The position numbers were made by a program, and so were the translations under genes. 64,000 bases of DNA from Nitratireductor soli. Its GTDB lineage: Bacteria > Pseudomonadota > Alphaproteobacteria > Rhizobiales > Rhizobiaceae. Every line of letters begins with the position of its first letter. Positions within the stretch are counted from its first letter, which is position 1. Positions 1 through 64,000 of this stretch are shown here, piece by piece. The notes under the pieces are model-generated. The model ran no database searches. It was not told the origin of the DNA and saw nothing but the letters and a program-made list of their open reading frames with translations. The DNA is taken from assembly GCF_001050155.1 (NCBI RefSeq), contig NZ_LFVY01000005.1:248001-312000 (forward strand). The letters are read 5' to 3'.

Positions 1-686
1 CCCTGGCCGGCATGAAGACGCTCAGCCTGCACAATTTCATCGCCGTCCTGACGGCGCCCTATTATCTGACGCTGGCCGTCAACACGCTGCTCGTCTCGGT
101 CTTCGCCGCCACCACCGCCATGCTGCTCACCGGCCTCGCCGGCTGGCTGGCGGCAAGGCGGCGGTTCGGCGGCCGCATCGTCGACCAGCTCGCCACCGTG
201 CCGCTGATCTTCCCCGGCATCGTGCTCGGCGTGGCGGTGCTCGACATGTCGCTGCGCATGCCGTTCTCCATTTACGGCACGGTGTGGCTGATCGGCTTCG
301 CCTATCTCATCCGCTACATGCCCTACGGCATGCGCTACGCCTATTCGGGCGTTCTGCAACTGCACAGGGAATTGGAGGAGGCATCGGAAGCCTCCGGCGC
401 CGGCGTATTGCAGACGCTCGGCCGCATCACGGCCCCGCTCCTGTCGCCGGCGCTGATGGCCGGCTGGCTGTTCATCTTTCTCATCGCGTCGCGCGAACTG
501 TCGATCGCCGTGCTTCTGGCCGGCCCGCAATCGCAGGTCATCGCCGTCGCCATGCTCGATCTCTGGCAAAACGGCCAGGCGGGCGAGCTCAGCGCACTGG
601 GCCTGTTGTGGACGGTGCTGATGGTCATCGTGGCAAGCATCTTCCAGTATCTGGAACGGCGCGGCTCCACCGAAACATTTGGGTAG
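1..686 (+). CDS. ABC transporter inner-membrane permease, 5'-truncated
   Basis: This is the C-terminal part (about 228 residues) of a binding-protein-dependent ABC importer permease. The reading frame is open to the window edge, so the true start lies upstream and the first ATG at 12 should not be taken as the start. Several hydrophobic segments are visible. The cytoplasmic EAA loop that contacts the ATPase is clear (EEASEASGAG followed by LGRITAPLL). The type resembles iron/thiamine/polyamine (FbpB/PotB-like) permeases, which suits the TOBE-containing ATPase that follows 7 bases downstream. The substrate cannot be read from the sequence because the binding-protein gene is outside the window. 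Confidence 0.85.
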   Translation, partial: LAGMKTLSLHNFIAVLTAPYYLTLAVNTLLVSVFAATTAMLLTGLAGWLAARRRFGGRIVDQLATVPLIFPGIVLGVAVLDMSLRMPFSIYGTVWLIGFAYLIRYMPYGMRYAYSGVLQLHRELEEASEASGAGVLQTLGRITAPLLSPALMAGWLFIFLIASRELSIAVLLAGPQSQVIAVAMLDLWQNGQAGELSALGLLWTVLMVIVASIFQYLERRGSTETFG

Positions 687-693
687 GCACGAC

Positions 694-1821
694 ATGCATG
701 GAAACGGCGTCACGGTAGAGAATCTGCGCAAGATCTATGTCACCAGCGAGCAGATCGCCGGCGGCATCCACGCAGCGAACTTCAACCTGCCGGAAGGAAC
801 CTTCTTCACGCTGCTTGGACCGAGCGGCTGCGGCAAGACCACGACGCTGCGCTGCATCGCCGGCCTGGAGCAGCCCGACGAAGGGCGCATCGAGGTCGGC
901 GGCACCACGTTCTTCGACGCCGATCGCGGCATAGCCGTGCCGCTCAACCGGCGCGGCATCGGCATGGTCTTCCAGTCCTACGCGATCTGGCCGCACATGA
1001 CCGTGTTCGAGAACGTCTCCTTTCCGCTGCGCGTCGCCAAGGACCGCAGCTATGGGCGCGAGGAGATCCGCGCCCTGTCGGAAAAGGCGCTGGCGACCGT
1101 CGGGCTCGACCAGTTCGCCGACCGGTCGGCGACGCGCCTGTCGGGTGGCCAGCAGCAGCGGGTGGCGCTCGCCCGCGCCATCGTCCGCGAACCGCGGCTG
1201 CTCCTGCTCGACGAGCCTTTGAGCAATCTCGACGCCTCGTTGCGCGAGACCATGCGCCAGGAACTGAAGCGCCTGCAGCGGCAGATCGGCGTGACCACCA
1301 TCTACGTCACCCACGACCAGGCCGAGGCATTCGAGATGTCCGACCAGATCGCCGTCATCGACAAGGGTCATGTCGTCCAGATCGGCGCGCCCGAATCCAT
1401 CTATTTCCGGCCGAAGAACATTTTCGTCGCCTCCTTCGTCGGCAACACCAACCTGGTCAGGGGCATCGCCACGGGCAAATCCGGCAACAACGCCGCCACC
1501 ACCGTGCGCCTGCCGTCGGGCGCCGCCTTCCGCTGCCTGACGACCGACGGCGGCGCGCTGAACGGGGGCAGCGCGGTGACGGTGTCGATCCGCCCCGAAG
1601 CCATCGCCGTCGGCCTGGTGAAAGCCGGCGCTTCAACCACGGGCAACGGCCTGGAGGGCGTCATCTCGGATGTCGCCTTCCTCGGCAATATGCGCCGCTA
1701 CGAGATCCGCCTCGACCAGACGGTCATCACCGCCAATTCGGACCCGCGCCAAACGCTCGGCATCGGCGACCGGGTCTTCGCCCGGTTCGATCTGGAAGAC
1801 GCGATCGTCCTGGCCGAGTGA
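694..1821 (+). CDS. ABC transporter ATP-binding protein (FbpC/PotA type)
   Basis: 375-residue ATPase that powers the preceding permease. The nucleotide-binding domain shows Walker A GPSGCGKTT, Q-loop VFQSYAIWPH, signature LSGGQQQRVALARA, Walker B LLLLDEPLSNLD and the switch histidine in YVTHDQ. A C-terminal TOBE-like regulatory domain occupies roughly the last 120 residues. An upstream in-frame TTG at 679 overlaps the permease stop. The ATG at 694 is preferred because it starts just before the conserved domain and lies 7 bases after the permease stop. Family knowledge puts it in the iron/polyamine/phosphonate importer group; the actual substrate is unknown. Confidence 0.9.
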   Translation: MHGNGVTVENLRKIYVTSEQIAGGIHAANFNLPEGTFFTLLGPSGCGKTTTLRCIAGLEQPDEGRIEVGGTTFFDADRGIAVPLNRRGIGMVFQSYAIWPHMTVFENVSFPLRVAKDRSYGREEIRALSEKALATVGLDQFADRSATRLSGGQQQRVALARAIVREPRLLLLDEPLSNLDASLRETMRQELKRLQRQIGVTTIYVTHDQAEAFEMSDQIAVIDKGHVVQIGAPESIYFRPKNIFVASFVGNTNLVRGIATGKSGNNAATTVRLPSGAAFRCLTTDGGALNGGSAVTVSIRPEAIAVGLVKAGASTTGNGLEGVISDVAFLGNMRRYEIRLDQTVITANSDPRQTLGIGDRVFARFDLEDAIVLAE

Positions 1822-1841
1822 GGCAGCGGGATTGCCGCAGC

Positions 1842-1882
1842 GAGAAATTGTCAAACGGGCTTGCGATTTACTGGTTTGACCG
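1842..1882. promoter_or_regulatory. 41-base operator-like site A upstream of MFS gene
   Basis: A 41-base segment that recurs at 3176-3216 with 35 identical positions. It contains a perfect 7-base inverted repeat, GTCAAAC at 1850-1856 and GTTTGAC at 1874-1880, separated by 17 bases. It lies in the 125-base gap before the MFS gene, about 85 bases upstream of its ATG. The conservation between two promoters and the dyad symmetry point to a binding site for one regulator; no candidate regulator gene lies nearby. Confidence 0.6.
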
Positions 1883-1946
1883 CCCGGCGCTTTGCTTTGA
1901 GGATTGAGAGACCGCCCCGCAGCCGCGCGGGCAGATGTGAACGAAC

Positions 1947-3158
1947 ATGACCGCAACAGCGCTCGGCAGCAGCAGTTTCCGCCTCTATCTCGGCGTCAAT
2001 TTCCTCTCACTCAACGGCATCTGGATCAACCGCATCCTGATGAGCTGGCTCGCCTGGTCCTATACGGGCTCGGCGGCCTGGGTCGGCATCGTCTCGTCGC
2101 TGCTGTTCGCCCCGACCCTGCTCGCCGGGCCGTTCTTCGGCGTCCTGGCCGACCGCATCGACATCCGCCGCGGCGCGGTGGTGACGCAAATTCTCCTGGC
2201 GCTGATCATGCTCACCCTGTGGACCGTCCATTCCGCCGGCGCGCTCGACATTGCCGGGCTGGCGGCGATCGCCTTCGCCTTCGGCCTGACGGCCAGCGCC
2301 AACCACCCGATCCGCCTCACCCTGGTGCCGCTGCTGGTGCCGCAGAGCAACATCCCCAATGCCATCACGCTGATCTCGATCAACTTCAACATCGCGCGGC
2401 TGCTCGGCCCGGCCGTCGGCGGCCTGCTGATCGAGCGGCTCGGGCCGGGCCCCGCCATGCTGATCAGCCTGGCGATGACCCTGCCGATGCTGGTGGCCAT
2501 CCTGTTTCTCAGGCCGCGCCTGCGCGAAGAGAGCAAGGATGGGCCGACGCCGCTCCTGGCGCAATTGCGCGAGGGCGCGCGCCACGTGCTGCGCAGCGAG
2601 ATGATCCGCCAGGCGATGGTCGTCACGCTCATCGCGGCGGTGATCGCCCGCGGCGCGCTGGAAGTGCTGCCGGCGGTCGCCGACGGCATGTTCGGCCGCG
2701 GCGCGCGCGGGCTCGGGCAGATGCTGTCGTCCGCCGGCGCCGGCGCCCTCATTTCCGGTGCCGTCATCATGCTCGACGGCGGCCGGCGGCCGCATGCGGA
2801 TCTGATGCGCCGCAGTTGGGTGTGGATGCTGATCGGCATTCTCGCCGTCTGCGGGCTGGCGGCGATCGATCACTGGTGGGTGGCGATGCTGATGGTGTTC
2901 GTCATGGGCGCCTCCGGCACCTTCACCTCGATCTACACCCAATCGGCGATCCAGTTGGAGACGAGCGACGCCTATCGCGGCCGGGTGGTCAGCCTGTGGC
3001 TGTTCGTCGGCATGGGGGGCAACGCGGCCGGCGCCGTCATCTTCGGCGCGCTGGCCGACGCGATCGGCATGCGCCGCTCCTTGCTGACGATTGCGCTCGT
3101 CGGGCTGGCCGCCGCCATTCCCTGCATGTTCAGAGCCAGAAAAAACAATGACTTATAA
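1947..3158 (+). CDS. MFS transporter
   Basis: 403-residue major facilitator superfamily carrier with about 12 predicted membrane segments. The MFS motif between segments 2 and 3 is recognisable (GVLADRIDIRRG), and the second half carries a matching GALADAIGMRRS. It resembles the EntS/MFS_3 group of proton-driven exporters, so export of a small molecule is likelier than uptake, but the direction cannot be read from the sequence. The start is the ATG at 1947 with only a weak ribosome-binding site. The shared operator-like site in front suggests co-regulation with the following alpha/beta-fold gene. Confidence 0.85.
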   Translation: MTATALGSSSFRLYLGVNFLSLNGIWINRILMSWLAWSYTGSAAWVGIVSSLLFAPTLLAGPFFGVLADRIDIRRGAVVTQILLALIMLTLWTVHSAGALDIAGLAAIAFAFGLTASANHPIRLTLVPLLVPQSNIPNAITLISINFNIARLLGPAVGGLLIERLGPGPAMLISLAMTLPMLVAILFLRPRLREESKDGPTPLLAQLREGARHVLRSEMIRQAMVVTLIAAVIARGALEVLPAVADGMFGRGARGLGQMLSSAGAGALISGAVIMLDGGRRPHADLMRRSWVWMLIGILAVCGLAAIDHWWVAMLMVFVMGASGTFTSIYTQSAIQLETSDAYRGRVVSLWLFVGMGGNAAGAVIFGALADAIGMRRSLLTIALVGLAAAIPCMFRARKNNDL

Positions 3159-3175
3159 CCGGAAACGCGGCGTGC

Positions 3176-3216
3176 GAGGAATTGTCAAGCGCGCTTGCGA
3201 ATAACTTGTTTGACCG
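3176..3216. promoter_or_regulatory. 41-base operator-like site B upstream of alpha/beta-fold gene
   Basis: Second copy of the 41-base site (35 of 41 positions match 1842-1882). Here the central part forms a perfect 12-base palindrome, CAAGCGCGCTTG, and the outer half-sites GTCAA and TTGAC are kept. It sits about 95 bases upstream of the chosen ATG of the next gene. It also overlaps the most upstream possible start of that gene, which argues that translation begins further down. Confidence 0.6.
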
Positions 3217-3310
3217 TTTCCACCTTTGTTCAGAACATCGAAACACCCCGGCCGACACGCGGAAAATGCGGTCGCCGCCGGCAACAAGAGCAATCATGAG
3301 GGAGAGAACG

Positions 3311-4282
3311 ATGAGGGACAGCAGACATTCGAGAGGACCGTTGATGGACCGCCGGCAGGCGTTGAGCGCCAGCGCCTTGCTCGGCATGACGGTGGCCGCC
3401 GGCGGCCTCGGCATGACGGCCACGACAAACGCCCGTGCCGCCGAGACGATGGACGATGTCGGCGTCGTTCCCGTGCCGCTGCCCGAGCCCGCGCCGCAGA
3501 CCGAAGGACTGGTCGATGTCGGCGACGGCCACCAGATCTGGTATTTCGACACGGGCGGTACCGGCAATGCAGTGATCTTCCTGCATGCGGGCACCGGCAG
3601 CGGTCTCGTCTGGGGCTATCAGCAGCCGGTCTTCGCCAAGGCCGGCTACCGCATGATCGGCTATTCGCGCCGCGGACGGGCCAACTCGAAGGTCGGCGAC
3701 CTCGACAAGCCGGGCAACGGCTCGGACGATCTCCTGAAGCTCGTCGACCATCTGGGCCTCGACAAATTCCATCTGCTCGGCACGGCCGCCGGCGGCATGA
3801 TCGCCACGGATTTCACCGTGTCCCACGAGGATCGCCTCCTGTCGCTGGTGCTCGCCAACACCATCGTCGGCATCACCAATGACGACTACCGCGCCATCTA
3901 CGGCCTGTTGTGGCCGAAAGAGTTCGGACCGCTGCCCGGCGATTTCAAGGAGCTCGGACCCTCCTATCGGCATCTGGACGTGGAAGGCCGCGCGCGCTGG
4001 AACGAGCTGGAGCACAAGGCGAAGATCGCCGACATGAAGAGCCAGGGCTATGCCAACAAGGTCACCTGGGACCATGTCGAGGCCTGGAAGGTTCCCGTGC
4101 TGGTGCTGACCGGCGACGCCGACCTCTACACGCCGCCGTCGATGATGCGCCTGGTGCACAGCCGCATTCCCGGCGCAGAAAAATACCTGGTGCCGGATTC
4201 GGGCCACTCCGCCTACTGGGAACGGCCGGAAATCTTCAACACGGTCGTGCTCGATTTCATCGGCAGGCACAACGGCGCCTGA
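3311..4282 (+). CDS. Tat-exported alpha/beta-hydrolase-fold protein lacking the nucleophile serine
   Basis: 323-residue alpha/beta-hydrolase-fold protein. The start is the ATG at 3311 because a strong GGGAGAG ribosome-binding site precedes it and upstream starts overlap operator site B. The N-terminus has a Tat-like signal (MDRRQALSASALLG, then AAGGLG) ending near ARAAE, so it is probably periplasmic. The fold is clear, with an oxyanion region at HAGTGSG, an acid residue in LVLTGDADLYTPP and a catalytic-type histidine in DSGHSAYWERP. However, the nucleophile elbow reads G-T-A-A-G-G, so the usual serine position (codon 3785-3787, residue 159) is alanine. It may be a non-hydrolytic family member or a binding protein. 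It ends just before a strong hairpin and may work with the upstream MFS carrier. Confidence 0.8.
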   Translation: MRDSRHSRGPLMDRRQALSASALLGMTVAAGGLGMTATTNARAAETMDDVGVVPVPLPEPAPQTEGLVDVGDGHQIWYFDTGGTGNAVIFLHAGTGSGLVWGYQQPVFAKAGYRMIGYSRRGRANSKVGDLDKPGNGSDDLLKLVDHLGLDKFHLLGTAAGGMIATDFTVSHEDRLLSLVLANTIVGITNDDYRAIYGLLWPKEFGPLPGDFKELGPSYRHLDVEGRARWNELEHKAKIADMKSQGYANKVTWDHVEAWKVPVLVLTGDADLYTPPSMMRLVHSRIPGAEKYLVPDSGHSAYWERPEIFNTVVLDFIGRHNGA

Positions 4283-4287
4283 CGGAC

Positions 4288-4318
4288 GGAGGGCCGGCGA
4301 TCCCCTCGCCGGCCCTCC
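4288..4318 (+). terminator. Terminator-like hairpin after the alpha/beta-fold gene
   Basis: A perfect 12-base inverted repeat (GGAGGGCCGGCG and its complement) with a 7-base loop begins 5 bases after the stop codon at 4282. There is no T-run after it, so termination may be imperfect. Confidence 0.55.
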
Positions 4319-4341
4319 TCAACGGTTCCTGATGCAGCGTC

Positions 4342-4372
4342 GCCGCGCCCGATAGCCCCAAACGGGCGCGGC
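4342..4372. terminator. Convergent intergenic hairpin
   Basis: GCCGCGCCCG and CGGGCGCGGC form a perfect 10-base stem. An outer pair, ATGCAGCG and CGCTGCAT, could extend it. It sits between two convergent genes and probably acts as a barrier for transcripts from either side; no T-run is present. Confidence 0.4.
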
Positions 4373-4419
4373 ATTCGGCGCTGCATGCAGTCCGTTGGTT
4401 CGACCTCGCCCGCTCCGCC

Positions 4420-6666
4420 TTACGCGGTGAGACGAAGATAGAGGGCGGGCAGCTTTTCCGGCAGGCGCTCGATGGCGCTGAACGCGACCACGTTGCGGCG
4501 TCCGAAAATCCGCTCGGCATAGGATTCGGCATCGCAATCGAGCGCGATGCAGAACACGTCGATCCCGTCGCGGTTGAGCGCATGGACCGCCGCGCGGGCA
4601 TCCTCGACCAGGTAATCCCCATCATCGACATCGACATCCGACGGCTCGCCGTCGGTGATCAGCAACAGCAGCCGGCGGTAAGTCTGCTGAGAGCGCAAAT
4701 CGGCGCCGGCATGGCGGATGGCGGCGCCGAGACGGGTCGACAGGCCGCTCTCGAGCCCGGCCAGCCGCGCCCGCGCCGCGCTGTCATAGGGTTTGGCGAA
4801 ATCCTTGACGCGCAGATAGCGCACATCCTCGCGCGTGTCGGAGCAGAAGGCGGCGATGGCGAACGGATCGCCCAGACCGTCCATGGCCTGCGCCATCAGG
4901 GCCGCGGCGTGGCGCTCGATGTCGAGCACGGTGCGTGCCGCGCCCGACACGTTCTCGCCGGTCGAGCGCGACACGTCGATCAGCAGATGCACGCAGAGAT
5001 CGCGGCTGCGCCGCTCGTAGCGGCCGTGCACGCGCGGGTCGGGCGTTTGCCCCATCCGCCGCGTGATCGACGCCTCGATGCAGGCATCGATGTCGAGGAA
5101 CTCGCCGTCGGTCTGCCGCCGCACGCGCTCCTGCCGGCTGATGCGCGACGCGCTGATCAGGGCCGTCAGGCGCTGGGTCAGATCGGCGCGCTCGTCGAGC
5201 AGCCGCGCGATCGACGCGGCCGAGGCGGTCTTCGGCGCGTATTCGCGCAGGGCGCACCATTCCGGCCGCTCGCGCCCCGTCGCATGGTCGAATTCGGCAT
5301 AGCGGGCGACCAGCACGCCATTCTCCTCCTCGGCGCGCAGGGAGACGCGGTTGACCTCGTCCTGTGGATCGGGATCGGGCTCCTGGCGGTCCGGCTCGCC
5401 ATCGTCGCGCTCCTCGGTCTCGATGCGCGCGGTCTCGATCATCTGCTCCATCTCGAACGCCGCCTGGTCCTCCTGGTCGGCGAAATCCCAGATGCCCAGA
5501 TTGTCGTCGCGATAGGCCGGCTGGACCACATAGGTCTTGGCGTCGAACTGCAATCGCATCTGGCCCAGATCGTTGCCGAGCAGGCCGCCGATGCGGCGGC
5601 TGAAATCCTGGTCGGCGGGGTCGGCGGCGAAAGCCTCCTCGAACAGCGCCCTGCCCTTTGCCACCCAGCCGTCCGGGTCGGCGTAATCGCCATCGACCAG
5701 GGCGCGCGCCAGCCGCGCCATCAGGCCGACGGCGATGGCAGCACCACCGGGCCGTGCCCCATGGAACGGACGCCACAGCGCGGCCAGGCCCGGCAGCTCG
5801 GCCATGGCGAGGCGCTCGACGCGCGCGTCCTCGATCAGCGAGATCACGGCGACCTGCAGCGGTTTCAGCTTGCCGGCCGGAAACGGGCTTTTCGTGAAGC
5901 GGTGGTGCGCGCCGACATGGGCCAGCGCGGCGTGATACAGATTGCGGCTGTCCTCGGCGCTGAAACCGGGGAACGCCGCCGGCACGCGAACCACCCCGCC
6001 GCCGAAGCCGACCCGCCGGCGCAGATGGTCGGGTGCCTCGCGCGGCACCTCGCGGATGGCCGGCCGCAGACCCCATAGCGCCGTGTAATAGGATTTGAGC
6101 CGTCCCTCCAGCGCCAGGAAGTCGGTCATGCCCGCCTCCCGGTCAAGGAAATGGCGGGCCTCGTCATCCTCGCGCCGGAAGAAGCGCAGGCGCCGCTCGG
6201 GATCGCCGCGCCCAGCGGCAAGCCCCATGCGGACAAAGGCCTCGAAACCGGCGCCATCGAGGATGGCCAGAAGCTTGCCGGTGCCCTCCAGCAGCGGTGG
6301 CACCGATTCCGGCGCCTGGCGGGCAACCAGCTCGACCAGTTCGAACCAGCGCGTCAGCACCATCTGCTCTGCCGGTTTCCCGGCGGCGGCAAGCGCCGCC
6401 TCGGGCAAGGCCGCGGCCGCCCGCCGGCCGGCGCGGATGGCCAGTTCCGAGACGGCGCGGCCGAGGCGGAGCGCGGCTTGCGGGGACGCCAGCAAGGCCA
6501 GTTCGACGCCATGCCGGCGATAGGCGGCGGCGATCGCGCCGCCATAGCCCGCCTGCTCGATCCGGCGGCGCGCGGCGCGCCATTGCTCGCCCCATTCGCC
6601 GGGAAAAGCCTGATTTTCCTTCAGGGAGAGGGCCGGATCGGCGGCAGCGGCATGCCTGGCATTCAT
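4420..6666 (-). CDS. VWA-domain protein (NorD/CbbO/CoxE type)
   Basis: 748-residue protein. The C-terminal third is a von Willebrand A domain with the metal-site motif DVSRST (in LLIDVSRSTGEN) and LLLITDGEPSDVDVDDGDY. The middle is rich in acidic residues (ETEERDDGEPDRQEPDPDPQ), as in NorD and CbbO. A longer frame open upstream is rejected because it would run through the whole AAA+ gene; the ATG at 6666 lies 11 bases after that gene's stop. In known pairs (NorQ-NorD, CbbQ-CbbO, CoxD-CoxE) such proteins act with a MoxR-type ATPase to remodel or mature a partner enzyme. Here the partner is probably the amidase AmiE encoded upstream in the same operon. Confidence 0.85.
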   Translation of the reverse strand: MNARHAAAADPALSLKENQAFPGEWGEQWRAARRRIEQAGYGGAIAAAYRRHGVELALLASPQAALRLGRAVSELAIRAGRRAAAALPEAALAAAGKPAEQMVLTRWFELVELVARQAPESVPPLLEGTGKLLAILDGAGFEAFVRMGLAAGRGDPERRLRFFRREDDEARHFLDREAGMTDFLALEGRLKSYYTALWGLRPAIREVPREAPDHLRRRVGFGGGVVRVPAAFPGFSAEDSRNLYHAALAHVGAHHRFTKSPFPAGKLKPLQVAVISLIEDARVERLAMAELPGLAALWRPFHGARPGGAAIAVGLMARLARALVDGDYADPDGWVAKGRALFEEAFAADPADQDFSRRIGGLLGNDLGQMRLQFDAKTYVVQPAYRDDNLGIWDFADQEDQAAFEMEQMIETARIETEERDDGEPDRQEPDPDPQDEVNRVSLRAEEENGVLVARYAEFDHATGRERPEWCALREYAPKTASAASIARLLDERADLTQRLTALISASRISRQERVRRQTDGEFLDIDACIEASITRRMGQTPDPRVHGRYERRSRDLCVHLLIDVSRSTGENVSGAARTVLDIERHAAALMAQAMDGLGDPFAIAAFCSDTREDVRYLRVKDFAKPYDSAARARLAGLESGLSTRLGAAIRHAGADLRSQQTYRRLLLLITDGEPSDVDVDDGDYLVEDARAAVHALNRDGIDVFCIALDCDAESYAERIFGRRNVVAFSAIERLPEKLPALYLRLTA

Positions 6667-6677
6667 CGGCGCTGGCC

Positions 6678-7517
6678 TCACATGCAGGCGGCGATCGCCG
6701 CCGTCAGCGCGTCGCGCAGTTCCGGGTCGTCGGTGATCGGCAGCACCATCGCCACCTGGCAGGCGTCGGCCAGCGGAATGCCCTTGGCGGCGAGCAGCCC
6801 GGCATTGATCAGCATGCGGGTCGAGGCGCCCTCGTCCAGGCCGTGGCCCTTGAGGTTGCGCGAGCGCTGGGCGATGCGCACCAGCGTGTCGGCGATGCGC
6901 CGCTCGACGCCGGCCTCGCGGGCGACGATCTCCGCTTCGATGGCCGGTTCGGGATAGGAGAAGGCAATCGCCCCGAAACGCTGCTTGGTCGATTCCTTCA
7001 GATCCTTCAGCACGCTCTGGTAGCCGGGGTTGTAGGAGATGACGACCTGGAAATCCGGATGGGCGGGCAGCACCTCGTTCTTCTTTTCCAGCGGCAGGAT
7101 GCGCCGGTCGTCGGTCAGCGAATGGATCACCACCGTGGTGTCCTGGCGCGCCTCGACGATCTCGTCGAGATAGCAGATGGCGCCGAGCCGGACGGCCAGC
7201 GTCAGCGGCCCGTCGTGCCAGACGGTCCCGTCGGCGTCGAGCAGGTAGCGGCCGACCAGGTCGGAGGCCGTCATGTCCTCGTGGCACGAAACGGTGATCA
7301 GCGGCCGCTTGAGCCGCCAGGCCATGTGCTCGACGAAGCGCGTCTTGCCGCAGCCGGTCGGCCCCTTCAGCATGATCGGCATGCGCGCCTGATAGGCGGC
7401 GTCGAACAGGGCGATTTCCTGCCCGACGGGCCGATAATAAGGTTCGCTGCCGATGCGGAACTCAGCCAGATAATCTGTTTGCGCGGCGATGGCCTCGGCG
7501 CCGGACATGGAGGTCAT
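6678..7517 (-). CDS. MoxR-family AAA+ ATPase (NorQ/CbbQ type, AmiB-like role)
   Basis: 279-residue AAA+ ATPase with Walker A GPTGCGKT, Walker B ICYLDEIVEA and a sensor region in VVISYNPGYQ. The start chosen is the ATG at 7517 behind AAAGGA; earlier codons would add residues unlike the family. It is 111 bases downstream of amiE and 11 bases before the VWA gene. Pseudomonas amidase operons also encode an ATPase (AmiB) beside amiE. This protein looks closer to NorQ/CbbQ, so it probably forms a remodelling complex with the VWA protein. The target and purpose are inferred, not shown. Confidence 0.87.
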   Translation of the reverse strand: MTSMSGAEAIAAQTDYLAEFRIGSEPYYRPVGQEIALFDAAYQARMPIMLKGPTGCGKTRFVEHMAWRLKRPLITVSCHEDMTASDLVGRYLLDADGTVWHDGPLTLAVRLGAICYLDEIVEARQDTTVVIHSLTDDRRILPLEKKNEVLPAHPDFQVVISYNPGYQSVLKDLKESTKQRFGAIAFSYPEPAIEAEIVAREAGVERRIADTLVRIAQRSRNLKGHGLDEGASTRMLINAGLLAAKGIPLADACQVAMVLPITDDPELRDALTAAIAACM

Positions 7518-7542
7518 GCGTCGTTCGTCCTTTCGGGTTTCG

Positions 7543-7609
7543 CGCCGCAGCGCCTTGGAATGCGGCGCTGCGGCGTCCGGGAGGATGCCCGCACGAAGTC
7601 GCGCGGGCA
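7543..7609 (-). other. Two hairpins between amiE and the AAA+ gene
   Basis: In the 111-base gap, CGCCGCAGCGCC and its complement form a perfect 12-base stem with a 9-base loop (7543-7575). A second stem, TGCCCGC with GCGGGCA, spans 7586-7609. Neither has a T-run on the minus strand. They may protect the amiE message or lower readthrough into the two accessory genes. Confidence 0.5.
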
Positions 7610-7628
7610 CGGGTTGTGCGATGAAACC

Positions 7629-8666
7629 TCAGCGATGCCCGGAACCGTTGTTGGGAATGCCGTCGATGGGACATTCCTCGGTTCCGACGCTGGAGCGCGT
7701 CATGGCCTCGACCATCTCGCGGGTGCCCTCGGGATCGGTGATCCAGTTTTGGTAGAAGGTGTACGGGCAGACCGCGTGACCGCGCTCGTCGTCGCCGGAA
7801 TTGATCAAGCCGGTATAGCCGCGATGCACGAGCTTGAAGAGATGGTTCTGCGACTGCATGTTCTTGCGCTGGTCGCGGATCGCCGAAACCGACAATTGCC
7901 CATACTGGATGCCGTTTTCCTCGGTGCCGCATTCGCCCAGCGTGCGGCCGTCGAAGCCGATGATCGCCGAATGGCCGAAATAGGAATAGACACCGTCGAA
8001 GCCGGCCGCATTGGCCACCGCGACATAGCAATTGTTGGCCCAGGCCATCGATTTCGAGATCAGGATCTGCTGCTCCTTGGCCGGATACATGTAGCCCTGG
8101 CAGCGGATGATCAGCTCGGCGCCGCGCATGGCGCAATCGCGCCAGATTTCCGGATAATTGCCGTCGTCGCAGATGATCAGGCTGATCTTCAGCCCCTTCG
8201 GCCCCTCCGAGACATAGGTGCAATCGCCCGGATACCAGCCCTCGATCGGCACCCAGGGCATGATCTTGCGGTACTTCTGGACGATCTCACCCTTGTTGTT
8301 CATCAGGATGAGGGTGTTGTAGGGCGCCTTGTTCGGATGATCCTCGTGGCGCTCGCCGGTCAGCGAGAAGACGCCCCAGGTGTTGGCCTTGATGCAGGCC
8401 TCGGCGAAGATCGCCGTCTCCTCGCCGGGCACCTGCGAGGCGGTCTCGTACATCTCCTTGGAATCGTACATGATCCCGTGCGTCGAATATTCGGGGAAGA
8501 TGACCAGGTCCATGCCCGGCAGGCCGATCTTCATTCCCTGGACCATGTCCGCGATGTTGCGGGCATTGGCCAGCACCTCCTCACGCGTGTGCAGGCGCGG
8601 CATCTTGTAGTTGACGACCGCGACGCCGACCGTGTCCTTGCTGCTCGAAATATCGCCGTGATACAT
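7629..8666 (-). CDS. amiE: Aliphatic amidase AmiE
   Basis: 345-residue cytoplasmic amidase of the nitrilase superfamily that hydrolyses short-chain aliphatic amides to the carboxylic acid and ammonia. The catalytic residues fall at the positions known from Pseudomonas AmiE: Glu59 in FPEYSTHG, Lys134 in KYRKIMPW and Cys166 in [11 protein letters not shown]; Glu142 in PIEGWYPG is also kept. Length matches the family. The start ATG has a strong AGGAGGAA ribosome-binding site. It follows five ABC-importer genes by 36 bases and precedes the AAA+/VWA pair, so uptake and hydrolysis are encoded together. Control is probably by AmiC/AmiR through the leader at 13517-13763. Confidence 0.95.
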
Positions 8667-8702
8667 TTCTCAGTTCCTCCTGTTGGATTGGTGTCGCGCC
8701 GT

Positions 8703-9410
8703 TCACACGACGAGATGCTCGTGGATAAGATCGTCGGTCAGGCCGGATATCGCGCCGGCGACCGAAACGCTGCCGCGGTTCAGAATGGCGAAGCGGTTCG
8801 AGGCGCGGCGGGCGAATTTCAGGTTCTGCTCGACCAGGACGATGGTCAGCCCCTTGTCGCGGTTGAGGTCGATCAGCACCTGCTCGATCTGCTCGACGAT
8901 GTTCGGCTGGATGCCTTCCGTCGGTTCGTCGAGCAGCAGGATCTTCGGCTCCGACAGCAGCGCCCGGGCGATCGCCAATTGCTGCTGCTGGCCGCCCGAC
9001 AGATTGCCGCCGCGCCGGTTGATGAACTCCCTGAGGATCGGGAACAGCTCCAGAACCCATTCGGCGATGCGGCCCTGGTCCGGCCCCGGTTTCGATTGCG
9101 CGGCGAAGGTGCCGACAAGCAAATTCTCACGCACGGTGAAGGCCGGCAGGATGCCGCGCCCCTGCGGCACGTAGCCGAGCCCGGCACAGGCCCGTTCATG
9201 GGTGGGCAGGCCGATCAGTTCGCTGCCGTCGAGGCGGATCGAGCCGGAGGTGCGGCTCATCAGGCCGAGGATCGTCCGCAGCAGCGTCGTCTTGCCGACG
9301 CCGTTGCGTCCGAGCACGCTCAGGAACTCGCCCGTGCCGACCGACAGCGAGACCGCCTGCAGCGCCCGGCTGCGGCCATAGAAACCGTCGAGATTTGAAA
9401 GCTCAAGCAT
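8703..9410 (-). CDS. Amide/urea-type ABC transporter ATPase (UrtE/LivF type)
   Basis: 235-residue ATPase of the branched-chain amino acid/urea importer class. Walker A GRNGVGKTT, signature LSGGQQQQLAIARAL and Walker B ILLLDEPTEGI are all present. The short length without a C-terminal regulatory domain is typical of LivF/UrtE. Its start overlaps the previous ATPase gene by 8 bases, which suggests translational coupling. It is the second of two different ATPases in this importer. Confidence 0.92.
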   Translation of the reverse strand: MLELSNLDGFYGRSRALQAVSLSVGTGEFLSVLGRNGVGKTTLLRTILGLMSRTSGSIRLDGSELIGLPTHERACAGLGYVPQGRGILPAFTVRENLLVGTFAAQSKPGPDQGRIAEWVLELFPILREFINRRGGNLSGGQQQQLAIARALLSEPKILLLDEPTEGIQPNIVEQIEQVLIDLNRDKGLTIVLVEQNLKFARRASNRFAILNRGSVSVAGAISGLTDDLIHEHLVV

Positions 9411-10170
9411 GGCCGATCCCTCCCGAGCCGAGATAGGCTTCGCGCACCTGCGGATCGCTGGAAATCTCCTTCAGCGACCCCTCGGCCAGAAGCTTGCCCT
9501 GGTGCATCACCGAGATCGTCTCGGCGATGTCGCGCACGAAGCCCATATCGTGCTCGACGACGATCAGCGTGTGCTGGCCGCGCAGGCGGTTGAACAGTTC
9601 GGCCGTCTTGCCGGTCTCCTGGCCGGTCATGCCGGCGGTCGGCTCGTCCATCAGGATCAGCGCCGGGTCCTGGGCCAGGATCAGGGCGATCTCCAGCCAT
9701 TGCGTCTGTCCGTGCGACAGATGGGCGGCGGCGCTGTCGAGCGCGTCGCTCAGGCCGACCAGTTCGGCCAGCCGCTCGAGCTCGTCATCGTCCATGCTGC
9801 CGCCGAAGCGGACGAGGTTGGCCAGAACGCCGGTCTGGCGCGACTGGCCGATGTGCAGATTCTCGCGCACGGTCAGTTCACGAAACACGCTCGGCACCTG
9901 GAATTTGCGGCCGATGCCGGCGCGGGCGATTTCGTATTCCTTCAGTTTGTCGATCGAACGCCCCTCGAAGCGAATTTCGCCGGACGTGGCCTGCGTCTTG
10001 CCGCAGATCAGGTCGAGTGCCGTCGTCTTGCCGGCGCCGTTCGGGCCGATCAGGCAGCGCAGTTCGCCCTTGCCGACGGCCAGGTCGAGCCCGGCCACCG
10101 CCACGAAGCCGCCGAAAGAAACGCTGACATCGTTCAGCGCCAGCTGGATTTCGCCGTCGTCGCTCATCAT
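9403..10170 (-). CDS. Amide/urea-type ABC transporter ATPase (UrtD/LivG type)
   Basis: 255-residue ATPase with Walker A GPNGAGKTT, Walker B LILMDEPTAGM and a signature reading LSHGQ instead of LSGGQ, as often seen in UrtD. The C-terminal residues after the switch histidine (VVEHDMGFVRD) form the extra LivG/UrtD tail. The start is the ATG at 10170, which overlaps the upstream permease stop as ATGA. A longer open frame upstream is only a shadow of the permease gene. Confidence 0.92.
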   Translation of the reverse strand: MMSDDGEIQLALNDVSVSFGGFVAVAGLDLAVGKGELRCLIGPNGAGKTTALDLICGKTQATSGEIRFEGRSIDKLKEYEIARAGIGRKFQVPSVFRELTVRENLHIGQSRQTGVLANLVRFGGSMDDDELERLAELVGLSDALDSAAAHLSHGQTQWLEIALILAQDPALILMDEPTAGMTGQETGKTAELFNRLRGQHTLIVVEHDMGFVRDIAETISVMHQGKLLAEGSLKEISSDPQVREAYLGSGGIGHA

Positions 10171-11330
10171 GCGCCCTCCCCGTGGGTGATCGCCTCGCCG
10201 CCCGGCTTGGCCGCCGTGGCAGGCTGCCCCGCCGGCTGGCGCTGGAAGCGCGCCGTCAGCATTTCGAAAGCGCCGGCAATGCCCTTCGGCAGGAACAGGA
10301 CGGTAAGCACGAACAGGCCGCCCATGATCAGCATCCAGCTTTCGAGGAAGGTTTCCGATTCCGACAGCGCGCCCTGCACGCCGGTGACGATCAACGCGCC
10401 GAGTGCGGCGCCGAGCAGGCTCTGGCGCCCGCCGACCGCGACCCAGATGACGACGGACAGGCTGAGCGGTACGCCGAGAAAGGTCGGCGAGGCAAACTCC
10501 ATGACGATGGTGTAGAGCATGCCGGCCAGACCGGCGATGCCGGCCGAGACGGCGAAGATGAAGATCTTGTAGAGCGCCACGTCGTAGCCGAAGAAGCGGA
10601 CCCGGTCCTCCTGGTCGCGGATCGCCTGCAGGATCATGCCCGTCTTGCTGCGGGTGATGGCCAGCGACAGGAACAGCACCGCCGACAGGCACAGTGCGAC
10701 CAGATAATAGGTCGAGGAGGAATAGGCGTCGAAGGACAGGCCCGCCACCTCGAACTGGGCAAGGTCGGTGATGCCGTTGAAGCCGCCGGTGAAGCGCTGC
10801 TGGTCGATGATCACCAGATTGACCACCACCATGGCGGCCAGCGTGATGATCGCCGCGTAGACGCCGGTGACGCGGCCGCGGAACATGAACCAGCCAAGCA
10901 GCGCCGCGAACGTCGCCGGCACGAGAATTCCGGCGACCAGCGCAAAGGTCGTCGAATGGAACGGTGCCCAGAACCAGGGCAGTTCGGTGACGTTGTTCCA
11001 GACCATGAAGTCCGGCAGACCTTCACTGCCGGTGTGAACCGGGACGGTGCCGAGCTTCAGCGCCATCGCCATGCAGTAGGAGCCGAGGCCGAACGTGGTC
11101 GCCTGGCCGAGATTGAGGATGCCGGCATAGCCCCAGGACAGGCTGAGCGCCACGGCCAGCATGGCGAACACCAGGTAGCGCGAATATTTGTTGAGCAGGA
11201 ACGCGTCGTCGAGAAACAGTGGAACGAGCAGGATGGCGATGCAGAACGCCAGGTAGAGCAGCGTTTGTTGAGCGGATTTTCCGGTCAGGAGCATGATGGG
11301 TCTGGATCCTTCTGTCCGGGCGGCGTTCAC
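10167..11330 (-). CDS. Amide/urea-type ABC transporter permease (UrtC/LivM type)
   Basis: 387-residue membrane protein with about 10 hydrophobic segments and the LivM/UrtC hallmark GYAGILNLGQATTFGLGSY. The start is a GTG whose last two bases are shared with the stop of the preceding permease (GTGA), so the two permeases are translationally coupled. The C-terminal tail (FQRQPAGQPATAAKPGG) is low complexity. With the LivH-type partner it forms the channel for the substrate bound by the protein encoded at 12269-13516. Confidence 0.92.
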   Translation of the reverse strand: MNAARTEGSRPIMLLTGKSAQQTLLYLAFCIAILLVPLFLDDAFLLNKYSRYLVFAMLAVALSLSWGYAGILNLGQATTFGLGSYCMAMALKLGTVPVHTGSEGLPDFMVWNNVTELPWFWAPFHSTTFALVAGILVPATFAALLGWFMFRGRVTGVYAAIITLAAMVVVNLVIIDQQRFTGGFNGITDLAQFEVAGLSFDAYSSSTYYLVALCLSAVLFLSLAITRSKTGMILQAIRDQEDRVRFFGYDVALYKIFIFAVSAGIAGLAGMLYTIVMEFASPTFLGVPLSLSVVIWVAVGGRQSLLGAALGALIVTGVQGALSESETFLESWMLIMGGLFVLTVLFLPKGIAGAFEMLTARFQRQPAGQPATAAKPGGEAITHGEGA

Positions 11331-12196
11331 GAGCGCACACGCGCCGAGAACAGGCCCTGCGGGCGGAAGCGGATGAGGATGACGATGGCCAGCAACACCA
11401 GCGCCTTGGCGATCGTGTCGTTGCTGTGGAAGGCCAGGAAGCCGGTCAGTTCACCGAGAATGCCGGAGCTGGCGACCGTGCCGAACAGGCTTTGCGCGCC
11501 GCCCAGCACCACGACCATGAAGGCATCGACCACATAGGTGGTGCCCATTTCCGGTGAAACGCTCTTCAGCGGCGAGACCAGCGCCCCGGCCAGGCCGGCA
11601 ATGCCTGCCCCGTAAGCAAAGGTCGAGCGGTACACCCTGGCCGAATTGATGCCGAAGCTCGAGGCGATATCGCGGTTTTGCGTGATGGCGCGCAGCTTCA
11701 GGCCGAAGGAAGTGTGCCGGTAGATGTACCAGGTGAGCGCGAACAAACTTAGCGCCAGGCCGAGGATGAACAGCCGGTAGGCCGATTCCGTCGCGCCGAA
11801 GATGTTGACGCTGCTGGCGAGCGCCGCCGGCATCTCCACATAGCGCAGTTCGCCACCGGCCGTCAGCCGCACCGCCTGCTGCGCCATCACGCCGATGCCC
11901 CAGGTGGCCAGGATGGTGTCGAGCGGCCGCGCATAGAGATGGCGGATGACGAGCGCCTCGATGATCCAGCCGAACAGCGCCAGGATGATGAAGATCGGCA
12001 CCAGGCTGGCGATCAGGCCGAGGCCGAGCTGGGTTTGCAGGAACCAGGCGCAATAGGCGCCGAGCATGACGAATTCGCCATGCGCCAGATTGATGACGCC
12101 GGTGACGCCGTAGATGATGGCCAGGCCGAGCGCCACCAGCATCAGGATCGATGCGATGCTCAGGCCGGTCAGCAACTGGGATACGACAAGTTCCAT
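11327..12196 (-). CDS. Amide/urea-type ABC transporter permease (UrtB/LivH type)
   Basis: 289-residue LivH/UrtB-type permease with about 8 membrane segments and the family motif YGVTGVINLAHGEFVMLGAY. The ATG at 12196 was chosen over an upstream start because it begins directly at the first hydrophobic helix (MELVVSQLLTGLSIASILML) and has a GTGAG just before it. It lies 72 bases after the binding-protein gene and overlaps the next permease by 4 bases. Confidence 0.92.
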   Translation of the reverse strand: MELVVSQLLTGLSIASILMLVALGLAIIYGVTGVINLAHGEFVMLGAYCAWFLQTQLGLGLIASLVPIFIILALFGWIIEALVIRHLYARPLDTILATWGIGVMAQQAVRLTAGGELRYVEMPAALASSVNIFGATESAYRLFILGLALSLFALTWYIYRHTSFGLKLRAITQNRDIASSFGINSARVYRSTFAYGAGIAGLAGALVSPLKSVSPEMGTTYVVDAFMVVVLGGAQSLFGTVASSGILGELTGFLAFHSNDTIAKALVLLAIVILIRFRPQGLFSARVRS

Positions 12197-12268
12197 CTCA
12201 CTGCTTTCGAAGAGGTCAAAAAGGTGGCGATGGCGCCCGGGCGCCATCGCCGTTCGGTCGCCAGCGCG

Positions 12269-13516
12269 TCAGACTTCCTTCAAGCCTTCGGCAGTGCAGC
12301 TCTGGTTGGCATAGGCCTTGTAGGGATCGGGCTCCAACCAGTCGGCCGACTGCTTCAGGATCTCGAACTGGCCGTCGGACTTGCAGCGGCCGATCTTCGG
12401 GCGCAGCCAGGCGTGCAGGTTTTCCGGCTCCACCTTGACCAGGCCCTGCGGCGCCTGGAACTGTTCGCCCTTGACCGCCTCGCGGATGGTGTTCGGATCG
12501 ATGTCGCTGGCGGCCAGTTTCTCGACCGCCTGCTTGAACAGGTAGATCTGGAAATAGGATGGTTCGGAGACGAAGTGCGTGACCTTGTCGCCACCCCAGC
12601 GGGAGCGATAGGCCTCGACGAATTTCTGGTTCTCGGGCGAGTCCCAGACCATGAAATACGGCGCCGAGGTGAAGTGGCCGGCGGCCGCCGCGCCACCCAT
12701 GGCCGCCACCTCGTTCTCCGAGGTGGTCAGGCTCGCCATCGGCATCGTTTCGGGGTCGAGGCCGGCCGCATGATATTGCCGGTGCAATGCCACGACGGAA
12801 TCGCCGACCACCGTCGAGAAGATCACATCCGGCTTCTCGGCCTTCAATTTGTTGATGACGGACGAGAACTCCGAGTGGCCGAGCGGCACGTATTCCTCGG
12901 CGACGACTTCGCCGCCGAGTTCGGCGAGCAGCTTCTTGCAGTAATTGTTCTCTTCCTTCGGATAGATGTAGTTCGAGCCGATCAGGTACCAGCGCTTGCC
13001 GAAATTCTCGACCAGCCAGGGCACGAAATCATCCTGCTGCTGGTTCGGCACGGCGCCGGTGTAAATGACGTTCTTCGAGCATTCGCGCCCCTCGTAGAGG
13101 GTCGGATACCAGTAGAGATTGTTCTGTTTCTCGAACACCGGCAGCACCGCCTTGCGGCTGGCCGAGGTGTAGGAGCCGAAGACCGACACGCATTTGTCGG
13201 ACAGCACCAGCTTGCGGGCCTTTTCGGCGAAGGTCGCCGGGTCCGATGCCGGGTCCTCGACGACCGGGACGATCTCCATGCCGTTGACGCCGCCGGCGGC
13301 GTTGATCTCCTCGATCGCCATGATCGTCGCCTTGTTCAGCGATTCCTCGATGATCGCCGTCGTGCCTGTCAGCGAGAACAGGACGCCGACCTTGATCTGG
13401 CCGTCCTGGGCCCGCGCCAGCATGCCGTTCTTCGACCAGATGTGGGGGAAGCCGCCGAGAGAGGCCGCGCCGAGCGCCGCCGTGCCTTGAAGAAACTTAC
13501 GCCGATTGGTTGTCAC
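12269..13516 (-). CDS. Amide/urea ABC transporter substrate-binding protein (UrtA/FmdD-like)
   Basis: 415-residue periplasmic binding protein of the type that binds urea and short-chain amides. It starts at a GTG at 13516 preceded by AGGGAG at ideal distance. The N-terminus is a Tat signal (TNRRKFLQGTAALGAASLGG). The protein is clearly related to AmiC encoded upstream; both share blocks such as FGSYTSASRKAVLP/FGCYTSSSRKAVLP, YWYPTLYEG and SYTSASRKAV-type ligand-site sequences. The exported protein delivers substrate and cytosolic AmiC senses it. A terminator ends only about 15 bases upstream of the start codon, so expression depends on antitermination. Confidence 0.92.
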   Translation of the reverse strand: MTTNRRKFLQGTAALGAASLGGFPHIWSKNGMLARAQDGQIKVGVLFSLTGTTAIIEESLNKATIMAIEEINAAGGVNGMEIVPVVEDPASDPATFAEKARKLVLSDKCVSVFGSYTSASRKAVLPVFEKQNNLYWYPTLYEGRECSKNVIYTGAVPNQQQDDFVPWLVENFGKRWYLIGSNYIYPKEENNYCKKLLAELGGEVVAEEYVPLGHSEFSSVINKLKAEKPDVIFSTVVGDSVVALHRQYHAAGLDPETMPMASLTTSENEVAAMGGAAAAGHFTSAPYFMVWDSPENQKFVEAYRSRWGGDKVTHFVSEPSYFQIYLFKQAVEKLAASDIDPNTIREAVKGEQFQAPQGLVKVEPENLHAWLRPKIGRCKSDGQFEILKQSADWLEPDPYKAYANQSCTAEGLKEV

Positions 13517-13530
13517 CTTTGTCGCTCCCT

Positions 13531-13584
13531 GAAAATAAAAAAGCCCCGAAACGCGCCGCCTCGCGGCAGCTCGTTTCGGGGCTT
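13531..13584 (-). terminator. Leader terminator T2 directly upstream of the binding-protein gene
   Basis: On the minus strand, AAGCCCCGAAACG pairs with CGTTTCGGGGCTT (13 perfect base pairs), and the last paired bases run straight into a T-rich tract (TTTTTTATTTT). It stands about 15 bases before the GTG start and just upstream of its ribosome-binding site. A terminator in this position is an attenuator. Its 5' arm overlaps a small hexaloop hairpin at 13580-13591. Confidence 0.88.
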
Positions 13585-13623
13585 CGTCGCCTCTGATTGT
13601 TTGTTGCGGCAACCTCGCCGCAA
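13580..13623 (-). promoter_or_regulatory. Second hexaloop hairpin pair (possible ANTAR element, variant loops)
   Basis: Two hairpins with 6-base loops precede T2 in the leader RNA. The first, 13604-13623, has stem TTGCGGC/GCCGCAA and loop GAGGUU. The second, 13580-13591, has stem GGC/GCC and loop GACGAA, and its 3' arm is part of the 5' arm of T2. Both loops have G at position 4 but G rather than A at position 1 of the ANTAR consensus. The arrangement copies the first element at 13684-13722. Confidence 0.5.
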
Positions 13624-13648
13624 GCACCTTCACTTTGGTTCAGGCAAC

Positions 13649-13686
13649 AAAAAACCCCACGTCCCGCTCGCGCGAAATCCGTGGGG
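13649..13686 (-). terminator. Leader terminator T1 in the ami leader
   Basis: On the minus strand CCCCACG pairs with CGTGGGG, followed by TTTTTTG. The 5' arm is shared with the second hexaloop hairpin of the ANTAR element (13684-13697), so the two structures exclude each other. This is the arrangement known from ANTAR-controlled leaders. Confidence 0.85.
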
Positions 13687-13722
13687 TCTCGTTACCCGTA
13701 TGTGCGCGGCATCGTTGCCGCG
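13684..13722 (-). promoter_or_regulatory. ANTAR-type antitermination RNA element (dual hexaloop)
   Basis: The leader RNA forms hairpin P1 (13705-13722: CGCGGC, loop AACGAU, GCCGCG) and hairpin P2 (13684-13697: GGGU, loop AACGAG, ACCC), separated by 7 bases. Both loops are hexanucleotides with A at position 1 and G at position 4, the published hallmark of ANTAR-protein binding sites. P2 overlaps the 5' arm of terminator T1. The gene ending 16 bases upstream encodes the ANTAR protein AmiR, the likely ligand. Confidence 0.85.
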
Positions 13723-13734
13723 AATAGCCTCAAA

Positions 13735-13763
13735 AAGCTAGCTAAGAAGTTCGTGCGAGTCAA
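13735..13763 (-). promoter_or_regulatory. Predicted sigma70-type promoter at the end of amiR
   Basis: On the minus strand TTGACT is followed after exactly 17 bases by TAGCTT. It overlaps the last codons of amiR and would start transcription just before hairpin P1. The promoter in front of the NCS1 leader (18261-18289) has the same spacing and the identical -10 box, followed by similar bases (TAGCTTTTTG against TAGCTTTTCG). That repetition is the main support. Confidence 0.6.
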
Positions 13764-14454
13764 TGATCGCATTGGCCACCGCGCCAATGGTCACCCGCCG
13801 CTCCATCGCCTGGCGGCGCAGATAGTTGTAGGCCTCCTCCTCCGTCACGTCCTTCATGCGGATGAGCAGGGATTTCGCCCGTTCGACGCTGCGCATGGTG
13901 CGCAGATTCTCGTCGAGCTTGTCGATCCGGCCGCGCAGGCGCTTCTCGTACAGGAAATGTCCGCGCGCCAGCGCGACGCAGGTCTGCGTCGAGCGCGGCG
14001 TTGCCGGATAATGCATGACGCCGTGGGCGGCGCAATTGTGGATCAGCTGCAGGTCGAGTTCCCCCTCGCCGCAGTCGATCACCACCAATGCCGCCTCCGG
14101 CTCGCCGGGGATCCAGGGAATGCGCTGCGGCAGGTCTTCCGTCAGCGCGCAGAACACCAGGTCGAACTGAACCGGAATCTGCGGCGGCATCGGCCATATG
14201 TGGCGCACATTGCAGCGCAGGCGCTGCAATTCGCGCATCAAACGCTCGCCATCGTCGTCGCGCTGGGCGATGACGGCCACGTTGAGGTCCCAGAAGCTTT
14301 TCTGCTGAGCCTGGACATTCTGCTGGCCGGGCCGGCCGACCGGCTTCTGCGATGGGCCACGCTTGCCCTGGGCGTGATCGTGTCTTGCCATGTTGAGCAT
14401 CTTTTCTCTTGGCCCGATGATACCCGGGCTTCTGGTCAACTGTATTCGAGGCAT
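13738..14454 (-). CDS. amiR: AmiR-like ANTAR-domain transcription antiterminator
   Basis: 238-residue regulator. A pseudo-receiver domain (about residues 50-165; FWDLNVAVIAQRDDDGERLM onward) lacks the normal phosphorylation pattern. A coiled-coil linker (LRGRIDKLDENLRTMRSVER) and a C-terminal ANTAR RNA-binding domain (AKSLLIRMKDVTEEEAYNYL, then VTIGAVANAII) follow. AmiR proteins are held inactive by AmiC and, on release by amides, bind leader RNA and prevent termination. The gene overlaps amiC by 19 bases, as expected for a co-translated partner. The ATG at 14400, behind AAGAGAAAAG, is an alternative start that would shorten the disordered N-terminus. Its target elements lie directly downstream at 13684-13722. 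Confidence 0.9.
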   Translation of the reverse strand: MPRIQLTRSPGIIGPREKMLNMARHDHAQGKRGPSQKPVGRPGQQNVQAQQKSFWDLNVAVIAQRDDDGERLMRELQRLRCNVRHIWPMPPQIPVQFDLVFCALTEDLPQRIPWIPGEPEAALVVIDCGEGELDLQLIHNCAAHGVMHYPATPRSTQTCVALARGHFLYEKRLRGRIDKLDENLRTMRSVERAKSLLIRMKDVTEEEAYNYLRRQAMERRVTIGAVANAIIDSHELLS

Positions 14455-15593
14455 CGGCCATACCCGAGCAGATAAGGGTCCGCCTTCACGCTGGAGGGCG
14501 ATTCATAGACGATGTCGAACTGTCCCTGCCGGTTGGCGCGGCCGATGCGCGTCCACAGATCCGCGTGTCCCCAGACCGGGTTGATCGACACGCCGCCCTG
14601 CGGCGCGTCGAATTCCGACCCCATGACGCTGTCGCGCATGAGATTGGTCTCCATCGAGTTGGTCTTTTCCAGCGTCTTGGCGAACACATTGACCTGAAAA
14701 TACGATGCTTCCAGGCACATATTGGTCGGCTCGTCGTCGCCGTAGCGCTTCTTGTAGCGGTTGACGAAGGTGGTGTTGCTGTCGTTGCCGACACCCTGGA
14801 AATAGGGCGCCGCCGTCAGGTGCCCCTCGCCGACGTCGAAGCCCATGGCGCGCACCTCGGCCTCGGAGGTCGTCAGGCTGGCGATCGGCGTCACCTTCGG
14901 GTCGAGCCCCATATCGGCGTAGGCCTGGTAGAGAAAGGTCGTCGCCTCGCCGACGACCGTCGAGAAGATGACGTCGGGCCTGACCTGTTTTATGTCGCGC
15001 ATGACCGGCGTGAAGGCGCTGCGCTCGGCGCCCAGCCGAACATAGCTTTCGCCGACGACGCTGCCGCCCGAATGGCGGATCAGTTCGCGCATGATGCGGT
15101 TGGATTCGCGCGGATAGATGTAGTCGGATCCGACGAAGTAGAAGCGCGTGCCGTAAAGCTCCATCAGCGTGCGGCAGAGCTGGACGCTGTTCTGGTTCGG
15201 CGTCGCGCCGGTGTAGATGACGTTGGAGGAGAACTCGAAGCCTTCGTAGAGCGTCGGATACCATAACAGGCCGTCCAGCCGCTCGACCACCGGCAGAACC
15301 GCCTTGCGGCTCGACGAGGTGTAACAGCCGAAGATGGTGCTGACGCCGTCCTCGACCATCAGCTTCTTGGCGTACAATCCGTAAGACCGTGAATCCGATC
15401 CCGGATCATAGACGATCGGCTCGACCGGCCGGCCGTTGATGCCACCCTTGTCGTTGATTTCATCGATGGCGGTCAGCGTTCCCCGGAGTTGGGTTTCCTC
15501 GATCACGGCCATGAAGCCGCTGCGCGAGAAAAGAACGCCGACACGCCACGGTTCGGAAGTGTTGCTTGATCGTGTCAACTCACACTCTCCCAT
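14436..15593 (-). CDS. amiC: AmiC-like cytosolic amide sensor / negative regulator
   Basis: 385-residue periplasmic-binding-protein fold without any signal peptide (starts MGECELTRSSNTSEPWRVGV), so it stays in the cytosol. It is strongly similar along its length to the exported binding protein at 12269-13516, including FGCYTSSSRKAVLPV and LLWYPTLYEGFEF. In Pseudomonas AmiC sequesters AmiR until amide binds. The direct overlap with the ANTAR gene supports the same function here. The presence of both a secreted and a cytosolic version of this fold in one locus lets the same ligand class be imported and sensed. Confidence 0.9.
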   Translation of the reverse strand: MGECELTRSSNTSEPWRVGVLFSRSGFMAVIEETQLRGTLTAIDEINDKGGINGRPVEPIVYDPGSDSRSYGLYAKKLMVEDGVSTIFGCYTSSSRKAVLPVVERLDGLLWYPTLYEGFEFSSNVIYTGATPNQNSVQLCRTLMELYGTRFYFVGSDYIYPRESNRIMRELIRHSGGSVVGESYVRLGAERSAFTPVMRDIKQVRPDVIFSTVVGEATTFLYQAYADMGLDPKVTPIASLTTSEAEVRAMGFDVGEGHLTAAPYFQGVGNDSNTTFVNRYKKRYGDDEPTNMCLEASYFQVNVFAKTLEKTNSMETNLMRDSVMGSEFDAPQGGVSINPVWGHADLWTRIGRANRQGQFDIVYESPSSVKADPYLLGYGRCLEYS

Positions 15594-15653
15594 TTCTACC
15601 CCGGCCGCGCGTTCCCCGGCGCGGCCCGTCCCGACAAACGACGCTTTGTTGTT

Positions 15654-16676
15654 TTATGCGTCGCTCGCCAAAAGCTCCTTGAGCTTGTCGTCCAGGAACT
15701 TGACGTCGACCGGGCTCGTGCCCGGACCGCCGGCAAAATGCCCCCAGACGGATTCGATCGGGATCAACGTCGCGTTCGGCATGTGCGACACTTCGATCTC
15801 GCTGTCTTCGGGCGGAAAATACAGATCCGTCCGTCCCGGCATAACATAGGCCTTCGCCTTGATTGCGCCGAGCGCTTTTTTGAGGTCCCCGCCGTAAAGC
15901 GTGTTGGCGCTGATGTCGCCGTTCTGCCAGGTCCACAGCATGGTGAGCAGGTTGTTGGCATCCTTCGGCAGGAAGAAGCCCTCCCAGAACGCCACCAGGA
16001 AATCCTCGAGCGAGGAATAGCCGAGCGTCTTCAGGTCCAGTTCCTGGCGGTAGAAGGTCTGCGAAAAGCCCCAGCCGGCATAGACGCGGGCCATGGCGCG
16101 CAGGCCCCGCTCCGGCTTCTTCTCGTACCAGCCCTCCTTGAAGGCGGCGTCGGCCGTCAGCGCCGCCTTGACGCCTTCGAGGAAGACGAAATTGTGCCGC
16201 GAGCACTTGGCCGAGCCGCAGAACGGCGCGATGCGCTCGACCATGTCGGGGAACATCGCCCCCCAGTGGAAGGTCTGCAGCGCCCCCATCGACCAGCCGG
16301 TCACCAGCTTGATGGTCTCGACACCGAATTTCTTCGTCATCAGCTGGTGCTGGGCGCGAACGTTGTCATAGGCCGTGACATTGGGAAAACGCGATGCGTT
16401 GTAGGGCTCGGGCGTGTTCGACGGCGAGGAGGACAGGCCGTTGCCGAGCATGTTCGGGATGACGATGAAATATTGGTCCGGGTCGAGCGCCATGCCCTTG
16501 CCGACCAGCCATTCATTGTCGACATGCTGGCCCGAATACCAGGTCGGATAGACGATGACGTTGTCGCGTTTGGCGTTGAGCTTGCCAAAGCTCTTGTAGG
16601 CCAGCTTGCAGTCGCGCAGCGTGGCGCCGCTCTGCAGCGTGAAATCACCCAGATCGTAAATTTCATGGTCGGCCAT
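15654..16676 (-). CDS. MetX-like alpha/beta-fold hydrolase or acyltransferase
   Basis: 340-residue alpha/beta-fold protein of the homoserine O-acetyltransferase (MetX) superfamily. The nucleophile elbow GWSMGA contains the serine; the acid and histidine lie in MPGRTDLYFPPEDSE and VWGHFAGGPG. The ATG at 16676 is preferred over an upstream TTG because GGAGGA is at good distance. The second MetX domain residues that bind homoserine cannot be confirmed by eye, so it may be an esterase or amide/nitrile-linked hydrolase. It sits between the NCS1 permease and amiC, so it probably processes the same imported compounds. A hairpin (GGCCGCGC/GCGCGGCC) lies between it and amiC. Confidence 0.8.
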   Translation of the reverse strand: MADHEIYDLGDFTLQSGATLRDCKLAYKSFGKLNAKRDNVIVYPTWYSGQHVDNEWLVGKGMALDPDQYFIVIPNMLGNGLSSSPSNTPEPYNASRFPNVTAYDNVRAQHQLMTKKFGVETIKLVTGWSMGALQTFHWGAMFPDMVERIAPFCGSAKCSRHNFVFLEGVKAALTADAAFKEGWYEKKPERGLRAMARVYAGWGFSQTFYRQELDLKTLGYSSLEDFLVAFWEGFFLPKDANNLLTMLWTWQNGDISANTLYGGDLKKALGAIKAKAYVMPGRTDLYFPPEDSEIEVSHMPNATLIPIESVWGHFAGGPGTSPVDVKFLDDKLKELLASDA

Positions 16677-16744
16677 GGCCGGCAATCCTCCAGTTGAACG
16701 AGATCAGGTGCGAGGGCCGCCCGAAGACGGCCCCGCTCTTTATG

Positions 16745-18061
16745 CTATACGCCGGCGCGGGCCGCCACCGGCGCCCGGTTGATGACCGCGTAGGCGATGC
16801 CCCCGGCAAGCCCGGCGGAGATCGCCGTCGACAGATGCGGCGCGTAGAACTCGACGATGACGGCCACCAGCGAGCCGATGCCCCAGGCGAGGAAGGCCGA
16901 CGGGCGCCAGTCGCGGTCGATCGCGGCGTTGCGGCGGTGGATGTACTGGTCGACCAGGATGATGGCGCCGATCGGCGGCACCAGGATGCCGAGCAGCGAC
17001 AGCCACTGGATGAAGAAGGCCCAGACATTGCCGGCGGCAACCGCGATGCCGATGGCGCCCAGCACGACGGCCAGGACGCGCATGCGGCTGTTGAGGATGC
17101 GCGACCAGCCGGTGGCGGCGTTGTACAGGCAGTGCGCGCAGACCGAGCCGAGATTGCAGTAGAGGAACAGGAAGGCGAGCAGGCTCAGGAACGTCGCCTG
17201 CTTGGCGTTCATGTAGCCGAACATGTTGTCGGCGCCGAACGGGTTGGCGTCCGGCACGGCCAGTGCCGCCGTCATGATGCCGCCGACCAGCATGGCGCAG
17301 AGATTGGCGAAGGGGAAGGCGCTGAAGGTGGCGATGAGCGAGCTTTTCGTGTCCTTCGCCCAGCGGTTGAAGTCCGCCGAAACCGTGCCGGCATCGATGA
17401 ACAGGGCGATCACCACGGTCAGGCCGACGCCCATCGACATGGAGGCCGCGCCATTGTTGCCGGGATAGGCGAAGATCGCCTCCCAGGTGGTGGTCGAGGC
17501 CGAATCGAAGACCACCCAGCCGCCGAGCACGACGAACAGCGGCACCGAGACCAGGCCGATCAGGTGCAGCCCGTGCACGCCGACGAAGGTGATGCCGATG
17601 TAGAGCAGCCCGGCGACGATGGTCATCGCCACATAGTTCAGATCATAGGCGGAACTGATCAGCGCCCCGGTGATGCCGGTCTGCACCGCGTACCAGCCGA
17701 GCAGCAGCGTCGACAGCAGGCCGGACGCCAGCATGTAGCCCTTGCGGCCGAAGACGACGCTGGCCAGCAGCGCGAAGTTCATGCCGCGATTTGTGCCGAG
17801 TATGCCGAGCGCGGCGACATAGGCGAACATGATGATGTTGCCGAGCACCATCGCCCACAGGGCATTGGTGAAGCCCATGCCGAGCACCAGGATGGAGCCG
17901 GTCATGGCGCCCGTGATGATCATCGGGAAGCCGATCCACACGGTGGTGACGGAAAATGTGCTGCGCCGCGCTGCCAGCGGCACCGGCTCGTGTTCGTATT
18001 CTTCGCCAAGGACGTGATCCACCTCGTCGAAGGCTTCGGCCTCATTGCGTGTCTTGCTCAT
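16745..18061 (-). CDS. NCS1-family nucleobase/hydantoin-type permease
   Basis: 438-residue membrane protein with about 12 hydrophobic helices, related to cytosine/purine/hydantoin (NCS1) symporters. Recognisable parts are WIGFPMIITGAMTGSILVLG in the first helix pair and FNRWAKDTKSS. The start is the ATG at 18061 behind GAGGGG; an upstream open stretch belongs to the leader. It is the first gene of the minus-strand amide locus and has its own leader with a terminator and hexaloop hairpin (18150-18254). NCS1 proteins take up nitrogen-rich heterocycles; here an amide-containing substrate is plausible, but unproven. Confidence 0.85.
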   Translation of the reverse strand: MSKTRNEAEAFDEVDHVLGEEYEHEPVPLAARRSTFSVTTVWIGFPMIITGAMTGSILVLGMGFTNALWAMVLGNIIMFAYVAALGILGTNRGMNFALLASVVFGRKGYMLASGLLSTLLLGWYAVQTGITGALISSAYDLNYVAMTIVAGLLYIGITFVGVHGLHLIGLVSVPLFVVLGGWVVFDSASTTTWEAIFAYPGNNGAASMSMGVGLTVVIALFIDAGTVSADFNRWAKDTKSSLIATFSAFPFANLCAMLVGGIMTAALAVPDANPFGADNMFGYMNAKQATFLSLLAFLFLYCNLGSVCAHCLYNAATGWSRILNSRMRVLAVVLGAIGIAVAAGNVWAFFIQWLSLLGILVPPIGAIILVDQYIHRRNAAIDRDWRPSAFLAWGIGSLVAVIVEFYAPHLSTAISAGLAGGIAYAVINRAPVAARAGV

Positions 18062-18149
18062 CGTCAGCCCCTCACTCGCTTTTTTTTGCTTGGTTGCGGC
18101 CCGCCGTTCGCCCTTCTGGGGCCGGCGTGGCGGCATTTATTTGCGCGCA

Positions 18150-18196
18150 AAAGAAAAAGCCTCCCCACGTCTCTGTTTCCAGAGGCATCGGGAGGC
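18150..18196 (-). terminator. Leader terminator upstream of the NCS1 permease
   Basis: On the minus strand GCCTCCC pairs with GGGAGGC around an inner hairpin (CUCUG-GAAA-CAGAG) and is followed by TTTTTCTTTT. It is about 90 bases before the permease start, downstream of the predicted promoter, so it is an attenuator rather than the end of the previous gene. Confidence 0.8.
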
Positions 18197-18218
18197 CTTT
18201 TCGCCTGCGAATTTTTGC

Positions 18219-18254
18219 CGGCTACATTGCCGCGCGTGAAACCGTCATCGGTTT
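18219..18254 (-). promoter_or_regulatory. Hexaloop hairpins in the NCS1 leader (possible ANTAR element)
   Basis: The leader RNA can form a hairpin with stem AAACC/GGUUU and loop GAUGAC (18239-18254), then after 6 bases a hairpin with stem CGGC/GCCG and loop AAUGUA (18219-18232). The second loop has the A1 and G4 of the ANTAR consensus; the first has G1 and G4. Unlike the ami leader, this pair ends 22 bases before the terminator arm. A further hairpin AGGC-GAAAAG-GCCU does overlap that arm, but its loop does not fit. Confidence 0.5.
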
Positions 18255-18260
18255 GTCGAA

Positions 18261-18289
18261 AAGCTAGTCCTGAGGGGCAATTGTGTCAA
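18261..18289 (-). promoter_or_regulatory. Predicted sigma70-type promoter of the NCS1/amide operon
   Basis: On the minus strand TTGACA and TAGCTT are separated by 17 bases. The -35 box is perfect and the -10 box is identical to the one at the end of amiR. Transcription would start close to the first hexaloop hairpin. Confidence 0.6.
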
Positions 18290-18315
18290 TCCCACCATTC
18301 GAATACGCCTAGCTC

Positions 18316-18411
18316 TACAGTTGCTTTTCACGCTGGCGCTTCGTCACACACCCCCCTCTGCCCGGCAGGGCAGAGGGGGTGTGACGGAACGCGGTGTAAG
18401 TCGTAACTGTA
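18316..18411. repeat. Palindromic intergenic repeat, short form
   Basis: A 96-base inverted-repeat element. Its ends are TACAGTT and AACTGTA, and its core is a perfect hairpin of CACACCCCCTCTGCCC with its complement around GGCA. The CCCCTCTGCCC core and the TACAGTT end recur in the longer element at 46577-46798, so these are two members of one family, resembling rhizobial intergenic mosaic repeats. It ends 3 bases from the stop of the FAD reductase gene and may act as its terminator. The 353-base gap 18062-18414 holds this repeat plus the NCS1 leader and nothing else evident. Confidence 0.75.
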
Positions 18412-18414
18412 ATG

Positions 18415-19710
18415 CTACGGAGACATTCCGTGCGCAGCCAGCGCGGCCTTCAGCGCCGCCGGACCCTCGGCGATCTGGGCATCGGTGGGCGAAAAGCCCG
18501 CCGCCAGCATGCGCCTGCCCAGCATGTGCTCGCCCGGCCGGTTGACCGTTTCCAGCGCCACCAGCCGCTCGCCGGAAAACAGGAACACGGCGAAGGCGCC
18601 GGCATCCAGGTCGCCGGACAGCACCTGGCGGTCGATGTCGAAGGCAAGGCCGGCCATCTGCAGCTTGCGTTCGCCCTGGTCGGACCAGAACCAAGCGACG
18701 GCGTCGAAATCGGCCGGCCGGCCGAGCATCGCCTTTGCCGCGCAACGCGCCTGGTCGGTGGCGTTCTGCACGGATTCGAGCCGCAGCACGCGCCCGGAAG
18801 CCTGGTGCGGGAAGGACACACAGTCGCCGATGGCGAAAATGCCGGGCGCGCTGGTGCGGCACGCCGCGTCGACCCGAATGCCGTTGTCGCAGAGGATGCC
18901 GGCGGCCTCGGCCAGCCTTGTGTCGGGTTCGGCGCCGATCCCGACGAGCACGGCATCGGCGGGGATCGCCTCGCCCGCATCGGTGACCACCGCCCTCACC
19001 CCGCCGTCCTGGTCGCCGTCCTGGCCGCTGATCTGGCGAACACCGGTCCGGGTCAGGACGCGAATGCCCAGGCCCTCATGGTAAGCGCGCATGTGCGAGG
19101 AGACCGGGGCGGAAACGGCGCGGCCGAGCAGCCGGTCGGCCGCCTCGACGACCGTCACCCGCTTGCCGGACATTGCCATGGTCGCGGCCACTTCAAGGCC
19201 GATGAAGCCGCCGCCGATCACCACCACGTCGCCGGCCGCCGCCGTCCGCTCGCGCAACAGGCGGGCATCGGCGCACTCACGCAGATAGAAGACGCCGTCC
19301 AGTTCGCTGCCTGGAACGGCCAGGCGGCGCGGCCGCGCGCCGGTCGCCAGAAGCAGCTTTGACCAGGCGAGCGTGGCCCCGTCCTCCAGCGTCAGTGTGC
19401 GCGCGGTCGGATCGATCGAGGCCACCGTCGATCCCAGGCGCAGGGCTATGTTCTGCGCATCGTAGAACATCTGCGCCTTGAGGATCTGCGGTGCGGCGTC
19501 CTGCGCTTTCAGGAACGTCTTAGACAGGGGCGGCTTGTGGTAGGGCAGTTCCGGGTCCGCCGAGACAAGCGTCAGTGCGCCCTGATACCCCTCCTCGCGC
19601 AAGCTGGTGGCGGCCTGCACCCCGCCATGCCCCGCGCCGATGATGATGATGTGCTCGTCCAGCGTTCCATCTCCGGTCACTCGGGCGCCGGGCCCGCCAC
19701 GCACCGACAT
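18415..19710 (-). CDS. FAD-dependent NAD(P)H:ferredoxin/rubredoxin-type reductase
   Basis: 431-residue pyridine nucleotide-disulphide-family reductase. The FAD-binding motif IIIIGAGHGGVQAATSLRE is near the N-terminus, the NAD(P)-binding motif VVVIGGGFIGLEVAATMA near residue 170, and the second FAD site IFAIGDCVSFP near residue 300. It belongs with rhodocoxin/putidaredoxin-type reductases that pass electrons to a ferredoxin for an oxygenase. No oxygenase or ferredoxin gene is seen in the window, so its partner must be elsewhere. The only starts are TTG at 19732-19734, ATG at 19710 and GTG at 19680; the ATG is used although its ribosome-binding site is weak. It is the last gene of the MarR operon, 30 bases after the ApbA gene. 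Confidence 0.87.
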   Translation of the reverse strand: MSVRGGPGARVTGDGTLDEHIIIIGAGHGGVQAATSLREEGYQGALTLVSADPELPYHKPPLSKTFLKAQDAAPQILKAQMFYDAQNIALRLGSTVASIDPTARTLTLEDGATLAWSKLLLATGARPRRLAVPGSELDGVFYLRECADARLLRERTAAAGDVVVIGGGFIGLEVAATMAMSGKRVTVVEAADRLLGRAVSAPVSSHMRAYHEGLGIRVLTRTGVRQISGQDGDQDGGVRAVVTDAGEAIPADAVLVGIGAEPDTRLAEAAGILCDNGIRVDAACRTSAPGIFAIGDCVSFPHQASGRVLRLESVQNATDQARCAAKAMLGRPADFDAVAWFWSDQGERKLQMAGLAFDIDRQVLSGDLDAGAFAVFLFSGERLVALETVNRPGEHMLGRRMLAAGFSPTDAQIAEGPAALKAALAAHGMSP

Positions 19711-19740
19711 AAACACGGCCACCGGCGCCGACAAGTCCCG

Positions 19741-20766
19741 TCAGCGCATGGCGGCCGTTTGGGCAAGCATGGCGAAGGTTTCCGGTCCCTGCCGGAGCCG
19801 GCCGTCCTCGATCCCATGGATCAGTTCGACCAGTCGGGCAAGCATCGGCGTTTCGATCCCCGCCTCGCGGCCGAGATCGCCGATGATGCCGAGTTGCGCG
19901 TCGGCCTCGGTGCGCCGCTTGCGCACGGCCAGATCGCGCCAGATGCCCGAATGGGTCTTCGCCGTGTGGCGGTTGAATTCGGCAAGATCGGCAATCGAGC
20001 GGCGCGCGCCACTCTCCGGGGCATCGGCGGCGAACGCAGCCGGTTCGAAGCCGTTGAAGCCGCGCGGCATCACCTGGCGCGCCGCCGCCACGCGGTAAAC
20101 CTCACGCGCCAGCCGGTCGAAGACGGCAAACCGTCCGGGGTCGGCGAAATTCTCCGCCATGGTGTCGTTGTTGAGCGCCGTGGCGAACAGCATCGCCCCA
20201 TAGGCGAGTTTGCCCCACAGATAGCCCCAGATGTCGTCGGTCAACACCGCGTCGGCATCGAAGGCGGTCAGCAGTTCGTGCATGGCGCGGGTCCGCTCGC
20301 GGATCGACCCGTCGATCTCGCCGACCACCACCGCGCCGCGATTGCCGTAGAGGATGCGGCCGGGCGCAATCCAGTCGGCGCCGAAATTGACGAAGGCGCC
20401 CATGGTGCGCTGCTGCCCGACGATGGAGGCAATCACCAGTTCGTTGAGGCCGTTCTGGGCCGACAGCACGAAACCGTCCCCGGCCAGGTGCGGCAGCAGC
20501 ATGCGGCAGGCGTCCGCCGTATGCTGCGCCTTGACGGCCAGCACGACGCGGCTGAACGTGCCGGTCAGTTCATCGGGTATCGCGGCGGCGGTCTTCTGGC
20601 GGAATTCGGCCACCGGCCCCTCGATGGACAGGCCCTCGGTGCGGATCGCCGCGACATGCTCGGCGACCACATCGACCATCAGCACATCATGGCCGGCGCG
20701 CGCCCAGAAGGCGCCGAGCGCGCCGCCGATGGCCCCGGCGCCCCAGATCAGGATCGGTTCGCTCAT
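19741..20766 (-). CDS. ApbA/PanE-family 2-dehydropantoate 2-reductase-like ketoacid reductase
   Basis: 341-residue NADP-dependent reductase. The N-terminal Rossmann motif ILIWGAGAIGGALGAFWARAG and the middle NGLNE (in SAQNGLNELVI) mark the ketopantoate reductase family. It is longer than housekeeping PanE and sits inside a catabolic locus, so reduction of another 2-oxo acid is likelier than pantothenate synthesis. The start overlaps the isoaspartyl peptidase stop as ATGA, which indicates coupled translation. Confidence 0.85.
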   Translation of the reverse strand: MSEPILIWGAGAIGGALGAFWARAGHDVLMVDVVAEHVAAIRTEGLSIEGPVAEFRQKTAAAIPDELTGTFSRVVLAVKAQHTADACRMLLPHLAGDGFVLSAQNGLNELVIASIVGQQRTMGAFVNFGADWIAPGRILYGNRGAVVVGEIDGSIRERTRAMHELLTAFDADAVLTDDIWGYLWGKLAYGAMLFATALNNDTMAENFADPGRFAVFDRLAREVYRVAAARQVMPRGFNGFEPAAFAADAPESGARRSIADLAEFNRHTAKTHSGIWRDLAVRKRRTEADAQLGIIGDLGREAGIETPMLARLVELIHGIEDGRLRQGPETFAMLAQTAAMR

Positions 20767-21740
20767 GCCCCGGGCGCCCCGGGCACTTCCAGCGTCTCGA
20801 CGAAAAACACCTCGCCATGGCTTGCCACATGCAGCTTGCCATCGCGCGTCACCCAGCCGCGGAACATGCCGTCGGTGTTGTAGGGCGCGCTGACATTGCC
20901 GCTGCCGTCGACGGCCACGGCACCCGCGCCGATGCCGTAGGATTTCAGATCGTCGCGGATAACCTTGTGCGAGGCCGTCTCCAGCGTCTCGCCCAGATAG
21001 GCGATGCGGCTGGCGATCTCGTGGCCGACCACATGGCGGATGAAGAACTCGCCCTGCCCTGTGCCGGAAACCGCGCAGACGCCGTCGCGCGCGTAAGTGC
21101 CGGCGCCGATGATCGGCGAATCGCCGACGCGCCCCTGCGGCTTGTTGTTGTAGCCGCCGGTCGAGGTGGCGGCGGCCAGATGCCCCGCCCGGTCGAGCGC
21201 CACCGCGCCGACCGTGCCGTGTTTCTCGGCCTCGGAGGCGGCGGCGTAGGTGCCGGTCCTGGCATGCGCCTTCATGGCGGCGAGCGCCTTTTGCCGTCGT
21301 TCGGTGGTGAAATAGTCGGCGGCGACGATGTCGAGCCCGCTGCGTTCGGCAAAACGGTCGGCGGCCGGCCCCGTCAGGAGCACCGCGCCGCTCCGTTCCA
21401 TCACGGCGCGCGCCGCCTTGACCGGGTTCCTGATGCGGCTTGCCGCACAGATGGCGCCGGCATCGAAGTTCGACCCGTCCATGATCGAGGCGTCGAGCTC
21501 ATGTTCGGCATTCTCGTTCAGCGCCGCGCCATAGCCGGCGTTGAAATGGGGCGAATCCTCCATGACGACGACCGCCACCTCGACCGCGTCGAGCGCCGTG
21601 CCGCCCTTGGCCAGCACCGCCCAGCCGGCCCTCAACGATGACGCCAGATCGGCGCGCGCGGCCTGCCATTCCTCTTCACTGAGGTCGAGCTTGGCCATCA
21701 CGCCACAGCCGCCATGGATCGCCAATGCTACAGGGTTCAT
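20763..21740 (-). CDS. Isoaspartyl peptidase / plant-type L-asparaginase
   Basis: 325-residue N-terminal nucleophile hydrolase that cleaves isoaspartyl dipeptides or asparagine. The precursor should self-cleave before the threonine in KHGTVGAVALD, and the substrate pocket GGYNNKPQGRVGDSPIIGAG is intact. The N-terminal AIHGGCG is typical. The start was set at the second of two adjacent ATGs (21740), six bases after AAAGGA. A strong terminator lies just upstream, so it is probably expressed less than the binding protein gene before it. Its place among peptide-importer genes suggests it degrades an imported peptide or amide. Confidence 0.9.
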   Translation of the reverse strand: MNPVALAIHGGCGVMAKLDLSEEEWQAARADLASSLRAGWAVLAKGGTALDAVEVAVVVMEDSPHFNAGYGAALNENAEHELDASIMDGSNFDAGAICAASRIRNPVKAARAVMERSGAVLLTGPAADRFAERSGLDIVAADYFTTERRQKALAAMKAHARTGTYAAASEAEKHGTVGAVALDRAGHLAAATSTGGYNNKPQGRVGDSPIIGAGTYARDGVCAVSGTGQGEFFIRHVVGHEIASRIAYLGETLETASHKVIRDDLKSYGIGAGAVAVDGSGNVSAPYNTDGMFRGWVTRDGKLHVASHGEVFFVETLEVPGAPGA

Positions 21741-21753
21741 CATCAATCCTTTT

Positions 21754-21786
21754 CAAAAAAGACGCCCGACCGCTGAACGGCCGGGC
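21754..21786 (-). terminator. Intrinsic terminator between the peptide-binding protein gene and the isoaspartyl peptidase gene
   Basis: On the minus strand GCCCGGCCG pairs with CGGTCGGGC (one mismatch, 5-base loop), followed after three bases by TTTTTT. It lies inside the likely operon, directly before the ribosome-binding site of the downstream gene, and should reduce transcription of the enzymes relative to the binding protein. Confidence 0.75.
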
Positions 21787-21881
21787 TGGAGCCAAAATGC
21801 TCTGGAGACGTTGGGTGTTGTGACCAGAGGCGGATGCGCTCCGAAGATTGCCCGCGCGCAAGGGAGGCCGCGCGCCGAAAA

Positions 21882-23471
21882 CTACTGAGCCGGACGGATG
21901 TTCATGGCCAGCGTGTCCTCGTCGGAACGCGGCACGATGGAGAAGTTCTTCTTCATCGCCCAGGCGGTGACGATCGAGGCGATCGGCAGGTTCGGCCGGT
22001 CGGTGGAAACCAGCGCGTTGGCCTCCTCCAGCAGCGTGCGCCGCTTGGCCTCGTCCATCTCGGTCGCCGCGTCCTCGATCAGCTTGTCCATCTCCGGGTT
22101 GGAGTAGCCGCGCACGTTGAACGCGCCCATCTTGGTCTCGGGATCGTTGGTGTGAACCAGCGACGACAGCGTGTAGTTCGCCTCGCCGGTCAGCGTGCCC
22201 CAGCCGGACATGGTCATCGAGTATTCGCCGCGCGTCTTGGCGGGGAAGAACACGGCGCCTGGCGCCGCGTTTGCCTCGGCCTTGACGTTGATGCCGGCCA
22301 GCATCTGGGCGATCGTCGTGCCGACGTCCTTGTCGCCCGGCAGGCGGTCGTTGGTGAAGGAGAAGGTGACGGTGAAACCGTCCGGATAGCCGGCCTCAGC
22401 CATCAGCGCCTTGGCCTTTTCGACGTCGTAGCCGGGAACCTCGACCGCCTCGTTGTAGCCGAAAATGTTCGGCGTCACGAGCTGGCTCTGCGCCGTTCCC
22501 ATGGTCTCCATGGCGATCTCGGTGATCGTCTCGCGGTCGATGGCCAGGTCGATCGCCTCACGCACGCGCGGGTCCTGGAACGGATTCTTGTCGAGCTTCG
22601 AACCGTCCTTTGCCGTGATCTGCGGTGTGTCGTCGCGGAAGTCGAACTCGACGTTGAACAGGTAGACGCTGTTCTGCTTGGTCACCGTCAGCGCGCCGTC
22701 GCGCTCCAGCACAGGCACGTCGGCGGATGGCACGCGGGCAATGATGTCGATCTGGCCGGCCTTCAACTGGGCGACACGCGCGGCATCGTTGGGGATCTCC
22801 TTGCGGACGACCTTGTCCCAAGGTTCGGCGCCGCCCCAATAGCCGTCGAATTTTTCCAGGACCAGCTCTTCCTTCGGCGTCCAGGAGACGAATTTGTAGG
22901 GACCGGTGCCGATGGCGGCCTTGCCGGTGTTGAAGCCGTCATTCGCCGTCTCCTGCGTGGAATAGTCGGCGGCTGCGGTGTGCGAGACGACGAACAGGCG
23001 GATGAAGTCGTTGGGCAGCGTCGGCGCCGGACCGTCCGTCTTGACGCGGATCGTGTAGGGATCGACGATCTCGACCGACTGCACGCGGCGCACATAGATC
23101 GTCGTCGGATTCGGGCCGGCCACATTGGGAATGCGTTCGATGGAGAACTTGACGTCCTCGGCGGTGAAATCCGAGCCGTCATGGAATTTTACGCCCTGGC
23201 GCAGCTTGAATTCCCAGGTCGTCTCGTCGACCGCCGTCCAGCTTTCGGCAAGGCCGGGCTCAAGCTCCAGATTGTTGCCGGATTTCACCAGCGTGTCATA
23301 GATGTGCTTCATCGCCTCGGCGTGGGTGCCGGCGGCGGTGAAATGCGGGTCGACGGACAGCGGGCCGGCGCGCACGCCGATGGTCAGGTCCTCCGCCATG
23401 GCATAGCCGGACACGCCGGTCATCAAAACGGCGGCAAGGGTCGCCGCGCGGAACTGCGTCTGGAATTTCAT
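21882..23471 (-). CDS. Dipeptide-type ABC transporter substrate-binding protein (DppA family)
   Basis: 529-residue family 5 solute-binding protein. A Sec signal peptide covers about the first 27 residues (MKFQTQFRAATLAAVLMTGV, cleavage near AMAED). The family signature region YDTLVKSGNNLELEPGLAES is present. The ATG at 23471 follows GAGGAG; a GTG three bases earlier is the alternative. It starts 5 bases after the MarR stop, so both are one operon. The matching permeases and ATPases are on the opposite strand at 24932-28816. Confidence 0.92.
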   Translation of the reverse strand: MKFQTQFRAATLAAVLMTGVSGYAMAEDLTIGVRAGPLSVDPHFTAAGTHAEAMKHIYDTLVKSGNNLELEPGLAESWTAVDETTWEFKLRQGVKFHDGSDFTAEDVKFSIERIPNVAGPNPTTIYVRRVQSVEIVDPYTIRVKTDGPAPTLPNDFIRLFVVSHTAAADYSTQETANDGFNTGKAAIGTGPYKFVSWTPKEELVLEKFDGYWGGAEPWDKVVRKEIPNDAARVAQLKAGQIDIIARVPSADVPVLERDGALTVTKQNSVYLFNVEFDFRDDTPQITAKDGSKLDKNPFQDPRVREAIDLAIDRETITEIAMETMGTAQSQLVTPNIFGYNEAVEVPGYDVEKAKALMAEAGYPDGFTVTFSFTNDRLPGDKDVGTTIAQMLAGINVKAEANAAPGAVFFPAKTRGEYSMTMSGWGTLTGEANYTLSSLVHTNDPETKMGAFNVRGYSNPEMDKLIEDAATEMDEAKRRTLLEEANALVSTDRPNLPIASIVTAWAMKKNFSIVPRSDEDTLAMNIRPAQ

Positions 23472-23475
23472 CACT

Positions 23476-24045
23476 CTACTCCTCTGGATCGATGCTGGTT
23501 GGCCAGTTCTTGGAATCGACGACCATTTTCGCCAGAAGCTCGGAGAGCATCAGGCGCTCGGCCTGGGTCAATCTGGCGAGAAGCACCTGTTCCCGCTCGA
23601 CCATCGGCAGAAGCGTGTCGTCGAAGATTTTCCGTCCCTTTTGCGTCAAATGGAGGACGAAGCTGCGCTGGTCGTCTGGCGCGACCTCGCGCAGGATGAT
23701 GCCCTTGTCCAAAAGCTTCTGCACCGCGCGGCTGATCGTGTTGCGCGGAAAGCCCGAAGACGAGCAGATGTCGCGCGCGGCGATGCCGCCCTTCAGGCCG
23801 ATCGAATAGAGCACGACGAATTCCGGGCGCGCCAGCCCATGGTGCTTCTCGGTCCAGCTATAGACAGGGATGTTGAAGCCGAGGGCCAGGTAATTCAGCC
23901 GGAACGAGAACCAGCACGGGTTCTCCCACAGCTTGACGCCGACCAGATCGTCCACCGCGCGCGCGGCGTCGTCGGTCAGCCCGCCGCCCATGGCCGGGTC
24001 GGTGAACCCGTGCGCGGCGACGCCCCTCTCCCATCGGTCTTCCAC
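23476..24045 (-). CDS. MarR-family transcriptional regulator
   Basis: 189-residue regulator with a winged-helix domain (FVVLYSIGLKGGIAARDICS, then FPRNTISRAVQKLLDKGIIL, then the wing DDQRSFVLHLTQKG). The start is a GTG at 24045 behind AAAGGAAA. The upstream ATG at 24093 would place the start inside the operator palindromes and is rejected. Two CATATG-centred palindromes in the divergent gap are its probable operators. It would control both its own operon (binding protein, peptidase, two reductases) and the divergent creatininase/importer operon. Confidence 0.85.
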   Translation of the reverse strand: MEDRWERGVAAHGFTDPAMGGGLTDDAARAVDDLVGVKLWENPCWFSFRLNYLALGFNIPVYSWTEKHHGLARPEFVVLYSIGLKGGIAARDICSSSGFPRNTISRAVQKLLDKGIILREVAPDDQRSFVLHLTQKGRKIFDDTLLPMVEREQVLLARLTQAERLMLSELLAKMVVDSKNWPTSIDPEE

Positions 24046-24066
24046 GAAATTTCCTTTCGCAGTTTT

Positions 24067-24080
24067 GTTCCATATGGAAC
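24067..24080. promoter_or_regulatory. Probable MarR operator 1
   Basis: GTTCCATATGGAAC is a perfect 14-base palindrome located 22 bases upstream of the marR-type gene start. A related palindrome is centred 52 bases away. Confidence 0.7.
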
Positions 24081-24118
24081 TTGACGCAACCAATTGTCAT
24101 CGTCAATATCTTTTTATT

Positions 24119-24132
24119 GTCCCATATGAGAC
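24119..24132. promoter_or_regulatory. Probable MarR operator 2
   Basis: GTCCCATATGAGAC shares the CATATG centre and outer GT/AC bases of operator 1. Its centre is 52 bases from that of operator 1, close to five helical turns, so both sites face the same side of the DNA. It is 62 bases upstream of the creatininase gene. Confidence 0.65.
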
Positions 24133-24194
24133 TAATGTCGAGTTTCTGGCCACCCACTGGCCACGCCCTTTCACGATGAAGAAACAGGTGCCCG

Positions 24195-24896
24195 ATGCGC
24201 ATTGCCGAGATGAACTGGATGCAGGTTGAGGAACGGGCGGCAAAGGACGACCGCTGCATCCTGCCGCTGGGCAGCGTCGAGCAGCACGCCTATCTGAGCC
24301 TGGCCGTCGACATGATCCTCGCCGAGCGCGTTTCCGTCGATGCCGCCGAACCGTCCGGCGTGCCGGTGTTTCCGGTGATGCCCTACGGTCTCGCATCCAG
24401 CTTCGCCGACTATCCGGGCACCGTGTCGCTGCGCCTGTCGACCTATGCCGCGCTGGTCGAGGACATGCTCGACAGCTTGCACCGCTCCGGTTTCCGCCGC
24501 ATCCTCATCGTCAACGGCCATGGCGGCAACACGCCGGTCACAGCCCTCGTTTCCGAATGGCTGAACGCCCACCGCGACACGATGGTCAAGTTCCACGACT
24601 GGTGGCGCGCGCCAAAAGTCTGGGCCAAGGTGCAGGCCACCGACCCGGCCGCCTCGCACGCCTCGTGGATGGAGAATTTTCCCTGGACGCGGCTCGCCGG
24701 CATTGCCATGCCGGAGGCACGCAAACCGCAGATCGACTATGCAAGGCTTGCCCGCCTCGACGCCGGGCGCAAGCGGGCGCTGCTCGGCGACGGCAATTAC
24801 CACGGGCTCTACCAGCGCCCGGACGCGGACATGACGGCCATCTGGGAGGTTGCCGTCTCTGAAACCCGCGCGCTTCTGGAGAATGACTGGGACTGA
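24195..24896 (+). CDS. Creatininase-family amidohydrolase
   Basis: 233-residue metal-dependent amidohydrolase. Metal-binding residues are visible in LPLGSVEQHAYLSLAVDMI (Glu, His, Asp) and in the family motif NGHGGN. The family opens cyclic amides such as creatinine or removes formamide groups in flavin and cofactor synthesis. It opens the plus-strand operon with a dipeptide-type ABC importer 35 bases downstream and is divergent from the MarR regulator. The substrate is therefore probably an imported cyclic or linear amide, not necessarily creatinine. Confidence 0.87.
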   Translation: MRIAEMNWMQVEERAAKDDRCILPLGSVEQHAYLSLAVDMILAERVSVDAAEPSGVPVFPVMPYGLASSFADYPGTVSLRLSTYAALVEDMLDSLHRSGFRRILIVNGHGGNTPVTALVSEWLNAHRDTMVKFHDWWRAPKVWAKVQATDPAASHASWMENFPWTRLAGIAMPEARKPQIDYARLARLDAGRKRALLGDGNYHGLYQRPDADMTAIWEVAVSETRALLENDWD

Positions 24897-24931
24897 CGAG
24901 ACAATAAGAAACTGAGGGGAACGGCAAACAC

Positions 24932-25903
24932 ATGCTCGGCTTCATCATTCAGCGCTTGTGGCAGGCGGGGATCGTCATCCTCGCCATGTCGGTGCTGGTC
25001 TTCTGCGGCGTCTTCGCGGTCGGCAATCCGATCGACGTCCTGATCTCGCCCGACGCGACGCAGGACATCCGCGCCCAGGTGATCGCCCAATACGGGCTCG
25101 ACCAGCCGCTCTGGCGGCAATATTTCACCTTTTTCGGCCGCATGCTGCACGGCGATTTCGGCCAGTCATTCGTCTACAACATGCCGGTCACGCAGCTCAT
25201 CCTGTCGCGCCTGCCGGCGACGCTGGAACTGGTGCTGTTCGCCGTCGTCGGCGCCAGCCTGATCGGCATCCCGCTCGGCATGTATGCCGGCTACCGGCAC
25301 GAAAGCCCCGCTGCCAAGATCATCATGGGCCTGTCGATCCTCGGCTTTTCCGTTCCCAGCTTCTGGATCGGTCTGGTGCTGATCATGACGTTTGCCGTGC
25401 AGCTCGGCTGGCTGCCGGCCGGCGGACGCGGCGAAACGGCTTCCCTGTTCGGCATTCAATGGAGTTTTCTCACCGGCGACGGGCTAAAACACATGCTCCT
25501 GCCGGCAATCAACCTGGCCCTGTTCAAGTTCGCCATGATGATCCGGCTGGCGCGCGCCGGCACGCGCGAGATCATGCTGACCGACACGATCAAGTTCGCC
25601 CGCGCCGCCGGCCTTTCCGAAGGCACGGTTCTGGTGCGCCACGTGCTGCGGCTGATCGCCATCCCGCTGGTGACGATCTTCGGCCTGGAGCTCGGCTCGA
25701 CGCTGGCCTTCGCCGTCGTCACCGAAACCATCTTCTCCTGGCCCGGCCTCGGCAAATTGATCATCGACAGCATCACCTCGCTCGACCGGCCGGTCATGGT
25801 CGCCTATCTGATGCTCGTCGCGCTGCTCTTCGTGCTGATCAACTTCTTCGTCGACCTCACCTACGCGCTGCTCGACCCACGGCTGCGGAGGGCGCGGGCA
25901 TGA
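24932..25903 (+). CDS. Dipeptide-type ABC transporter permease (DppB family)
   Basis: 323-residue permease with six membrane segments. It starts with the typical DppB N-terminus (MLGFIIQRLWQAGIVILAMS) and a periplasmic loop containing DQPLWRQYFTFFGRMLHGDFG. The EAA-type loop reads TIKFARAAGLSEGTVLVRHV. The start has GAGGGG at good distance. The stop overlaps the next start as ATGA. Confidence 0.93.
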   Translation: MLGFIIQRLWQAGIVILAMSVLVFCGVFAVGNPIDVLISPDATQDIRAQVIAQYGLDQPLWRQYFTFFGRMLHGDFGQSFVYNMPVTQLILSRLPATLELVLFAVVGASLIGIPLGMYAGYRHESPAAKIIMGLSILGFSVPSFWIGLVLIMTFAVQLGWLPAGGRGETASLFGIQWSFLTGDGLKHMLLPAINLALFKFAMMIRLARAGTREIMLTDTIKFARAAGLSEGTVLVRHVLRLIAIPLVTIFGLELGSTLAFAVVTETIFSWPGLGKLIIDSITSLDRPVMVAYLMLVALLFVLINFFVDLTYALLDPRLRRARA

Positions 25904-26777
25904 TCTCGAAGAACAGCTTCCTGGGCCGCTTCTTCCAGGAGTTCGCCCGCAACAGGACGGCAACGCTTGCCGCCCTCGTCGTGCTCGTCATCGCGGTGCT
26001 GGCGATCTTCGCGCCGCTGGTCGCGCCGCAGGATCCCTACGATCTCGCCAATCTGGTCCTGCGTGATGCGCGCCGGCCGCCCGGCTATGTCGGCACCACC
26101 GGCATGCTGCATGTGCTCGGCACGGATTCGCAAGGCCGCGACCTCCTGTCGGCCATCCTCTACGGGTTGCGCATCTCGCTGCAGATGGGCCTGCTCGCCG
26201 GCACCATCGCCTTCTCAGTCGGCGCCGTGGTCGGCACGTCGGCGGCCTATCTCGGCGGCCGGTTCGAGGCGATCATCATGCGCGTCATCGACCTGCAATT
26301 GTCCTTCCCGGCGATCCTTCTGGCCTTCGTCATCGCCGCCATGCTCGGCCAGGGCGCCTGGCAGCTCATCATGGCGCTGGTCTTCGCCCAATACGCCTAT
26401 TTCGCCCGCACGGCGCATGGCGCGGCGTCGGCCGAACGGCACAAGGATTACGTCGAGGCGGCGCTGTCGACGCCGCTCAGCGCGCGGCGCGTGGTGCTGC
26501 GCCACATCCTGCCCAATTCGCTGCCGCCGCTGATCGTCGTCGCCACCGTGCAGGTGGCCAGCGCCATCGCGCTCGAGGCGACGCTGTCCTTCCTCGGCGT
26601 CGGCCTGCCACCCACGGAACCGTCGCTCGGCATGCTGATCGCCAACGGCTTCCAGTATCTCCTGTCGGGCCGCTACTGGATTTCCATCTATCCGGGCGTC
26701 GCGCTGATCATCCTCATCGTGTCGATCAACCTGGTCGGCGACCAGGTGCGCGACCAACTCAATCCGAGGCTGAAACG

Positions 26778-26781
<4 letters not shown>
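25900..26781 (+). CDS. Dipeptide-type ABC transporter permease (DppC family)
   Basis: 293-residue permease. The DppC pattern is clear: an N-terminal cytoplasmic stretch, one helix, a periplasmic loop with HVLGTDSQGRDLLSAILYG, then the core helices and the loop KDYVEAALSTPLSARRVVLR. The ATG at 25900 shares bases with the stop of the preceding gene, and its own stop overlaps the next start. A longer open frame upstream runs through the DppB gene and is a shadow. Confidence 0.93.
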
Positions 26782-28816
<2,035 letters not shown>

Positions 28817-28833
28817 CTTGTGGGCTGACTTAT

Positions 28834-28860
28834 CGAAACGGATGGGAACCATTCGTTTCG
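28834..28860. promoter_or_regulatory. Operator-like palindrome 2 upstream of the deacetylase gene
   Basis: CGAAACGGATGG and CCATTCGTTTCG flank GAA; 11 of 12 positions are complementary. It has the same GATGG-N3-CCAT core as palindrome 1 and ends 55 bases before the ATG of the deacetylase-family gene. Confidence 0.6.
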
Positions 28861-28915
28861 GTCAGACCACTAAGCGCCGGCTGAAACCCTTTTCATCATC
28901 CAATCGGAGAGAGAC

Positions 28916-29797
28916 ATGGAACCGTGGGAGTGGAGCGAGGACGTCTGGCGCGCCAAGGTCGACAAGGTGCGGGCGGGCCGCTCGCTGAAGCCGGCGCGCT
29001 GGAAGGACGGCGCGCGCTGTGCCGTGGCGCTGTCCTTCGACAGCGATCACGAGACCAACGAGCTGCGCGACGGCGGACAATCCATCGGCCGCCTGTCGCA
29101 GGGCCAGTACGGCAATCGCGTCGGCGTGCCGCGCATCCGCGACGTGCTGGCGCGCAACGGCGTCAAGGCGAGCTTCTTCGTGCCCGCCGTCTGCGCCCTG
29201 CTCTATCCCGACGAACAGCGCGGCCTGGTGGCCGAGGGGCACGAGGTGGCGCTGCATGGCTGGATCCATGAGCTCAACACCAAGGTGCCGGCCGACAAGG
29301 AGCGCGAGCTGCATCTGCGCGCCGCCGACACGCTGGAGAAGATCACCGGCGTCCGCCCCGTCGGCATGCGCACGCCGTCGTGGGATTTTTCCGACGTCAC
29401 CCTGCAGATCGAGCGCGAGCTCGGCCTGCTCTACGACAGCTCGCTGATGGCCGACGACGACCCTTACGAGATCGTCGAGGAAGGCCAGCCGACCGGCATC
29501 GTCGAACTGCCGGTGGAATGGATTCGCGACGACGCGGTCTATTTCAACATGAACCGGTTCCAGGCGCTGCGTCCCTACACACCGCCGACGGACGTGCTCG
29601 ACATCTTCAAGCGCGAGTTCGACCGCGCCTATGCCGAGGGCGGTCTGTTTCTGCTCACCATGCACCCGCATGTCAGCGGCTACCGCTCGCGCATCTTCAT
29701 CCTCGAGGAGCTGATCGCCCACATCAAGGCGCATGACGACGTCTGGTTCGCCACCCATGCCGACATCGCCGCCTATGTGAAGGACGCCGCCGGCTGA
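28916..29797 (+). CDS. Polysaccharide deacetylase-family protein (PuuE/PgdA-like)
   Basis: 293-residue NodB-homology protein without a signal peptide. The catalytic base and metal region lies in CAVALSFDSDHETNE, followed by LHGWIHELNTK, RTPSWDFSD and TMHPHVSGYRSR. The pattern is close to cytoplasmic PuuE-type allantoinases and the Helicobacter PgdA group rather than secreted chitin deacetylases, so a cyclic amide or imide may be its substrate. It is the last gene of the plus-strand locus, 99 bases after DppF, with its own paired palindromes, so it is probably separately regulated. Confidence 0.85.
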   Translation: MEPWEWSEDVWRAKVDKVRAGRSLKPARWKDGARCAVALSFDSDHETNELRDGGQSIGRLSQGQYGNRVGVPRIRDVLARNGVKASFFVPAVCALLYPDEQRGLVAEGHEVALHGWIHELNTKVPADKERELHLRAADTLEKITGVRPVGMRTPSWDFSDVTLQIERELGLLYDSSLMADDDPYEIVEEGQPTGIVELPVEWIRDDAVYFNMNRFQALRPYTPPTDVLDIFKREFDRAYAEGGLFLLTMHPHVSGYRSRIFILEELIAHIKAHDDVWFATHADIAAYVKDAAG

Positions 29798-29814
29798 CGG
29801 TTTCGGGATCGGGC

Positions 29815-29954
29815 GTTCAGGCATGGTTCCTCGGGTCGGGGCCCGAGGATGACGAGAGACAGAGGCGTGATGTCAATCACCAGGTTCAGCGCGTTGCAGC
29901 GCCCTTTCCACGGTTCGTCATCCTCGGGCTTGACCCGAGGATCCATGCCTGAAC
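29815..29954. repeat. Inverted-repeat intergenic element
   Basis: Two arms of about 40 bases, nearly identical in inverted orientation, flank about 60 bases. The outer ends are GTTCAGGCATG and CATGCCTGAAC. Each arm itself holds a hairpin of CCTCGGGTC with GCCCGAGG type. Palindromes with this CCTCGGG...CCCGAGGATGACGA pattern are common between genes in alphaproteobacteria (family knowledge). It lies between convergent genes and disrupts none. Confidence 0.75.
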
Positions 29955-29986
29955 AGCCGACCCTCGCCAACACTGAAAAACATTCT

Positions 29987-30015
29987 GCCCTCCGGCGGGG
30001 CTCACGCCGGAGGGC
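29987..30015 (-). terminator. Intrinsic terminator of the OFA-family gene
   Basis: GCCCTCCGGCG and CGCCGGAGGGC form a perfect 11-base stem with a 7-base loop. On the minus strand it is followed within five bases by TTTTT. It begins 21 bases after the stop codon at 30037. Confidence 0.75.
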
Positions 30016-30036
30016 ACCGCTGCACAAGCCCTGTTG

Positions 30037-31689
30037 CTAGAACAGAGCCGCGGTCTTCTGCAGCGTTATCCAGATGCCCCACAGGATGGGGATGCCGACC
30101 ACGGCCCAGGCGGCGAGCGCCTTGCCGTCGAAGCCGCCCTTGCCGATGCCGAACGAGCCGGTGGGGCCTGCTGCTGCGGCCGCCGATTTCGCCTGCAGGG
30201 CCGCCACCTCCTCATCCGACATGTACCATTTGTCGGAAAGCGGCTTGACCAGCATGTTGCAGATCAGGCCGAGGACCAGCATGCCGGCCAGAATGTACAT
30301 GGTGAAGTCGTAGACCTGCTCGCGCGGGATGCCGGCGTTGATCTGCGCCTCGCGGATGTAGTTGACCACCACCGGGCCGATGATGCCGGCGGTCGCCCAG
30401 GCGGTCAGCAGCCGGCCATGGATGGCGCCGACGAACTGGGTGCCGAAGATATCGGCCAGGTAGGCCGGAATGGTGGCGAAGCCGCCGCCATACATGGACA
30501 GGATGATGCCGAACATCAGGACGAACAGCACCTGGCTGCCCATATGCGCCGCCGAGGGTGCCAGCGCGTAGAGCACGATGCCGATCAGGAAGAAGGCGTA
30601 ATAGGTGTTCTTGCGGCCGATCTTGTCCGACAGCGAGGCCCAGAAGAAGCGCCCGCCGATGTTGAACAGAGACAGCAGGCCGGCAAAGCCGGCGGCGATC
30701 GCCGCGATCGCCGTCTTCTGCGAGCCGTCGAGCTGGCCGAAGGTCAGTTCCGGCAGGCCGATCAGCCGGCCGCCGAAGATTTCCTGCAGCATTGGCGAGG
30801 CCATGCCGATGACGCCGATGCCGGCCGAGACGTTCAGCGTCAGCACGGCCCAGATCAGCCAGAACTGCCTGGTCTTGTGGGCGTCGCGCAGATGCACGTG
30901 GCGCGAGGTGATCATCGACCTGGCGCTTTTCTCTGGCGGCGTCCAGCCGTCCGGCCGCCAGCCGGCGGGCGGGATGCGATAGCCGAAGGCGCCGCCCATC
31001 ATGAAGACGAAATAGATCGCCGCCATGACCAGGAAGGTCTGCCAGACGCCGACGGAATCGGCCGTCTTGAACATGTTCATCAGCATGTCGGCCAGAGGCG
31101 CGCCAATCATGGCACCGCCGCCGAAGCCCATGATCGCCATGCCGGTCGCCATGCCGCGCCGGTCGGGGAACCATTTGATCAGCGTCGATACGGGCGAGAT
31201 ATAGCCGAGGCCGAGCCCTATGCCGCCGATGACGCCGGCGCCCAGCCACATCAACCACAATTGATGCAGCATCACGCCGAGTGCGGCGATCGCGATGCCG
31301 CCGCACCAGCAAAAGGCTGCGACGACGCCGGCCTTGCGCGGGCCGGCGGTTTCCAGCCAGCCGCCCCAGATGGCGGCGGACGAGCCGAGCAGGACGAAGA
31401 ACAGCGTGTAGATCCAGCCGAGATCGGACACGCGCCAGTCGCAGCTGGTGGTGAACAGCGCCGAGATCAGCGTCATGTCGGCGCATGCGACGCGCTCCGT
31501 GATGCCGACCGCCTGGGTCAGCGGCAGCCAGAAGACGCTGAAACCGTAGGCCATGCCGATGCACAGATGGATCGCCAGCGCGGCCGGCGGCACGAGCCAG
31601 CGGTTGAAGCCGGGTTGGGCGATGATGCGCTCGCGGTCCAGTAATCCGCCGGCGGGTGCGCCGACCAAAGTGTCACTTGCTACGGACAT
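30037..31689 (-). CDS. OFA-family MFS transporter (oxalate/formate antiporter-like)
   Basis: 550-residue MFS carrier with 12 core helices and an extra C-terminal helix (ALAAWAVVGIPILWGIWITL). The OFA N-terminal block NRWLVPPAALAIHLCIGMAY and the loop KWFPDRRGMATGMAIMGFGGG are typical. The ATG at 31689 sits behind GGAGG. OFA carriers exchange or import small carboxylates; the real substrate is open. A sigma54 promoter and two activator sites lie upstream, next to a sensor kinase and an NtrC-type regulator. Confidence 0.9.
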   Translation of the reverse strand: MSVASDTLVGAPAGGLLDRERIIAQPGFNRWLVPPAALAIHLCIGMAYGFSVFWLPLTQAVGITERVACADMTLISALFTTSCDWRVSDLGWIYTLFFVLLGSSAAIWGGWLETAGPRKAGVVAAFCWCGGIAIAALGVMLHQLWLMWLGAGVIGGIGLGLGYISPVSTLIKWFPDRRGMATGMAIMGFGGGAMIGAPLADMLMNMFKTADSVGVWQTFLVMAAIYFVFMMGGAFGYRIPPAGWRPDGWTPPEKSARSMITSRHVHLRDAHKTRQFWLIWAVLTLNVSAGIGVIGMASPMLQEIFGGRLIGLPELTFGQLDGSQKTAIAAIAAGFAGLLSLFNIGGRFFWASLSDKIGRKNTYYAFFLIGIVLYALAPSAAHMGSQVLFVLMFGIILSMYGGGFATIPAYLADIFGTQFVGAIHGRLLTAWATAGIIGPVVVNYIREAQINAGIPREQVYDFTMYILAGMLVLGLICNMLVKPLSDKWYMSDEEVAALQAKSAAAAAGPTGSFGIGKGGFDGKALAAWAVVGIPILWGIWITLQKTAALF

Positions 31690-31860
31690 GAAATCCTCCT
31701 CCATGCCGCCGGAAAAATCCCCATGGCGGCCGTCCAGCTGGTTATGCGGTCCGGGATCGTTCGCGCCCGACTATGGCAGCGTCCTCCACGCCGCCGCGCA
31801 CCGGCATCGCCGGATGCGCCCTGTGCCGGCCAAATCCTCCCGCATTCGCGCCTTGCACGA

Positions 31861-31876
31861 AGCAACACGCATGCCA
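31861..31876 (-). promoter_or_regulatory. Sigma54 (-24/-12) promoter of the OFA transporter
   Basis: On the minus strand the sequence reads TGGCATG-CGTG-TTGCT, matching the consensus TGGCACG-N4-TTGCW with the invariant GG and GC in place and one mismatch. It is about 170 bases upstream of the transporter start. The rest of the 278-base gap shows only the activator sites. Confidence 0.82.
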
Positions 31877-31928
31877 GATCGCACTGCGAGCGATTTCAGT
31901 TACTTGTCGTTCGAAGGAGACGAAAGAT

Positions 31929-31963
31929 GGACATTTTGTCCGTGGCTGGCGGACAGAATGTCC
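31929..31963. promoter_or_regulatory. Paired activator sites (UAS) for the NtrC-type regulator
   Basis: GGACATTTTGTCC (31929-31941) and GGACAGAATGTCC (31951-31963) share the pattern GGACA-N3-TGTCC. Their centres are 22 bases apart, about two helical turns, as in typical enhancer pairs. They are some 75 bases upstream of the -24 element and end 4 bases before the kinase stop codon. Confidence 0.8.
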
Positions 31964-31967
31964 GGTG

Positions 31968-33986
31968 TCAGGTGGCCTCGGGCAGCCAGATCGTGAAGAC
32001 AGTGCCCTTGCCGGGCTCGCTGGCGGCGGCGATCTTTCCGCCCTGGCGGCTGACCAGCGTCTGGCTGATCGACAGGCCGAGGCCGGTGCCGTCCTGCCGC
32101 TTGGTGGTGAAGAACGGGTCGAACACTTTTCGCAGCAGTTCCGCGCTCATGCCGATGCCGGTGTCGGTCACCTCGATGACGAGCCCCGCCTCGCCGTCCA
32201 TGTCGCGGTCGGCGGTGGCCAGCCTCAGCGTTCCGCCGTCGGGCATGGCGTGGATGGCGTTGACGATCAGATTGACCAGCACCTGCTGCAATTCCGTGCG
32301 GTTCATCAGCACCAGCCGCGAGGCCCGGTCGTCGCGCTCGACACGAATCTCGGCCTTGTTCAGGAGATGCTGCACCAGCGGCAGCGAATCGGCGATCACA
32401 TCGGCCGGCGCGTGGCGCTCGACGAAGCCGGCATATTCCTCCGGCTTGGCGAATTGCAGGAGTTTCGTGACGATCTGGCCGATGCGGTGAATCTGTTCGT
32501 CGAGCAGGCGAAACTCGGTCTTCGCCTCGTCGGCGCGCTCCCCCATCACCTGGCGCACCACTTCCAGATTGCCCTGCATCACGGCGATCGGATTGTTGAT
32601 TTCATGCGCCACGCCGGCCGTGATCTCGCCGATGGCGGCCAGCTTCTCCGACATGATGAGCTGCTTCGTCGTCGCCTCCAGCTGCCGGTTGGCGAGCCGC
32701 AGTTCGCGCGTGCGCTCCTCGACGCGGGCGTTCAGTTCCTCGTTCCAGGCGCGCAATTGCCGGTCGCGCTCCTGCAATTGCTCCAGGAGGTGATCGAGAT
32801 GCTGCGCCACGCGGCCGATCTCGTCGTCGACGCCGGAAATCCCCGTGCGCGCGCCCAGATCGCCGCCCTCGACATCGGCGATCGTGCCGGCCATGCGCTC
32901 CAGCGGCTTGAAGATCGAGCGCGCCCAGCGCAGGAAGATCGGCACGCTGAGCGCGGTGATCGCCAGGAAGGCCAGCGCGATGGTGATCAGCGTCGTGTAT
33001 TTGGCCTGGGTGAACGGCGTTTCGAGAAAGCCGACATAGAGCATGCCGACGCGCCTGCCGAAACTGTCGGTGATCGGCTCGTAGGCGGAGATATACCAGT
33101 CGTTGACGACGAAAGCGCTGTCGAGCCAGACCCGTCCCTCGTCCAGCACCGCCGAGCGGACGGCGGCCGAGACGCGGGTGCCGAGCGCCCGGCGCCCCTC
33201 GAACAGGCGCACATTGGTGCTGATGCGCACATCGTCGAGAAACAGCGTCGCCGTGCCCTGGCTGCCCTCCGGCAGGCTCGCCTCGCGATAGACGAGGTCG
33301 TTGATCGTGTCGATGAAGACCAGGTTGCGGTTGAGCAGGATGCCGCCCACCAGCGCGCCCATGCGGCCGTCGGCGAGCCTGACCGGGCTTGCCGAATGCA
33401 CCACCATGCCGCGCGTCTCGGCGTCGCGGTCGGTCGGCACGGCGTTGGGCGTGGGCACCAGCTCCAGTTCCGCCCGCTCCAGCAGCGCCGGCGCGATCGC
33501 CGCCAGCTCGCCGCCCGAAAAGATGTCGACGCCGGTCGACGCCTCCCCCTGCATCGCCTTGGCAATGATCGGCCAGTCGCCGCGCGGCGTGCTTGAAAAG
33601 GCGGGTGCTGTGGCGAGCGGACCGCCATCGGCGCGCGCCAGATAGAGAAAATCGAGAGCGAGCCGCTTGCGGTTTTCCTCCAGCAGCGCCGGCAGCGCGC
33701 CCGGCGCGCTGTCGACCGTGTCGCGGAAGCGCACCGACTGGCCGAGCGCCGTCAGATGCTCGCCGGTGTTTTCCAGGATGCGGGCGAAATACTGATGGGC
33801 AATGGTCAGGTCGCCATTGACCTTGGAGATCAGCGCCGCATCGAACTTGGCGTTCCAGCGGTAGACCGCCACGCCGAGAAGCAGCGGCAGGATGACCAGC
33901 GTCGGCAGCAATGCGATGGCCAGCAGCCGGAAGCGGACGGAGCCCTCCCGCCTCCTGGCGACGGGTTTCGCCGCGTCGTCAGGCAT
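31968..33986 (-). CDS. Membrane sensor histidine kinase (Cache-HAMP-HisKA)
   Basis: 672-residue kinase. One membrane helix near residues 24-44 and another near 345-365 enclose a large periplasmic sensor region of double-Cache type (YISAYEPITDSFGRRVGMLY is near its end). A HAMP domain follows, then a coiled coil (LEQLQERDRQLRAWNEELNA). The dimerisation helix holds the phospho-acceptor histidine in AGVAHEINNPIAVMQGN, and the ATPase domain has DTGIGM and GTGLGLSIS. Its start overlaps the regulator gene by 8 bases. The partner regulator and adjacent sigma54 promoter make the OFA transporter its probable target; the sensed ligand is likely a small carboxylate (inference). Confidence 0.92.
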   Translation of the reverse strand: MPDDAAKPVARRREGSVRFRLLAIALLPTLVILPLLLGVAVYRWNAKFDAALISKVNGDLTIAHQYFARILENTGEHLTALGQSVRFRDTVDSAPGALPALLEENRKRLALDFLYLARADGGPLATAPAFSSTPRGDWPIIAKAMQGEASTGVDIFSGGELAAIAPALLERAELELVPTPNAVPTDRDAETRGMVVHSASPVRLADGRMGALVGGILLNRNLVFIDTINDLVYREASLPEGSQGTATLFLDDVRISTNVRLFEGRRALGTRVSAAVRSAVLDEGRVWLDSAFVVNDWYISAYEPITDSFGRRVGMLYVGFLETPFTQAKYTTLITIALAFLAITALSVPIFLRWARSIFKPLERMAGTIADVEGGDLGARTGISGVDDEIGRVAQHLDHLLEQLQERDRQLRAWNEELNARVEERTRELRLANRQLEATTKQLIMSEKLAAIGEITAGVAHEINNPIAVMQGNLEVVRQVMGERADEAKTEFRLLDEQIHRIGQIVTKLLQFAKPEEYAGFVERHAPADVIADSLPLVQHLLNKAEIRVERDDRASRLVLMNRTELQQVLVNLIVNAIHAMPDGGTLRLATADRDMDGEAGLVIEVTDTGIGMSAELLRKVFDPFFTTKRQDGTGLGLSISQTLVSRQGGKIAAASEPGKGTVFTIWLPEAT

Positions 33987-35421
33987 TCCAGGCGGCGCAT
34001 TTGCGGTCGATGGTCTTGCGCGAGATGCCGAGCTTGCGCGCCGCCGCGTCGCGGTCGCCGCCGGCGCCCTGCAGGACCGACAATATGTGCCGCCGCTCCA
34101 CGTCGGCCAGGCTTTGCCCGCGCGTGCCGGCTGGTACCGCCGGTCCGCCGCCGAAATCGTCGGGGAAGCGGCCGAGAATCAGCGAGCGCTCGACCAGATT
34201 GCGCAATTCGCGCACATTGCCGGGCCAGTCATAGGCGGCGAGTGCCGCGCGCGCTGCGGCGCCGATTTCCACCTGTGGCATGCCGAGTTGCTGCGACAGC
34301 TTGCGCATGAACAGGTCGGCCAGTTCCTGCACGTCGCCGCCGCGGTCCTTCAGCGGCGGCAAATGAATCTGCATCACGTTGATGCGGAAAAAAAGATCGG
34401 CGCGGAAGCGCCCCGCCTCCACCTGCTTTTCCAGTTCGGCATTGGTGGCGAAGACGAAGCGCAGATCGACGGGAATCTCGCGCTCGGAGCCGACAGGGCG
34501 GATGCGCCGGTCCTCCAGAACGCGCAGCAATTTGCTTTGCGTGGCAAGCGGCAGTTCGCCGATCTCGTCGAGAAACAGCGTGCCGTTCTGCGCGTGCATG
34601 AACAAACCCTCGCGGGCCGATTCCGCCCCGGTGAAGGCGCCCTTCAGGTGGCCGAACAGCTCCGTCTCGATCATGTCCGGCGGGATCGCCGCGCAATTGA
34701 CCGGCACGAATGGCTTGTCGGCGCGCTCCGACAGCGCATGCAGCGAGCGCGCCGCCACTTCCTTGCCCGTGCCCGAGCGGCCGGTCAAAAGCACCGATGT
34801 CGGCAGCGGCGCGACACGGGCGAGCGCCTCGCGCACATCGTTGATCGCCTTCGAGCCACCGATCAGCTTGTCGCGCAAAAGCACGTGATCGGAGGTCGAT
34901 TTCAGCTCGTAGCGCAGCACGGTGTTCTCGCGCTGCAGGCGCATCTGGTCGAGGCAGCGCGCCACCGCGTTCAGGAGCTGGTTGGAGCGGAACGGTTTTA
35001 GGACGAAATCGACCGCGCCGGCACGCAGCGCCTGGATCGCCGTTTCGAGGTCGGCATAGGCGGTCATCAATATGGCGTTGGAGAAGAAGCCGATGGCGCG
35101 TTGCTCGGCCAGCCAGTCGACGCCGTTCTTGCCCGGCATGATGTTGTCGAGGATGACCACGTCATAGTGGTTCTTGTCGAGCTTCTTCGAGGCCTCTTCC
35201 GTATCGGCGGCCTCGTCGAGCCGCTTGCAGCGCGGCCCGAGCGTGCGCATCAGGAAGTTGCGCATGCCCGGCTCGTCGTCGATCACCAGGATCGACGCCT
35301 GCGCCAGCCACGGGCCGAACTCGGGGCCGAACCCAGGGTTGGCCGCACTGTCGCGCGGCCGTCGTAACGCTGCCTGTCCGGTCGCCATTGCCTCCAGCAT
35401 CCTCCCCCGGCACTCTCCCAT
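33979..35421 (-). CDS. NtrC-family sigma54-dependent response regulator
   Basis: Up to 480 residues. A receiver domain has the phospho-acceptor in DVVILDNIMPG, and the central AAA+ domain has Walker A GRSGTGKE, the sigma54-contact loop GAFTGA and Walker B LFLDEIGEL. The C-terminal Fis-type helix-turn-helix reads DAAARKLGISRKTIDRK. ATGs at 35421, 35400 and 35388 are possible starts; GGAGG is close before the last, which would give a 469-residue protein. It lies 46 bases downstream of hutU on the same strand, so it may be partly co-transcribed with the IclR/urocanase genes. Its binding sites are probably GGACA-N3-TGTCC at 31929-31963. Confidence 0.92.
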   Translation of the reverse strand: MGECRGRMLEAMATGQAALRRPRDSAANPGFGPEFGPWLAQASILVIDDEPGMRNFLMRTLGPRCKRLDEAADTEEASKKLDKNHYDVVILDNIMPGKNGVDWLAEQRAIGFFSNAILMTAYADLETAIQALRAGAVDFVLKPFRSNQLLNAVARCLDQMRLQRENTVLRYELKSTSDHVLLRDKLIGGSKAINDVREALARVAPLPTSVLLTGRSGTGKEVAARSLHALSERADKPFVPVNCAAIPPDMIETELFGHLKGAFTGAESAREGLFMHAQNGTLFLDEIGELPLATQSKLLRVLEDRRIRPVGSEREIPVDLRFVFATNAELEKQVEAGRFRADLFFRINVMQIHLPPLKDRGGDVQELADLFMRKLSQQLGMPQVEIGAAARAALAAYDWPGNVRELRNLVERSLILGRFPDDFGGGPAVPAGTRGQSLADVERRHILSVLQGAGGDRDAAARKLGISRKTIDRKCAAWNA

Positions 35422-35467
35422 GCGTCACCGCATGATTAGCGAAGGATGCCGGGAAAGCAAATAGCGG

Positions 35468-37131
<1,664 letters not shown>

Positions 37132-37135
<4 letters not shown>

Positions 37136-38334
37136 GCGATGGCTTTCTTGTTGCGCAGATCTGCGATGCGCCCGGCATCCAGGCCGAGCAGAGTGGTCAG
37201 GACGGTGTCGGTGTCTTCACCGATCAGCGGCGCGCGCTGCGCCTCGGGCGCGGGCGCGCCGTGGAAATGCACCGGCTGCCGCACCAGCGGAATGTCGCCC
37301 AGAACGGCGTTCTGGCCAGTGCTCACCAGGCCGCGCGCTTGCGCATGCGGGCTTGCCACCACATCGCCCAGCGACCAGACCGGCCCGCTCGGCACGCCGG
37401 CCTTCTGCAGGGCCTCGACGGCTTGTGCACGCGGGCGCCCTGCCGCCCATTCGGCGATCGCCGCGCGCAATTCCCCTTCATGGGCGTTGCGCGCCTTGTT
37501 GTCGGAAAAGCGCGGATCATCGGCCAGTTCGGGCCGGCCGATGGCCGAGACGATGGCGCGGAAGGCGCTGTCGGAAAAGCCGACCAGGACGAAATCGCCA
37601 TCGGCGGCGCTAAAACTGTCGACGGGATAGGTTTCGGGGTGCCGGTTGCCGACACGCCGCGCATCGGCGCCGGTGTAGAGCTGGCGGCTCAAACCGGTCA
37701 GCAGCATGGAAAACACCGAATCGAGCATGGCCACGTCCAGATAGCGGCCCTCGCCCGTCCGCTCGCGGTCGAACAGGGCGGCCAGGATGCCCCACGAGGC
37801 AAACATGCCCGTCGCCACGTCGGCAAAGCTCTCGCCGACCGCCATGGCGCGCCCGTCGCGCTCGCCGGTGATGCTCATCAGGCCGCTCATCGCCTGGATC
37901 ACCAGGTCGAAGGCCGGCCAGTTGGCGAGCGGCCCCTCCTGGCCGAAGCCGGAAATCGAGGCATAGACCAGCTTGGGATTGTCGCCGCGCAGCGTCTCGT
38001 GGTCGAGGCCGAGCCGGGCGGCGACGCCGGGGCGAAAGTTCTCCACCACCACGTCGCAGGTGGCGGCCAGCTCGCGCGCCAGCTTGACGCCGTCGGCGTC
38101 CTTCAAGTTCAGCGCGACGCTTTTCTTGCCGCGGTTGAGCAGCATGAAATAGGTGCTCAGATCGTCCTTGAACGGCGCGAAATGCCGCCCTTCCTCGCCG
38201 AATCCCGGCATCTCGATCTTGATCACCTCAGCGCCCAGATCGGCCAGCATCGCCGTGCAGAACGGCCCCGACATGACGCGGGTCAGATCCAGGATGCGGA
38301 CGCCTTCAAGAAGGTTTTTCCCCTTGTTTTCCAT
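37132..38334 (-). CDS. CaiB/BaiF-family (class III) CoA-transferase
   Basis: 400-residue family III CoA-transferase. The N-terminal block [20 protein letters not shown], the GAEVIKIE strand and the catalytic aspartate region [20 protein letters not shown] followed by VVENFRPG are intact. These enzymes move CoA between carboxylic acids. The gene overlaps hutU by 4 bases and follows the oxidoreductase gene by 7, so it belongs to the same coupled set. An aryl- or imidazolyl-substituted acid is a reasonable substrate guess from context only. Confidence 0.9.
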
Positions 38335-38341
38335 ACTCTTA

Positions 38342-39325
38342 TCACATGTCCTGAATGTTTATGACGACTTTGCCGCTGGTGCGGCGGGCGGCCAGGTCGG
38401 CGAGCGCCTGCGGCAGGGATTCGAGCCCTTCGCGGCGGTCGACCACGGGGCGAATGGCGCCGCTTGCCAGATCGTCGCCCATGCGGCTCGTGACGCGTGC
38501 CAGCATCTCGGTGTCGGTCTCGTGGTTCCAGTAGACGCCGATCGCCAAGGCCCGTTTGAGCAGCAGGCGGTTGGCGGGGATCTGGGCGATCTCGCCCGAT
38601 GCGAAACCGACGATGAGAAGCCGCCCGCCAATGGCCAGCGCGCGCAGGCTTTCCAGCGTCGCGTCGCCGCCGACCGGGTCGACCACCACGTCGACGCCGC
38701 GCCCTTCGGTCAGTGCCTTGCAGCGCCTGGACCAGCCCGCTTCGGCCGGGTCGATGGTCTCGAACGCTCCGTTCCCCATCGCCAGGGCGCGCTTTGCAGC
38801 ACTGCCCGCGGCGGCGATCACGCGCGCGCCGCGGGCCGTTGCGATCTGCACGGCGGCGAGCCCCACTCCGCCGGCAGCCGCATGAACGAGGACCGTTTCG
38901 CCGGCCCTCGTGTTCGTGCTCTCCGTCAACGCCACATAGGCCGTGGTGTAGACCACCGGCAGGGCTGCGCTTTCGGCAAAGGAAATGTTCTGTGGCATCG
39001 GGATGGCCATCGTGTCGCGCATGATGGCGTGACTGGCGAACCCTCCCCAATCGACCTTTCCGGTGACGCGGTCGCCCGGCTTATGACGCGTGCCGGGACC
39101 GGCGGCGCGCACCACGCCCGCCACCTCCTGGCCGGGCGTGAAGGGACGCGGCGGCTTCACCTGGTATTTGTCGTCGATCATCAACAGGTCGGAAAAGTTC
39201 AGCGCGGCAGCCCCCACCGCGACGCACAGTTCACCAGGTCCCGGCTCCGCCGGCACAAAGCGCTCGAGCGACAGCTTCTCGAGCCCCGGTTGCGTCGAAA
39301 TCCATTTCCTTGCCTCAGCCGTCAC
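38342..39325 (-). CDS. NADPH:quinone oxidoreductase-type zinc-free MDR enzyme
   Basis: 327-residue medium-chain dehydrogenase/reductase without structural zinc. The GroES-like N-terminal part holds ALNFSDLLMIDDKYQVKPP, and the nucleotide-binding motif is VLVHAAAGGVGLAAVQIA. Some members reduce enoyl-CoA or acrylate-type double bonds, which would fit the CoA-transferase next door. The start is a GTG overlapping the stop of the IclR gene (GTGA). A much longer upstream open frame is a shadow of iclR. Confidence 0.9.
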   Translation of the reverse strand: MTAEARKWISTQPGLEKLSLERFVPAEPGPGELCVAVGAAALNFSDLLMIDDKYQVKPPRPFTPGQEVAGVVRAAGPGTRHKPGDRVTGKVDWGGFASHAIMRDTMAIPMPQNISFAESAALPVVYTTAYVALTESTNTRAGETVLVHAAAGGVGLAAVQIATARGARVIAAAGSAAKRALAMGNGAFETIDPAEAGWSRRCKALTEGRGVDVVVDPVGGDATLESLRALAIGGRLLIVGFASGEIAQIPANRLLLKRALAIGVYWNHETDTEMLARVTSRMGDDLASGAIRPVVDRREGLESLPQALADLAARRTSGKVVINIQDM

Positions 39326-40146
39326 CGTTGCGCTCCTGTTTCCTGTTTCACGGCGTCGCCGCCGAGGCGGGCGCTCAAGGTGCGGGCCGCATCCGACACC
39401 GCGTGGCCGAGCTCCTCGATGCTCTCCCTGGACATGCGCTGCAGCGGGGCCGCAACGGCCAGGCTGCCGAGCGGCCGCCCGTCGGGACCGAGAATCGCCG
39501 CGCCGACGCCAGCAACGCCGGGATAAGTCTCCTCGAAGGAGACAGCGAAGCCGCGAACACGGGTCTGTTCGAGGTCGGCGCGCAGCAATTCGGGCCTGGG
39601 CACCCATTCGGGGTTGATCGGCGGCATCGGTGATGCCAGCACGTGCTCGGTGATGTTTTCCGGCAGATGCGCCAGCACCGGCTTGGTCGAGGCGCCGGCA
39701 TAGAGCGGGAATGTGGCGCCGACGGTCTCGTAGACGCGCAGCACGCCGTGCTGGCTGGGGATCTGCGCCAGGCAGACGACGTGCAGCGCCGCCGGGTTGA
39801 AGCCGGTCAGCATCACCGTCTCGCGCGTCTTGCGCGCCAGTTCCTCGAGAATGTCCTCGGCGAAGGCCGCCAGGTCGAGCTGCGACTGGGCGCGGCGGCC
39901 AAGCTCGATGGCGCTGAAGCCGAGCGTGTAGCGGCCGCTGCGCTCGTGAAAGCTCAGATAGCCGCGCACGCACAGATAGCGCACCAGCCGGCTGACCGTC
40001 GAGCGCGGCAGATCGGCGGCGCGGCCGATCTCCACCTGGGTCCATCCCGGCTGCTCGGGGGAAAACAGCTCGAGGATCTGGAACGCCTTGTGCAGCAATC
40101 CGACCCCGCGAATGTTGTGCTCTTGCTCGCTCTTGACAATTCCCAC
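39322..40146 (-). CDS. IclR-family transcriptional regulator
   Basis: 274-residue IclR regulator: N-terminal helix-turn-helix (LLHKAFQILELFSPEQPGWT, then DLPRSTVSRLVRYLCVRGYL) and the C-terminal effector domain (GASTKPVLAHLPE, FEETYPGVAGVGAAILGPDG). The GTG at 40146 is used because the earlier ATG at 40194 falls inside a palindrome that is likely its operator. It is divergent from the TrpX-type importer operon, so it should control both arms. Confidence 0.87.
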   Translation of the reverse strand: MGIVKSEQEHNIRGVGLLHKAFQILELFSPEQPGWTQVEIGRAADLPRSTVSRLVRYLCVRGYLSFHERSGRYTLGFSAIELGRRAQSQLDLAAFAEDILEELARKTRETVMLTGFNPAALHVVCLAQIPSQHGVLRVYETVGATFPLYAGASTKPVLAHLPENITEHVLASPMPPINPEWVPRPELLRADLEQTRVRGFAVSFEETYPGVAGVGAAILGPDGRPLGSLAVAAPLQRMSRESIEELGHAVSDAARTLSARLGGDAVKQETGAQR

Positions 40147-40175
40147 GTTGATGCTCTCATAATGTGAAATAGAAG

Positions 40176-40200
40176 TCCTACAATATAGGATCAACTATCC
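40176..40200. promoter_or_regulatory. Probable IclR operator in the divergent gap
   Basis: TCCTACAATATAGGA (40176-40190; arms TCCTA/TAGGA) overlaps a second dyad GGATCAACTATCC (40188-40200). Short-arm palindromes with 5-base centres near the regulator start are common for IclR proteins. It lies between the IclR start and the importer start at 40291. Confidence 0.5.
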
Positions 40201-40290
40201 GACCTGCGGCCGCCTTCGTCAAGTTCGTTTTCCCATCTGGGGAGAAAGGCCGGACGTGGGAGGCCGCGAAAGACACAAGAGGGAACAGCA

Positions 40291-41268
40291 ATGACATTGA
40301 TTTCTCGCACCGCCCTGGCACTGCTGGCGACGGGCATTCTGTCCGGCAGCGCCTTAGCCCAGGACATGAAGAGGGTGGCGATTTCGACCATCGTCGAGGT
40401 GCCGGCCCTGGTGGAAACCAAGGACGGCATCATCAAGGGGCTTGCCGACAAGGGTTTCGTCGAAGGCAAGAACCTCGAGATCGACTACCAGAACGCCAAC
40501 GGCAACATGCCGACCCAGCAGCAGATCGCCAAGAAGTTCGTCGGCGACAATCCGGACGTGATCGTCCCGATCACCACGCCGACGGCCCAGGCCATCATCG
40601 CCTCGACCGACACGATCCCCGTCGTCTTCACCACGGTCACCGACCCGCTGAAGGCCAAGCTGATCCCACATTATGAGAAGTCCGGCGGCAACGTCACCGG
40701 CGTCTCGGACGCAGCTCCCATCAAGCAGCAGCTCGACCTGATGCAGGAGCTGGTGCCGGACCTGAAAACCATCGGCGTCGTCTACAATCCGGGCCTCGAC
40801 AACGCGCTGGCCGCCCTTGAAGAATTGAAGAAGCACGCCGAGCCGCGCGGCATCGGCGTGGTCGAGTCCGCCGCTCCGACGACCAATGAGGTGGCGCTCG
40901 CCACCAAGAAGCTGATCGGCAAGGTTGATGCGGTCTATGTGCCGAACGACACGACCGTCGTCGCCGCGCTCGAATCCATCATCAAGATCGGCGAGGACGT
41001 CGACCTGCCGATCTTCGCCGGCGAGACGGGCGCGGTGGCGCGCGGCGTGGTCGCCTCCGTCGGCCTCGATTATGTGGAGCTCGGTCGCATCACCGGCCAC
41101 ATGGTGGCGCGAATCCTGAACGGCGAGAAGCCCGGCGACATCGACGCCGTCATCGCCTACCAGGTGCTGACCGACTTCAAGGTGGCGGTCAACAAGAAGT
41201 CCGCCGCGGCGATGGGCGTCGAGCTCCCCGAAGCGGTTCTCGCCCGGGCCACCGAAATCATCGAATAA
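40291..41268 (+). CDS. ABC transporter substrate-binding protein (TrpX/ABC_sub_bind type)
   Basis: 325-residue exported binding protein. A Sec signal (MTLISRTALALLATGILSGSALA) is followed by the family pattern KRVAISTIVEVPALVETKDG, then PDVIVPITTPTAQAI and VFTTVTDPLKAKL. In Gram-positives such TrpX proteins are linked to aromatic amino acid uptake. Here they accompany urocanase and a HisC-like aminotransferase, so an imidazole or aromatic acid is a fair guess. It is the first gene of a seven-gene plus-strand operon. Confidence 0.9.
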   Translation: MTLISRTALALLATGILSGSALAQDMKRVAISTIVEVPALVETKDGIIKGLADKGFVEGKNLEIDYQNANGNMPTQQQIAKKFVGDNPDVIVPITTPTAQAIIASTDTIPVVFTTVTDPLKAKLIPHYEKSGGNVTGVSDAAPIKQQLDLMQELVPDLKTIGVVYNPGLDNALAALEELKKHAEPRGIGVVESAAPTTNEVALATKKLIGKVDAVYVPNDTTVVAALESIIKIGEDVDLPIFAGETGAVARGVVASVGLDYVELGRITGHMVARILNGEKPGDIDAVIAYQVLTDFKVAVNKKSAAAMGVELPEAVLARATEIIE

Positions 41269-41275
41269 GGCCGCC

Positions 41276-41304
41276 GCACCGGCCCGCCTCCTGCCGGCCG
41301 GTGC
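41276..41304 (+). other. Hairpin between binding-protein and permease genes
   Basis: GCACCGGCC and GGCCGGTGC form a perfect 9-base stem with an 11-base loop in the 64-base gap. Such hairpins often stabilise the upstream message and give excess binding protein. Confidence 0.55.
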
Positions 41305-41332
41305 GCCGCTTCCATCAGCGAGCAGAGCGTCA

Positions 41333-42238
41333 ATGTCCCTTTATGAACTTCTCGGCACCCTCGAGACCGGCTTCGTCTTCGGCCTCGTCGCCCTCGGTGC
41401 CTACCTCACCTTCCGCATCCTCGATTTCCCCGACCTGACCGTCGAAGGCAGCTTTCCGCTCGGCGCGGCCGTCTGCGCGGCGCTGATCGTCACGCTGGGC
41501 TGGAACCCGTGGCTGGCGACGGGCGCCGGCGCGGTCGCCGGCTTCGCCGCCGGCTGGTCGACCGCCTATCTGAATGTACGCTTCAGGATATTGCATATCC
41601 TGGCCGGCATCCTGCTCGCCATCTCGCTCTACTCGATCAATCTGCGCATCATGAGCGGGCCGAACAAGCCGCTGCTCGGCGTCGATACGGTGTTCGACGC
41701 GTTTGGCGGCTTCGGCGTCGCCACCTACATCATCAGCCCGATCTTCCTCGGCGCGGTGACGCTGATCGTGCTGGCGCTGGTCAACGTCTTCCTGCACACC
41801 GGCCATGGCATCGCCATGCGGGCGGCCGGCGCCAATCCGGCCATGGCCGAGGCCAACGGCATCAATGTCGGGCGCATGAAGCTCTACGGCGTCGGCCTCG
41901 CCAACGCCATGACGGCGCTTGCCGGGGCGCTGTTCGCGCAGATCTTCGGCGCCGCCGACGCCTATATGGGCATCGGCGTCATCATCGTCGGCCTGGCCTC
42001 GGTCATCGTCGGCACCAGCCTCCTGCCCTCGCGCACCATCCTGCAGGCGACGCTCGCCTGCATCGTCGGCGCGGTGCTCTACCGCTTCGCCGTGGCGCTG
42101 GCGCTGAACGCCGATTTCCTCGGCCTGCGCGCCTCCGACGTCCAGCTCGTCACCGCCGCGCTCGTCGCCCTGGCGCTGATCGCCCAGTATTCCGGCTCCG
42201 GCTTCAAACGCTTCTTCAAGGGGGCCGACAAGAAATGA
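41333..42238 (+). CDS. ABC transporter permease (TrpY type)
   Basis: 301-residue permease with about 8-9 hydrophobic helices, related to LivH-like BPD_transp_2 proteins. The N-terminal block MSLYELLGTLETGFVFGLVA followed by FRILDFPDLTVEGSFPLGAA is typical of TrpY. Its stop overlaps the ATPase start by 4 bases. Confidence 0.9.
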   Translation: MSLYELLGTLETGFVFGLVALGAYLTFRILDFPDLTVEGSFPLGAAVCAALIVTLGWNPWLATGAGAVAGFAAGWSTAYLNVRFRILHILAGILLAISLYSINLRIMSGPNKPLLGVDTVFDAFGGFGVATYIISPIFLGAVTLIVLALVNVFLHTGHGIAMRAAGANPAMAEANGINVGRMKLYGVGLANAMTALAGALFAQIFGAADAYMGIGVIIVGLASVIVGTSLLPSRTILQATLACIVGAVLYRFAVALALNADFLGLRASDVQLVTAALVALALIAQYSGSGFKRFFKGADKK

Positions 42239-43029
42239 TCGAACTCAAGGACGTACACGTCACCTTCAACAAGGGGACGCCGCTCGAGACCAAGGCGCTG
42301 CGCGGCATCGACCTGATCGTGCCCGAGGGCCAGTTCCTGACCGTCATCGGCTCCAACGGCGCCGGCAAGTCGACCTCGCTCAACGTTCTGGCCGGGCTTG
42401 CGCCGGTCGAGAGCGGCACGGTGCGGCTCGACGGACAGGACATCACCAACTGGCCGGTGCACCGGCGCGCGCGCATCATCTCGCGCGTCTTCCAGGATCC
42501 CAAGATGGGCACCTGCGAGGACCTGACCATCATGGAGAATTTCGCCCTGGCGCATGGCCGGACCGCGCCGCGCGGCTTCCGCCTCGCCATCGAGAAGGAC
42601 ATGCGCGAGAAGACCGCCGAGCGGGTCAAGGTGCTCGGCCTCGGGCTGGAGAACCGCCTCGACGACAAGGTCGGCCTGCTTTCCGGCGGCCAGCGCCAGG
42701 CGGTCAGCCTGCTGATGGCTACCACCGGCCCGTCGAGCGTGCTGCTCCTTGACGAGCACACCGCGGCGCTCGATCCCAAGACCGCCGATTTCGTCCTGGA
42801 GACCACCCGCACCATCGTCGACCGGCTGAAGCTGACCGCCGTCATGGTCACCCATTCGATGGCCCAGGCGCTGTCGACCGGCGAGCGCACCGTCATGTTC
42901 CACCGCGGCAAGATCATCTTCGACGCCTCGGGCAAGGAGCGCGCCGGCATGAGCGTCGAAGACCTCCTGCACCTGTTCAAGAAGACGCAGGGCGAGGAAC
43001 TGAGCGACGACAGCCTGCTGCTTGGTTGA
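42235..43029 (+). CDS. ABC transporter ATP-binding protein (TrpZ type)
   Basis: 264-residue ATPase: Walker A GSNGAGKST, signature LSGGQRQAVSLLMA, Walker B VLLLDEHTAALD (His instead of the usual Pro after Glu, as common in this group) and VTHSM. The ATG at 42235 overlaps the permease stop. A long open frame that begins at 41509 is a shadow of the permease gene. Confidence 0.92.
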   Translation: MIELKDVHVTFNKGTPLETKALRGIDLIVPEGQFLTVIGSNGAGKSTSLNVLAGLAPVESGTVRLDGQDITNWPVHRRARIISRVFQDPKMGTCEDLTIMENFALAHGRTAPRGFRLAIEKDMREKTAERVKVLGLGLENRLDDKVGLLSGGQRQAVSLLMATTGPSSVLLLDEHTAALDPKTADFVLETTRTIVDRLKLTAVMVTHSMAQALSTGERTVMFHRGKIIFDASGKERAGMSVEDLLHLFKKTQGEELSDDSLLLG

Positions 43030-43055
43030 GCATCCGATTTTCTGGAGATTTTCGC

Positions 43056-43661
43056 GTGACCTGGATCAACACCATCGCCTATGACGACGCCTCCGGCCGG
43101 CTGAAGCAGCTCTACGACCGGGTCAAGGGCCCCGACGACAATGTCGACAACATCATGATGGCGCACAGCCTGCGGCCGCACACGATGGACGGCCACATGG
43201 CGCTGTACAAATACGCCCTGCACCATTCGGCCAACACGGTGCCGAAATGGTTCCTCGAAGCCATCGGCGTGCTGGTCAGCCATCTCAACCGCTGCAGCTA
43301 CTGCGTCGAGCATCATTTTTCCGGCATGACCCGGCTTCTGGGCGATGCCGGGCGCGCCAATGCGCTGCGCGCGGCGATCGAAGCCGAACGCTATGCCGAC
43401 GCTTTCGACGCCCGCGAACAGGCGGCGCTCGCCTATGCCGGCAAGCTGACCCGCGCGGCGGCGTCGGTCACCGAAGCCGACATCGCCGCCATGCGCGCCG
43501 CCGGCTTCGACGACGGGCAGATCCTCGAGATCAACCAGGTGGCCGCCTATTTCGCCTATGCCAACCGCACCGTGCTCGGCCTCGGCGTCAACACCGACGG
43601 CGACATTCTCGGCCTCTCCCCCAACAATTCGGACGATCCCAATGACTGGTCCCACCGCTGA
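43056..43661 (+). CDS. Carboxymuconolactone decarboxylase/AhpD-like peroxidase-related protein
   Basis: 201-residue AhpD-fold protein with the redox-active pair and base in NRCSYCVEHHFSG (CxxC then HH), matching the uncharacterised peroxidase-related enzyme group. The GTG at 43056 follows TGGAGA at good spacing. An earlier ATG overlaps the ATPase stop. It may protect against peroxide formed by the FAD-linked oxidase encoded two genes downstream; that is inference from context. Confidence 0.87.
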   Translation: MTWINTIAYDDASGRLKQLYDRVKGPDDNVDNIMMAHSLRPHTMDGHMALYKYALHHSANTVPKWFLEAIGVLVSHLNRCSYCVEHHFSGMTRLLGDAGRANALRAAIEAERYADAFDAREQAALAYAGKLTRAAASVTEADIAAMRAAGFDDGQILEINQVAAYFAYANRTVLGLGVNTDGDILGLSPNNSDDPNDWSHR

Positions 43662-44685
43662 CGCCGCGATGGCGCCGGCCATCCGCCGGCTGCATCTCAA
43701 TGAAAGCCCCTATCCGCCGTCGCCGGGCGTGGTGACTGCCATCGCCGCGGCGGCCGCGCAGGCCAACCGCTATCCCAAGCCCGACAGCGATGTCCTGCTC
43801 GACGCGCTGTCGGCCTATGCGGGTGCTGCGGCCGAGCGCATCGTCGTCACCAGCGGCTCGAACGAGCTGCTGCATCTCCTGCCGCTGATCACCCAGGCGC
43901 ACGGCGCCGAGATGGTCGTGCCGGACCCCAGCTTTCCGACCTACCTCAAGGTCGCCGGTTTCTTCGGCATCAAGGTGCACGGCGTGCCGGTCAGGGCCGA
44001 CGGGCGGCCGGATGTCGACGCGCTGCTCGCCGCCATCACGCCCGGCTGCCGCATGGTCTGCGTCCCCTCGCCGAACAATCCGACCGGCGGCCTGCTGTCG
44101 GCAGCCGAAATCGAGCGGCTGGTGGCCGGCGTGCCCGAAACCATGCTGCTGCATTTCGACGAGGCCTATTACGAATTCGGCCGCCAGGCCGGCGGCGCCG
44201 AGGCGCTGCCGCTGCTCGAAAAGCGCAAGGGGCCGTGGATGACCTCGCGCTCCTTCTCCAAGGCGTTCGGGCTGGCCGGCCTCAGGCTCGGCTATTCGAT
44301 CGCCAGCGACCGCGAACTGGCCATGCGGGTGCGCGGGCTCAGGCCCAATTTCAGCGTCAACGCGCTGGCGATGGCCGCCGGCGTCGCCGCGCTCGCCTCG
44401 CTCGACCACATGCGCGAGACGGTGGGAAGCATCGCCGCCGAGCGCCGGCGGCTGAGCGACGGCCTGGCCGCCGCCGGCCTCGATCCGCTGCCGTCGGCGG
44501 CCAATTTCGTCGCCTTCGCCGTGCCCGCCAGCGACGGGGACCTGGCCGGGCGGCTGGCGGCGATGGGCATTCTCACCACCGCGTTCCACATGCCCGGCAA
44601 CGTTCCGGCCATCCGCATCACGCTCGGCAGGCGCGACGACACGGACGCCGTCCTCGACGCCCTGTCGACCTGTCGCGGCAGCTGA
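43642..44685 (+). CDS. HisC-like class I/II aminotransferase
   Basis: 347-residue PLP aminotransferase resembling histidinol-phosphate aminotransferase. The cofactor lysine is in SRSFSKAFGLAGLRLGYSIA, the substrate region in CVPSPNNPTGGLLS and the aspartate in HFDEAYYEF. The ATG at 43642 overlaps the previous gene by 20 bases; the ATG at 43669 is an alternative that starts nearer the conserved LHLNESPYPPSP. No other histidine-biosynthesis gene is nearby, so a catabolic role (amino acid to 2-oxo acid) is more likely. Confidence 0.87.
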   Translation: MTGPTADAAMAPAIRRLHLNESPYPPSPGVVTAIAAAAAQANRYPKPDSDVLLDALSAYAGAAAERIVVTSGSNELLHLLPLITQAHGAEMVVPDPSFPTYLKVAGFFGIKVHGVPVRADGRPDVDALLAAITPGCRMVCVPSPNNPTGGLLSAAEIERLVAGVPETMLLHFDEAYYEFGRQAGGAEALPLLEKRKGPWMTSRSFSKAFGLAGLRLGYSIASDRELAMRVRGLRPNFSVNALAMAAGVAALASLDHMRETVGSIAAERRRLSDGLAAAGLDPLPSAANFVAFAVPASDGDLAGRLAAMGILTTAFHMPGNVPAIRITLGRRDDTDAVLDALSTCRGS

Positions 44686-46104
44686 ATGGCCGCCGCATCC
44701 TCCATCGAGGCACTGACGGCCCGGCTGGGCCGGGGCGGCGTTCTGACCGCACCGCACGACATGGCGCCCTATCTGGGCGACCTGCTCGGCCTGTACCGGG
44801 GCGAGGCCCTGTGTGTCGCGCGGCCGCGCGACACCGGCGCGGTCGCCGAAACGCTGCGCCTGGCCGCCGCGCATGGGTTCGCCGTCACGCCGGCCGGCGG
44901 CCGCACCGGATTTTGCGGCGGCGCGGTGCCGACGGGCGCGCGGCCGCACATCATTCTCTCTCTGGAACGCATGCGCCGCATCCGGTCGGTCGACACGGTC
45001 AACGACGCGCTGATCGCCGAGGCCGGCTGCACGCTGGCGGAAATCCGCCAGGCGGCCGATGCCGCCGGCCGTCTGTTCCCCGTCAGCCATGGCGGCGAAG
45101 GCACGAGCCAGATCGGCGGCATGATCGCCACCAATGCCGGTGGCAACAACGTCCTGCGCTACGGCATGACCCGCGCCCATGTTCTGGGCCTGGAGGTCGT
45201 GCTTGCCGACGGCACGGTCTGGGACGGGCTGCGGACCCTGCGCAAGGACAATGCCGGCTACGATTTGAAGCAGCTTTTCATCGGCGCGGAAGGCACGTTG
45301 GGCGTCGTCACGGCGGCGGCGCTTGCGCTGCGTCCCAAGCCGCTGGCGCGCGGCACAGCACTTGCCGCCGTCGCCGATCCGCAGGCGGCACTCGATCTGT
45401 TCGTGCATATGCGCGGCCAGGCCGGCGAGCTGATCAGCGCCTTCGAACTGATGCCGAAGGCCGGCATCGACCTGCATCTGGCGCGCTCCGGCGCCGGGCG
45501 CGATCCGTTCGGCGGCGCGCATTCCTGGATGGTGCTGATCGAACTCGAAACCGTCATCGCCAATCTCGATCTCACGGAGCTCATGGAAACGGCGCTGGCC
45601 GGCGCCTTCGAGCGCGCGCTGGCGCTCGACGCGATCATCACCCAGTCGGAGGCGCAGCGGCGCGAACTATGGGCGCTGCGCGAGGGTCTGGCCGAGGCGC
45701 AGGCCGCCAATCCACGGGCGCTGAAAAGCGACACCTCCGTACCGCTCGGCGCATCGCCCGAATTCGTCCGCCGCGCCGGCGAAGCGGTGGAAGCGATCCT
45801 GCCCGGCGCGGTGCCGGTGCCGTTCGGCCATATCGGCGACGGCAACATCCATTTCAACGTCGTGGCACCCAAGGGCATGGACGTGGCGGGTTTCTCCGCC
45901 GTCACGCCGCGGCTGACTGAAGCGATCCGCGAGGTCGCGCTGGCCCTGGGCGGGTCGATCGCCGCCGAACACGGGCTCGGCCAATCGAAACGGCAGGCCG
46001 CCGCCGAGACGAAGCCGCCGGCCGAACTCGACCTGATGCGGCGTGTCAAACGGGCGCTGGACCCGGACACGCGCTTGAACCCGGGGAAAATTGTCGATGT
46101 CTGA
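44686..46104 (+). CDS. FAD-linked 2-hydroxyacid oxidase/dehydrogenase (GlcD/D-lactate type)
   Basis: 472-residue flavoenzyme. The FAD_binding_4 domain shows TPAGGRTGFCGGAVPTG and EGTSQIGGMIATNAGGNNVL. The C-terminal FAD-oxidase domain has FGHIGDGNIHFNVV and GSIAAEHGLGQSK. It would oxidise a D-2-hydroxy acid to the 2-oxo acid, the reverse side of the aminotransferase product encoded just before (adjacent, no gap). Its stop codon is the first TGA of a 27-base tandem repeat. Confidence 0.92.
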   Translation: MAAASSIEALTARLGRGGVLTAPHDMAPYLGDLLGLYRGEALCVARPRDTGAVAETLRLAAAHGFAVTPAGGRTGFCGGAVPTGARPHIILSLERMRRIRSVDTVNDALIAEAGCTLAEIRQAADAAGRLFPVSHGGEGTSQIGGMIATNAGGNNVLRYGMTRAHVLGLEVVLADGTVWDGLRTLRKDNAGYDLKQLFIGAEGTLGVVTAAALALRPKPLARGTALAAVADPQAALDLFVHMRGQAGELISAFELMPKAGIDLHLARSGAGRDPFGGAHSWMVLIELETVIANLDLTELMETALAGAFERALALDAIITQSEAQRRELWALREGLAEAQAANPRALKSDTSVPLGASPEFVRRAGEAVEAILPGAVPVPFGHIGDGNIHFNVVAPKGMDVAGFSAVTPRLTEAIREVALALGGSIAAEHGLGQSKRQAAAETKPPAELDLMRRVKRALDPDTRLNPGKIVDV

Positions 46105-46263
46105 AGCGCCGGCGCAGCCGGCATGGGGTGAAACGCCGGCGCAGCCGGCATGGGGTGAAACGCCGGCATGGCCGGCATGAGGTGAAACGCCGGCATGGCC
46201 GGCATGAGGTGAAACGCCGGCATGGCCGGCATGAGGTGAAACGCCGGCATGGCCGGCAAGGGA
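46102..46263. repeat. Six tandem copies of a 27-base repeat
   Basis: Six consecutive 27-base units start at 46102, 46129, 46156, 46183, 46210 and 46237. Each begins TGAAACGCCGGC (first copy TGAAGCGCCGGC) and contains a second GCCGGC. Units 3-5 are identical; units 1-2 have GCGCA and unit 6 ends differently. The first TGA is the stop codon of the FAD-oxidase gene, and because 27 is divisible by three the TGA recurs in the same frame in every unit. Units 3-5 also contain ATGAGG directly before the next TGA. The last unit leads into the ribosome-binding site of the DUF1330 gene. Confidence 0.95.
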
Positions 46264-46270
46264 GGGAAGC

Positions 46271-46564
46271 ATGACCGCCTACATCATTTCACGTGTTTCG
46301 ATCAGCGACCGTCCGGCCATGGCCGGCTACATGGCCGATGCGCCCGAAAGCGTCCACGCCTATGGCGGCGAATATCTGGTGCGCACAGGCGACATCACGG
46401 CACTCGAGGGTGACGCGCCCTATGAGCGGGTCGTCGTCGTGAAGTTCCCGGATAAGGAGAAGGCGCTCGCCTGGTATCATTCGGACGAGTACCGCGACCT
46501 GCGCGACATTCGCTGGCGCTCTGCCGACGCCCACATCATCTGCGTTCCCGGCGAAGGCGGCTGA
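46271..46564 (+). CDS. DUF1330 family protein
   Basis: 97-residue protein with the ferredoxin-like DUF1330 pattern: AYIISRVSISDRPAMAGYM, YGGEYLVRTGDITALEGD, then VVVKFPDKEKALAWYHSDEY. It has a strong GGAGGG ribosome-binding site. Family members are small dimeric proteins of unclear function. It is the last gene of the IclR-side operon, separated from the rest by the 27-base repeats. Confidence 0.88.
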   Translation: MTAYIISRVSISDRPAMAGYMADAPESVHAYGGEYLVRTGDITALEGDAPYERVVVVKFPDKEKALAWYHSDEYRDLRDIRWRSADAHIICVPGEGG

Positions 46565-46576
46565 TCCCTATCATTG

Positions 46577-46798
46577 TACTTGCGATTTACCGCGGCGTCC
46601 CTTCGCGCCCCCCTCTGCCCTGCCGGGCATCTCCCCCTCCGGTGGGGAGATTGGCTGTCATGGCCGATTTCACCAATCTTCGCGACCTTGAAAAATCAGG
46701 CGAAACATCGATGAAGAGATAATCTCCCCCCTCGAGGGGGAGATGCCCGGCAGGGCAGAGGGGGGCGCGAAGGAGCGCTACTCCAAATCGCAACTGTA
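46577..46798. repeat. Palindromic intergenic repeat, long form
   Basis: A roughly 222-base inverted-repeat element. The outer parts are TTGCGATTT and AAATCGCAA. The next 45 or so bases (TTCGCGCCCCCCTCTGCCC onward to CATCTCCCCCTC) recur in inverted form on the other side, around a central unrelated stretch. It shares its CCCCTCTGCCC core and AACTGTA end with the element at 18316-18411. No reading frame inside; it resembles RIME/MITE-type elements of rhizobia. Confidence 0.78.
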
Positions 46799-46801
46799 GA
46801 A

Positions 46802-47881
46802 CTACCCGCCGCCGGCCTGGAACGATTTGCGCCACTGGTCGAGAAACGCCTTGCGCTTGGCCTGGTCGAGCTCGACCAGCAGCGCCGGCGACAGGGCGAT
46901 CGGCCGGAATGCGGCCTCGCCGGCCTGCCGGCCGATGCCGTTGCCGGCCTGCTCCAGCATGGCCGGGCCGTTCAGCGATGAAAAAAGCATGGATGGCCCC
47001 GAAAGGATGCGCTGGCCGGTGTCGGACAGCGCCAGGGCAAGCAGCGCGTTGGCGGCCTGCTTGTTGCGGGCATGGCGCGAGACAAGCGCGGCGCGCGACA
47101 GGGCCAGCGTGTAATCGGACGGGAAAACGATGCCGATGCGCGGATCCTCCACCTGGCGCGCCAGGGCGTAGGAGCCAAGCACGTTGTAGCCGAGCACCAG
47201 CCGCCCCGATGCGACGCCGTCGATAACGTCGGAGCTGCAGCAATAGAGCTGCGCCCGGTTCTGGCCGAGGCTTTCCAGCAGGCGGCCCCAGGTGGAGGCC
47301 TGCTCGGAATCCTCAAAGGCGAAAAGGTAGCCGACGCCGGAATCCTCGATGTCATAGGTGCCGATGCGGCCGCGAAAACGGTCCGTCTGGCGCAGCAGGT
47401 CGACGAGTTCGAAGCGGTTGCGCGGCACTTCGGCAGGATCGAGCCCCTGCCGGTCGTAGACGATCACCGCCGGCTCGAAGGTCAGCCCGGCCAGTTCGTT
47501 GCGCCATGAGGCCCAGTCCGGCAGGTCGTCGGGCAGCGCGAAGCGGAACGGGTCGGAGCAGCCGTCATTGACCAGCCGCACCTGTTCGGGAATGGCCGAC
47601 GAGATCACCGCGTCGGCGAAGAATTCGCCCGCCGCGCAGGCCTTCGCCGCCGCCGCATAGAGGTCGAGGCTGGTCATTTGCCGGTAGGTCACCTCGGTCG
47701 ATGGATTGGCGCGCTGGAACGCGCTGATCAGCGGTTCGATGAAGGCGAGGTCGGTCACGCTGCCGATCACCAGCGCCTCGGACTTGTTGCCCGGGGCCGG
47801 AAAAACGGTGTCTTCAGCCAGCGCCCGATCGGCCGATAGGGCGACCAGCAGAACGCAAACAAATCCCATCAAGCTCTTCAT
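46802..47881 (-). CDS. Periplasmic iron/sulphate-type binding protein co-transcribed with TctDE
   Basis: 359-residue exported extracellular binding protein. The Sec signal is MKSLMGFVCVLLVALSADRA with cleavage near ALAED. Parts of the family 1/Fe3+-type fold are visible (VIGSVTDLAFIEPLISAFQR, then RIGIVFPSDYTLALSRAALV). No ABC permease or ATPase is attached. Its ATG overlaps the kinase stop (ATGA), so it probably helps the kinase sense the tricarboxylate instead of feeding an importer. Confidence 0.85.
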   Translation of the reverse strand: MKSLMGFVCVLLVALSADRALAEDTVFPAPGNKSEALVIGSVTDLAFIEPLISAFQRANPSTEVTYRQMTSLDLYAAAAKACAAGEFFADAVISSAIPEQVRLVNDGCSDPFRFALPDDLPDWASWRNELAGLTFEPAVIVYDRQGLDPAEVPRNRFELVDLLRQTDRFRGRIGTYDIEDSGVGYLFAFEDSEQASTWGRLLESLGQNRAQLYCCSSDVIDGVASGRLVLGYNVLGSYALARQVEDPRIGIVFPSDYTLALSRAALVSRHARNKQAANALLALALSDTGQRILSGPSMLFSSLNGPAMLEQAGNGIGRQAGEAAFRPIALSPALLVELDQAKRKAFLDQWRKSFQAGGG

Positions 47882-49290
47882 GACGCTTCATTTTCCGGTG
47901 GAACCAGAGGTAGGTCGAGACCGATGCCGAACGTGCCCTCGCCGCGCTCCAGGCGAATCTGGCCGTCGTGGAACTCGGCCACTTCGCGGACGATGGCGAG
48001 GCCAAGGCCGGCGCTTTCGGGTTTGTTCGGATCGATGGCGAAGCGCCGGCCGACCTCGGCGGCGTTGCGCACCGGCAGGCCGGTGCCGGCGTCCGTCACG
48101 TCGACCGACGCCCGCCCGCCAGGCATCGCGCGGACCGACATCCGGACCGGCGCCTTGCCGTGCGCCTGGGCGTTGTTCAGGAGATTCTTCACCGCCTCGC
48201 GCAGGCTGAAGGCGTCGCCGGCGACCATCACCGGCTCTTCCGGCAGATCGAGCCGGATGCGCGCCTTGCTGTTGCCGGAGAGCTGGCCGAATTCGCGCTC
48301 GGCATCGACGGCGACCCGGCGCAGGTCGAGCGGCGTCAGCGGCGCCGTGTCGGCCCGGTGGGTGACCAGCGCGTGGCTCAGAAGCTGATCGGTCAGCCGG
48401 TTCAAGCCGATGGCGCGGCTGCGGATGCGCTTGTGCAGCACTTTCAGCCGCTGCGGATCGTCCTCGTCGAGCGCCAGTTCGCTGTGGGCGCGCAGCGCCG
48501 TGATGGAGGTGCGGATCTGATGGGCGGAATCGGCCACGTAGTCCTGCATGGCGCGCACACGCCGGTCGAGCCGGCCCATGAAGCGGTTGATCGCCGTCAC
48601 CAGCGCCGAAACCTCGTGCGGCGCCTGCATGGAAAACGGCGACAGGTCGAGCGGATCGCGCTCGAGGATCGCCGTCTGGATCCGTTCCAGCGGGCGCAAG
48701 GCGTAGCGCATGGCAAGCAAAGCGAGGATCAGGATGGCAAGCCCCGCGCCGGCGATCACCGTCACGGCTTGTGCGGCGACGCTGCGGGCGAGCTGGGCGC
48801 GGCTGACCATGGTGTGGGCGACGACAATGTAGATGTCGCCGCTGACGGCGCGTTCGGCCAGCCGGCGCAGCATGACCAGCGCCCGCACGCGCTCGCCGCC
48901 ATATTGCGTCTCATAGGTCAGGCCATTCTCGGGGATGGTGTCGCCCTCGGGCAATGGAAAGGTGTCGTAGCCGGTCAGCGTCGTGCCATCCGGCGTCGCC
49001 ACGCGATAAAATACCCGTTCGTCCTTGGCCAGCGAGAGGAGCTCGAAGGCGGAGACGGGAATGTCGACGCGGATTTCGCCCTCGATGACGAAGATGCGCT
49101 CGGCGATCTGCAGGGCCGCACCCTGCAACAGCCGGTCGAACGCCTCGTTGGCGGCCCGCCTGCCATAGCCATAGGCGGCGTAGATGGTCGCCGCCACCGC
49201 CAGCGCCAGGACCAGCGTCAAGGCGATCGCCAGGCGATAAGCGATGGACAGGCTGCGCTGGCCGGCCGGCTCGCCGGCAATGCCGCGCAT
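47878..49290 (-). CDS. tctE: TctE-like sensor histidine kinase
   Basis: 470-residue membrane kinase. Helices lie near residues 20-42 and 180-200 with a 2CSK-type periplasmic region between (LLQGAALQIAERIFVIEGEI). The H-box reads SAHQIRTSITALRAHSELAL; the usual proline after the RT is serine here. The ATPase part has SAGLGLAIVREVAEFHDG. The ATG at 49290 shares its first base with the stop of the regulator; a GTG at 49293 is the alternative. It is divergent from tctCBA and should control it with the regulator. Confidence 0.9.
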   Translation of the reverse strand: MRGIAGEPAGQRSLSIAYRLAIALTLVLALAVAATIYAAYGYGRRAANEAFDRLLQGAALQIAERIFVIEGEIRVDIPVSAFELLSLAKDERVFYRVATPDGTTLTGYDTFPLPEGDTIPENGLTYETQYGGERVRALVMLRRLAERAVSGDIYIVVAHTMVSRAQLARSVAAQAVTVIAGAGLAILILALLAMRYALRPLERIQTAILERDPLDLSPFSMQAPHEVSALVTAINRFMGRLDRRVRAMQDYVADSAHQIRTSITALRAHSELALDEDDPQRLKVLHKRIRSRAIGLNRLTDQLLSHALVTHRADTAPLTPLDLRRVAVDAEREFGQLSGNSKARIRLDLPEEPVMVAGDAFSLREAVKNLLNNAQAHGKAPVRMSVRAMPGGRASVDVTDAGTGLPVRNAAEVGRRFAIDPNKPESAGLGLAIVREVAEFHDGQIRLERGEGTFGIGLDLPLVPPENEAS

Positions 49291-49967
49291 CACGCCTCCG
49301 TCTCGGCGATGACCGCCTGGTAGCCCAGCCCGCGCAGGGTCCTGATCTCCAGGCCCGAACCCTCGATCTTGCGGCGCAGCCGTCCGACATAGAGTTCGAC
49401 CGCGTTGGGGTTTTTCTCGCCGTCATGGCCGAACAGGCGGACGAGCAAATCCTCCTTGTCGAGCACGCGGCCGCGATTGGTGAGAAAAATCTCCAGCAGC
49501 GTCTGTTCGCGGCGCGTCAATTCGCACGGCCGCCCGTCGATCAGGACGCTGCGCGCCGCCATGTCGAAGGTCAGCAGTCCAACGCTCAGGGTCCGGTCCG
49601 CCTCGCCGCTGCGGCGGCGGATGATGGCGCGAATGCGCGCCTCCAGCTCGCCCAGGTCGAACGGCTTGATCATGTAGTCGTCGGCGCCCAGATCGAGCGC
49701 GTCGATCTTGTCATTGACCGCAAGCCGCGCCGTCAGCACCAGCACCGGCACGCGGTTTCCCTCCGCCCGCAGGCGTTTCAGGAAGGCGATGCCCGAGCCG
49801 TCCGGCAGGTTGATGTCGAGGATGATCAGGTCGTGGCTGGCCATGGCGGCGAAATGGGCGGCGTCCTCCAGCGTCTCGGCGCGATCGCTGACGTGACCGG
49901 CCTTCTCCAGCCTTCGTTCGATGGCTTCGGCGACATCGCGCGTGTCCTCGACGATCAGAAAATGCAT
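49290..49967 (-). CDS. tctD: TctD-like OmpR-family response regulator
   Basis: 225-residue regulator. The receiver domain has the acidic pair IVEDTRDVAEA, phospho-acceptor in LIILDINLPDGSG and lysine in DDYMIKPFDL. The winged-helix domain (LTRREQTLLEIFLTNRGRVL, then VELYVGRLRRKIEGSGLEIR) follows. The 194-base gap to tctC is where its operators should lie; a TTGACA is visible at about 49990 but no convincing repeat was seen. Confidence 0.93.
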   Translation of the reverse strand: MHFLIVEDTRDVAEAIERRLEKAGHVSDRAETLEDAAHFAAMASHDLIILDINLPDGSGIAFLKRLRAEGNRVPVLVLTARLAVNDKIDALDLGADDYMIKPFDLGELEARIRAIIRRRSGEADRTLSVGLLTFDMAARSVLIDGRPCELTRREQTLLEIFLTNRGRVLDKEDLLVRLFGHDGEKNPNAVELYVGRLRRKIEGSGLEIRTLRGLGYQAVIAETEA

Positions 49968-50161
49968 TTTCCCGCACTATGACAGCTTGTTGACAGGCTC
50001 ACCCTATAGGCTCGCCTCAGCCAAGAGAACAAGTCATTGGCGCTGCCGCGACCCGGCCGGGATATCCGAACGGGCCTTCTGGGAGGAAATGCGGTAGAAT
50101 GAACATTGGAGAGCGGGTCCGGCCGTCTTGAGGACAGGATCGCTCGAGTGGAGGAAATCTC

Positions 50162-51136
50162 ATGAAGAAGCTGATCGGCCTCGCGGCCGTCTTTACCGTC
50201 GCATCCAGCCTTTCCGCCTTCGCCTTCGATCCGGGCAAGACCGAGTGCATCTCGCCGGCGGCGCCCGGCGGCGGCTGGGACTTCACCTGCCGCCAGGTCG
50301 GCAAGACCCTGCAGGACCTCAAGCTCGTGCCAGGCTCCATGCAGGTCACCAACGTCGCCGGCGGCGGCGGCGGCGTGGCCTATGCGGAAGTCGTCAGCAA
50401 GCGCAAGGACGACAACAATCTGATCGTCGCCGCCTCCTCGGCCACGGCCACCCGGCTGGCGCAGGGCGCCTTCCCGGGCAACACCATGGATCAGGTGCGC
50501 TGGATCGGCTCCGTCGGCGCCGATTACGGCATCATCGCCGTGGCCAAGGATTCGCCCATCACCACGCTCCCCGAACTGATGGACATGATCAAGAATGATC
50601 CGTCCTCCGTGTCGGTCGCCGGCGGTTCGGCCGTCGGCGGATGGGACCATCTGAAGGTGCTTGTCGCTGCCAGCAAGGCGGGCGTCGAGGATGTCCGCCA
50701 GGTCAAATACGTCGCCTTCGACGGCGGCGGCGAAGCCGTCACCCAGCTCCTGGCCGGCTCCGTCCAGGCCTTCACGGGCGACGCTTCTGAAGCCAAGGGT
50801 TTCGTCGATTCGGGCGACATCAAGGTCATCGCCGTCTTGGCGCCGGAGCGTCTGGAGGGCGATTTCGCTTCCTTCCCGACCGCCAGGGAACAGGGCCTCG
50901 ACGTGGTCGGCGCCAACTGGCGCGGCTTCTACGCGCCCGGCGACATGTCCGACGACGCCTACAATTACTGGGTCGAGGCCATCGGCAAGGTCTACGCCTC
51001 CGACGAATGGAAGGCGATCATGGCCGCGAACGGCATTGCGCCGCTCGACCTGCAGGGCGACGCGTTCCAGGCCTTCGTCAAGGAATCCATCGATTCCATC
51101 ACCGACCTGTCGAAGCAGATCGGCATCGTGAAGTAG
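50162..51136 (+). CDS. tctC: Tripartite tricarboxylate transporter binding protein TctC
   Basis: 324-residue periplasmic receptor. A Sec signal (MKKLIGLAAVFTVASSLSAF) precedes the mature start near AFDPGK. TTT-family blocks include CISPAAPGGGWDFTCRQVGK, VTNVAGGGGGVAYAEV and YVAFDGGGEAVTQLLAGSVQ. It starts behind GAGGAAAT. A hairpin follows before tctB. It binds citrate-like carboxylates in characterised homologues; the ligand here is unproven. Confidence 0.92.
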   Translation: MKKLIGLAAVFTVASSLSAFAFDPGKTECISPAAPGGGWDFTCRQVGKTLQDLKLVPGSMQVTNVAGGGGGVAYAEVVSKRKDDNNLIVAASSATATRLAQGAFPGNTMDQVRWIGSVGADYGIIAVAKDSPITTLPELMDMIKNDPSSVSVAGGSAVGGWDHLKVLVAASKAGVEDVRQVKYVAFDGGGEAVTQLLAGSVQAFTGDASEAKGFVDSGDIKVIAVLAPERLEGDFASFPTAREQGLDVVGANWRGFYAPGDMSDDAYNYWVEAIGKVYASDEWKAIMAANGIAPLDLQGDAFQAFVKESIDSITDLSKQIGIVK

Positions 51137-51153
51137 CACGCCACGTCGCCGAT

Positions 51154-51182
51154 CGGGCCTGCCGGAGCATCCCGCAGGCCCG
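51154..51182 (+). other. Hairpin between tctC and tctB
   Basis: CGGGCCTGC and GCAGGCCCG form a perfect 9-base stem in the 82-base gap. No T-run follows, so transcript stabilisation or partial attenuation that favours the binding protein is likely. Confidence 0.55.
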
Positions 51183-51218
51183 CATTGCATCAAGCGCAAA
51201 CAGGGGAACGATGCCGTC

Positions 51219-51650
51219 ATGAGCGACCGCATATTCGGCGTTTTCGGCCTGCTGCTCGCCGCCTTCTATATCTGGCAGGCGACCCGGATCGAACTCAGCT
51301 TCATCTCCGATCCGTTCGGACCGAAAGTCTTTCCATACATGATCGGCATCGTGCTTGCCGTGGCCAGCGCCATCGTCGTCCTGAAACCGGACACGGAACC
51401 GGAATGGCCGGCCTTTCCGCGCCTGTTCGAGATCGGCATGGCGGTGGCGGTGATGGTCGCCTACGCCTTCTTCCTCAAGGAATACGGCTTCGTCGCCTGC
51501 ACGGCGATCGCCGCCGCCTATCTGTCCTGGCGCCTCGGCGCGGCGCCGCTTTCGGCCGTCATCGCCGGCGTTCTCATCGCCATCGGCATCTATGTCATTT
51601 TCCATCTCGTCCTCGGGCTGTCGCTGGCGCGCGGCCCGTGGGGCTTTTGA
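51219..51650 (+). CDS. tctB: Tripartite tricarboxylate transporter small subunit TctB
   Basis: 143-residue membrane protein with four hydrophobic helices (FGVFGLLLAAFYIWQAT, FPYMIGIVLAVASAIVVL, VAVMVAYAFFLKEYGFVACT, VIAGVLIAIGIYVIFHLVLG). Size and topology fit TctB. It lies 15 bases upstream of tctA. Confidence 0.9.
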   Translation: MSDRIFGVFGLLLAAFYIWQATRIELSFISDPFGPKVFPYMIGIVLAVASAIVVLKPDTEPEWPAFPRLFEIGMAVAVMVAYAFFLKEYGFVACTAIAAAYLSWRLGAAPLSAVIAGVLIAIGIYVIFHLVLGLSLARGPWGF

Positions 51651-51665
51651 GCCGGGAGGCAGATC

Positions 51666-53201
51666 ATGGACACACTCGCTTCACTGGCTGACGGTTTCGC
51701 CGTCGCGCTCACCTGGCAGAACCTGTTCCTAGCGCTGATCGGCTGCTTCCTCGGCACCATCATCGGCGCCCTGCCCGGCCTCGGTCCCTCCAACGGCGTG
51801 GCAATCCTCATCCCGCTCGCCTTCACGCTCGGCCTGCCGGCGACGCCGGCGCTGATCCTTCTGACCAGCGTCTATTACGGCGCCATGTATGGCGGGCGCA
51901 TCTCGTCGATCCTGCTCAACATTCCAGGCGACGAACCGGCGCTGATGACGACGCTCGACGGCTATCCCATGGCGCGCGCCGGCAAGGCCGGCGAGGCGCT
52001 GGCCATTTCCGGCCTCGCCTCCTTCGTCGGCGCCTTCTTCGCCACCTGGGGCCTGGTCTTCCTTGCCCCGCAGCTCGTCAAGGTGGCGCTGCTGTTCGGC
52101 CCGGCCGAATATTTCGCCCTGTTCGTGCTGGCATTCGCCACGCTCGGCGGCATCGCCAGCCGCAACCAGGCCAAGGCCGCCCTCGCCGCCGCGCTGGGGC
52201 TGGGCATCGCCACCATCGGCGTCGACGGGCAGACCGGCGTGCCGCGCTTCTCCTTCGGCGAGGTGCATCTGTATGACGGCATCGACTTCCTGGTCGCCAT
52301 TGTCGGCCTGTTCGCCCTGTCGGAGGTGTTCATCTTCCTCGAACACCGCGCCGGCGGGGCCGCCGACGACAAGGCGGTGAAGATCGGCCGCATCGTTCCG
52401 CCCTGGAAGACGGTGCGCCAGACGCTGCCGGCCATGGGCCGCTCGACGATCCTCGGCTTCATCGCCGGCGTGCTGCCCGGTGCCGGCGCCTCGCTCGGCT
52501 CGTTCATCTCCTACACGTTCGAAAAGCGCCTCTCCGACCGCAACGGCACGTTCGGCAAGGGCGACCCGCGCGGCGTGGCGGCACCCGAGGCCGGCAACAA
52601 TGCGGCGGCCGGCGGCGCGCTCGTGCCGATGCTGGCGCTCGGCGTGCCGGGTTCGGGCACCACCGCCGTGCTGCTCGCCATGCTGCTGGCGCTCAACATC
52701 ACGCCGGGTCCCCTGCTGTTCCAGCAGAATCCCGACGTGGTCTGGGGCCTGATCGCCGCGCTGTTCATCGGCAATCTGATGCTCCTGGTCATGAACCTGC
52801 CCATGGTGTCGCTGTTCGTGCGCGTGCTGCTGGTCCCGACGCGCTATCTGATGCCGGCCGTGGCGATGATCTCCTTCGTCGGCATCTACGGCATCTCCGG
52901 CTCGACCTTCGACCTGATGGTGATGATCGCCTTCGGCGTGATCGGCTGGGTCCTGCGCAAGCTCGACGTGCCGCTGGTGCCGATCATCCTCGGCGTGCTC
53001 CTCGGCGACCAGATGGAGAAGAATCTGCGCCGCGCCATGACCATCCATGATGGCGACTGGACGATGCTGTTCAATTCATGGCTGTCGATCGGCCTGTGGA
53101 CCTTCGCCATCCTCGGCTTCGTCCTGCCGCTCATCGTCGGCCGTTACTTCCGGCCGAAGATCGCCGACGAGCCGATCGCCGAAGGCGCCGATCCGGACTG
53201 A
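51666..53201 (+). CDS. tctA: Tripartite tricarboxylate transporter large subunit TctA
   Basis: 511-residue membrane protein with about 12 helices. The two family repeats are visible: IIGALPGLGPSNGVAILIPL near the N-terminus and GFIAGVLPGAGASLGSFISY near residue 265. YYGAMYGGRISSILLNIPGD is also typical. It is the sodium- or proton-driven transport subunit that uses TctC as receptor. It ends 7 bases before a convergent gene. Confidence 0.94.
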   Translation: MDTLASLADGFAVALTWQNLFLALIGCFLGTIIGALPGLGPSNGVAILIPLAFTLGLPATPALILLTSVYYGAMYGGRISSILLNIPGDEPALMTTLDGYPMARAGKAGEALAISGLASFVGAFFATWGLVFLAPQLVKVALLFGPAEYFALFVLAFATLGGIASRNQAKAALAAALGLGIATIGVDGQTGVPRFSFGEVHLYDGIDFLVAIVGLFALSEVFIFLEHRAGGAADDKAVKIGRIVPPWKTVRQTLPAMGRSTILGFIAGVLPGAGASLGSFISYTFEKRLSDRNGTFGKGDPRGVAAPEAGNNAAAGGALVPMLALGVPGSGTTAVLLAMLLALNITPGPLLFQQNPDVVWGLIAALFIGNLMLLVMNLPMVSLFVRVLLVPTRYLMPAVAMISFVGIYGISGSTFDLMVMIAFGVIGWVLRKLDVPLVPIILGVLLGDQMEKNLRRAMTIHDGDWTMLFNSWLSIGLWTFAILGFVLPLIVGRYFRPKIADEPIAEGADPD

Positions 53202-53208
53202 AAGCCGA

Positions 53209-54096
53209 TCAGCTTCCCGAGGCGGCGTGGTTTCGCACCCGCGCCGTCCGATAAGTCAGAAAACCCGTCGCGGCGACGATGATCGCCGCGCCGATGACGG
53301 TGTTCAGGCTCGGCACCTCGGAAAAGAAGACATAGCCGACCAGGCCCGACAGGATCAGGCTCGCATAGCCGAGCGGCCCGAGAAAGCCCGCATCGCCCAG
53401 CCAGTGGGCGCGCAGGAAGCAGAACTGCGCCGCCTGCGAAAAGACGCCGACCGCCAGCAGGAACGGCCAGTGCCCGGCCGCCACCTCCTGCCAGCCCGAC
53501 AGGGCCGGCCAGGCGGTGATGAGCGCCAGCCCGCCCGTGTAGAACAGCATCATCACCACCGGCGGCGTGCCCTTCAATTGCCGCGTGACGATGATCGCCC
53601 CGGTGCCCGCCAGCACGGCGGCGAGTGCTGCCAGAAGCGCCGGTGTCCACGGCACGTTGCCCGGACTGGCGGCGATGAAGGCGCCGACCAGCCCGAGGCC
53701 GGCCGCCAGCCAGCGCGAACCCGACACTGCCTCGCGCAGGATCAGCGCCGACAGCGCCACCAGCACCACGGGCCGGGTAAAATTCATCGTCATGTAGAAG
53801 GCCAGCGGCAGATGCGCCACGGCGTAGAAGCCGCCGGTCAGCGCGACGGCCGACAGCGCGACGCGGAAGAGATGCAGCCCAACACGGTCGATGCGGGCCA
53901 GCACGTGGCGCTGGCGCGCCAGCCACGGCAGGATCAGCACGAACCCGGTCAGCGCGCGCAGGAAGACCATCTGCCACGCCGGGTATCCCGCGCCCAGCGC
54001 CTTGACGATGGATATGGCCCAGATGTTGAGGCCCATATCCGCCATCAGCCACAGGCCGGCGCGGATGTTGTCCCTGGCCGAGGCCCCCTGGCTCAC
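53209..54096 (-). CDS. EamA/DMT-family transporter
   Basis: 295-residue membrane protein with ten short helices arranged as two EamA repeats (FLRALTGFVLILPWLARQRH in the first, FVFF/VFFSEVPSLNTVIGAAII in the second). DMT proteins usually export metabolites. Its start overlaps the stop of the PIG-L deacetylase gene by 4 bases, so it is the last gene of the minus-strand ROK/PIG-L set and may export a product of that pathway. Confidence 0.88.
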   Translation of the reverse strand: MSQGASARDNIRAGLWLMADMGLNIWAISIVKALGAGYPAWQMVFLRALTGFVLILPWLARQRHVLARIDRVGLHLFRVALSAVALTGGFYAVAHLPLAFYMTMNFTRPVVLVALSALILREAVSGSRWLAAGLGLVGAFIAASPGNVPWTPALLAALAAVLAGTGAIIVTRQLKGTPPVVMMLFYTGGLALITAWPALSGWQEVAAGHWPFLLAVGVFSQAAQFCFLRAHWLGDAGFLGPLGYASLILSGLVGYVFFSEVPSLNTVIGAAIIVAATGFLTYRTARVRNHAASGS

Positions 54097-56456
54097 GGTT
54101 TCGCCAGGAGATTGGCCATCAGCCGGAAGCCGCCCGGCACAAGCTTCTCCATCTGGTGATGCAGGATCAGCGCCACATGGCTGTGCCGCCCCTTGCCGAT
54201 CGCGGCCGACAGCAAGGCTCCCTCATGCGGCGCCTCGTCCGGATCGGCCATGGACAGCAGCGGCGCGTAGGCCGCGTCCCAGCTCTTGGCGAAGTAAAGC
54301 CCGCGCTCCTTGTGCCAGTCCTTCCAGTCGTCGCCGGTGATGCGGTTGGGCGTATTGAGCAGCGGATGGTCCGGCACAAGATGCGTCACCTTTGCATTCT
54401 CGTCGGTCACGCGCCAGCGCAGCGACGGCTTGCCGATCTCCAGCCGGCGCGGCGGCACGGTTTCAGGCTCCCAGGCGTCCCAGGGCCGGTGGTACAGCGT
54501 CACCAGATTGCCGCCCGCCTCCACCCAGTCGCGCACGAGCGGCATCGCCGCCTTCAGCGCCGGGCGCGTGCGCATGGCGAAAATGCCGACCAGCAGCGTG
54601 TCGAAACCTTGCAGGCCTTCCGCCGTCAACGCACCGTCGGCCACATCGGTCACGTCGAGGCCGAGCGCCTTCAGCCAATGGCCGACCCGGTCGTTGCCGC
54701 CGCCCACATAGCCGATGCGGGCCTCGGGCAGCGCCACGTCGAGCACGCGCACGGCAAGCTCGGCCGGGAAGGCACGCGCCCTGGCGCCGATATGCGGGTA
54801 GGCGATGCGATGCACGGTCATGGCCGGCGCGCCGTCGAGCCGGAGCGGCAGCCGGTAGAGGCCGGGCGCCACGTCCCGCGCCACCGTCACGCGCAGACCG
54901 GTCGCCGTCGCCGTGGCGCGCCAGCCATCCGGCAGATCGAGCGATGGGTTTGCCGCGGCCGGAAACGCATCCGTCAGGACAAGATCGATGGCGCGTCCCG
55001 CTGCGGCGGTGTTGATCAACGCCCGGTCCGGCGCCAGCGTCGCCGAGCGCGCCGGCAGGACCACCGGCGCCGTTTCCAGCGGCAGCAGCGTTTCGGCCGA
55101 AACGCCGTCGACCGTCACGCCGACGCGCATGGCCGGCAGGCGCGCCATGCCCGGGCGATAATGCGCCGGATAGGGATCGGTCGGCGCGGCGTCGTCCGCC
55201 ACCTGAATCCTGCCGTCGGCGAAATGCCAGCCGCCGGGCAGCACCGGCGCGGCTTCGGCCACCGCGCCCGCCGTCTCGACCGTCAGCGCGGCATCCTCGC
55301 CGGGCCGCAACGCGTCGCGGTCGAGGGCCGCGCGCAGCTCGACGCCGCTGGCGATGCGCATCACATGCGACAGCTGCGTCTCCTTGGCGGCAAGCCGGTG
55401 CTGCACCTCGCCCTTCGCCCGCTGCGGGCAGGCATCGCGCGCCGCGCGCACGGCCTTCAGCGCGGCGGCGGCCTGGCGCGCCACTCCTGCCGCATCGGGA
55501 AAGGCCGCCCGCGCCGCATCGCATGCGCTCTGGGCTGCGGCCAGATGCGCTTCGATCTCGGGCGCGCCGGCGAAATCCGCCAGGTCGGCAAGCCGCGCCG
55601 GCAAGCCGTCGGTCAGATGATTGTCGGGACGACCCTGCCCGGCGACCTCGGAGCGCACCAGATGCAGCGGCCAGTCCTTCCGTGTCCCATGCGGCACCCA
55701 GCGTCCCATGCCCTGCGTGCGGTGAAAGGCGCGCGACTGTTCGCCGATCTGCGCCCAGCTCCAGCCCGTCACCTCGTCCTCGCCGCTCGCCTCCACCGTC
55801 AGCGTCGCGTTGGGTGGCGGCAGGTCGTCGTCATAGGCGTCGCCCGCACCCGACCAGGCCGGCAGATAGAGTTTTTTCACCCGCCAGACCGGCAGGTCGA
55901 CATCGGGGAATTTCGCGTCGGCGGCCGCGTCGAGCACGTCATGCGCCATTTCGGTCATGGCGCGGTGATGGCCGTGCTGGCCGGGAATGTTCAGGAAGGT
56001 CGGGCAGATGATGTCGGGCCGCTCGGTGCGGATGATCTCGACGAACCGCTTCAGCGTCCGCCTGCTCCCCCATTTGCCGAGCGTTTCGATCCCGCTCTTG
56101 GAAAAGCCGAAATCGAAGATCGCATCGTCGGGCGTTTCCGACAGCCAGTAGAGGTTGAGGTTGAGCACATCGGCCGCCCGCTCCATCTCGGCGGTGCGCA
56201 CGACGCCCAGATCATGCGTCACCTCCGTGCCGATGTCGTTCTGCCCGCCCTCGCCGCGTGTCGAGCAGGCATAGGACAATGAAAGCCCGTCGCGAAAGGC
56301 GAGCGCAGCCAGCATCTCGGAGGTCTCGTCATCGGGATGAGCGCCCGTGTTCATGAAGGAGACGCAGGATTTGAGCGGCGCCAGCGCACGCCACAGACGC
56401 ACGATGCGCGGATTGCGCGCTTGCGCGGCAATGCGTTCCTGATCGGAAACGGGCAT
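54093..56456 (-). CDS. PIG-L family deacetylase with large C-terminal extension
   Basis: 787-residue protein. The N-terminal 250 residues form a PIG-L/LmbE zinc deacetylase domain: NTGAHPDDETSEMLAALAFR binds zinc and holds the catalytic Asp, and GQHGHHRAMTEMAHDVL supplies the third ligand. A long middle section of beta-rich character and a C-terminal glutamine-amidotransferase-like fold (RIGYVGGGNDRVGHWLKALG, then FDTLLVGIFAMRTRPALKAA) follow. No signal peptide. PIG-L enzymes remove N-acetyl groups from GlcNAc conjugates. The divergent sugar importer suggests an acetylated amino-sugar conjugate as substrate. Confidence 0.88.
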   Translation of the reverse strand: MPVSDQERIAAQARNPRIVRLWRALAPLKSCVSFMNTGAHPDDETSEMLAALAFRDGLSLSYACSTRGEGGQNDIGTEVTHDLGVVRTAEMERAADVLNLNLYWLSETPDDAIFDFGFSKSGIETLGKWGSRRTLKRFVEIIRTERPDIICPTFLNIPGQHGHHRAMTEMAHDVLDAAADAKFPDVDLPVWRVKKLYLPAWSGAGDAYDDDLPPPNATLTVEASGEDEVTGWSWAQIGEQSRAFHRTQGMGRWVPHGTRKDWPLHLVRSEVAGQGRPDNHLTDGLPARLADLADFAGAPEIEAHLAAAQSACDAARAAFPDAAGVARQAAAALKAVRAARDACPQRAKGEVQHRLAAKETQLSHVMRIASGVELRAALDRDALRPGEDAALTVETAGAVAEAAPVLPGGWHFADGRIQVADDAAPTDPYPAHYRPGMARLPAMRVGVTVDGVSAETLLPLETAPVVLPARSATLAPDRALINTAAAGRAIDLVLTDAFPAAANPSLDLPDGWRATATATGLRVTVARDVAPGLYRLPLRLDGAPAMTVHRIAYPHIGARARAFPAELAVRVLDVALPEARIGYVGGGNDRVGHWLKALGLDVTDVADGALTAEGLQGFDTLLVGIFAMRTRPALKAAMPLVRDWVEAGGNLVTLYHRPWDAWEPETVPPRRLEIGKPSLRWRVTDENAKVTHLVPDHPLLNTPNRITGDDWKDWHKERGLYFAKSWDAAYAPLLSMADPDEAPHEGALLSAAIGKGRHSHVALILHHQMEKLVPGGFRLMANLLAKP

Positions 56457-56474
56457 TTCAAACCTCCCAGTGTA

Positions 56475-57671
56475 TCAAGTTCTCTCGGCGATGCGCGGGG
56501 TGACGGCGTCGTGAATGACCAGCGCCGCGCCGCCCAGCGCCGCGGTCAACCGGCCGCAGGCGCCACGCAAGACGCGCGGCGTGTCGCGCCCCGGCCGCAC
56601 GGCGACGGAGCCGCCGGGCAGGCTGAGCGCGGAAATCAGGTGATCGAGAACGGCGTCGGGCATCGCCCCGCCGAGGATCACCGTCTCGGGATCGAACAGG
56701 TTCTCGATCATGCCGATGGCCTGCGACAGCGGCCCCGCCGCCTCGTCCAGCCAGGCCATCAGGTGCGGGTCGCCGGCCTCGTAGAGCTGCTCTATGTCGC
56801 TGGCGCTGTTGACGGCGATCCCTGCCAGGGCGAGTTGCGCCCGCGCGGCGATGCGGCTGGCATAGGTTTCGAGACATCCCTTGTTGCCGCAGGCGCACGG
56901 GCGTCCGCCGGGCGTCATCACCACATGGCCGATTTCGCCGGCATTGCCGAAGGCGCCGCGCTGCACCTCGCCATCGGCCATCACGCCCAGGCCAAGGCCG
57001 GCACCGAAATAGACAAAGCAGAAGGTGCGCAGGCCGGAGGCGACGCCGCGCACGCGCTCGGCGACCGCCGCCGCCGTGGCGTCGTTCTCGACGATCACCG
57101 CCATGCCGAGCGCTTCCTCGAACAGGGCGACCGAATCGACCCCCTCCCAGCCCTGCAGGACAGACTGGCCGGCACCGGAAATGCCGACATTGCCGAAGGG
57201 ACCCGGCATCACCACGCCGGCGCCGAGAAGCTGCTGGCCCGAAATGTGGCCCGATACGGCGCCGGCGCTGATGGCGCGCGCCACATGCGCCACGGTGGCC
57301 GGCGAATTGTCGCTCAGCGCGACGCGCGTCGTGAACAGCGTCTCGCCTTCCAGATTGACCAAGGCGCCGAACATGGCATCGGGGCGCACTTCGATGCCGA
57401 GCGCGGCCGCCCCATCGCCGTTCAACCGGTATTGCAGCGCCGGCAGGCCGCGCCCGGCCACCTGCCGTCCCGCTTCGACCAGAAAACCATCCTCGGCCAG
57501 TTCGGCAATGATGTTGCTGACCGCCTGCGTCGACAGGCCGGAAATGCGCGCAAGCTCGGCACGGCCGACCGGCTGCTGCTCGCGCACATGGCCAAGCACC
57601 ACCTGCCGATTGTGCAGGCGCGTGCGTTCGGCGTTCGACCCGACGATGCGGCGTGGCGTTGTGAACTTCAT
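56475..57671 (-). CDS. ROK-family transcriptional regulator
   Basis: 398-residue ROK regulator. An N-terminal winged helix (HVREQQPVGRAELARISGLS, TQAVSNIIAELAEDGFLVEA) is followed by the sugar-kinase-like domain with the zinc motif CACGNKGCLETYAS and EIGHVVMTPGG. It is divergent from the sugar ABC operon and 18 bases upstream of the PIG-L gene, so it probably represses both sides until a sugar or sugar phosphate binds. Confidence 0.9.
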   Translation of the reverse strand: MKFTTPRRIVGSNAERTRLHNRQVVLGHVREQQPVGRAELARISGLSTQAVSNIIAELAEDGFLVEAGRQVAGRGLPALQYRLNGDGAAALGIEVRPDAMFGALVNLEGETLFTTRVALSDNSPATVAHVARAISAGAVSGHISGQQLLGAGVVMPGPFGNVGISGAGQSVLQGWEGVDSVALFEEALGMAVIVENDATAAAVAERVRGVASGLRTFCFVYFGAGLGLGVMADGEVQRGAFGNAGEIGHVVMTPGGRPCACGNKGCLETYASRIAARAQLALAGIAVNSASDIEQLYEAGDPHLMAWLDEAAGPLSQAIGMIENLFDPETVILGGAMPDAVLDHLISALSLPGGSVAVRPGRDTPRVLRGACGRLTAALGGAALVIHDAVTPRIAERT

Positions 57672-57685
57672 GATCTGCCTATTAA

Positions 57686-57717
57686 TTCAACTAACTTGAA
57701 TATTCAACTTGATTGAG
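57686..57717. promoter_or_regulatory. Probable ROK operator cluster
   Basis: An AT-rich island in GC-rich DNA. TTCAACTAACTTGAA (57686-57700) is a perfect dyad with a 5-base centre. TTGAATATTCAA (57696-57707) is a perfect 12-base palindrome overlapping it. TTCAACTTGATTGAG (57703-57717) is a third imperfect copy. NagC/Mlc-type regulators bind similar TTCAA/TTGAA half-sites. It starts 15 bases from the ROK gene start and covers the divergent promoters. Confidence 0.7.
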
Positions 57718-57848
57718 TTAAACGTCGAAAATTCTGTCGGATGCCCAAAGCAAGAAACCGGACAGAGGGTGAATGTTGCCGCAAGCGGGTCGATAGAGGT
57801 GCGCCGGACGCGCGCCCACGCGTTGCGGTTTATCAGGGAGCGAATGCA

Positions 57849-59114
57849 ATGAAATTGATGAACAGTTTTCGCACGTTCATGCTCGGCGCGGCGACCGCTG
57901 CGCTGACGGCCGCCTCCGCGACGACCGCCTCGGCCGTCGAGATCGAGTACTGGCAGTATTTCTTCGAGGCGCGCATCACCGCCATGGAGAAGCTGATCGA
58001 GAATTTCGAGACCGCCAATCCCGACATCACGGTCAAGATGACCCACTTCCCCTACGACGCCTACCGCACCAAGGTGGCCGCCGCCATTCCCGCTGGTCAG
58101 GGGCCGGACGTGGTGCAATTGTTCTATGGCTGGCTGAACGACTATGTCGAGGCGAAGCTGATCCAGCCGCTGCCGGCCGACGCCTTCCCGCCGGCGAAGA
58201 TCGAGGAAGACTTCTTCCCGATGGTCAAGGCCATGCGCATGGGCGACAATTACTGGGCCCTGCCGACCGCCGTGCGCTCGCTGGCGCTGTTCTACAATCA
58301 GCGCATGTTCGACGATGCCGGCATCGATCACCCGCCGGCAAACCTCGACGAACTGGTCGAGATGGCGCAGAAACTCACCCAGAAGGACGGCGCCGGAAAC
58401 CTGACCGCCGTCGGCCTGACCACCGGCATGACCGCGCAGGACCATCACTGGATCCGCGAAGTGCTGATCCGCCAATATGGCGGCGAGCCCTATCTGGACG
58501 ACTACAAGACCGTCAACTACAACAACGAAGCGGGCCTCAAGGCGTTCAACTTCTACAACGATTTGCAGGCCAAGCACGGCGTCACCAAGGCCTCGTTCAT
58601 GGATGAGCCGCAGGCCGCCTTCAAGGCCGGACGCGCCGGCATGCACATCGACGGCTCGTTCCGCATCGGCGCGCTGGAAAGCGTGCGCGGGCTGAAATGG
58701 GGCGTCGCCGAACTGCCGGCCGGCCCGGACGGCACCAAGTCCAACTACGCCTCCTATTGGGTCAACGCCATCACCTCGAAGGCCGAAGGCGAGAAACTCG
58801 CCGCCGCCGTCAAGTTCATGGAATACCTGACCACGGACGAGGCGATGCAGATCTGGCTGGAAACGGTCGGAGAACTGCCGGCCAAGCCGTCGGCGGCAAT
58901 GACCGAGAAGAACATCAACGATCCCGTCTACGGACCCTTCATCAAGGGGCTGGAATACGCCAGGACGACCGTCTTCGCCGATGAGAGCGGCCAGCGCCAG
59001 GCGATGGTCGACATGATGCAGCGCGTCGAACTGCAGGGGCAGGCGATGGATGAAAGCGTCGCCGAGGCCGCCACGGCGGAACAGAAGATCCTCGACGGAT
59101 ACTACAAGAAGTAA
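57849..59114 (+). CDS. Sugar ABC transporter substrate-binding protein (family 1)
   Basis: 421-residue exported sugar-binding protein. The signal peptide is MKLMNSFRTFMLGAATAALT with cleavage near ASAVE. Family 1 blocks follow: IEYWQYFFEARITAMEKLIE and QGPDVVQLFYGWLNDYVEAK. The ATG at 57849 follows GGGAGCG; an upstream open extension overlaps the promoter region and is rejected. It is the first gene of the ROK-controlled operon. Confidence 0.92.
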   Translation: MKLMNSFRTFMLGAATAALTAASATTASAVEIEYWQYFFEARITAMEKLIENFETANPDITVKMTHFPYDAYRTKVAAAIPAGQGPDVVQLFYGWLNDYVEAKLIQPLPADAFPPAKIEEDFFPMVKAMRMGDNYWALPTAVRSLALFYNQRMFDDAGIDHPPANLDELVEMAQKLTQKDGAGNLTAVGLTTGMTAQDHHWIREVLIRQYGGEPYLDDYKTVNYNNEAGLKAFNFYNDLQAKHGVTKASFMDEPQAAFKAGRAGMHIDGSFRIGALESVRGLKWGVAELPAGPDGTKSNYASYWVNAITSKAEGEKLAAAVKFMEYLTTDEAMQIWLETVGELPAKPSAAMTEKNINDPVYGPFIKGLEYARTTVFADESGQRQAMVDMMQRVELQGQAMDESVAEAATAEQKILDGYYKK

Positions 59115-59120
59115 GCGGCG

Positions 59121-59146
59121 GGGCGTCCGGGTTCGCCCGGACGCCC
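59121..59146 (+). other. Strong UUCG-loop hairpin after the sugar-binding protein gene
   Basis: GGGCGTCCGGG and its exact complement form an 11-base stem closed by a TTCG tetraloop, 6 bases after the stop codon. There is no T-run. Such very stable hairpins usually protect the upstream message from 3' decay and raise binding-protein levels. Confidence 0.65.
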
Positions 59147-59167
59147 AACCACATGCAGGACGGGGCA

Positions 59168-60061
59168 ATGCGCTTCTATCAAAATCTCACCATCTCGCAG
59201 AAGCAGATCGCCTGGGCCTGGACCTTCCTCGCCCTGCCGGTCCTTTTCTATGTCGTCATCCGCTTTTATCCGACGGCAAACGCCTTCGTCCTGTCGTTCC
59301 AGGAGTGGAACCTGCTTGGCGCGCGCTCTTTCACCGGCTTCGACAATTACGTCCGCCTCTACAACGATCCGGTGTTCTGGAAAGTGTTCCGCAACACCTT
59401 CCTCTATCTGATCCTCGGCACGCCGGTCAGCCTCGTCCTGTCCTTCATCATCGCCTACCACCTGGACAAGGTGCGCTTCATGCACGGCACGATCCGGGCC
59501 TTGTATTTCATCCCCTTCATGACCAGCGCGGTGGCCATGGCCTGGGTCTGGCGCTGGTTCTACCAGCCGGTGCCGATCGGCGTGTTCAACAATTTCCTGG
59601 CGACGCTCGGCTTTGGCCAGATCGAGTTCCTGAGCTCGACCACCAACGCCCTGCCCTCGGTGCTGGCGCCGGCCATCTGGGCCGGCCTCGGCTTCCAGGT
59701 GATCATCTTCATGGCCGGCCTGCGCGCCATTCCGCAAAGCTATTACGAGGCGGCGCGCATCGACGGCGTGTCGAGCTGGACGGTGCTGAGCGAGATCACG
59801 ATCCCGCTCTTGAAGCCGACCGTCGTCTTCCTCGTCGTGTTCTCGTCGATCGGCTTCCTGCGGATCTTCGACCAGGTCTACAACATGACCACCAACAATC
59901 CCGGCGGCCCGCTGAATTCCACCAAGCCGCTGGTGCTGTTGATCTACGACACGGCCTTCAACGGCTTCAACATGGGCTATGCCGCGGCGCAGACCGTGGT
60001 GCTGTTCACCATCCTTTTGATCGTCAGCCTGATCCAGCTGCGTCTGTTGAGGGATCGCTGA
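59168..60061 (+). CDS. Sugar ABC transporter permease (MalF/UgpA type)
   Basis: 297-residue permease with six helices. The EAA loop is SYYEAARIDGVSSWTVLSEI followed by TIPLL. The ATG at 59168 behind AGGACGGGG is used; an in-frame ATG at 59153 would add five residues. The next permease starts 1 base after its stop. Confidence 0.91.
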   Translation: MRFYQNLTISQKQIAWAWTFLALPVLFYVVIRFYPTANAFVLSFQEWNLLGARSFTGFDNYVRLYNDPVFWKVFRNTFLYLILGTPVSLVLSFIIAYHLDKVRFMHGTIRALYFIPFMTSAVAMAWVWRWFYQPVPIGVFNNFLATLGFGQIEFLSSTTNALPSVLAPAIWAGLGFQVIIFMAGLRAIPQSYYEAARIDGVSSWTVLSEITIPLLKPTVVFLVVFSSIGFLRIFDQVYNMTTNNPGGPLNSTKPLVLLIYDTAFNGFNMGYAAAQTVVLFTILLIVSLIQLRLLRDR

Positions 60062-60062
60062 C

Positions 60063-60944
60063 ATGAGCGTTCAAGACATAAGCGTCAAGCCGTCCACCGA
60101 CGCGCTGTTTTCCGGCTCCTCGCGCACCTCGCGGCGCAATATGGGCCAGTTCATCCGCTGGGCGCTGCTTTTCGGTGGCGGCATCCTGATGATCATGCCG
60201 ATCGTCTTCATGCTGTCGACGTCGCTCAAATTCCCCTTCGAGGTCTACAATCTCAACCTCATCCCCGAAGAGCCGACCATCGAGAACTACACCTATGTGC
60301 TCGAGGACGGCCGCTTCTATCACTGGTTCTGGAATTCGCTGATCATCGCCATCCTGACCACCGTCTCGGCCGTCTTCTTCGACGCGCTGGTCGGCTACGC
60401 GCTGTGCAAGTTCAAGTTTCCCGGCCGCTACATCGTCTTCATCGCCATCCTGTCGACCCTGATGATCCCGACCGAGATGCTGGTCATCCCGTGGTATCTG
60501 ATGAGCAAGAGTTTTGGCTGGCTCGACAGCTATTGGGGCATCATGTTCCCCGGCATGATGACCGCCTTCGGCACCTTCCTGATGAAGCAGTTCTTCGAGA
60601 CCGTGCCCGACGATTTCCTCGAGGCAGCGCGCATCGACGGGCTGAACGAGTTCCAGATCTGGTGGCAGGTGGCGATGCCGCTCGTGCGCCCGGCGCTGGC
60701 AGCCCTCGCCATCTTCGTCTTCCTCGGCAATTGGACCGCCTTCATCTGGCCGCTCATCGTCACCAATTCGGCCGACATGTACACGCTGCCCGTCGGCCTC
60801 TCCAGCTTCGGCGACGAGGTGGATGTCGCCTGGGAGCTGATCATGACGGGCGCGGCCATCTCCACCCTGCCGACGCTGGTGGTCTTCCTGGTCTTCCAGC
60901 GCTTCATCATCCGCGGCGTCGTCATGGCCGGCCTGAAGGGGTGA
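60063..60944 (+). CDS. Sugar ABC transporter permease (MalG/UgpE type)
   Basis: 293-residue permease: six helices and the EAA loop DDFLEAARIDGLNEFQIWWQ followed by VAMPL. The N-terminal cytoplasmic stretch of about 30 residues is usual for MalG partners. Closely spaced with the preceding permease and the lyase gene that follows 9 bases later. Confidence 0.92.
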   Translation: MSVQDISVKPSTDALFSGSSRTSRRNMGQFIRWALLFGGGILMIMPIVFMLSTSLKFPFEVYNLNLIPEEPTIENYTYVLEDGRFYHWFWNSLIIAILTTVSAVFFDALVGYALCKFKFPGRYIVFIAILSTLMIPTEMLVIPWYLMSKSFGWLDSYWGIMFPGMMTAFGTFLMKQFFETVPDDFLEAARIDGLNEFQIWWQVAMPLVRPALAALAIFVFLGNWTAFIWPLIVTNSADMYTLPVGLSSFGDEVDVAWELIMTGAAISTLPTLVVFLVFQRFIIRGVVMAGLKG

Positions 60945-60953
60945 CGTGAAAGA

Positions 60954-62441
60954 ATGACAATGAACGACACATTCCCCCATCCCGTCTACAAGGACACGGT
61001 GCTGGCGCCGCTGTTCGAGGGCGTCAAGGCCCACTACGTCTCCGCCTTCCGCGCCATCAACCGCGCCCATCTCGTCATGCTGGCGGAAACCGGCATCCTC
61101 AAGCCCGAGGACAGCCGCCTGATCGCCGCCGCGCTGGCCGACATCGACAAGACCGTCGACGTTTCCGCGCTGACCTACACCGGAGACGTGGAAGACTATT
61201 TCTTCCTGGTCGAGGCCGAGCTGAAAAAGCGCCTCGGGCCGGACCTCGGCGGCATGCTGCACACGGCCCGCTCGCGCAACGACATGGACCACACGGTCTT
61301 CAAGCTCACCCTGAAGCGCCACGCCGACACGCTGATCGGCAAGGCCCAGGCGCTCGCCGATGCCCTGATCGCCAAGGCGCAAGCCGAGCGCGACACGCTG
61401 ATCGTCGCCTACACGCACGGCCAGCCGGCGCAGCCCTCCACCTTCGGCCATTATCTGGCGGCGGCCGTCGAGGTGCTGTTGCGCGACATCGAGCGCCTGC
61501 AGGCGGCGCGCGCCAACATCGACCACTGTCCGATGGGCGCCGCCGCCATCACCACCAGCGGCTTCCCGATCGACCGGCAGCGCATGGCAGAGTTGCTCGG
61601 CTTTGCCGGCCCCTTGCGCAATTCCTACGGCTGCATCGCCTCGGTCGATTACGTCACCGGCTTCTACACGGCGATCAAGCTCACCTTCCTGCATCTCGGC
61701 CGCCTCATCCAGGACATGCAGTTCTGGTCCGCCTTCGAGATCGGCCAATTGCACGTGCCGGGCAGCCTGGTGCAGATCTCCTCGATCATGCCGCAGAAGC
61801 GCAACCCGGTGCCGATCGAGCATCTGCGCCACCTCGCCTCGATGACCTCAGGCCGCGCCGACGCCATCGTCAACACCATGCACAACACGCCCTTCACCGA
61901 CATGAACGACAGCGAGGGCGAGGTGCAGGTGGCCGGCTACGCCGCCTTCGCCAGCGGCGGCCGCGTGCTCGACCTGCTTGCCGCCCTCGTCAGCGCCGTC
62001 TCCATCGACGATGCGCGCGTGGCGAAGAACATCGATGCCGCCTGCATCACCGTCACCGAGCTCGCCGACACGCTGGTGCGCCGCGAAAACCTGTCCTTCC
62101 GCCAGGCGCATGAAATCGCCGCGGCCACCGCGCGCTCGGTCATCGCTGCGCACAGGCCACTCGGCGAAGGCTACGCGGCCTTCGCTGCGGCCTTCCGCGA
62201 TCTCGCCGGCCGCGACAGCGCGCTTGGCGAACCCGCCTATGCCGAAGCCGTCAGCGCCCGCCATTTCGTCGCGGTGCGCGAGCGTTTCGGTGGCCCCGGC
62301 CCGCACGCGATGGACGAGGCGCTCGCCGCGTACCGCGCAGCGCTTGCCGCCCTTTCAGAACAACAGGCCGCCGGCATCGCCCGCGCCGCCGGTGCCGAGG
62401 CCGCGCTCGAGGCCGCCTTCGACGCCCTTCTCCAGGAGTAG
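60954..62441 (+). CDS. Argininosuccinate lyase/fumarase-superfamily lyase in a sugar locus
   Basis: 495-residue lyase. The family signature SSIMPQKRNPVPIEHLRHLA is intact, as are HTARSRNDMDHTVFK near residue 103 (substrate loop) and YTHGQPAQPSTFGHYL near 160 (catalytic His region). The C-terminal domain matches argininosuccinate lyase. No arginine-biosynthesis gene is close; it lies between importer genes. A catabolic C-N lyase that releases fumarate from an N-succinyl-type conjugate is the likelier role, as known for EDDS lyase in this superfamily. Confidence 0.88.
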   Translation: MTMNDTFPHPVYKDTVLAPLFEGVKAHYVSAFRAINRAHLVMLAETGILKPEDSRLIAAALADIDKTVDVSALTYTGDVEDYFFLVEAELKKRLGPDLGGMLHTARSRNDMDHTVFKLTLKRHADTLIGKAQALADALIAKAQAERDTLIVAYTHGQPAQPSTFGHYLAAAVEVLLRDIERLQAARANIDHCPMGAAAITTSGFPIDRQRMAELLGFAGPLRNSYGCIASVDYVTGFYTAIKLTFLHLGRLIQDMQFWSAFEIGQLHVPGSLVQISSIMPQKRNPVPIEHLRHLASMTSGRADAIVNTMHNTPFTDMNDSEGEVQVAGYAAFASGGRVLDLLAALVSAVSIDDARVAKNIDAACITVTELADTLVRRENLSFRQAHEIAAATARSVIAAHRPLGEGYAAFAAAFRDLAGRDSALGEPAYAEAVSARHFVAVRERFGGPGPHAMDEALAAYRAALAALSEQQAAGIARAAGAEAALEAAFDALLQE

Positions 62442-62445
62442 ACCC

Positions 62446-63504
62446 TTGGCCACCTTGTCCATCCGCAATCTCGTCAAATCCTACGGCAAGGTCGAGGTGC
62501 TGCACGGCATCAGCCTCGATGTGGCGGATGGCGAATTCGTCGTCTTCGTCGGCCCGTCCGGCTGCGGCAAATCCACCACGCTGCGCATGATCGCCGGGCT
62601 GGAGGACATCACCGGCGGCGAGATCCACATCGGCGAACGCCTGGTCAACAATCTGGAGCCGAAGGACCGCGACATCGCCATGGTGTTCCAGAACTACGCC
62701 ATCTACCCGCACATGTCGGTGCGCAAGAACATCGGCTTCGGGCTTCGAACCTCGAAACTGCCGAAGGCCGGCAAGGACAAGCGCATCGACGAGGTGGCGG
62801 CCATCCTCGGCATGAGCGATCTGCTGGAGCGCCGTCCCAACCAGCTTTCCGGCGGCCAGCGCCAGCGCGTCGCCATCGGCCGCGCCATGGTGCGCGATCC
62901 CGCCGTCTTCCTGTTCGACGAACCCTTGTCGAACCTCGACGCGCAATTGCGCACGCAGATGCGGCTGGAGATCAAGAAACTGCACCAGCGCGTCGGCAAC
63001 ACCATCGTCTTCGTCACCCACGACCAGGTCGAGGCGATGACCATGGCCGACCGCATCGTCATCATGAAGGATGGCCATATCCAGCAGGTCGGCACGCCGC
63101 TCGAGGTCTATCACAAGCCGGCGAACATTTTTGTCGCCCAGTTCATCGGCGCGCCGTCGATGAACATGCTGCCCGGCACCTGGACCGGCGGCGGCGTCAG
63201 GCTGGCCGATGGGCTCACCGTGCCCCTGCCGGCACGCACCGCCGCCGAGGGCGCGAATGTGGTGCTCGGCCTGCGCCCAGACGATCTGGTGGTGACGAAC
63301 AAGAAGGGTTTCCTGTCGGGCCAGGTCGCTGTGGTCGAGCCGCTCGGCGCCGACACGCTCGTCTATGTCGGCGTCAACGGCCACGAGCTGATCGCCAAGG
63401 CCTCTGGCCGCGAGCCGCCGAAAGTCGGCCAGACCGTCGCGCTGACGGCCAACGCCGGCGAAATGCACCTGTTCGACGCGAAGAGCGGGGAGGCATTGCC
63501 GTGA
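62446..63504 (+). CDS. Sugar ABC transporter ATPase (UgpC/MalK type)
   Basis: 352-residue ATPase: Walker A GPSGCGKST, signature LSGGQRQRVAIGRAM, Walker B VFLFDEPLSNLD, HDQVEAMTMADRI, and a C-terminal TOBE domain (LGLRPDDLV). It starts at a TTG (62446) four bases after the lyase stop, behind AGGAG; a far longer upstream frame is a shadow of the lyase gene. Confidence 0.92.
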   Translation: MATLSIRNLVKSYGKVEVLHGISLDVADGEFVVFVGPSGCGKSTTLRMIAGLEDITGGEIHIGERLVNNLEPKDRDIAMVFQNYAIYPHMSVRKNIGFGLRTSKLPKAGKDKRIDEVAAILGMSDLLERRPNQLSGGQRQRVAIGRAMVRDPAVFLFDEPLSNLDAQLRTQMRLEIKKLHQRVGNTIVFVTHDQVEAMTMADRIVIMKDGHIQQVGTPLEVYHKPANIFVAQFIGAPSMNMLPGTWTGGGVRLADGLTVPLPARTAAEGANVVLGLRPDDLVVTNKKGFLSGQVAVVEPLGADTLVYVGVNGHELIAKASGREPPKVGQTVALTANAGEMHLFDAKSGEALP

Positions 63505-64000
63505 CGCCAAGCGACCGTTCCGGCCGCGTTCTGAGTGTCGGCAGGCTCTATTGCGATCTGATCTTCACCGGCCTGCCGAAAATGCCGACGCTCGGCGAGG
63601 AAGTGTTCGCCGGCGGGCTGTCGATCAAGCCGGGCGGCGGCGCCTTCATCACGGCCGCCTATCTGGCGGCGCTCGGCCGGCCGGTCACGCTTGCCTCGGC
63701 GCTGCCATCCGGCCCCTTCGCCGCCGCCTTGAAGAGCGAGCTCGAAGCGAGCGGCGTCGATCTTTCCGCCTCGGAACCCTCGCCCGACGGGGCTGATCCG
63801 CAAATCACCGTGGCGATGGCCGCCGGCGCCGAACGCGCCTTTCTCACCCGCCGCTCCGGCCCTGCCGTCCCGGCATCCTTCGCCGCCGTCCTGGCCGATG
63901 GCGGCTTTGCCCATCTGCATATCGGCGAGCTGGCGACGCTGGTCGAAGCCCCCTCGCTCGTGCCGCTGGCGCGCTCGGCCGGGCTGACCATCTCGCTCGA
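63501..64000 (+). CDS. PfkB-family carbohydrate kinase, cut by window end
   Basis: First 166 residues of a ribokinase-like sugar kinase. The start is a GTG whose last two bases are shared with the ATPase stop (GTGA); there is no usable ATG. The N-terminal strand SVGRLYCDLIFTGLPKMPTL and the first sugar-site motif GGGAFITAAYLAALG are visible; the asparagine usual in this motif (GG-x3-N) is replaced by isoleucine. The ATP-site part lies beyond the window. It would phosphorylate the sugar delivered by the importer. Confidence 0.85.
   Translation, partial: MTPSDRSGRVLSVGRLYCDLIFTGLPKMPTLGEEVFAGGLSIKPGGGAFITAAYLAALGRPVTLASALPSGPFAAALKSELEASGVDLSASEPSPDGADPQITVAMAAGAERAFLTRRSGPAVPASFAAVLADGGFAHLHIGELATLVEAPSLVPLARSAGLTISL

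Follow-up and report, generated by a model that had tools for sequence, protein, structure and literature searches.

The amidase operon of P. aeruginosa, with the gene order amiE-amiB-amiC-amiR-amiS, follows a single leader. The eut leaders of E. faecalis, which respond to EutV, contain two hairpins (P1 and P2) with hexaloops that carry A in the first position (A1) and G in the fourth (G4), followed by a terminator that overlaps P2; four such elements, before eutP, eutG, eutS and eutA, are described. According to PMC3369931, the linkers between the two eut hairpins range from 5 to 12 nt, a linker of 14 nt nearly abolished induction, and a change of A1 (A to U) or G4 (G to A) in either loop lowered EutV induction, A to G not being among the changes given there. 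According to PMC8934654, EutV is phosphorylated by EutW and the pseudo-receiver of AmiR is controlled by AmiC, and Tyr164 and Met172 are the named contacts of EutV. In Desulfotomaculum acetoxidans, six transcription units are reported to contain at least 13 ANTAR attenuator systems between them, a precedent for several in the same unit.

Here we describe a locus in a 64-kb stretch of DNA (hereafter, the window) from Nitratireductor soli, whose genome comprises 5.1 Mb in 58 contigs. The locus resembles that of P. aeruginosa in that it encodes AmiC and AmiR homologues with an aliphatic amidase as the target, and in that the leader combines a dual hairpin with a terminator, the latter likeness resting on the description in PMC3369931. 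With the E. faecalis eut leaders it shares two A1/G4 hexaloop hairpins, the overlap between P2 and the terminator, and the presence of several elements per locus. Unlike the P. aeruginosa operon, however, the locus includes an importer, two units in series and a regulator operon with its own leader; and whereas the eut elements precede different genes, the two serial units (units 1 and 2) share one leader. The kind of switch is known, as are several elements per locus, and the tandem arrangement is a variant. Our literature search, thin in its coverage of subscription papers, found no report of two ANTAR units in series, which is weak evidence of novelty.

All features discussed below lie on the minus strand and are given in window coordinates. 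In minus-strand order, the cluster comprises genes for a cytosine/purine-type permease (16745..18136; PF02133) and an alpha/beta hydrolase (15654..16685; PF00561), amiC (14436..15593), amiR (13738..14454), the leader, a gene for a urtA-like binding protein (12269..13516; GTG start, with a twin-arginine-like leader, RRKFL, seen by eye), urtB, urtC, urtD and urtE (8703..12196), amiE (7629..8666), and genes for a CbbQ/NorQ-type AAA+ protein (6678..7610; PF07728 and PF08406) and a VWA-domain protein (4420..7287; PF00092). The last two coordinate pairs are those of overlapping open reading frames as listed; the true start of the AAA+ gene is probably slightly further in and that of the VWA gene probably near the end of the AAA+ gene. 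The amiC product is an AmiC-like sensor (Peripla_BP_5/6; E=2e-87 to P. aeruginosa AmiC, 1pea) in which no signal peptide was seen by eye, and the adjoining amiR product combines an AmiR_N pseudo-receiver with an ANTAR domain, both above the Pfam cut-off (E=4e-13 to P. aeruginosa AmiR, 1qo0_D); NCBIfam assigned no family to it. In this AmiR, Tyr and Met occupy the places aligned with EutV Tyr164 and Met172, assuming a numbering offset of 2. The amidase is identified with confidence (NCBIfam NF009802, 709.6 bits against a cut-off of 427). UrtB-E score above the NCBIfam urea-transporter cut-offs and the urtA-like protein falls below its own (429.3 vs 492.75); an amide is the presumed substrate of the importer. 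Between the urtA-like gene and urtB, a G+C-rich hairpin of 11 pairs with ACCUUUUUGA directly after it was noticed (12251-12226), possibly a partial terminator or an RNA stabiliser favouring the binding protein.

The leader between amiR and the urtA-like gene starts with a dual hexaloop (unit 1, 13684..13722) that the preliminary description had presented as a complete ANTAR leader. P1 (CGCGGC-AACGAU-GCCGCG, 13722-13705) has six pairs, P2 (GGGU-AACGAG-ACCC, 13697-13684) has four, and intrinsic terminator 1 (13649..13687) is formed by ACCCCACG...CGUGGGGU and a U-run, its first four bases (13687-13684) being the 3' arm of P2. The claimed details are all borne out: A1 and G4 are present in both loops (AACGAU and AACGAG), the linker is indeed 7 bases long (CACAUAC, 13704-13698), and the 5' arm of the terminator is part of the second hairpin. 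When folded without the terminator sequence, the RNA forms P1 and P2 only, and with this sequence included P2 is displaced by the terminator; both minimum-energy folds draw P1 as a tetraloop with an extra A1-U6 pair. P2 closes with U-A; in NasR SELEX, a closing C-G was favoured. The strict architecture (P1 stem of at least 5 pairs, both loops of the form A..G.., a linker of 4-14 nt, P2 stem of at least 4 pairs, and an overlapping terminator stem of at least 6 pairs with a U-run) has a single occurrence, unit 1, when both strands of the window are scanned, and none in 60 first-order Markov simulations. A scan for dual hairpins with any loop yielded 906 dual hairpins in the window, six of them with terminators, against a mean of 745 in the 60 simulations, with 153 followed by terminators, and these counts carry no information on the leader.

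To place unit 1 in a comparative context, we collected AmiR-encoding loci from genomes of the order (397 genomes, 35 of them matching at E<=1e-20), the family (394 genomes, 15 at 1e-40) and the class (385 genomes, 2 at 1e-35), the own genome being counted in each, and from further genome contigs (13 loci). The closest named AmiR relative found was that of Nitratireductor indicus (88% identity), and among 10 genomes of the genus a match at E<=1e-20 was detected only in the own genome. Altogether 27 related loci were examined, with the near-identical loci L047, L048, L050, L054 and L056 left out, and 22 of these were taken as tandem leaders. Outside the 22 are four distant loci with a single unit each (L007, L008, L010 and L058), in which amiR precedes a urtA-like gene and the AmiR identity is 40-48%, and L057, where the gene after amiR is not urtA-like. 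In the 22-locus table, terminator 2 of L042, terminator 1 of L043 and of L052, and P2' of L006 (the second hairpin of unit 2, see below) were placed by eye. Two further loci provide additional comparisons: Roseibium aggregatum (L074) has the same gene order as here, and Rhizobium etli 8C-3 (L075) has neither a permease nor a hydrolase gene between the most upstream element (unit 0, see below) and amiC. In the R. etli cluster, the VWA gene is followed by one for an acetate-CoA ligase, which fits acetamide as a substrate.

In all 22 tandem loci, the P1 loop contains both A1 and G4 and the other positions vary (AACGAU, AACGGU, AAAGAC, AAUGCG and others); in the P2 loop, G4 is found in 20 of the 22 loci, A1 in 13 and G1 in nine. 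Beyond this set, P1 of unit 1 has A1 and G4 in R. etli, and both unit 1 loops have A in the fourth position in Roseibium (AACAGC and AAAAGA). The stems covary: in an alignment of 18 distinct unit 1 sequences from the 22 loci (alignment A1; the derived alignment A4 lacks L004, L034 and L036), 97.2% of the cells are paired and six of the 10 pairs are changed on both sides, a number attained by 2 of 500 shuffles, with none of the 500 reaching the covariation score and slid controls giving at most two both-side pairs; because the sequences are related, these shuffle counts are not probabilities. In L043, L045 and L059, inspection by eye showed an extra hairpin after the amiR stop and ahead of P1, such as CGAGCG...CGCTCG in L045.

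These patterns bear on the simplest alternative, namely that the hairpins are mere terminators of the amiC-amiR transcript, with no antitermination and with the importer operon controlled elsewhere. The location of P1 only about 12-16 nt past the amiR stop in 17 of the 22 loci is what such terminators would show, but A1 and G4 are retained in P1 of every tandem locus even as the stems and the rest of the loop vary, which argues against this reading, since a plain terminator does not need such loops; the promoter-like codon constraint just upstream, described next, is also at odds with it. We regard this explanation as scarcely credible.

The preliminary description had placed a promoter before the amidase leader and the end of amiR at the leader edge. 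The candidate promoter of the importer/amidase operon (13735..13763) consists of TTGACT (13763-13758), a spacer of 17 nt and TAGCTT (13740-13735), and the amiR stop codon TAG is the start of this -10 element, so that the gene does end at the edge of the leader. A second candidate, upstream of the permease-hydrolase-amiC-amiR operon (18261..18289), has TTGACA (18289-18284), the same 17-nt spacing and an identical -10 hexamer (18266-18261), and sites like it were seen by eye upstream of unit 0 in relatives. Sigma-70 consensus scans reported no promoter at either leader, a negative that we do not take as a verdict given the match between the two candidates and the outcome of a codon test. Across 63 gap-free codon columns of 24 amiR genes, the third position is invariant in only two, both inside TTGAC, and the same two are invariant in a thinned set of 16 genes; all 24 genes have a T as the last base of the Ile/Val codon within TTGAC, a base that closes 14.0% of the other Ile/Val codons. 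Moreover, these genes end in TAG (16) or TAA (8) and never in TGA, the stop codon of 23 of 35 long open reading frames, a mechanical set, in the window. As a caution for the promoter reading, TTGAC is kept in L007 although more than 100 nt separate it from the first of the leader hairpins downstream. The codon constraint and the stop codon usage support a putative promoter within the end of amiR, upstream of unit 1.

A search of the window against Rfam 15 produced no match at gathering scores, and within positions 13500-13800 no ANTAR family appeared even with E allowed to reach 10; the sole Rfam match below E 1 in that segment, mir-7918, falls on terminator 2, far under its gathering score, and was rejected. 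Covariance models were therefore built here from relatives. The preliminary description had called for a covariance-model check, which we carried out with two models trained on unit 1 only (R1 and R2), R2 being derived from relatives, not from a published eut/nas/ami seed, with this leader and its two closest counterparts (L034 and L036) excluded from training. The three best R2 matches in the 64 kb are unit 1 (46.9 bits), unit 2 (26.1 bits) and unit 0 (22.0 bits), followed by a match at 15.2 bits; R1 gave 18.9 bits for unit 2 and 21.0 bits for unit 0. In R. etli 8C-3, which was in no training set, R2 detected unit 1 (41.9 bits), unit 2 (36.7 bits) and unit 0 (37.2 bits) in the same order as here, and in R. 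aggregatum three elements (28.4, 19.6 and 25.7 bits). In a search of the own genome, all matches except unit 1 were at E of 0.055 or worse, with unit 0 at E=0.17 and unit 2 not among the matches listed (150 of 6855 candidates scored); the E-values of both models are rough owing to a short calibration. In distant controls from Klebsiella, Paraburkholderia and an Azospirillum plasmid (3 of 5 stretches taken from 74 records with amiE), the best R2 match (E=0.069) lay away from any leader. In L077, terminators with P2 hairpins were seen by eye before amiE (GGC-AACAGA-GCC) and before a permease gene (GGGC-AACAGA-GCCC), showing that R2 does not reach the L077 group.

Unit 1 has the sequence and structural features of the ANTAR dual-hexaloop leader (Ramesh 2012): two hexaloop hairpins of at least 3 pairs, A1 and G4 in both loops, a linker within 5-12 nt, the overlap of P2 with the terminator, and recognition by a covariance model. 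By its anatomy, it is an ordinary member of this kind of leader, at which AmiR would be expected to bind and cause antitermination. Annotation based on Rfam will miss leaders like this one, textbook-like as it is.

Directly after terminator 1, the same leader contains a second dual hexaloop (unit 2, 13580..13623). Its hairpins P1' (UUGCGGC-GAGGUU-GCCGCAA, 13623-13604) and P2' (GGC-GACGAA-GCC, 13591-13580) are separated by 12 nt, and the 5' arm of intrinsic terminator 2 (13537..13585) contains the 3' arm of P2' (GCC), the U-run ending about 20 nt upstream of the start codon. Unit 2 accordingly displays the dual hexaloop, a linker within the 5-12-nt range and the terminator overlap, with G4 in both loops and A1 in neither. 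P2' with a second terminator is found in 22 of the 27 loci examined, and P1' in 20 of those 22, the exceptions being L035 (none) and L038 (5-nt loop). By a fixed criterion for P1', chosen with the pattern already in view, 17 of the 22 pass, against 0.57 expected from shuffles; in L005 and L006, the hairpin that passes is out of register with the tabulated one. Among relatives, G4 is present in 16 of 20 P1' and 18 of 22 P2' loops and A1 in two of 20 and 11 of 22, respectively, and many of them have linkers of 13-15 nt, with one of 19 nt in L043, exceeding the eut range. In R. etli, P1' (CGCGGC-AAAGAA-GCCGCG) has A1 and G4 and the P2' loop (AACAGG) is without G4; in Roseibium, it is the P1' loop (ACCAUA) that is without G4. 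Covariation of the unit 2 stems was not significant in an alignment of 15 distinct sequences (alignment A2, which leaves out L035 and L038 as lacking P1' and L045 and L046, where the hairpin is in another register); these stems are nearly invariant and hence cannot draw support from covariation. When the whole leader (13515-13737) is folded, the minimum-energy structure has the P1 and P1' regions paired with each other, which would represent a third state but may be an artefact given that both regions are G+C-rich near-palindromes.

One way to read unit 2 is as a decaying duplicate: AmiR would act at unit 1 alone, or perhaps also at unit 0, and terminator 2 would merely trim expression or be bypassed by an elongation complex changed at unit 1. 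The relaxed first loop position, the loss of G4 in some relatives and from the Roseibium P1' loop, the long linkers and the lack of significant covariation all point in this direction. Against decay, the hairpin pair and the terminator overlap persist while the loops change, P1' passes the above criterion far more often than shuffles predict, the R. etli P1' loop has the canonical bases, and unit 2 of N. soli is recognized by R2; furthermore, a strong terminator that is never relieved would be expected to silence the operon. On balance, we consider this explanation unlikely.

A different possibility is that a second ANTAR protein of the cell acts at unit 2, so that the leader would function as a two-signal AND gate. 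The genome encodes three ANTAR proteins, the other candidates being a probable NasT and a second AmiR-like protein, and the preference at loop position 1 differs in unit 2. However, an R1 search over 10.5 kb around the probable nasT gave at best 17.0 bits, for a match in nasS-like coding sequence with a 23-base insertion that we judged to be a chance hit, and over 11 kb around the second amiC/amiR pair R1 reached at most 10.4 bits; these two regions accordingly offer no matching loop signature for another reader, and unit 2 of R. etli resembles an AmiR site. NasT as the reader is left unsupported by the search around its probable gene, and the two-signal gate seems very improbable. The second AmiC/AmiR-like pair is located near peptide-type ABC transporter genes; upstream of it (L073:9070-8960, minus strand) we noticed TTGACA and a hairpin, GGC-AUUUGG-GCC, that overlaps a terminator, with no convincing P1.

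We tentatively prefer the interpretation that unit 2 is read by AmiR, such that the leader would contain two ANTAR-controlled terminators, the second with a relaxed code (G1 for A1), in addition to the element of the regulator operon. Double antitermination would then give steeper induction than a single leader, and A1 and G4 would not be fixed in AmiR targets, as suggested by natural G1 at P2 and by A in place of G at the fourth position (A4). The long linkers of unit 2 have lowered our confidence in this double gate to somewhat less than even. The A4 variant occurs in AmiR-type leaders of L008, L010, L058, L074 and L077, and in both hairpins in L008, L010 (AACAGC/GACAUU in the latter) and unit 1 of L074; by eye, the place of EutV Tyr164 is occupied by Tyr in L008 and L010 and by Phe in L058. 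In the distant AmiR leaders L013, L015, L016, L018 and L024, P2-like loops UAUGUA/UAUGCA with U1 and G4 were also seen by eye, on GGC-GCC or AGC-GCU stems.

The third element, unit 0 (18149..18234), is located before the permease-hydrolase-amiC-amiR operon. The model match (18234-18192) covers P1 (about 18234-18217, loop AAUGUA) and P2 (18206-18193, loop GAAAAG), and the overlapping terminator extends from 18200 to about 18149; A1 and G4 are present in the P1 loop and neither is found in P2. Homologous sites upstream of amiC-amiR were identified in 18 other loci, with too little upstream sequence in L005, L006 and L049 to judge, and in nine of the 10 loci read the next gene is the permease gene or amiC (the reading of the tenth, L044, is ambiguous). 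The P1 loop has A1 and G4 in 17 of the 19 loci (L052 and L055 have a 7-nt loop), a count that leans towards the model because the loci were listed from model matches. The P2 loop is GAAAAG or AAAAAG in five loci, and by eye there is no clean GGC-GCC hexaloop in eight of the 19 (L037-L042, L051 and L044). In an alignment of 14 distinct P1 sequences (alignment A3, 14 of the 19 loci, without L052 and L055 and without the repeats L038, L039 and L051), 88.1% of the cells are paired and the covariation score is reached by one of 500 shuffles, while the three of six pairs changed on both sides are matched by 74 of 500. Given the weak E-values in the own-genome search, the case for unit 0 is built on position and conservation and not on score alone.

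Collectively, these observations make it probable, in our estimate, that the locus encodes an AmiC-AmiR antitermination regulon with three ANTAR-type elements, two gating the importer/amidase operon in series and one through which amiC-amiR would regulate itself. Following published ANTAR work (PMC3369931, PMC8934654, PMC7496416 and PMC8164766), each leader RNA would by default end at its terminator. By analogy with the P. aeruginosa pair, AmiC bound to an amide, the presumed signal, would release AmiR, whose dimer would grip the two hexaloops of an element and hold P2 closed; the 3' strand of P2 would thereby be kept from the terminator, and the polymerase would read on. At unit 0, readthrough would allow the regulator to raise its own supply, and units 1 and 2, being in series, would both have to be passed before the urtABCDE-type importer, amiE and the AAA+ and VWA genes are transcribed, probably on a single transcript reaching the VWA gene. 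Two gates should lower leak and steepen the response. The preliminary description had proposed an AmiC-AmiR switch at this site; the protein families fit this reading, which was nevertheless incomplete, having missed both the second unit and unit 0.

In the literature available to us, the ANTAR code comes mainly from eut and nas leaders. The tandem leaders represent natural variants, in which one copy has A1 and G4, whereas its neighbour has diverged at position 1 with G4 mostly kept. This family could show which loop bases AmiR needs and how serial terminators affect leak and the steepness of the response, and the ANTAR-like element before the amiC-amiR operon, if true, would constitute a feedback loop worth measuring.
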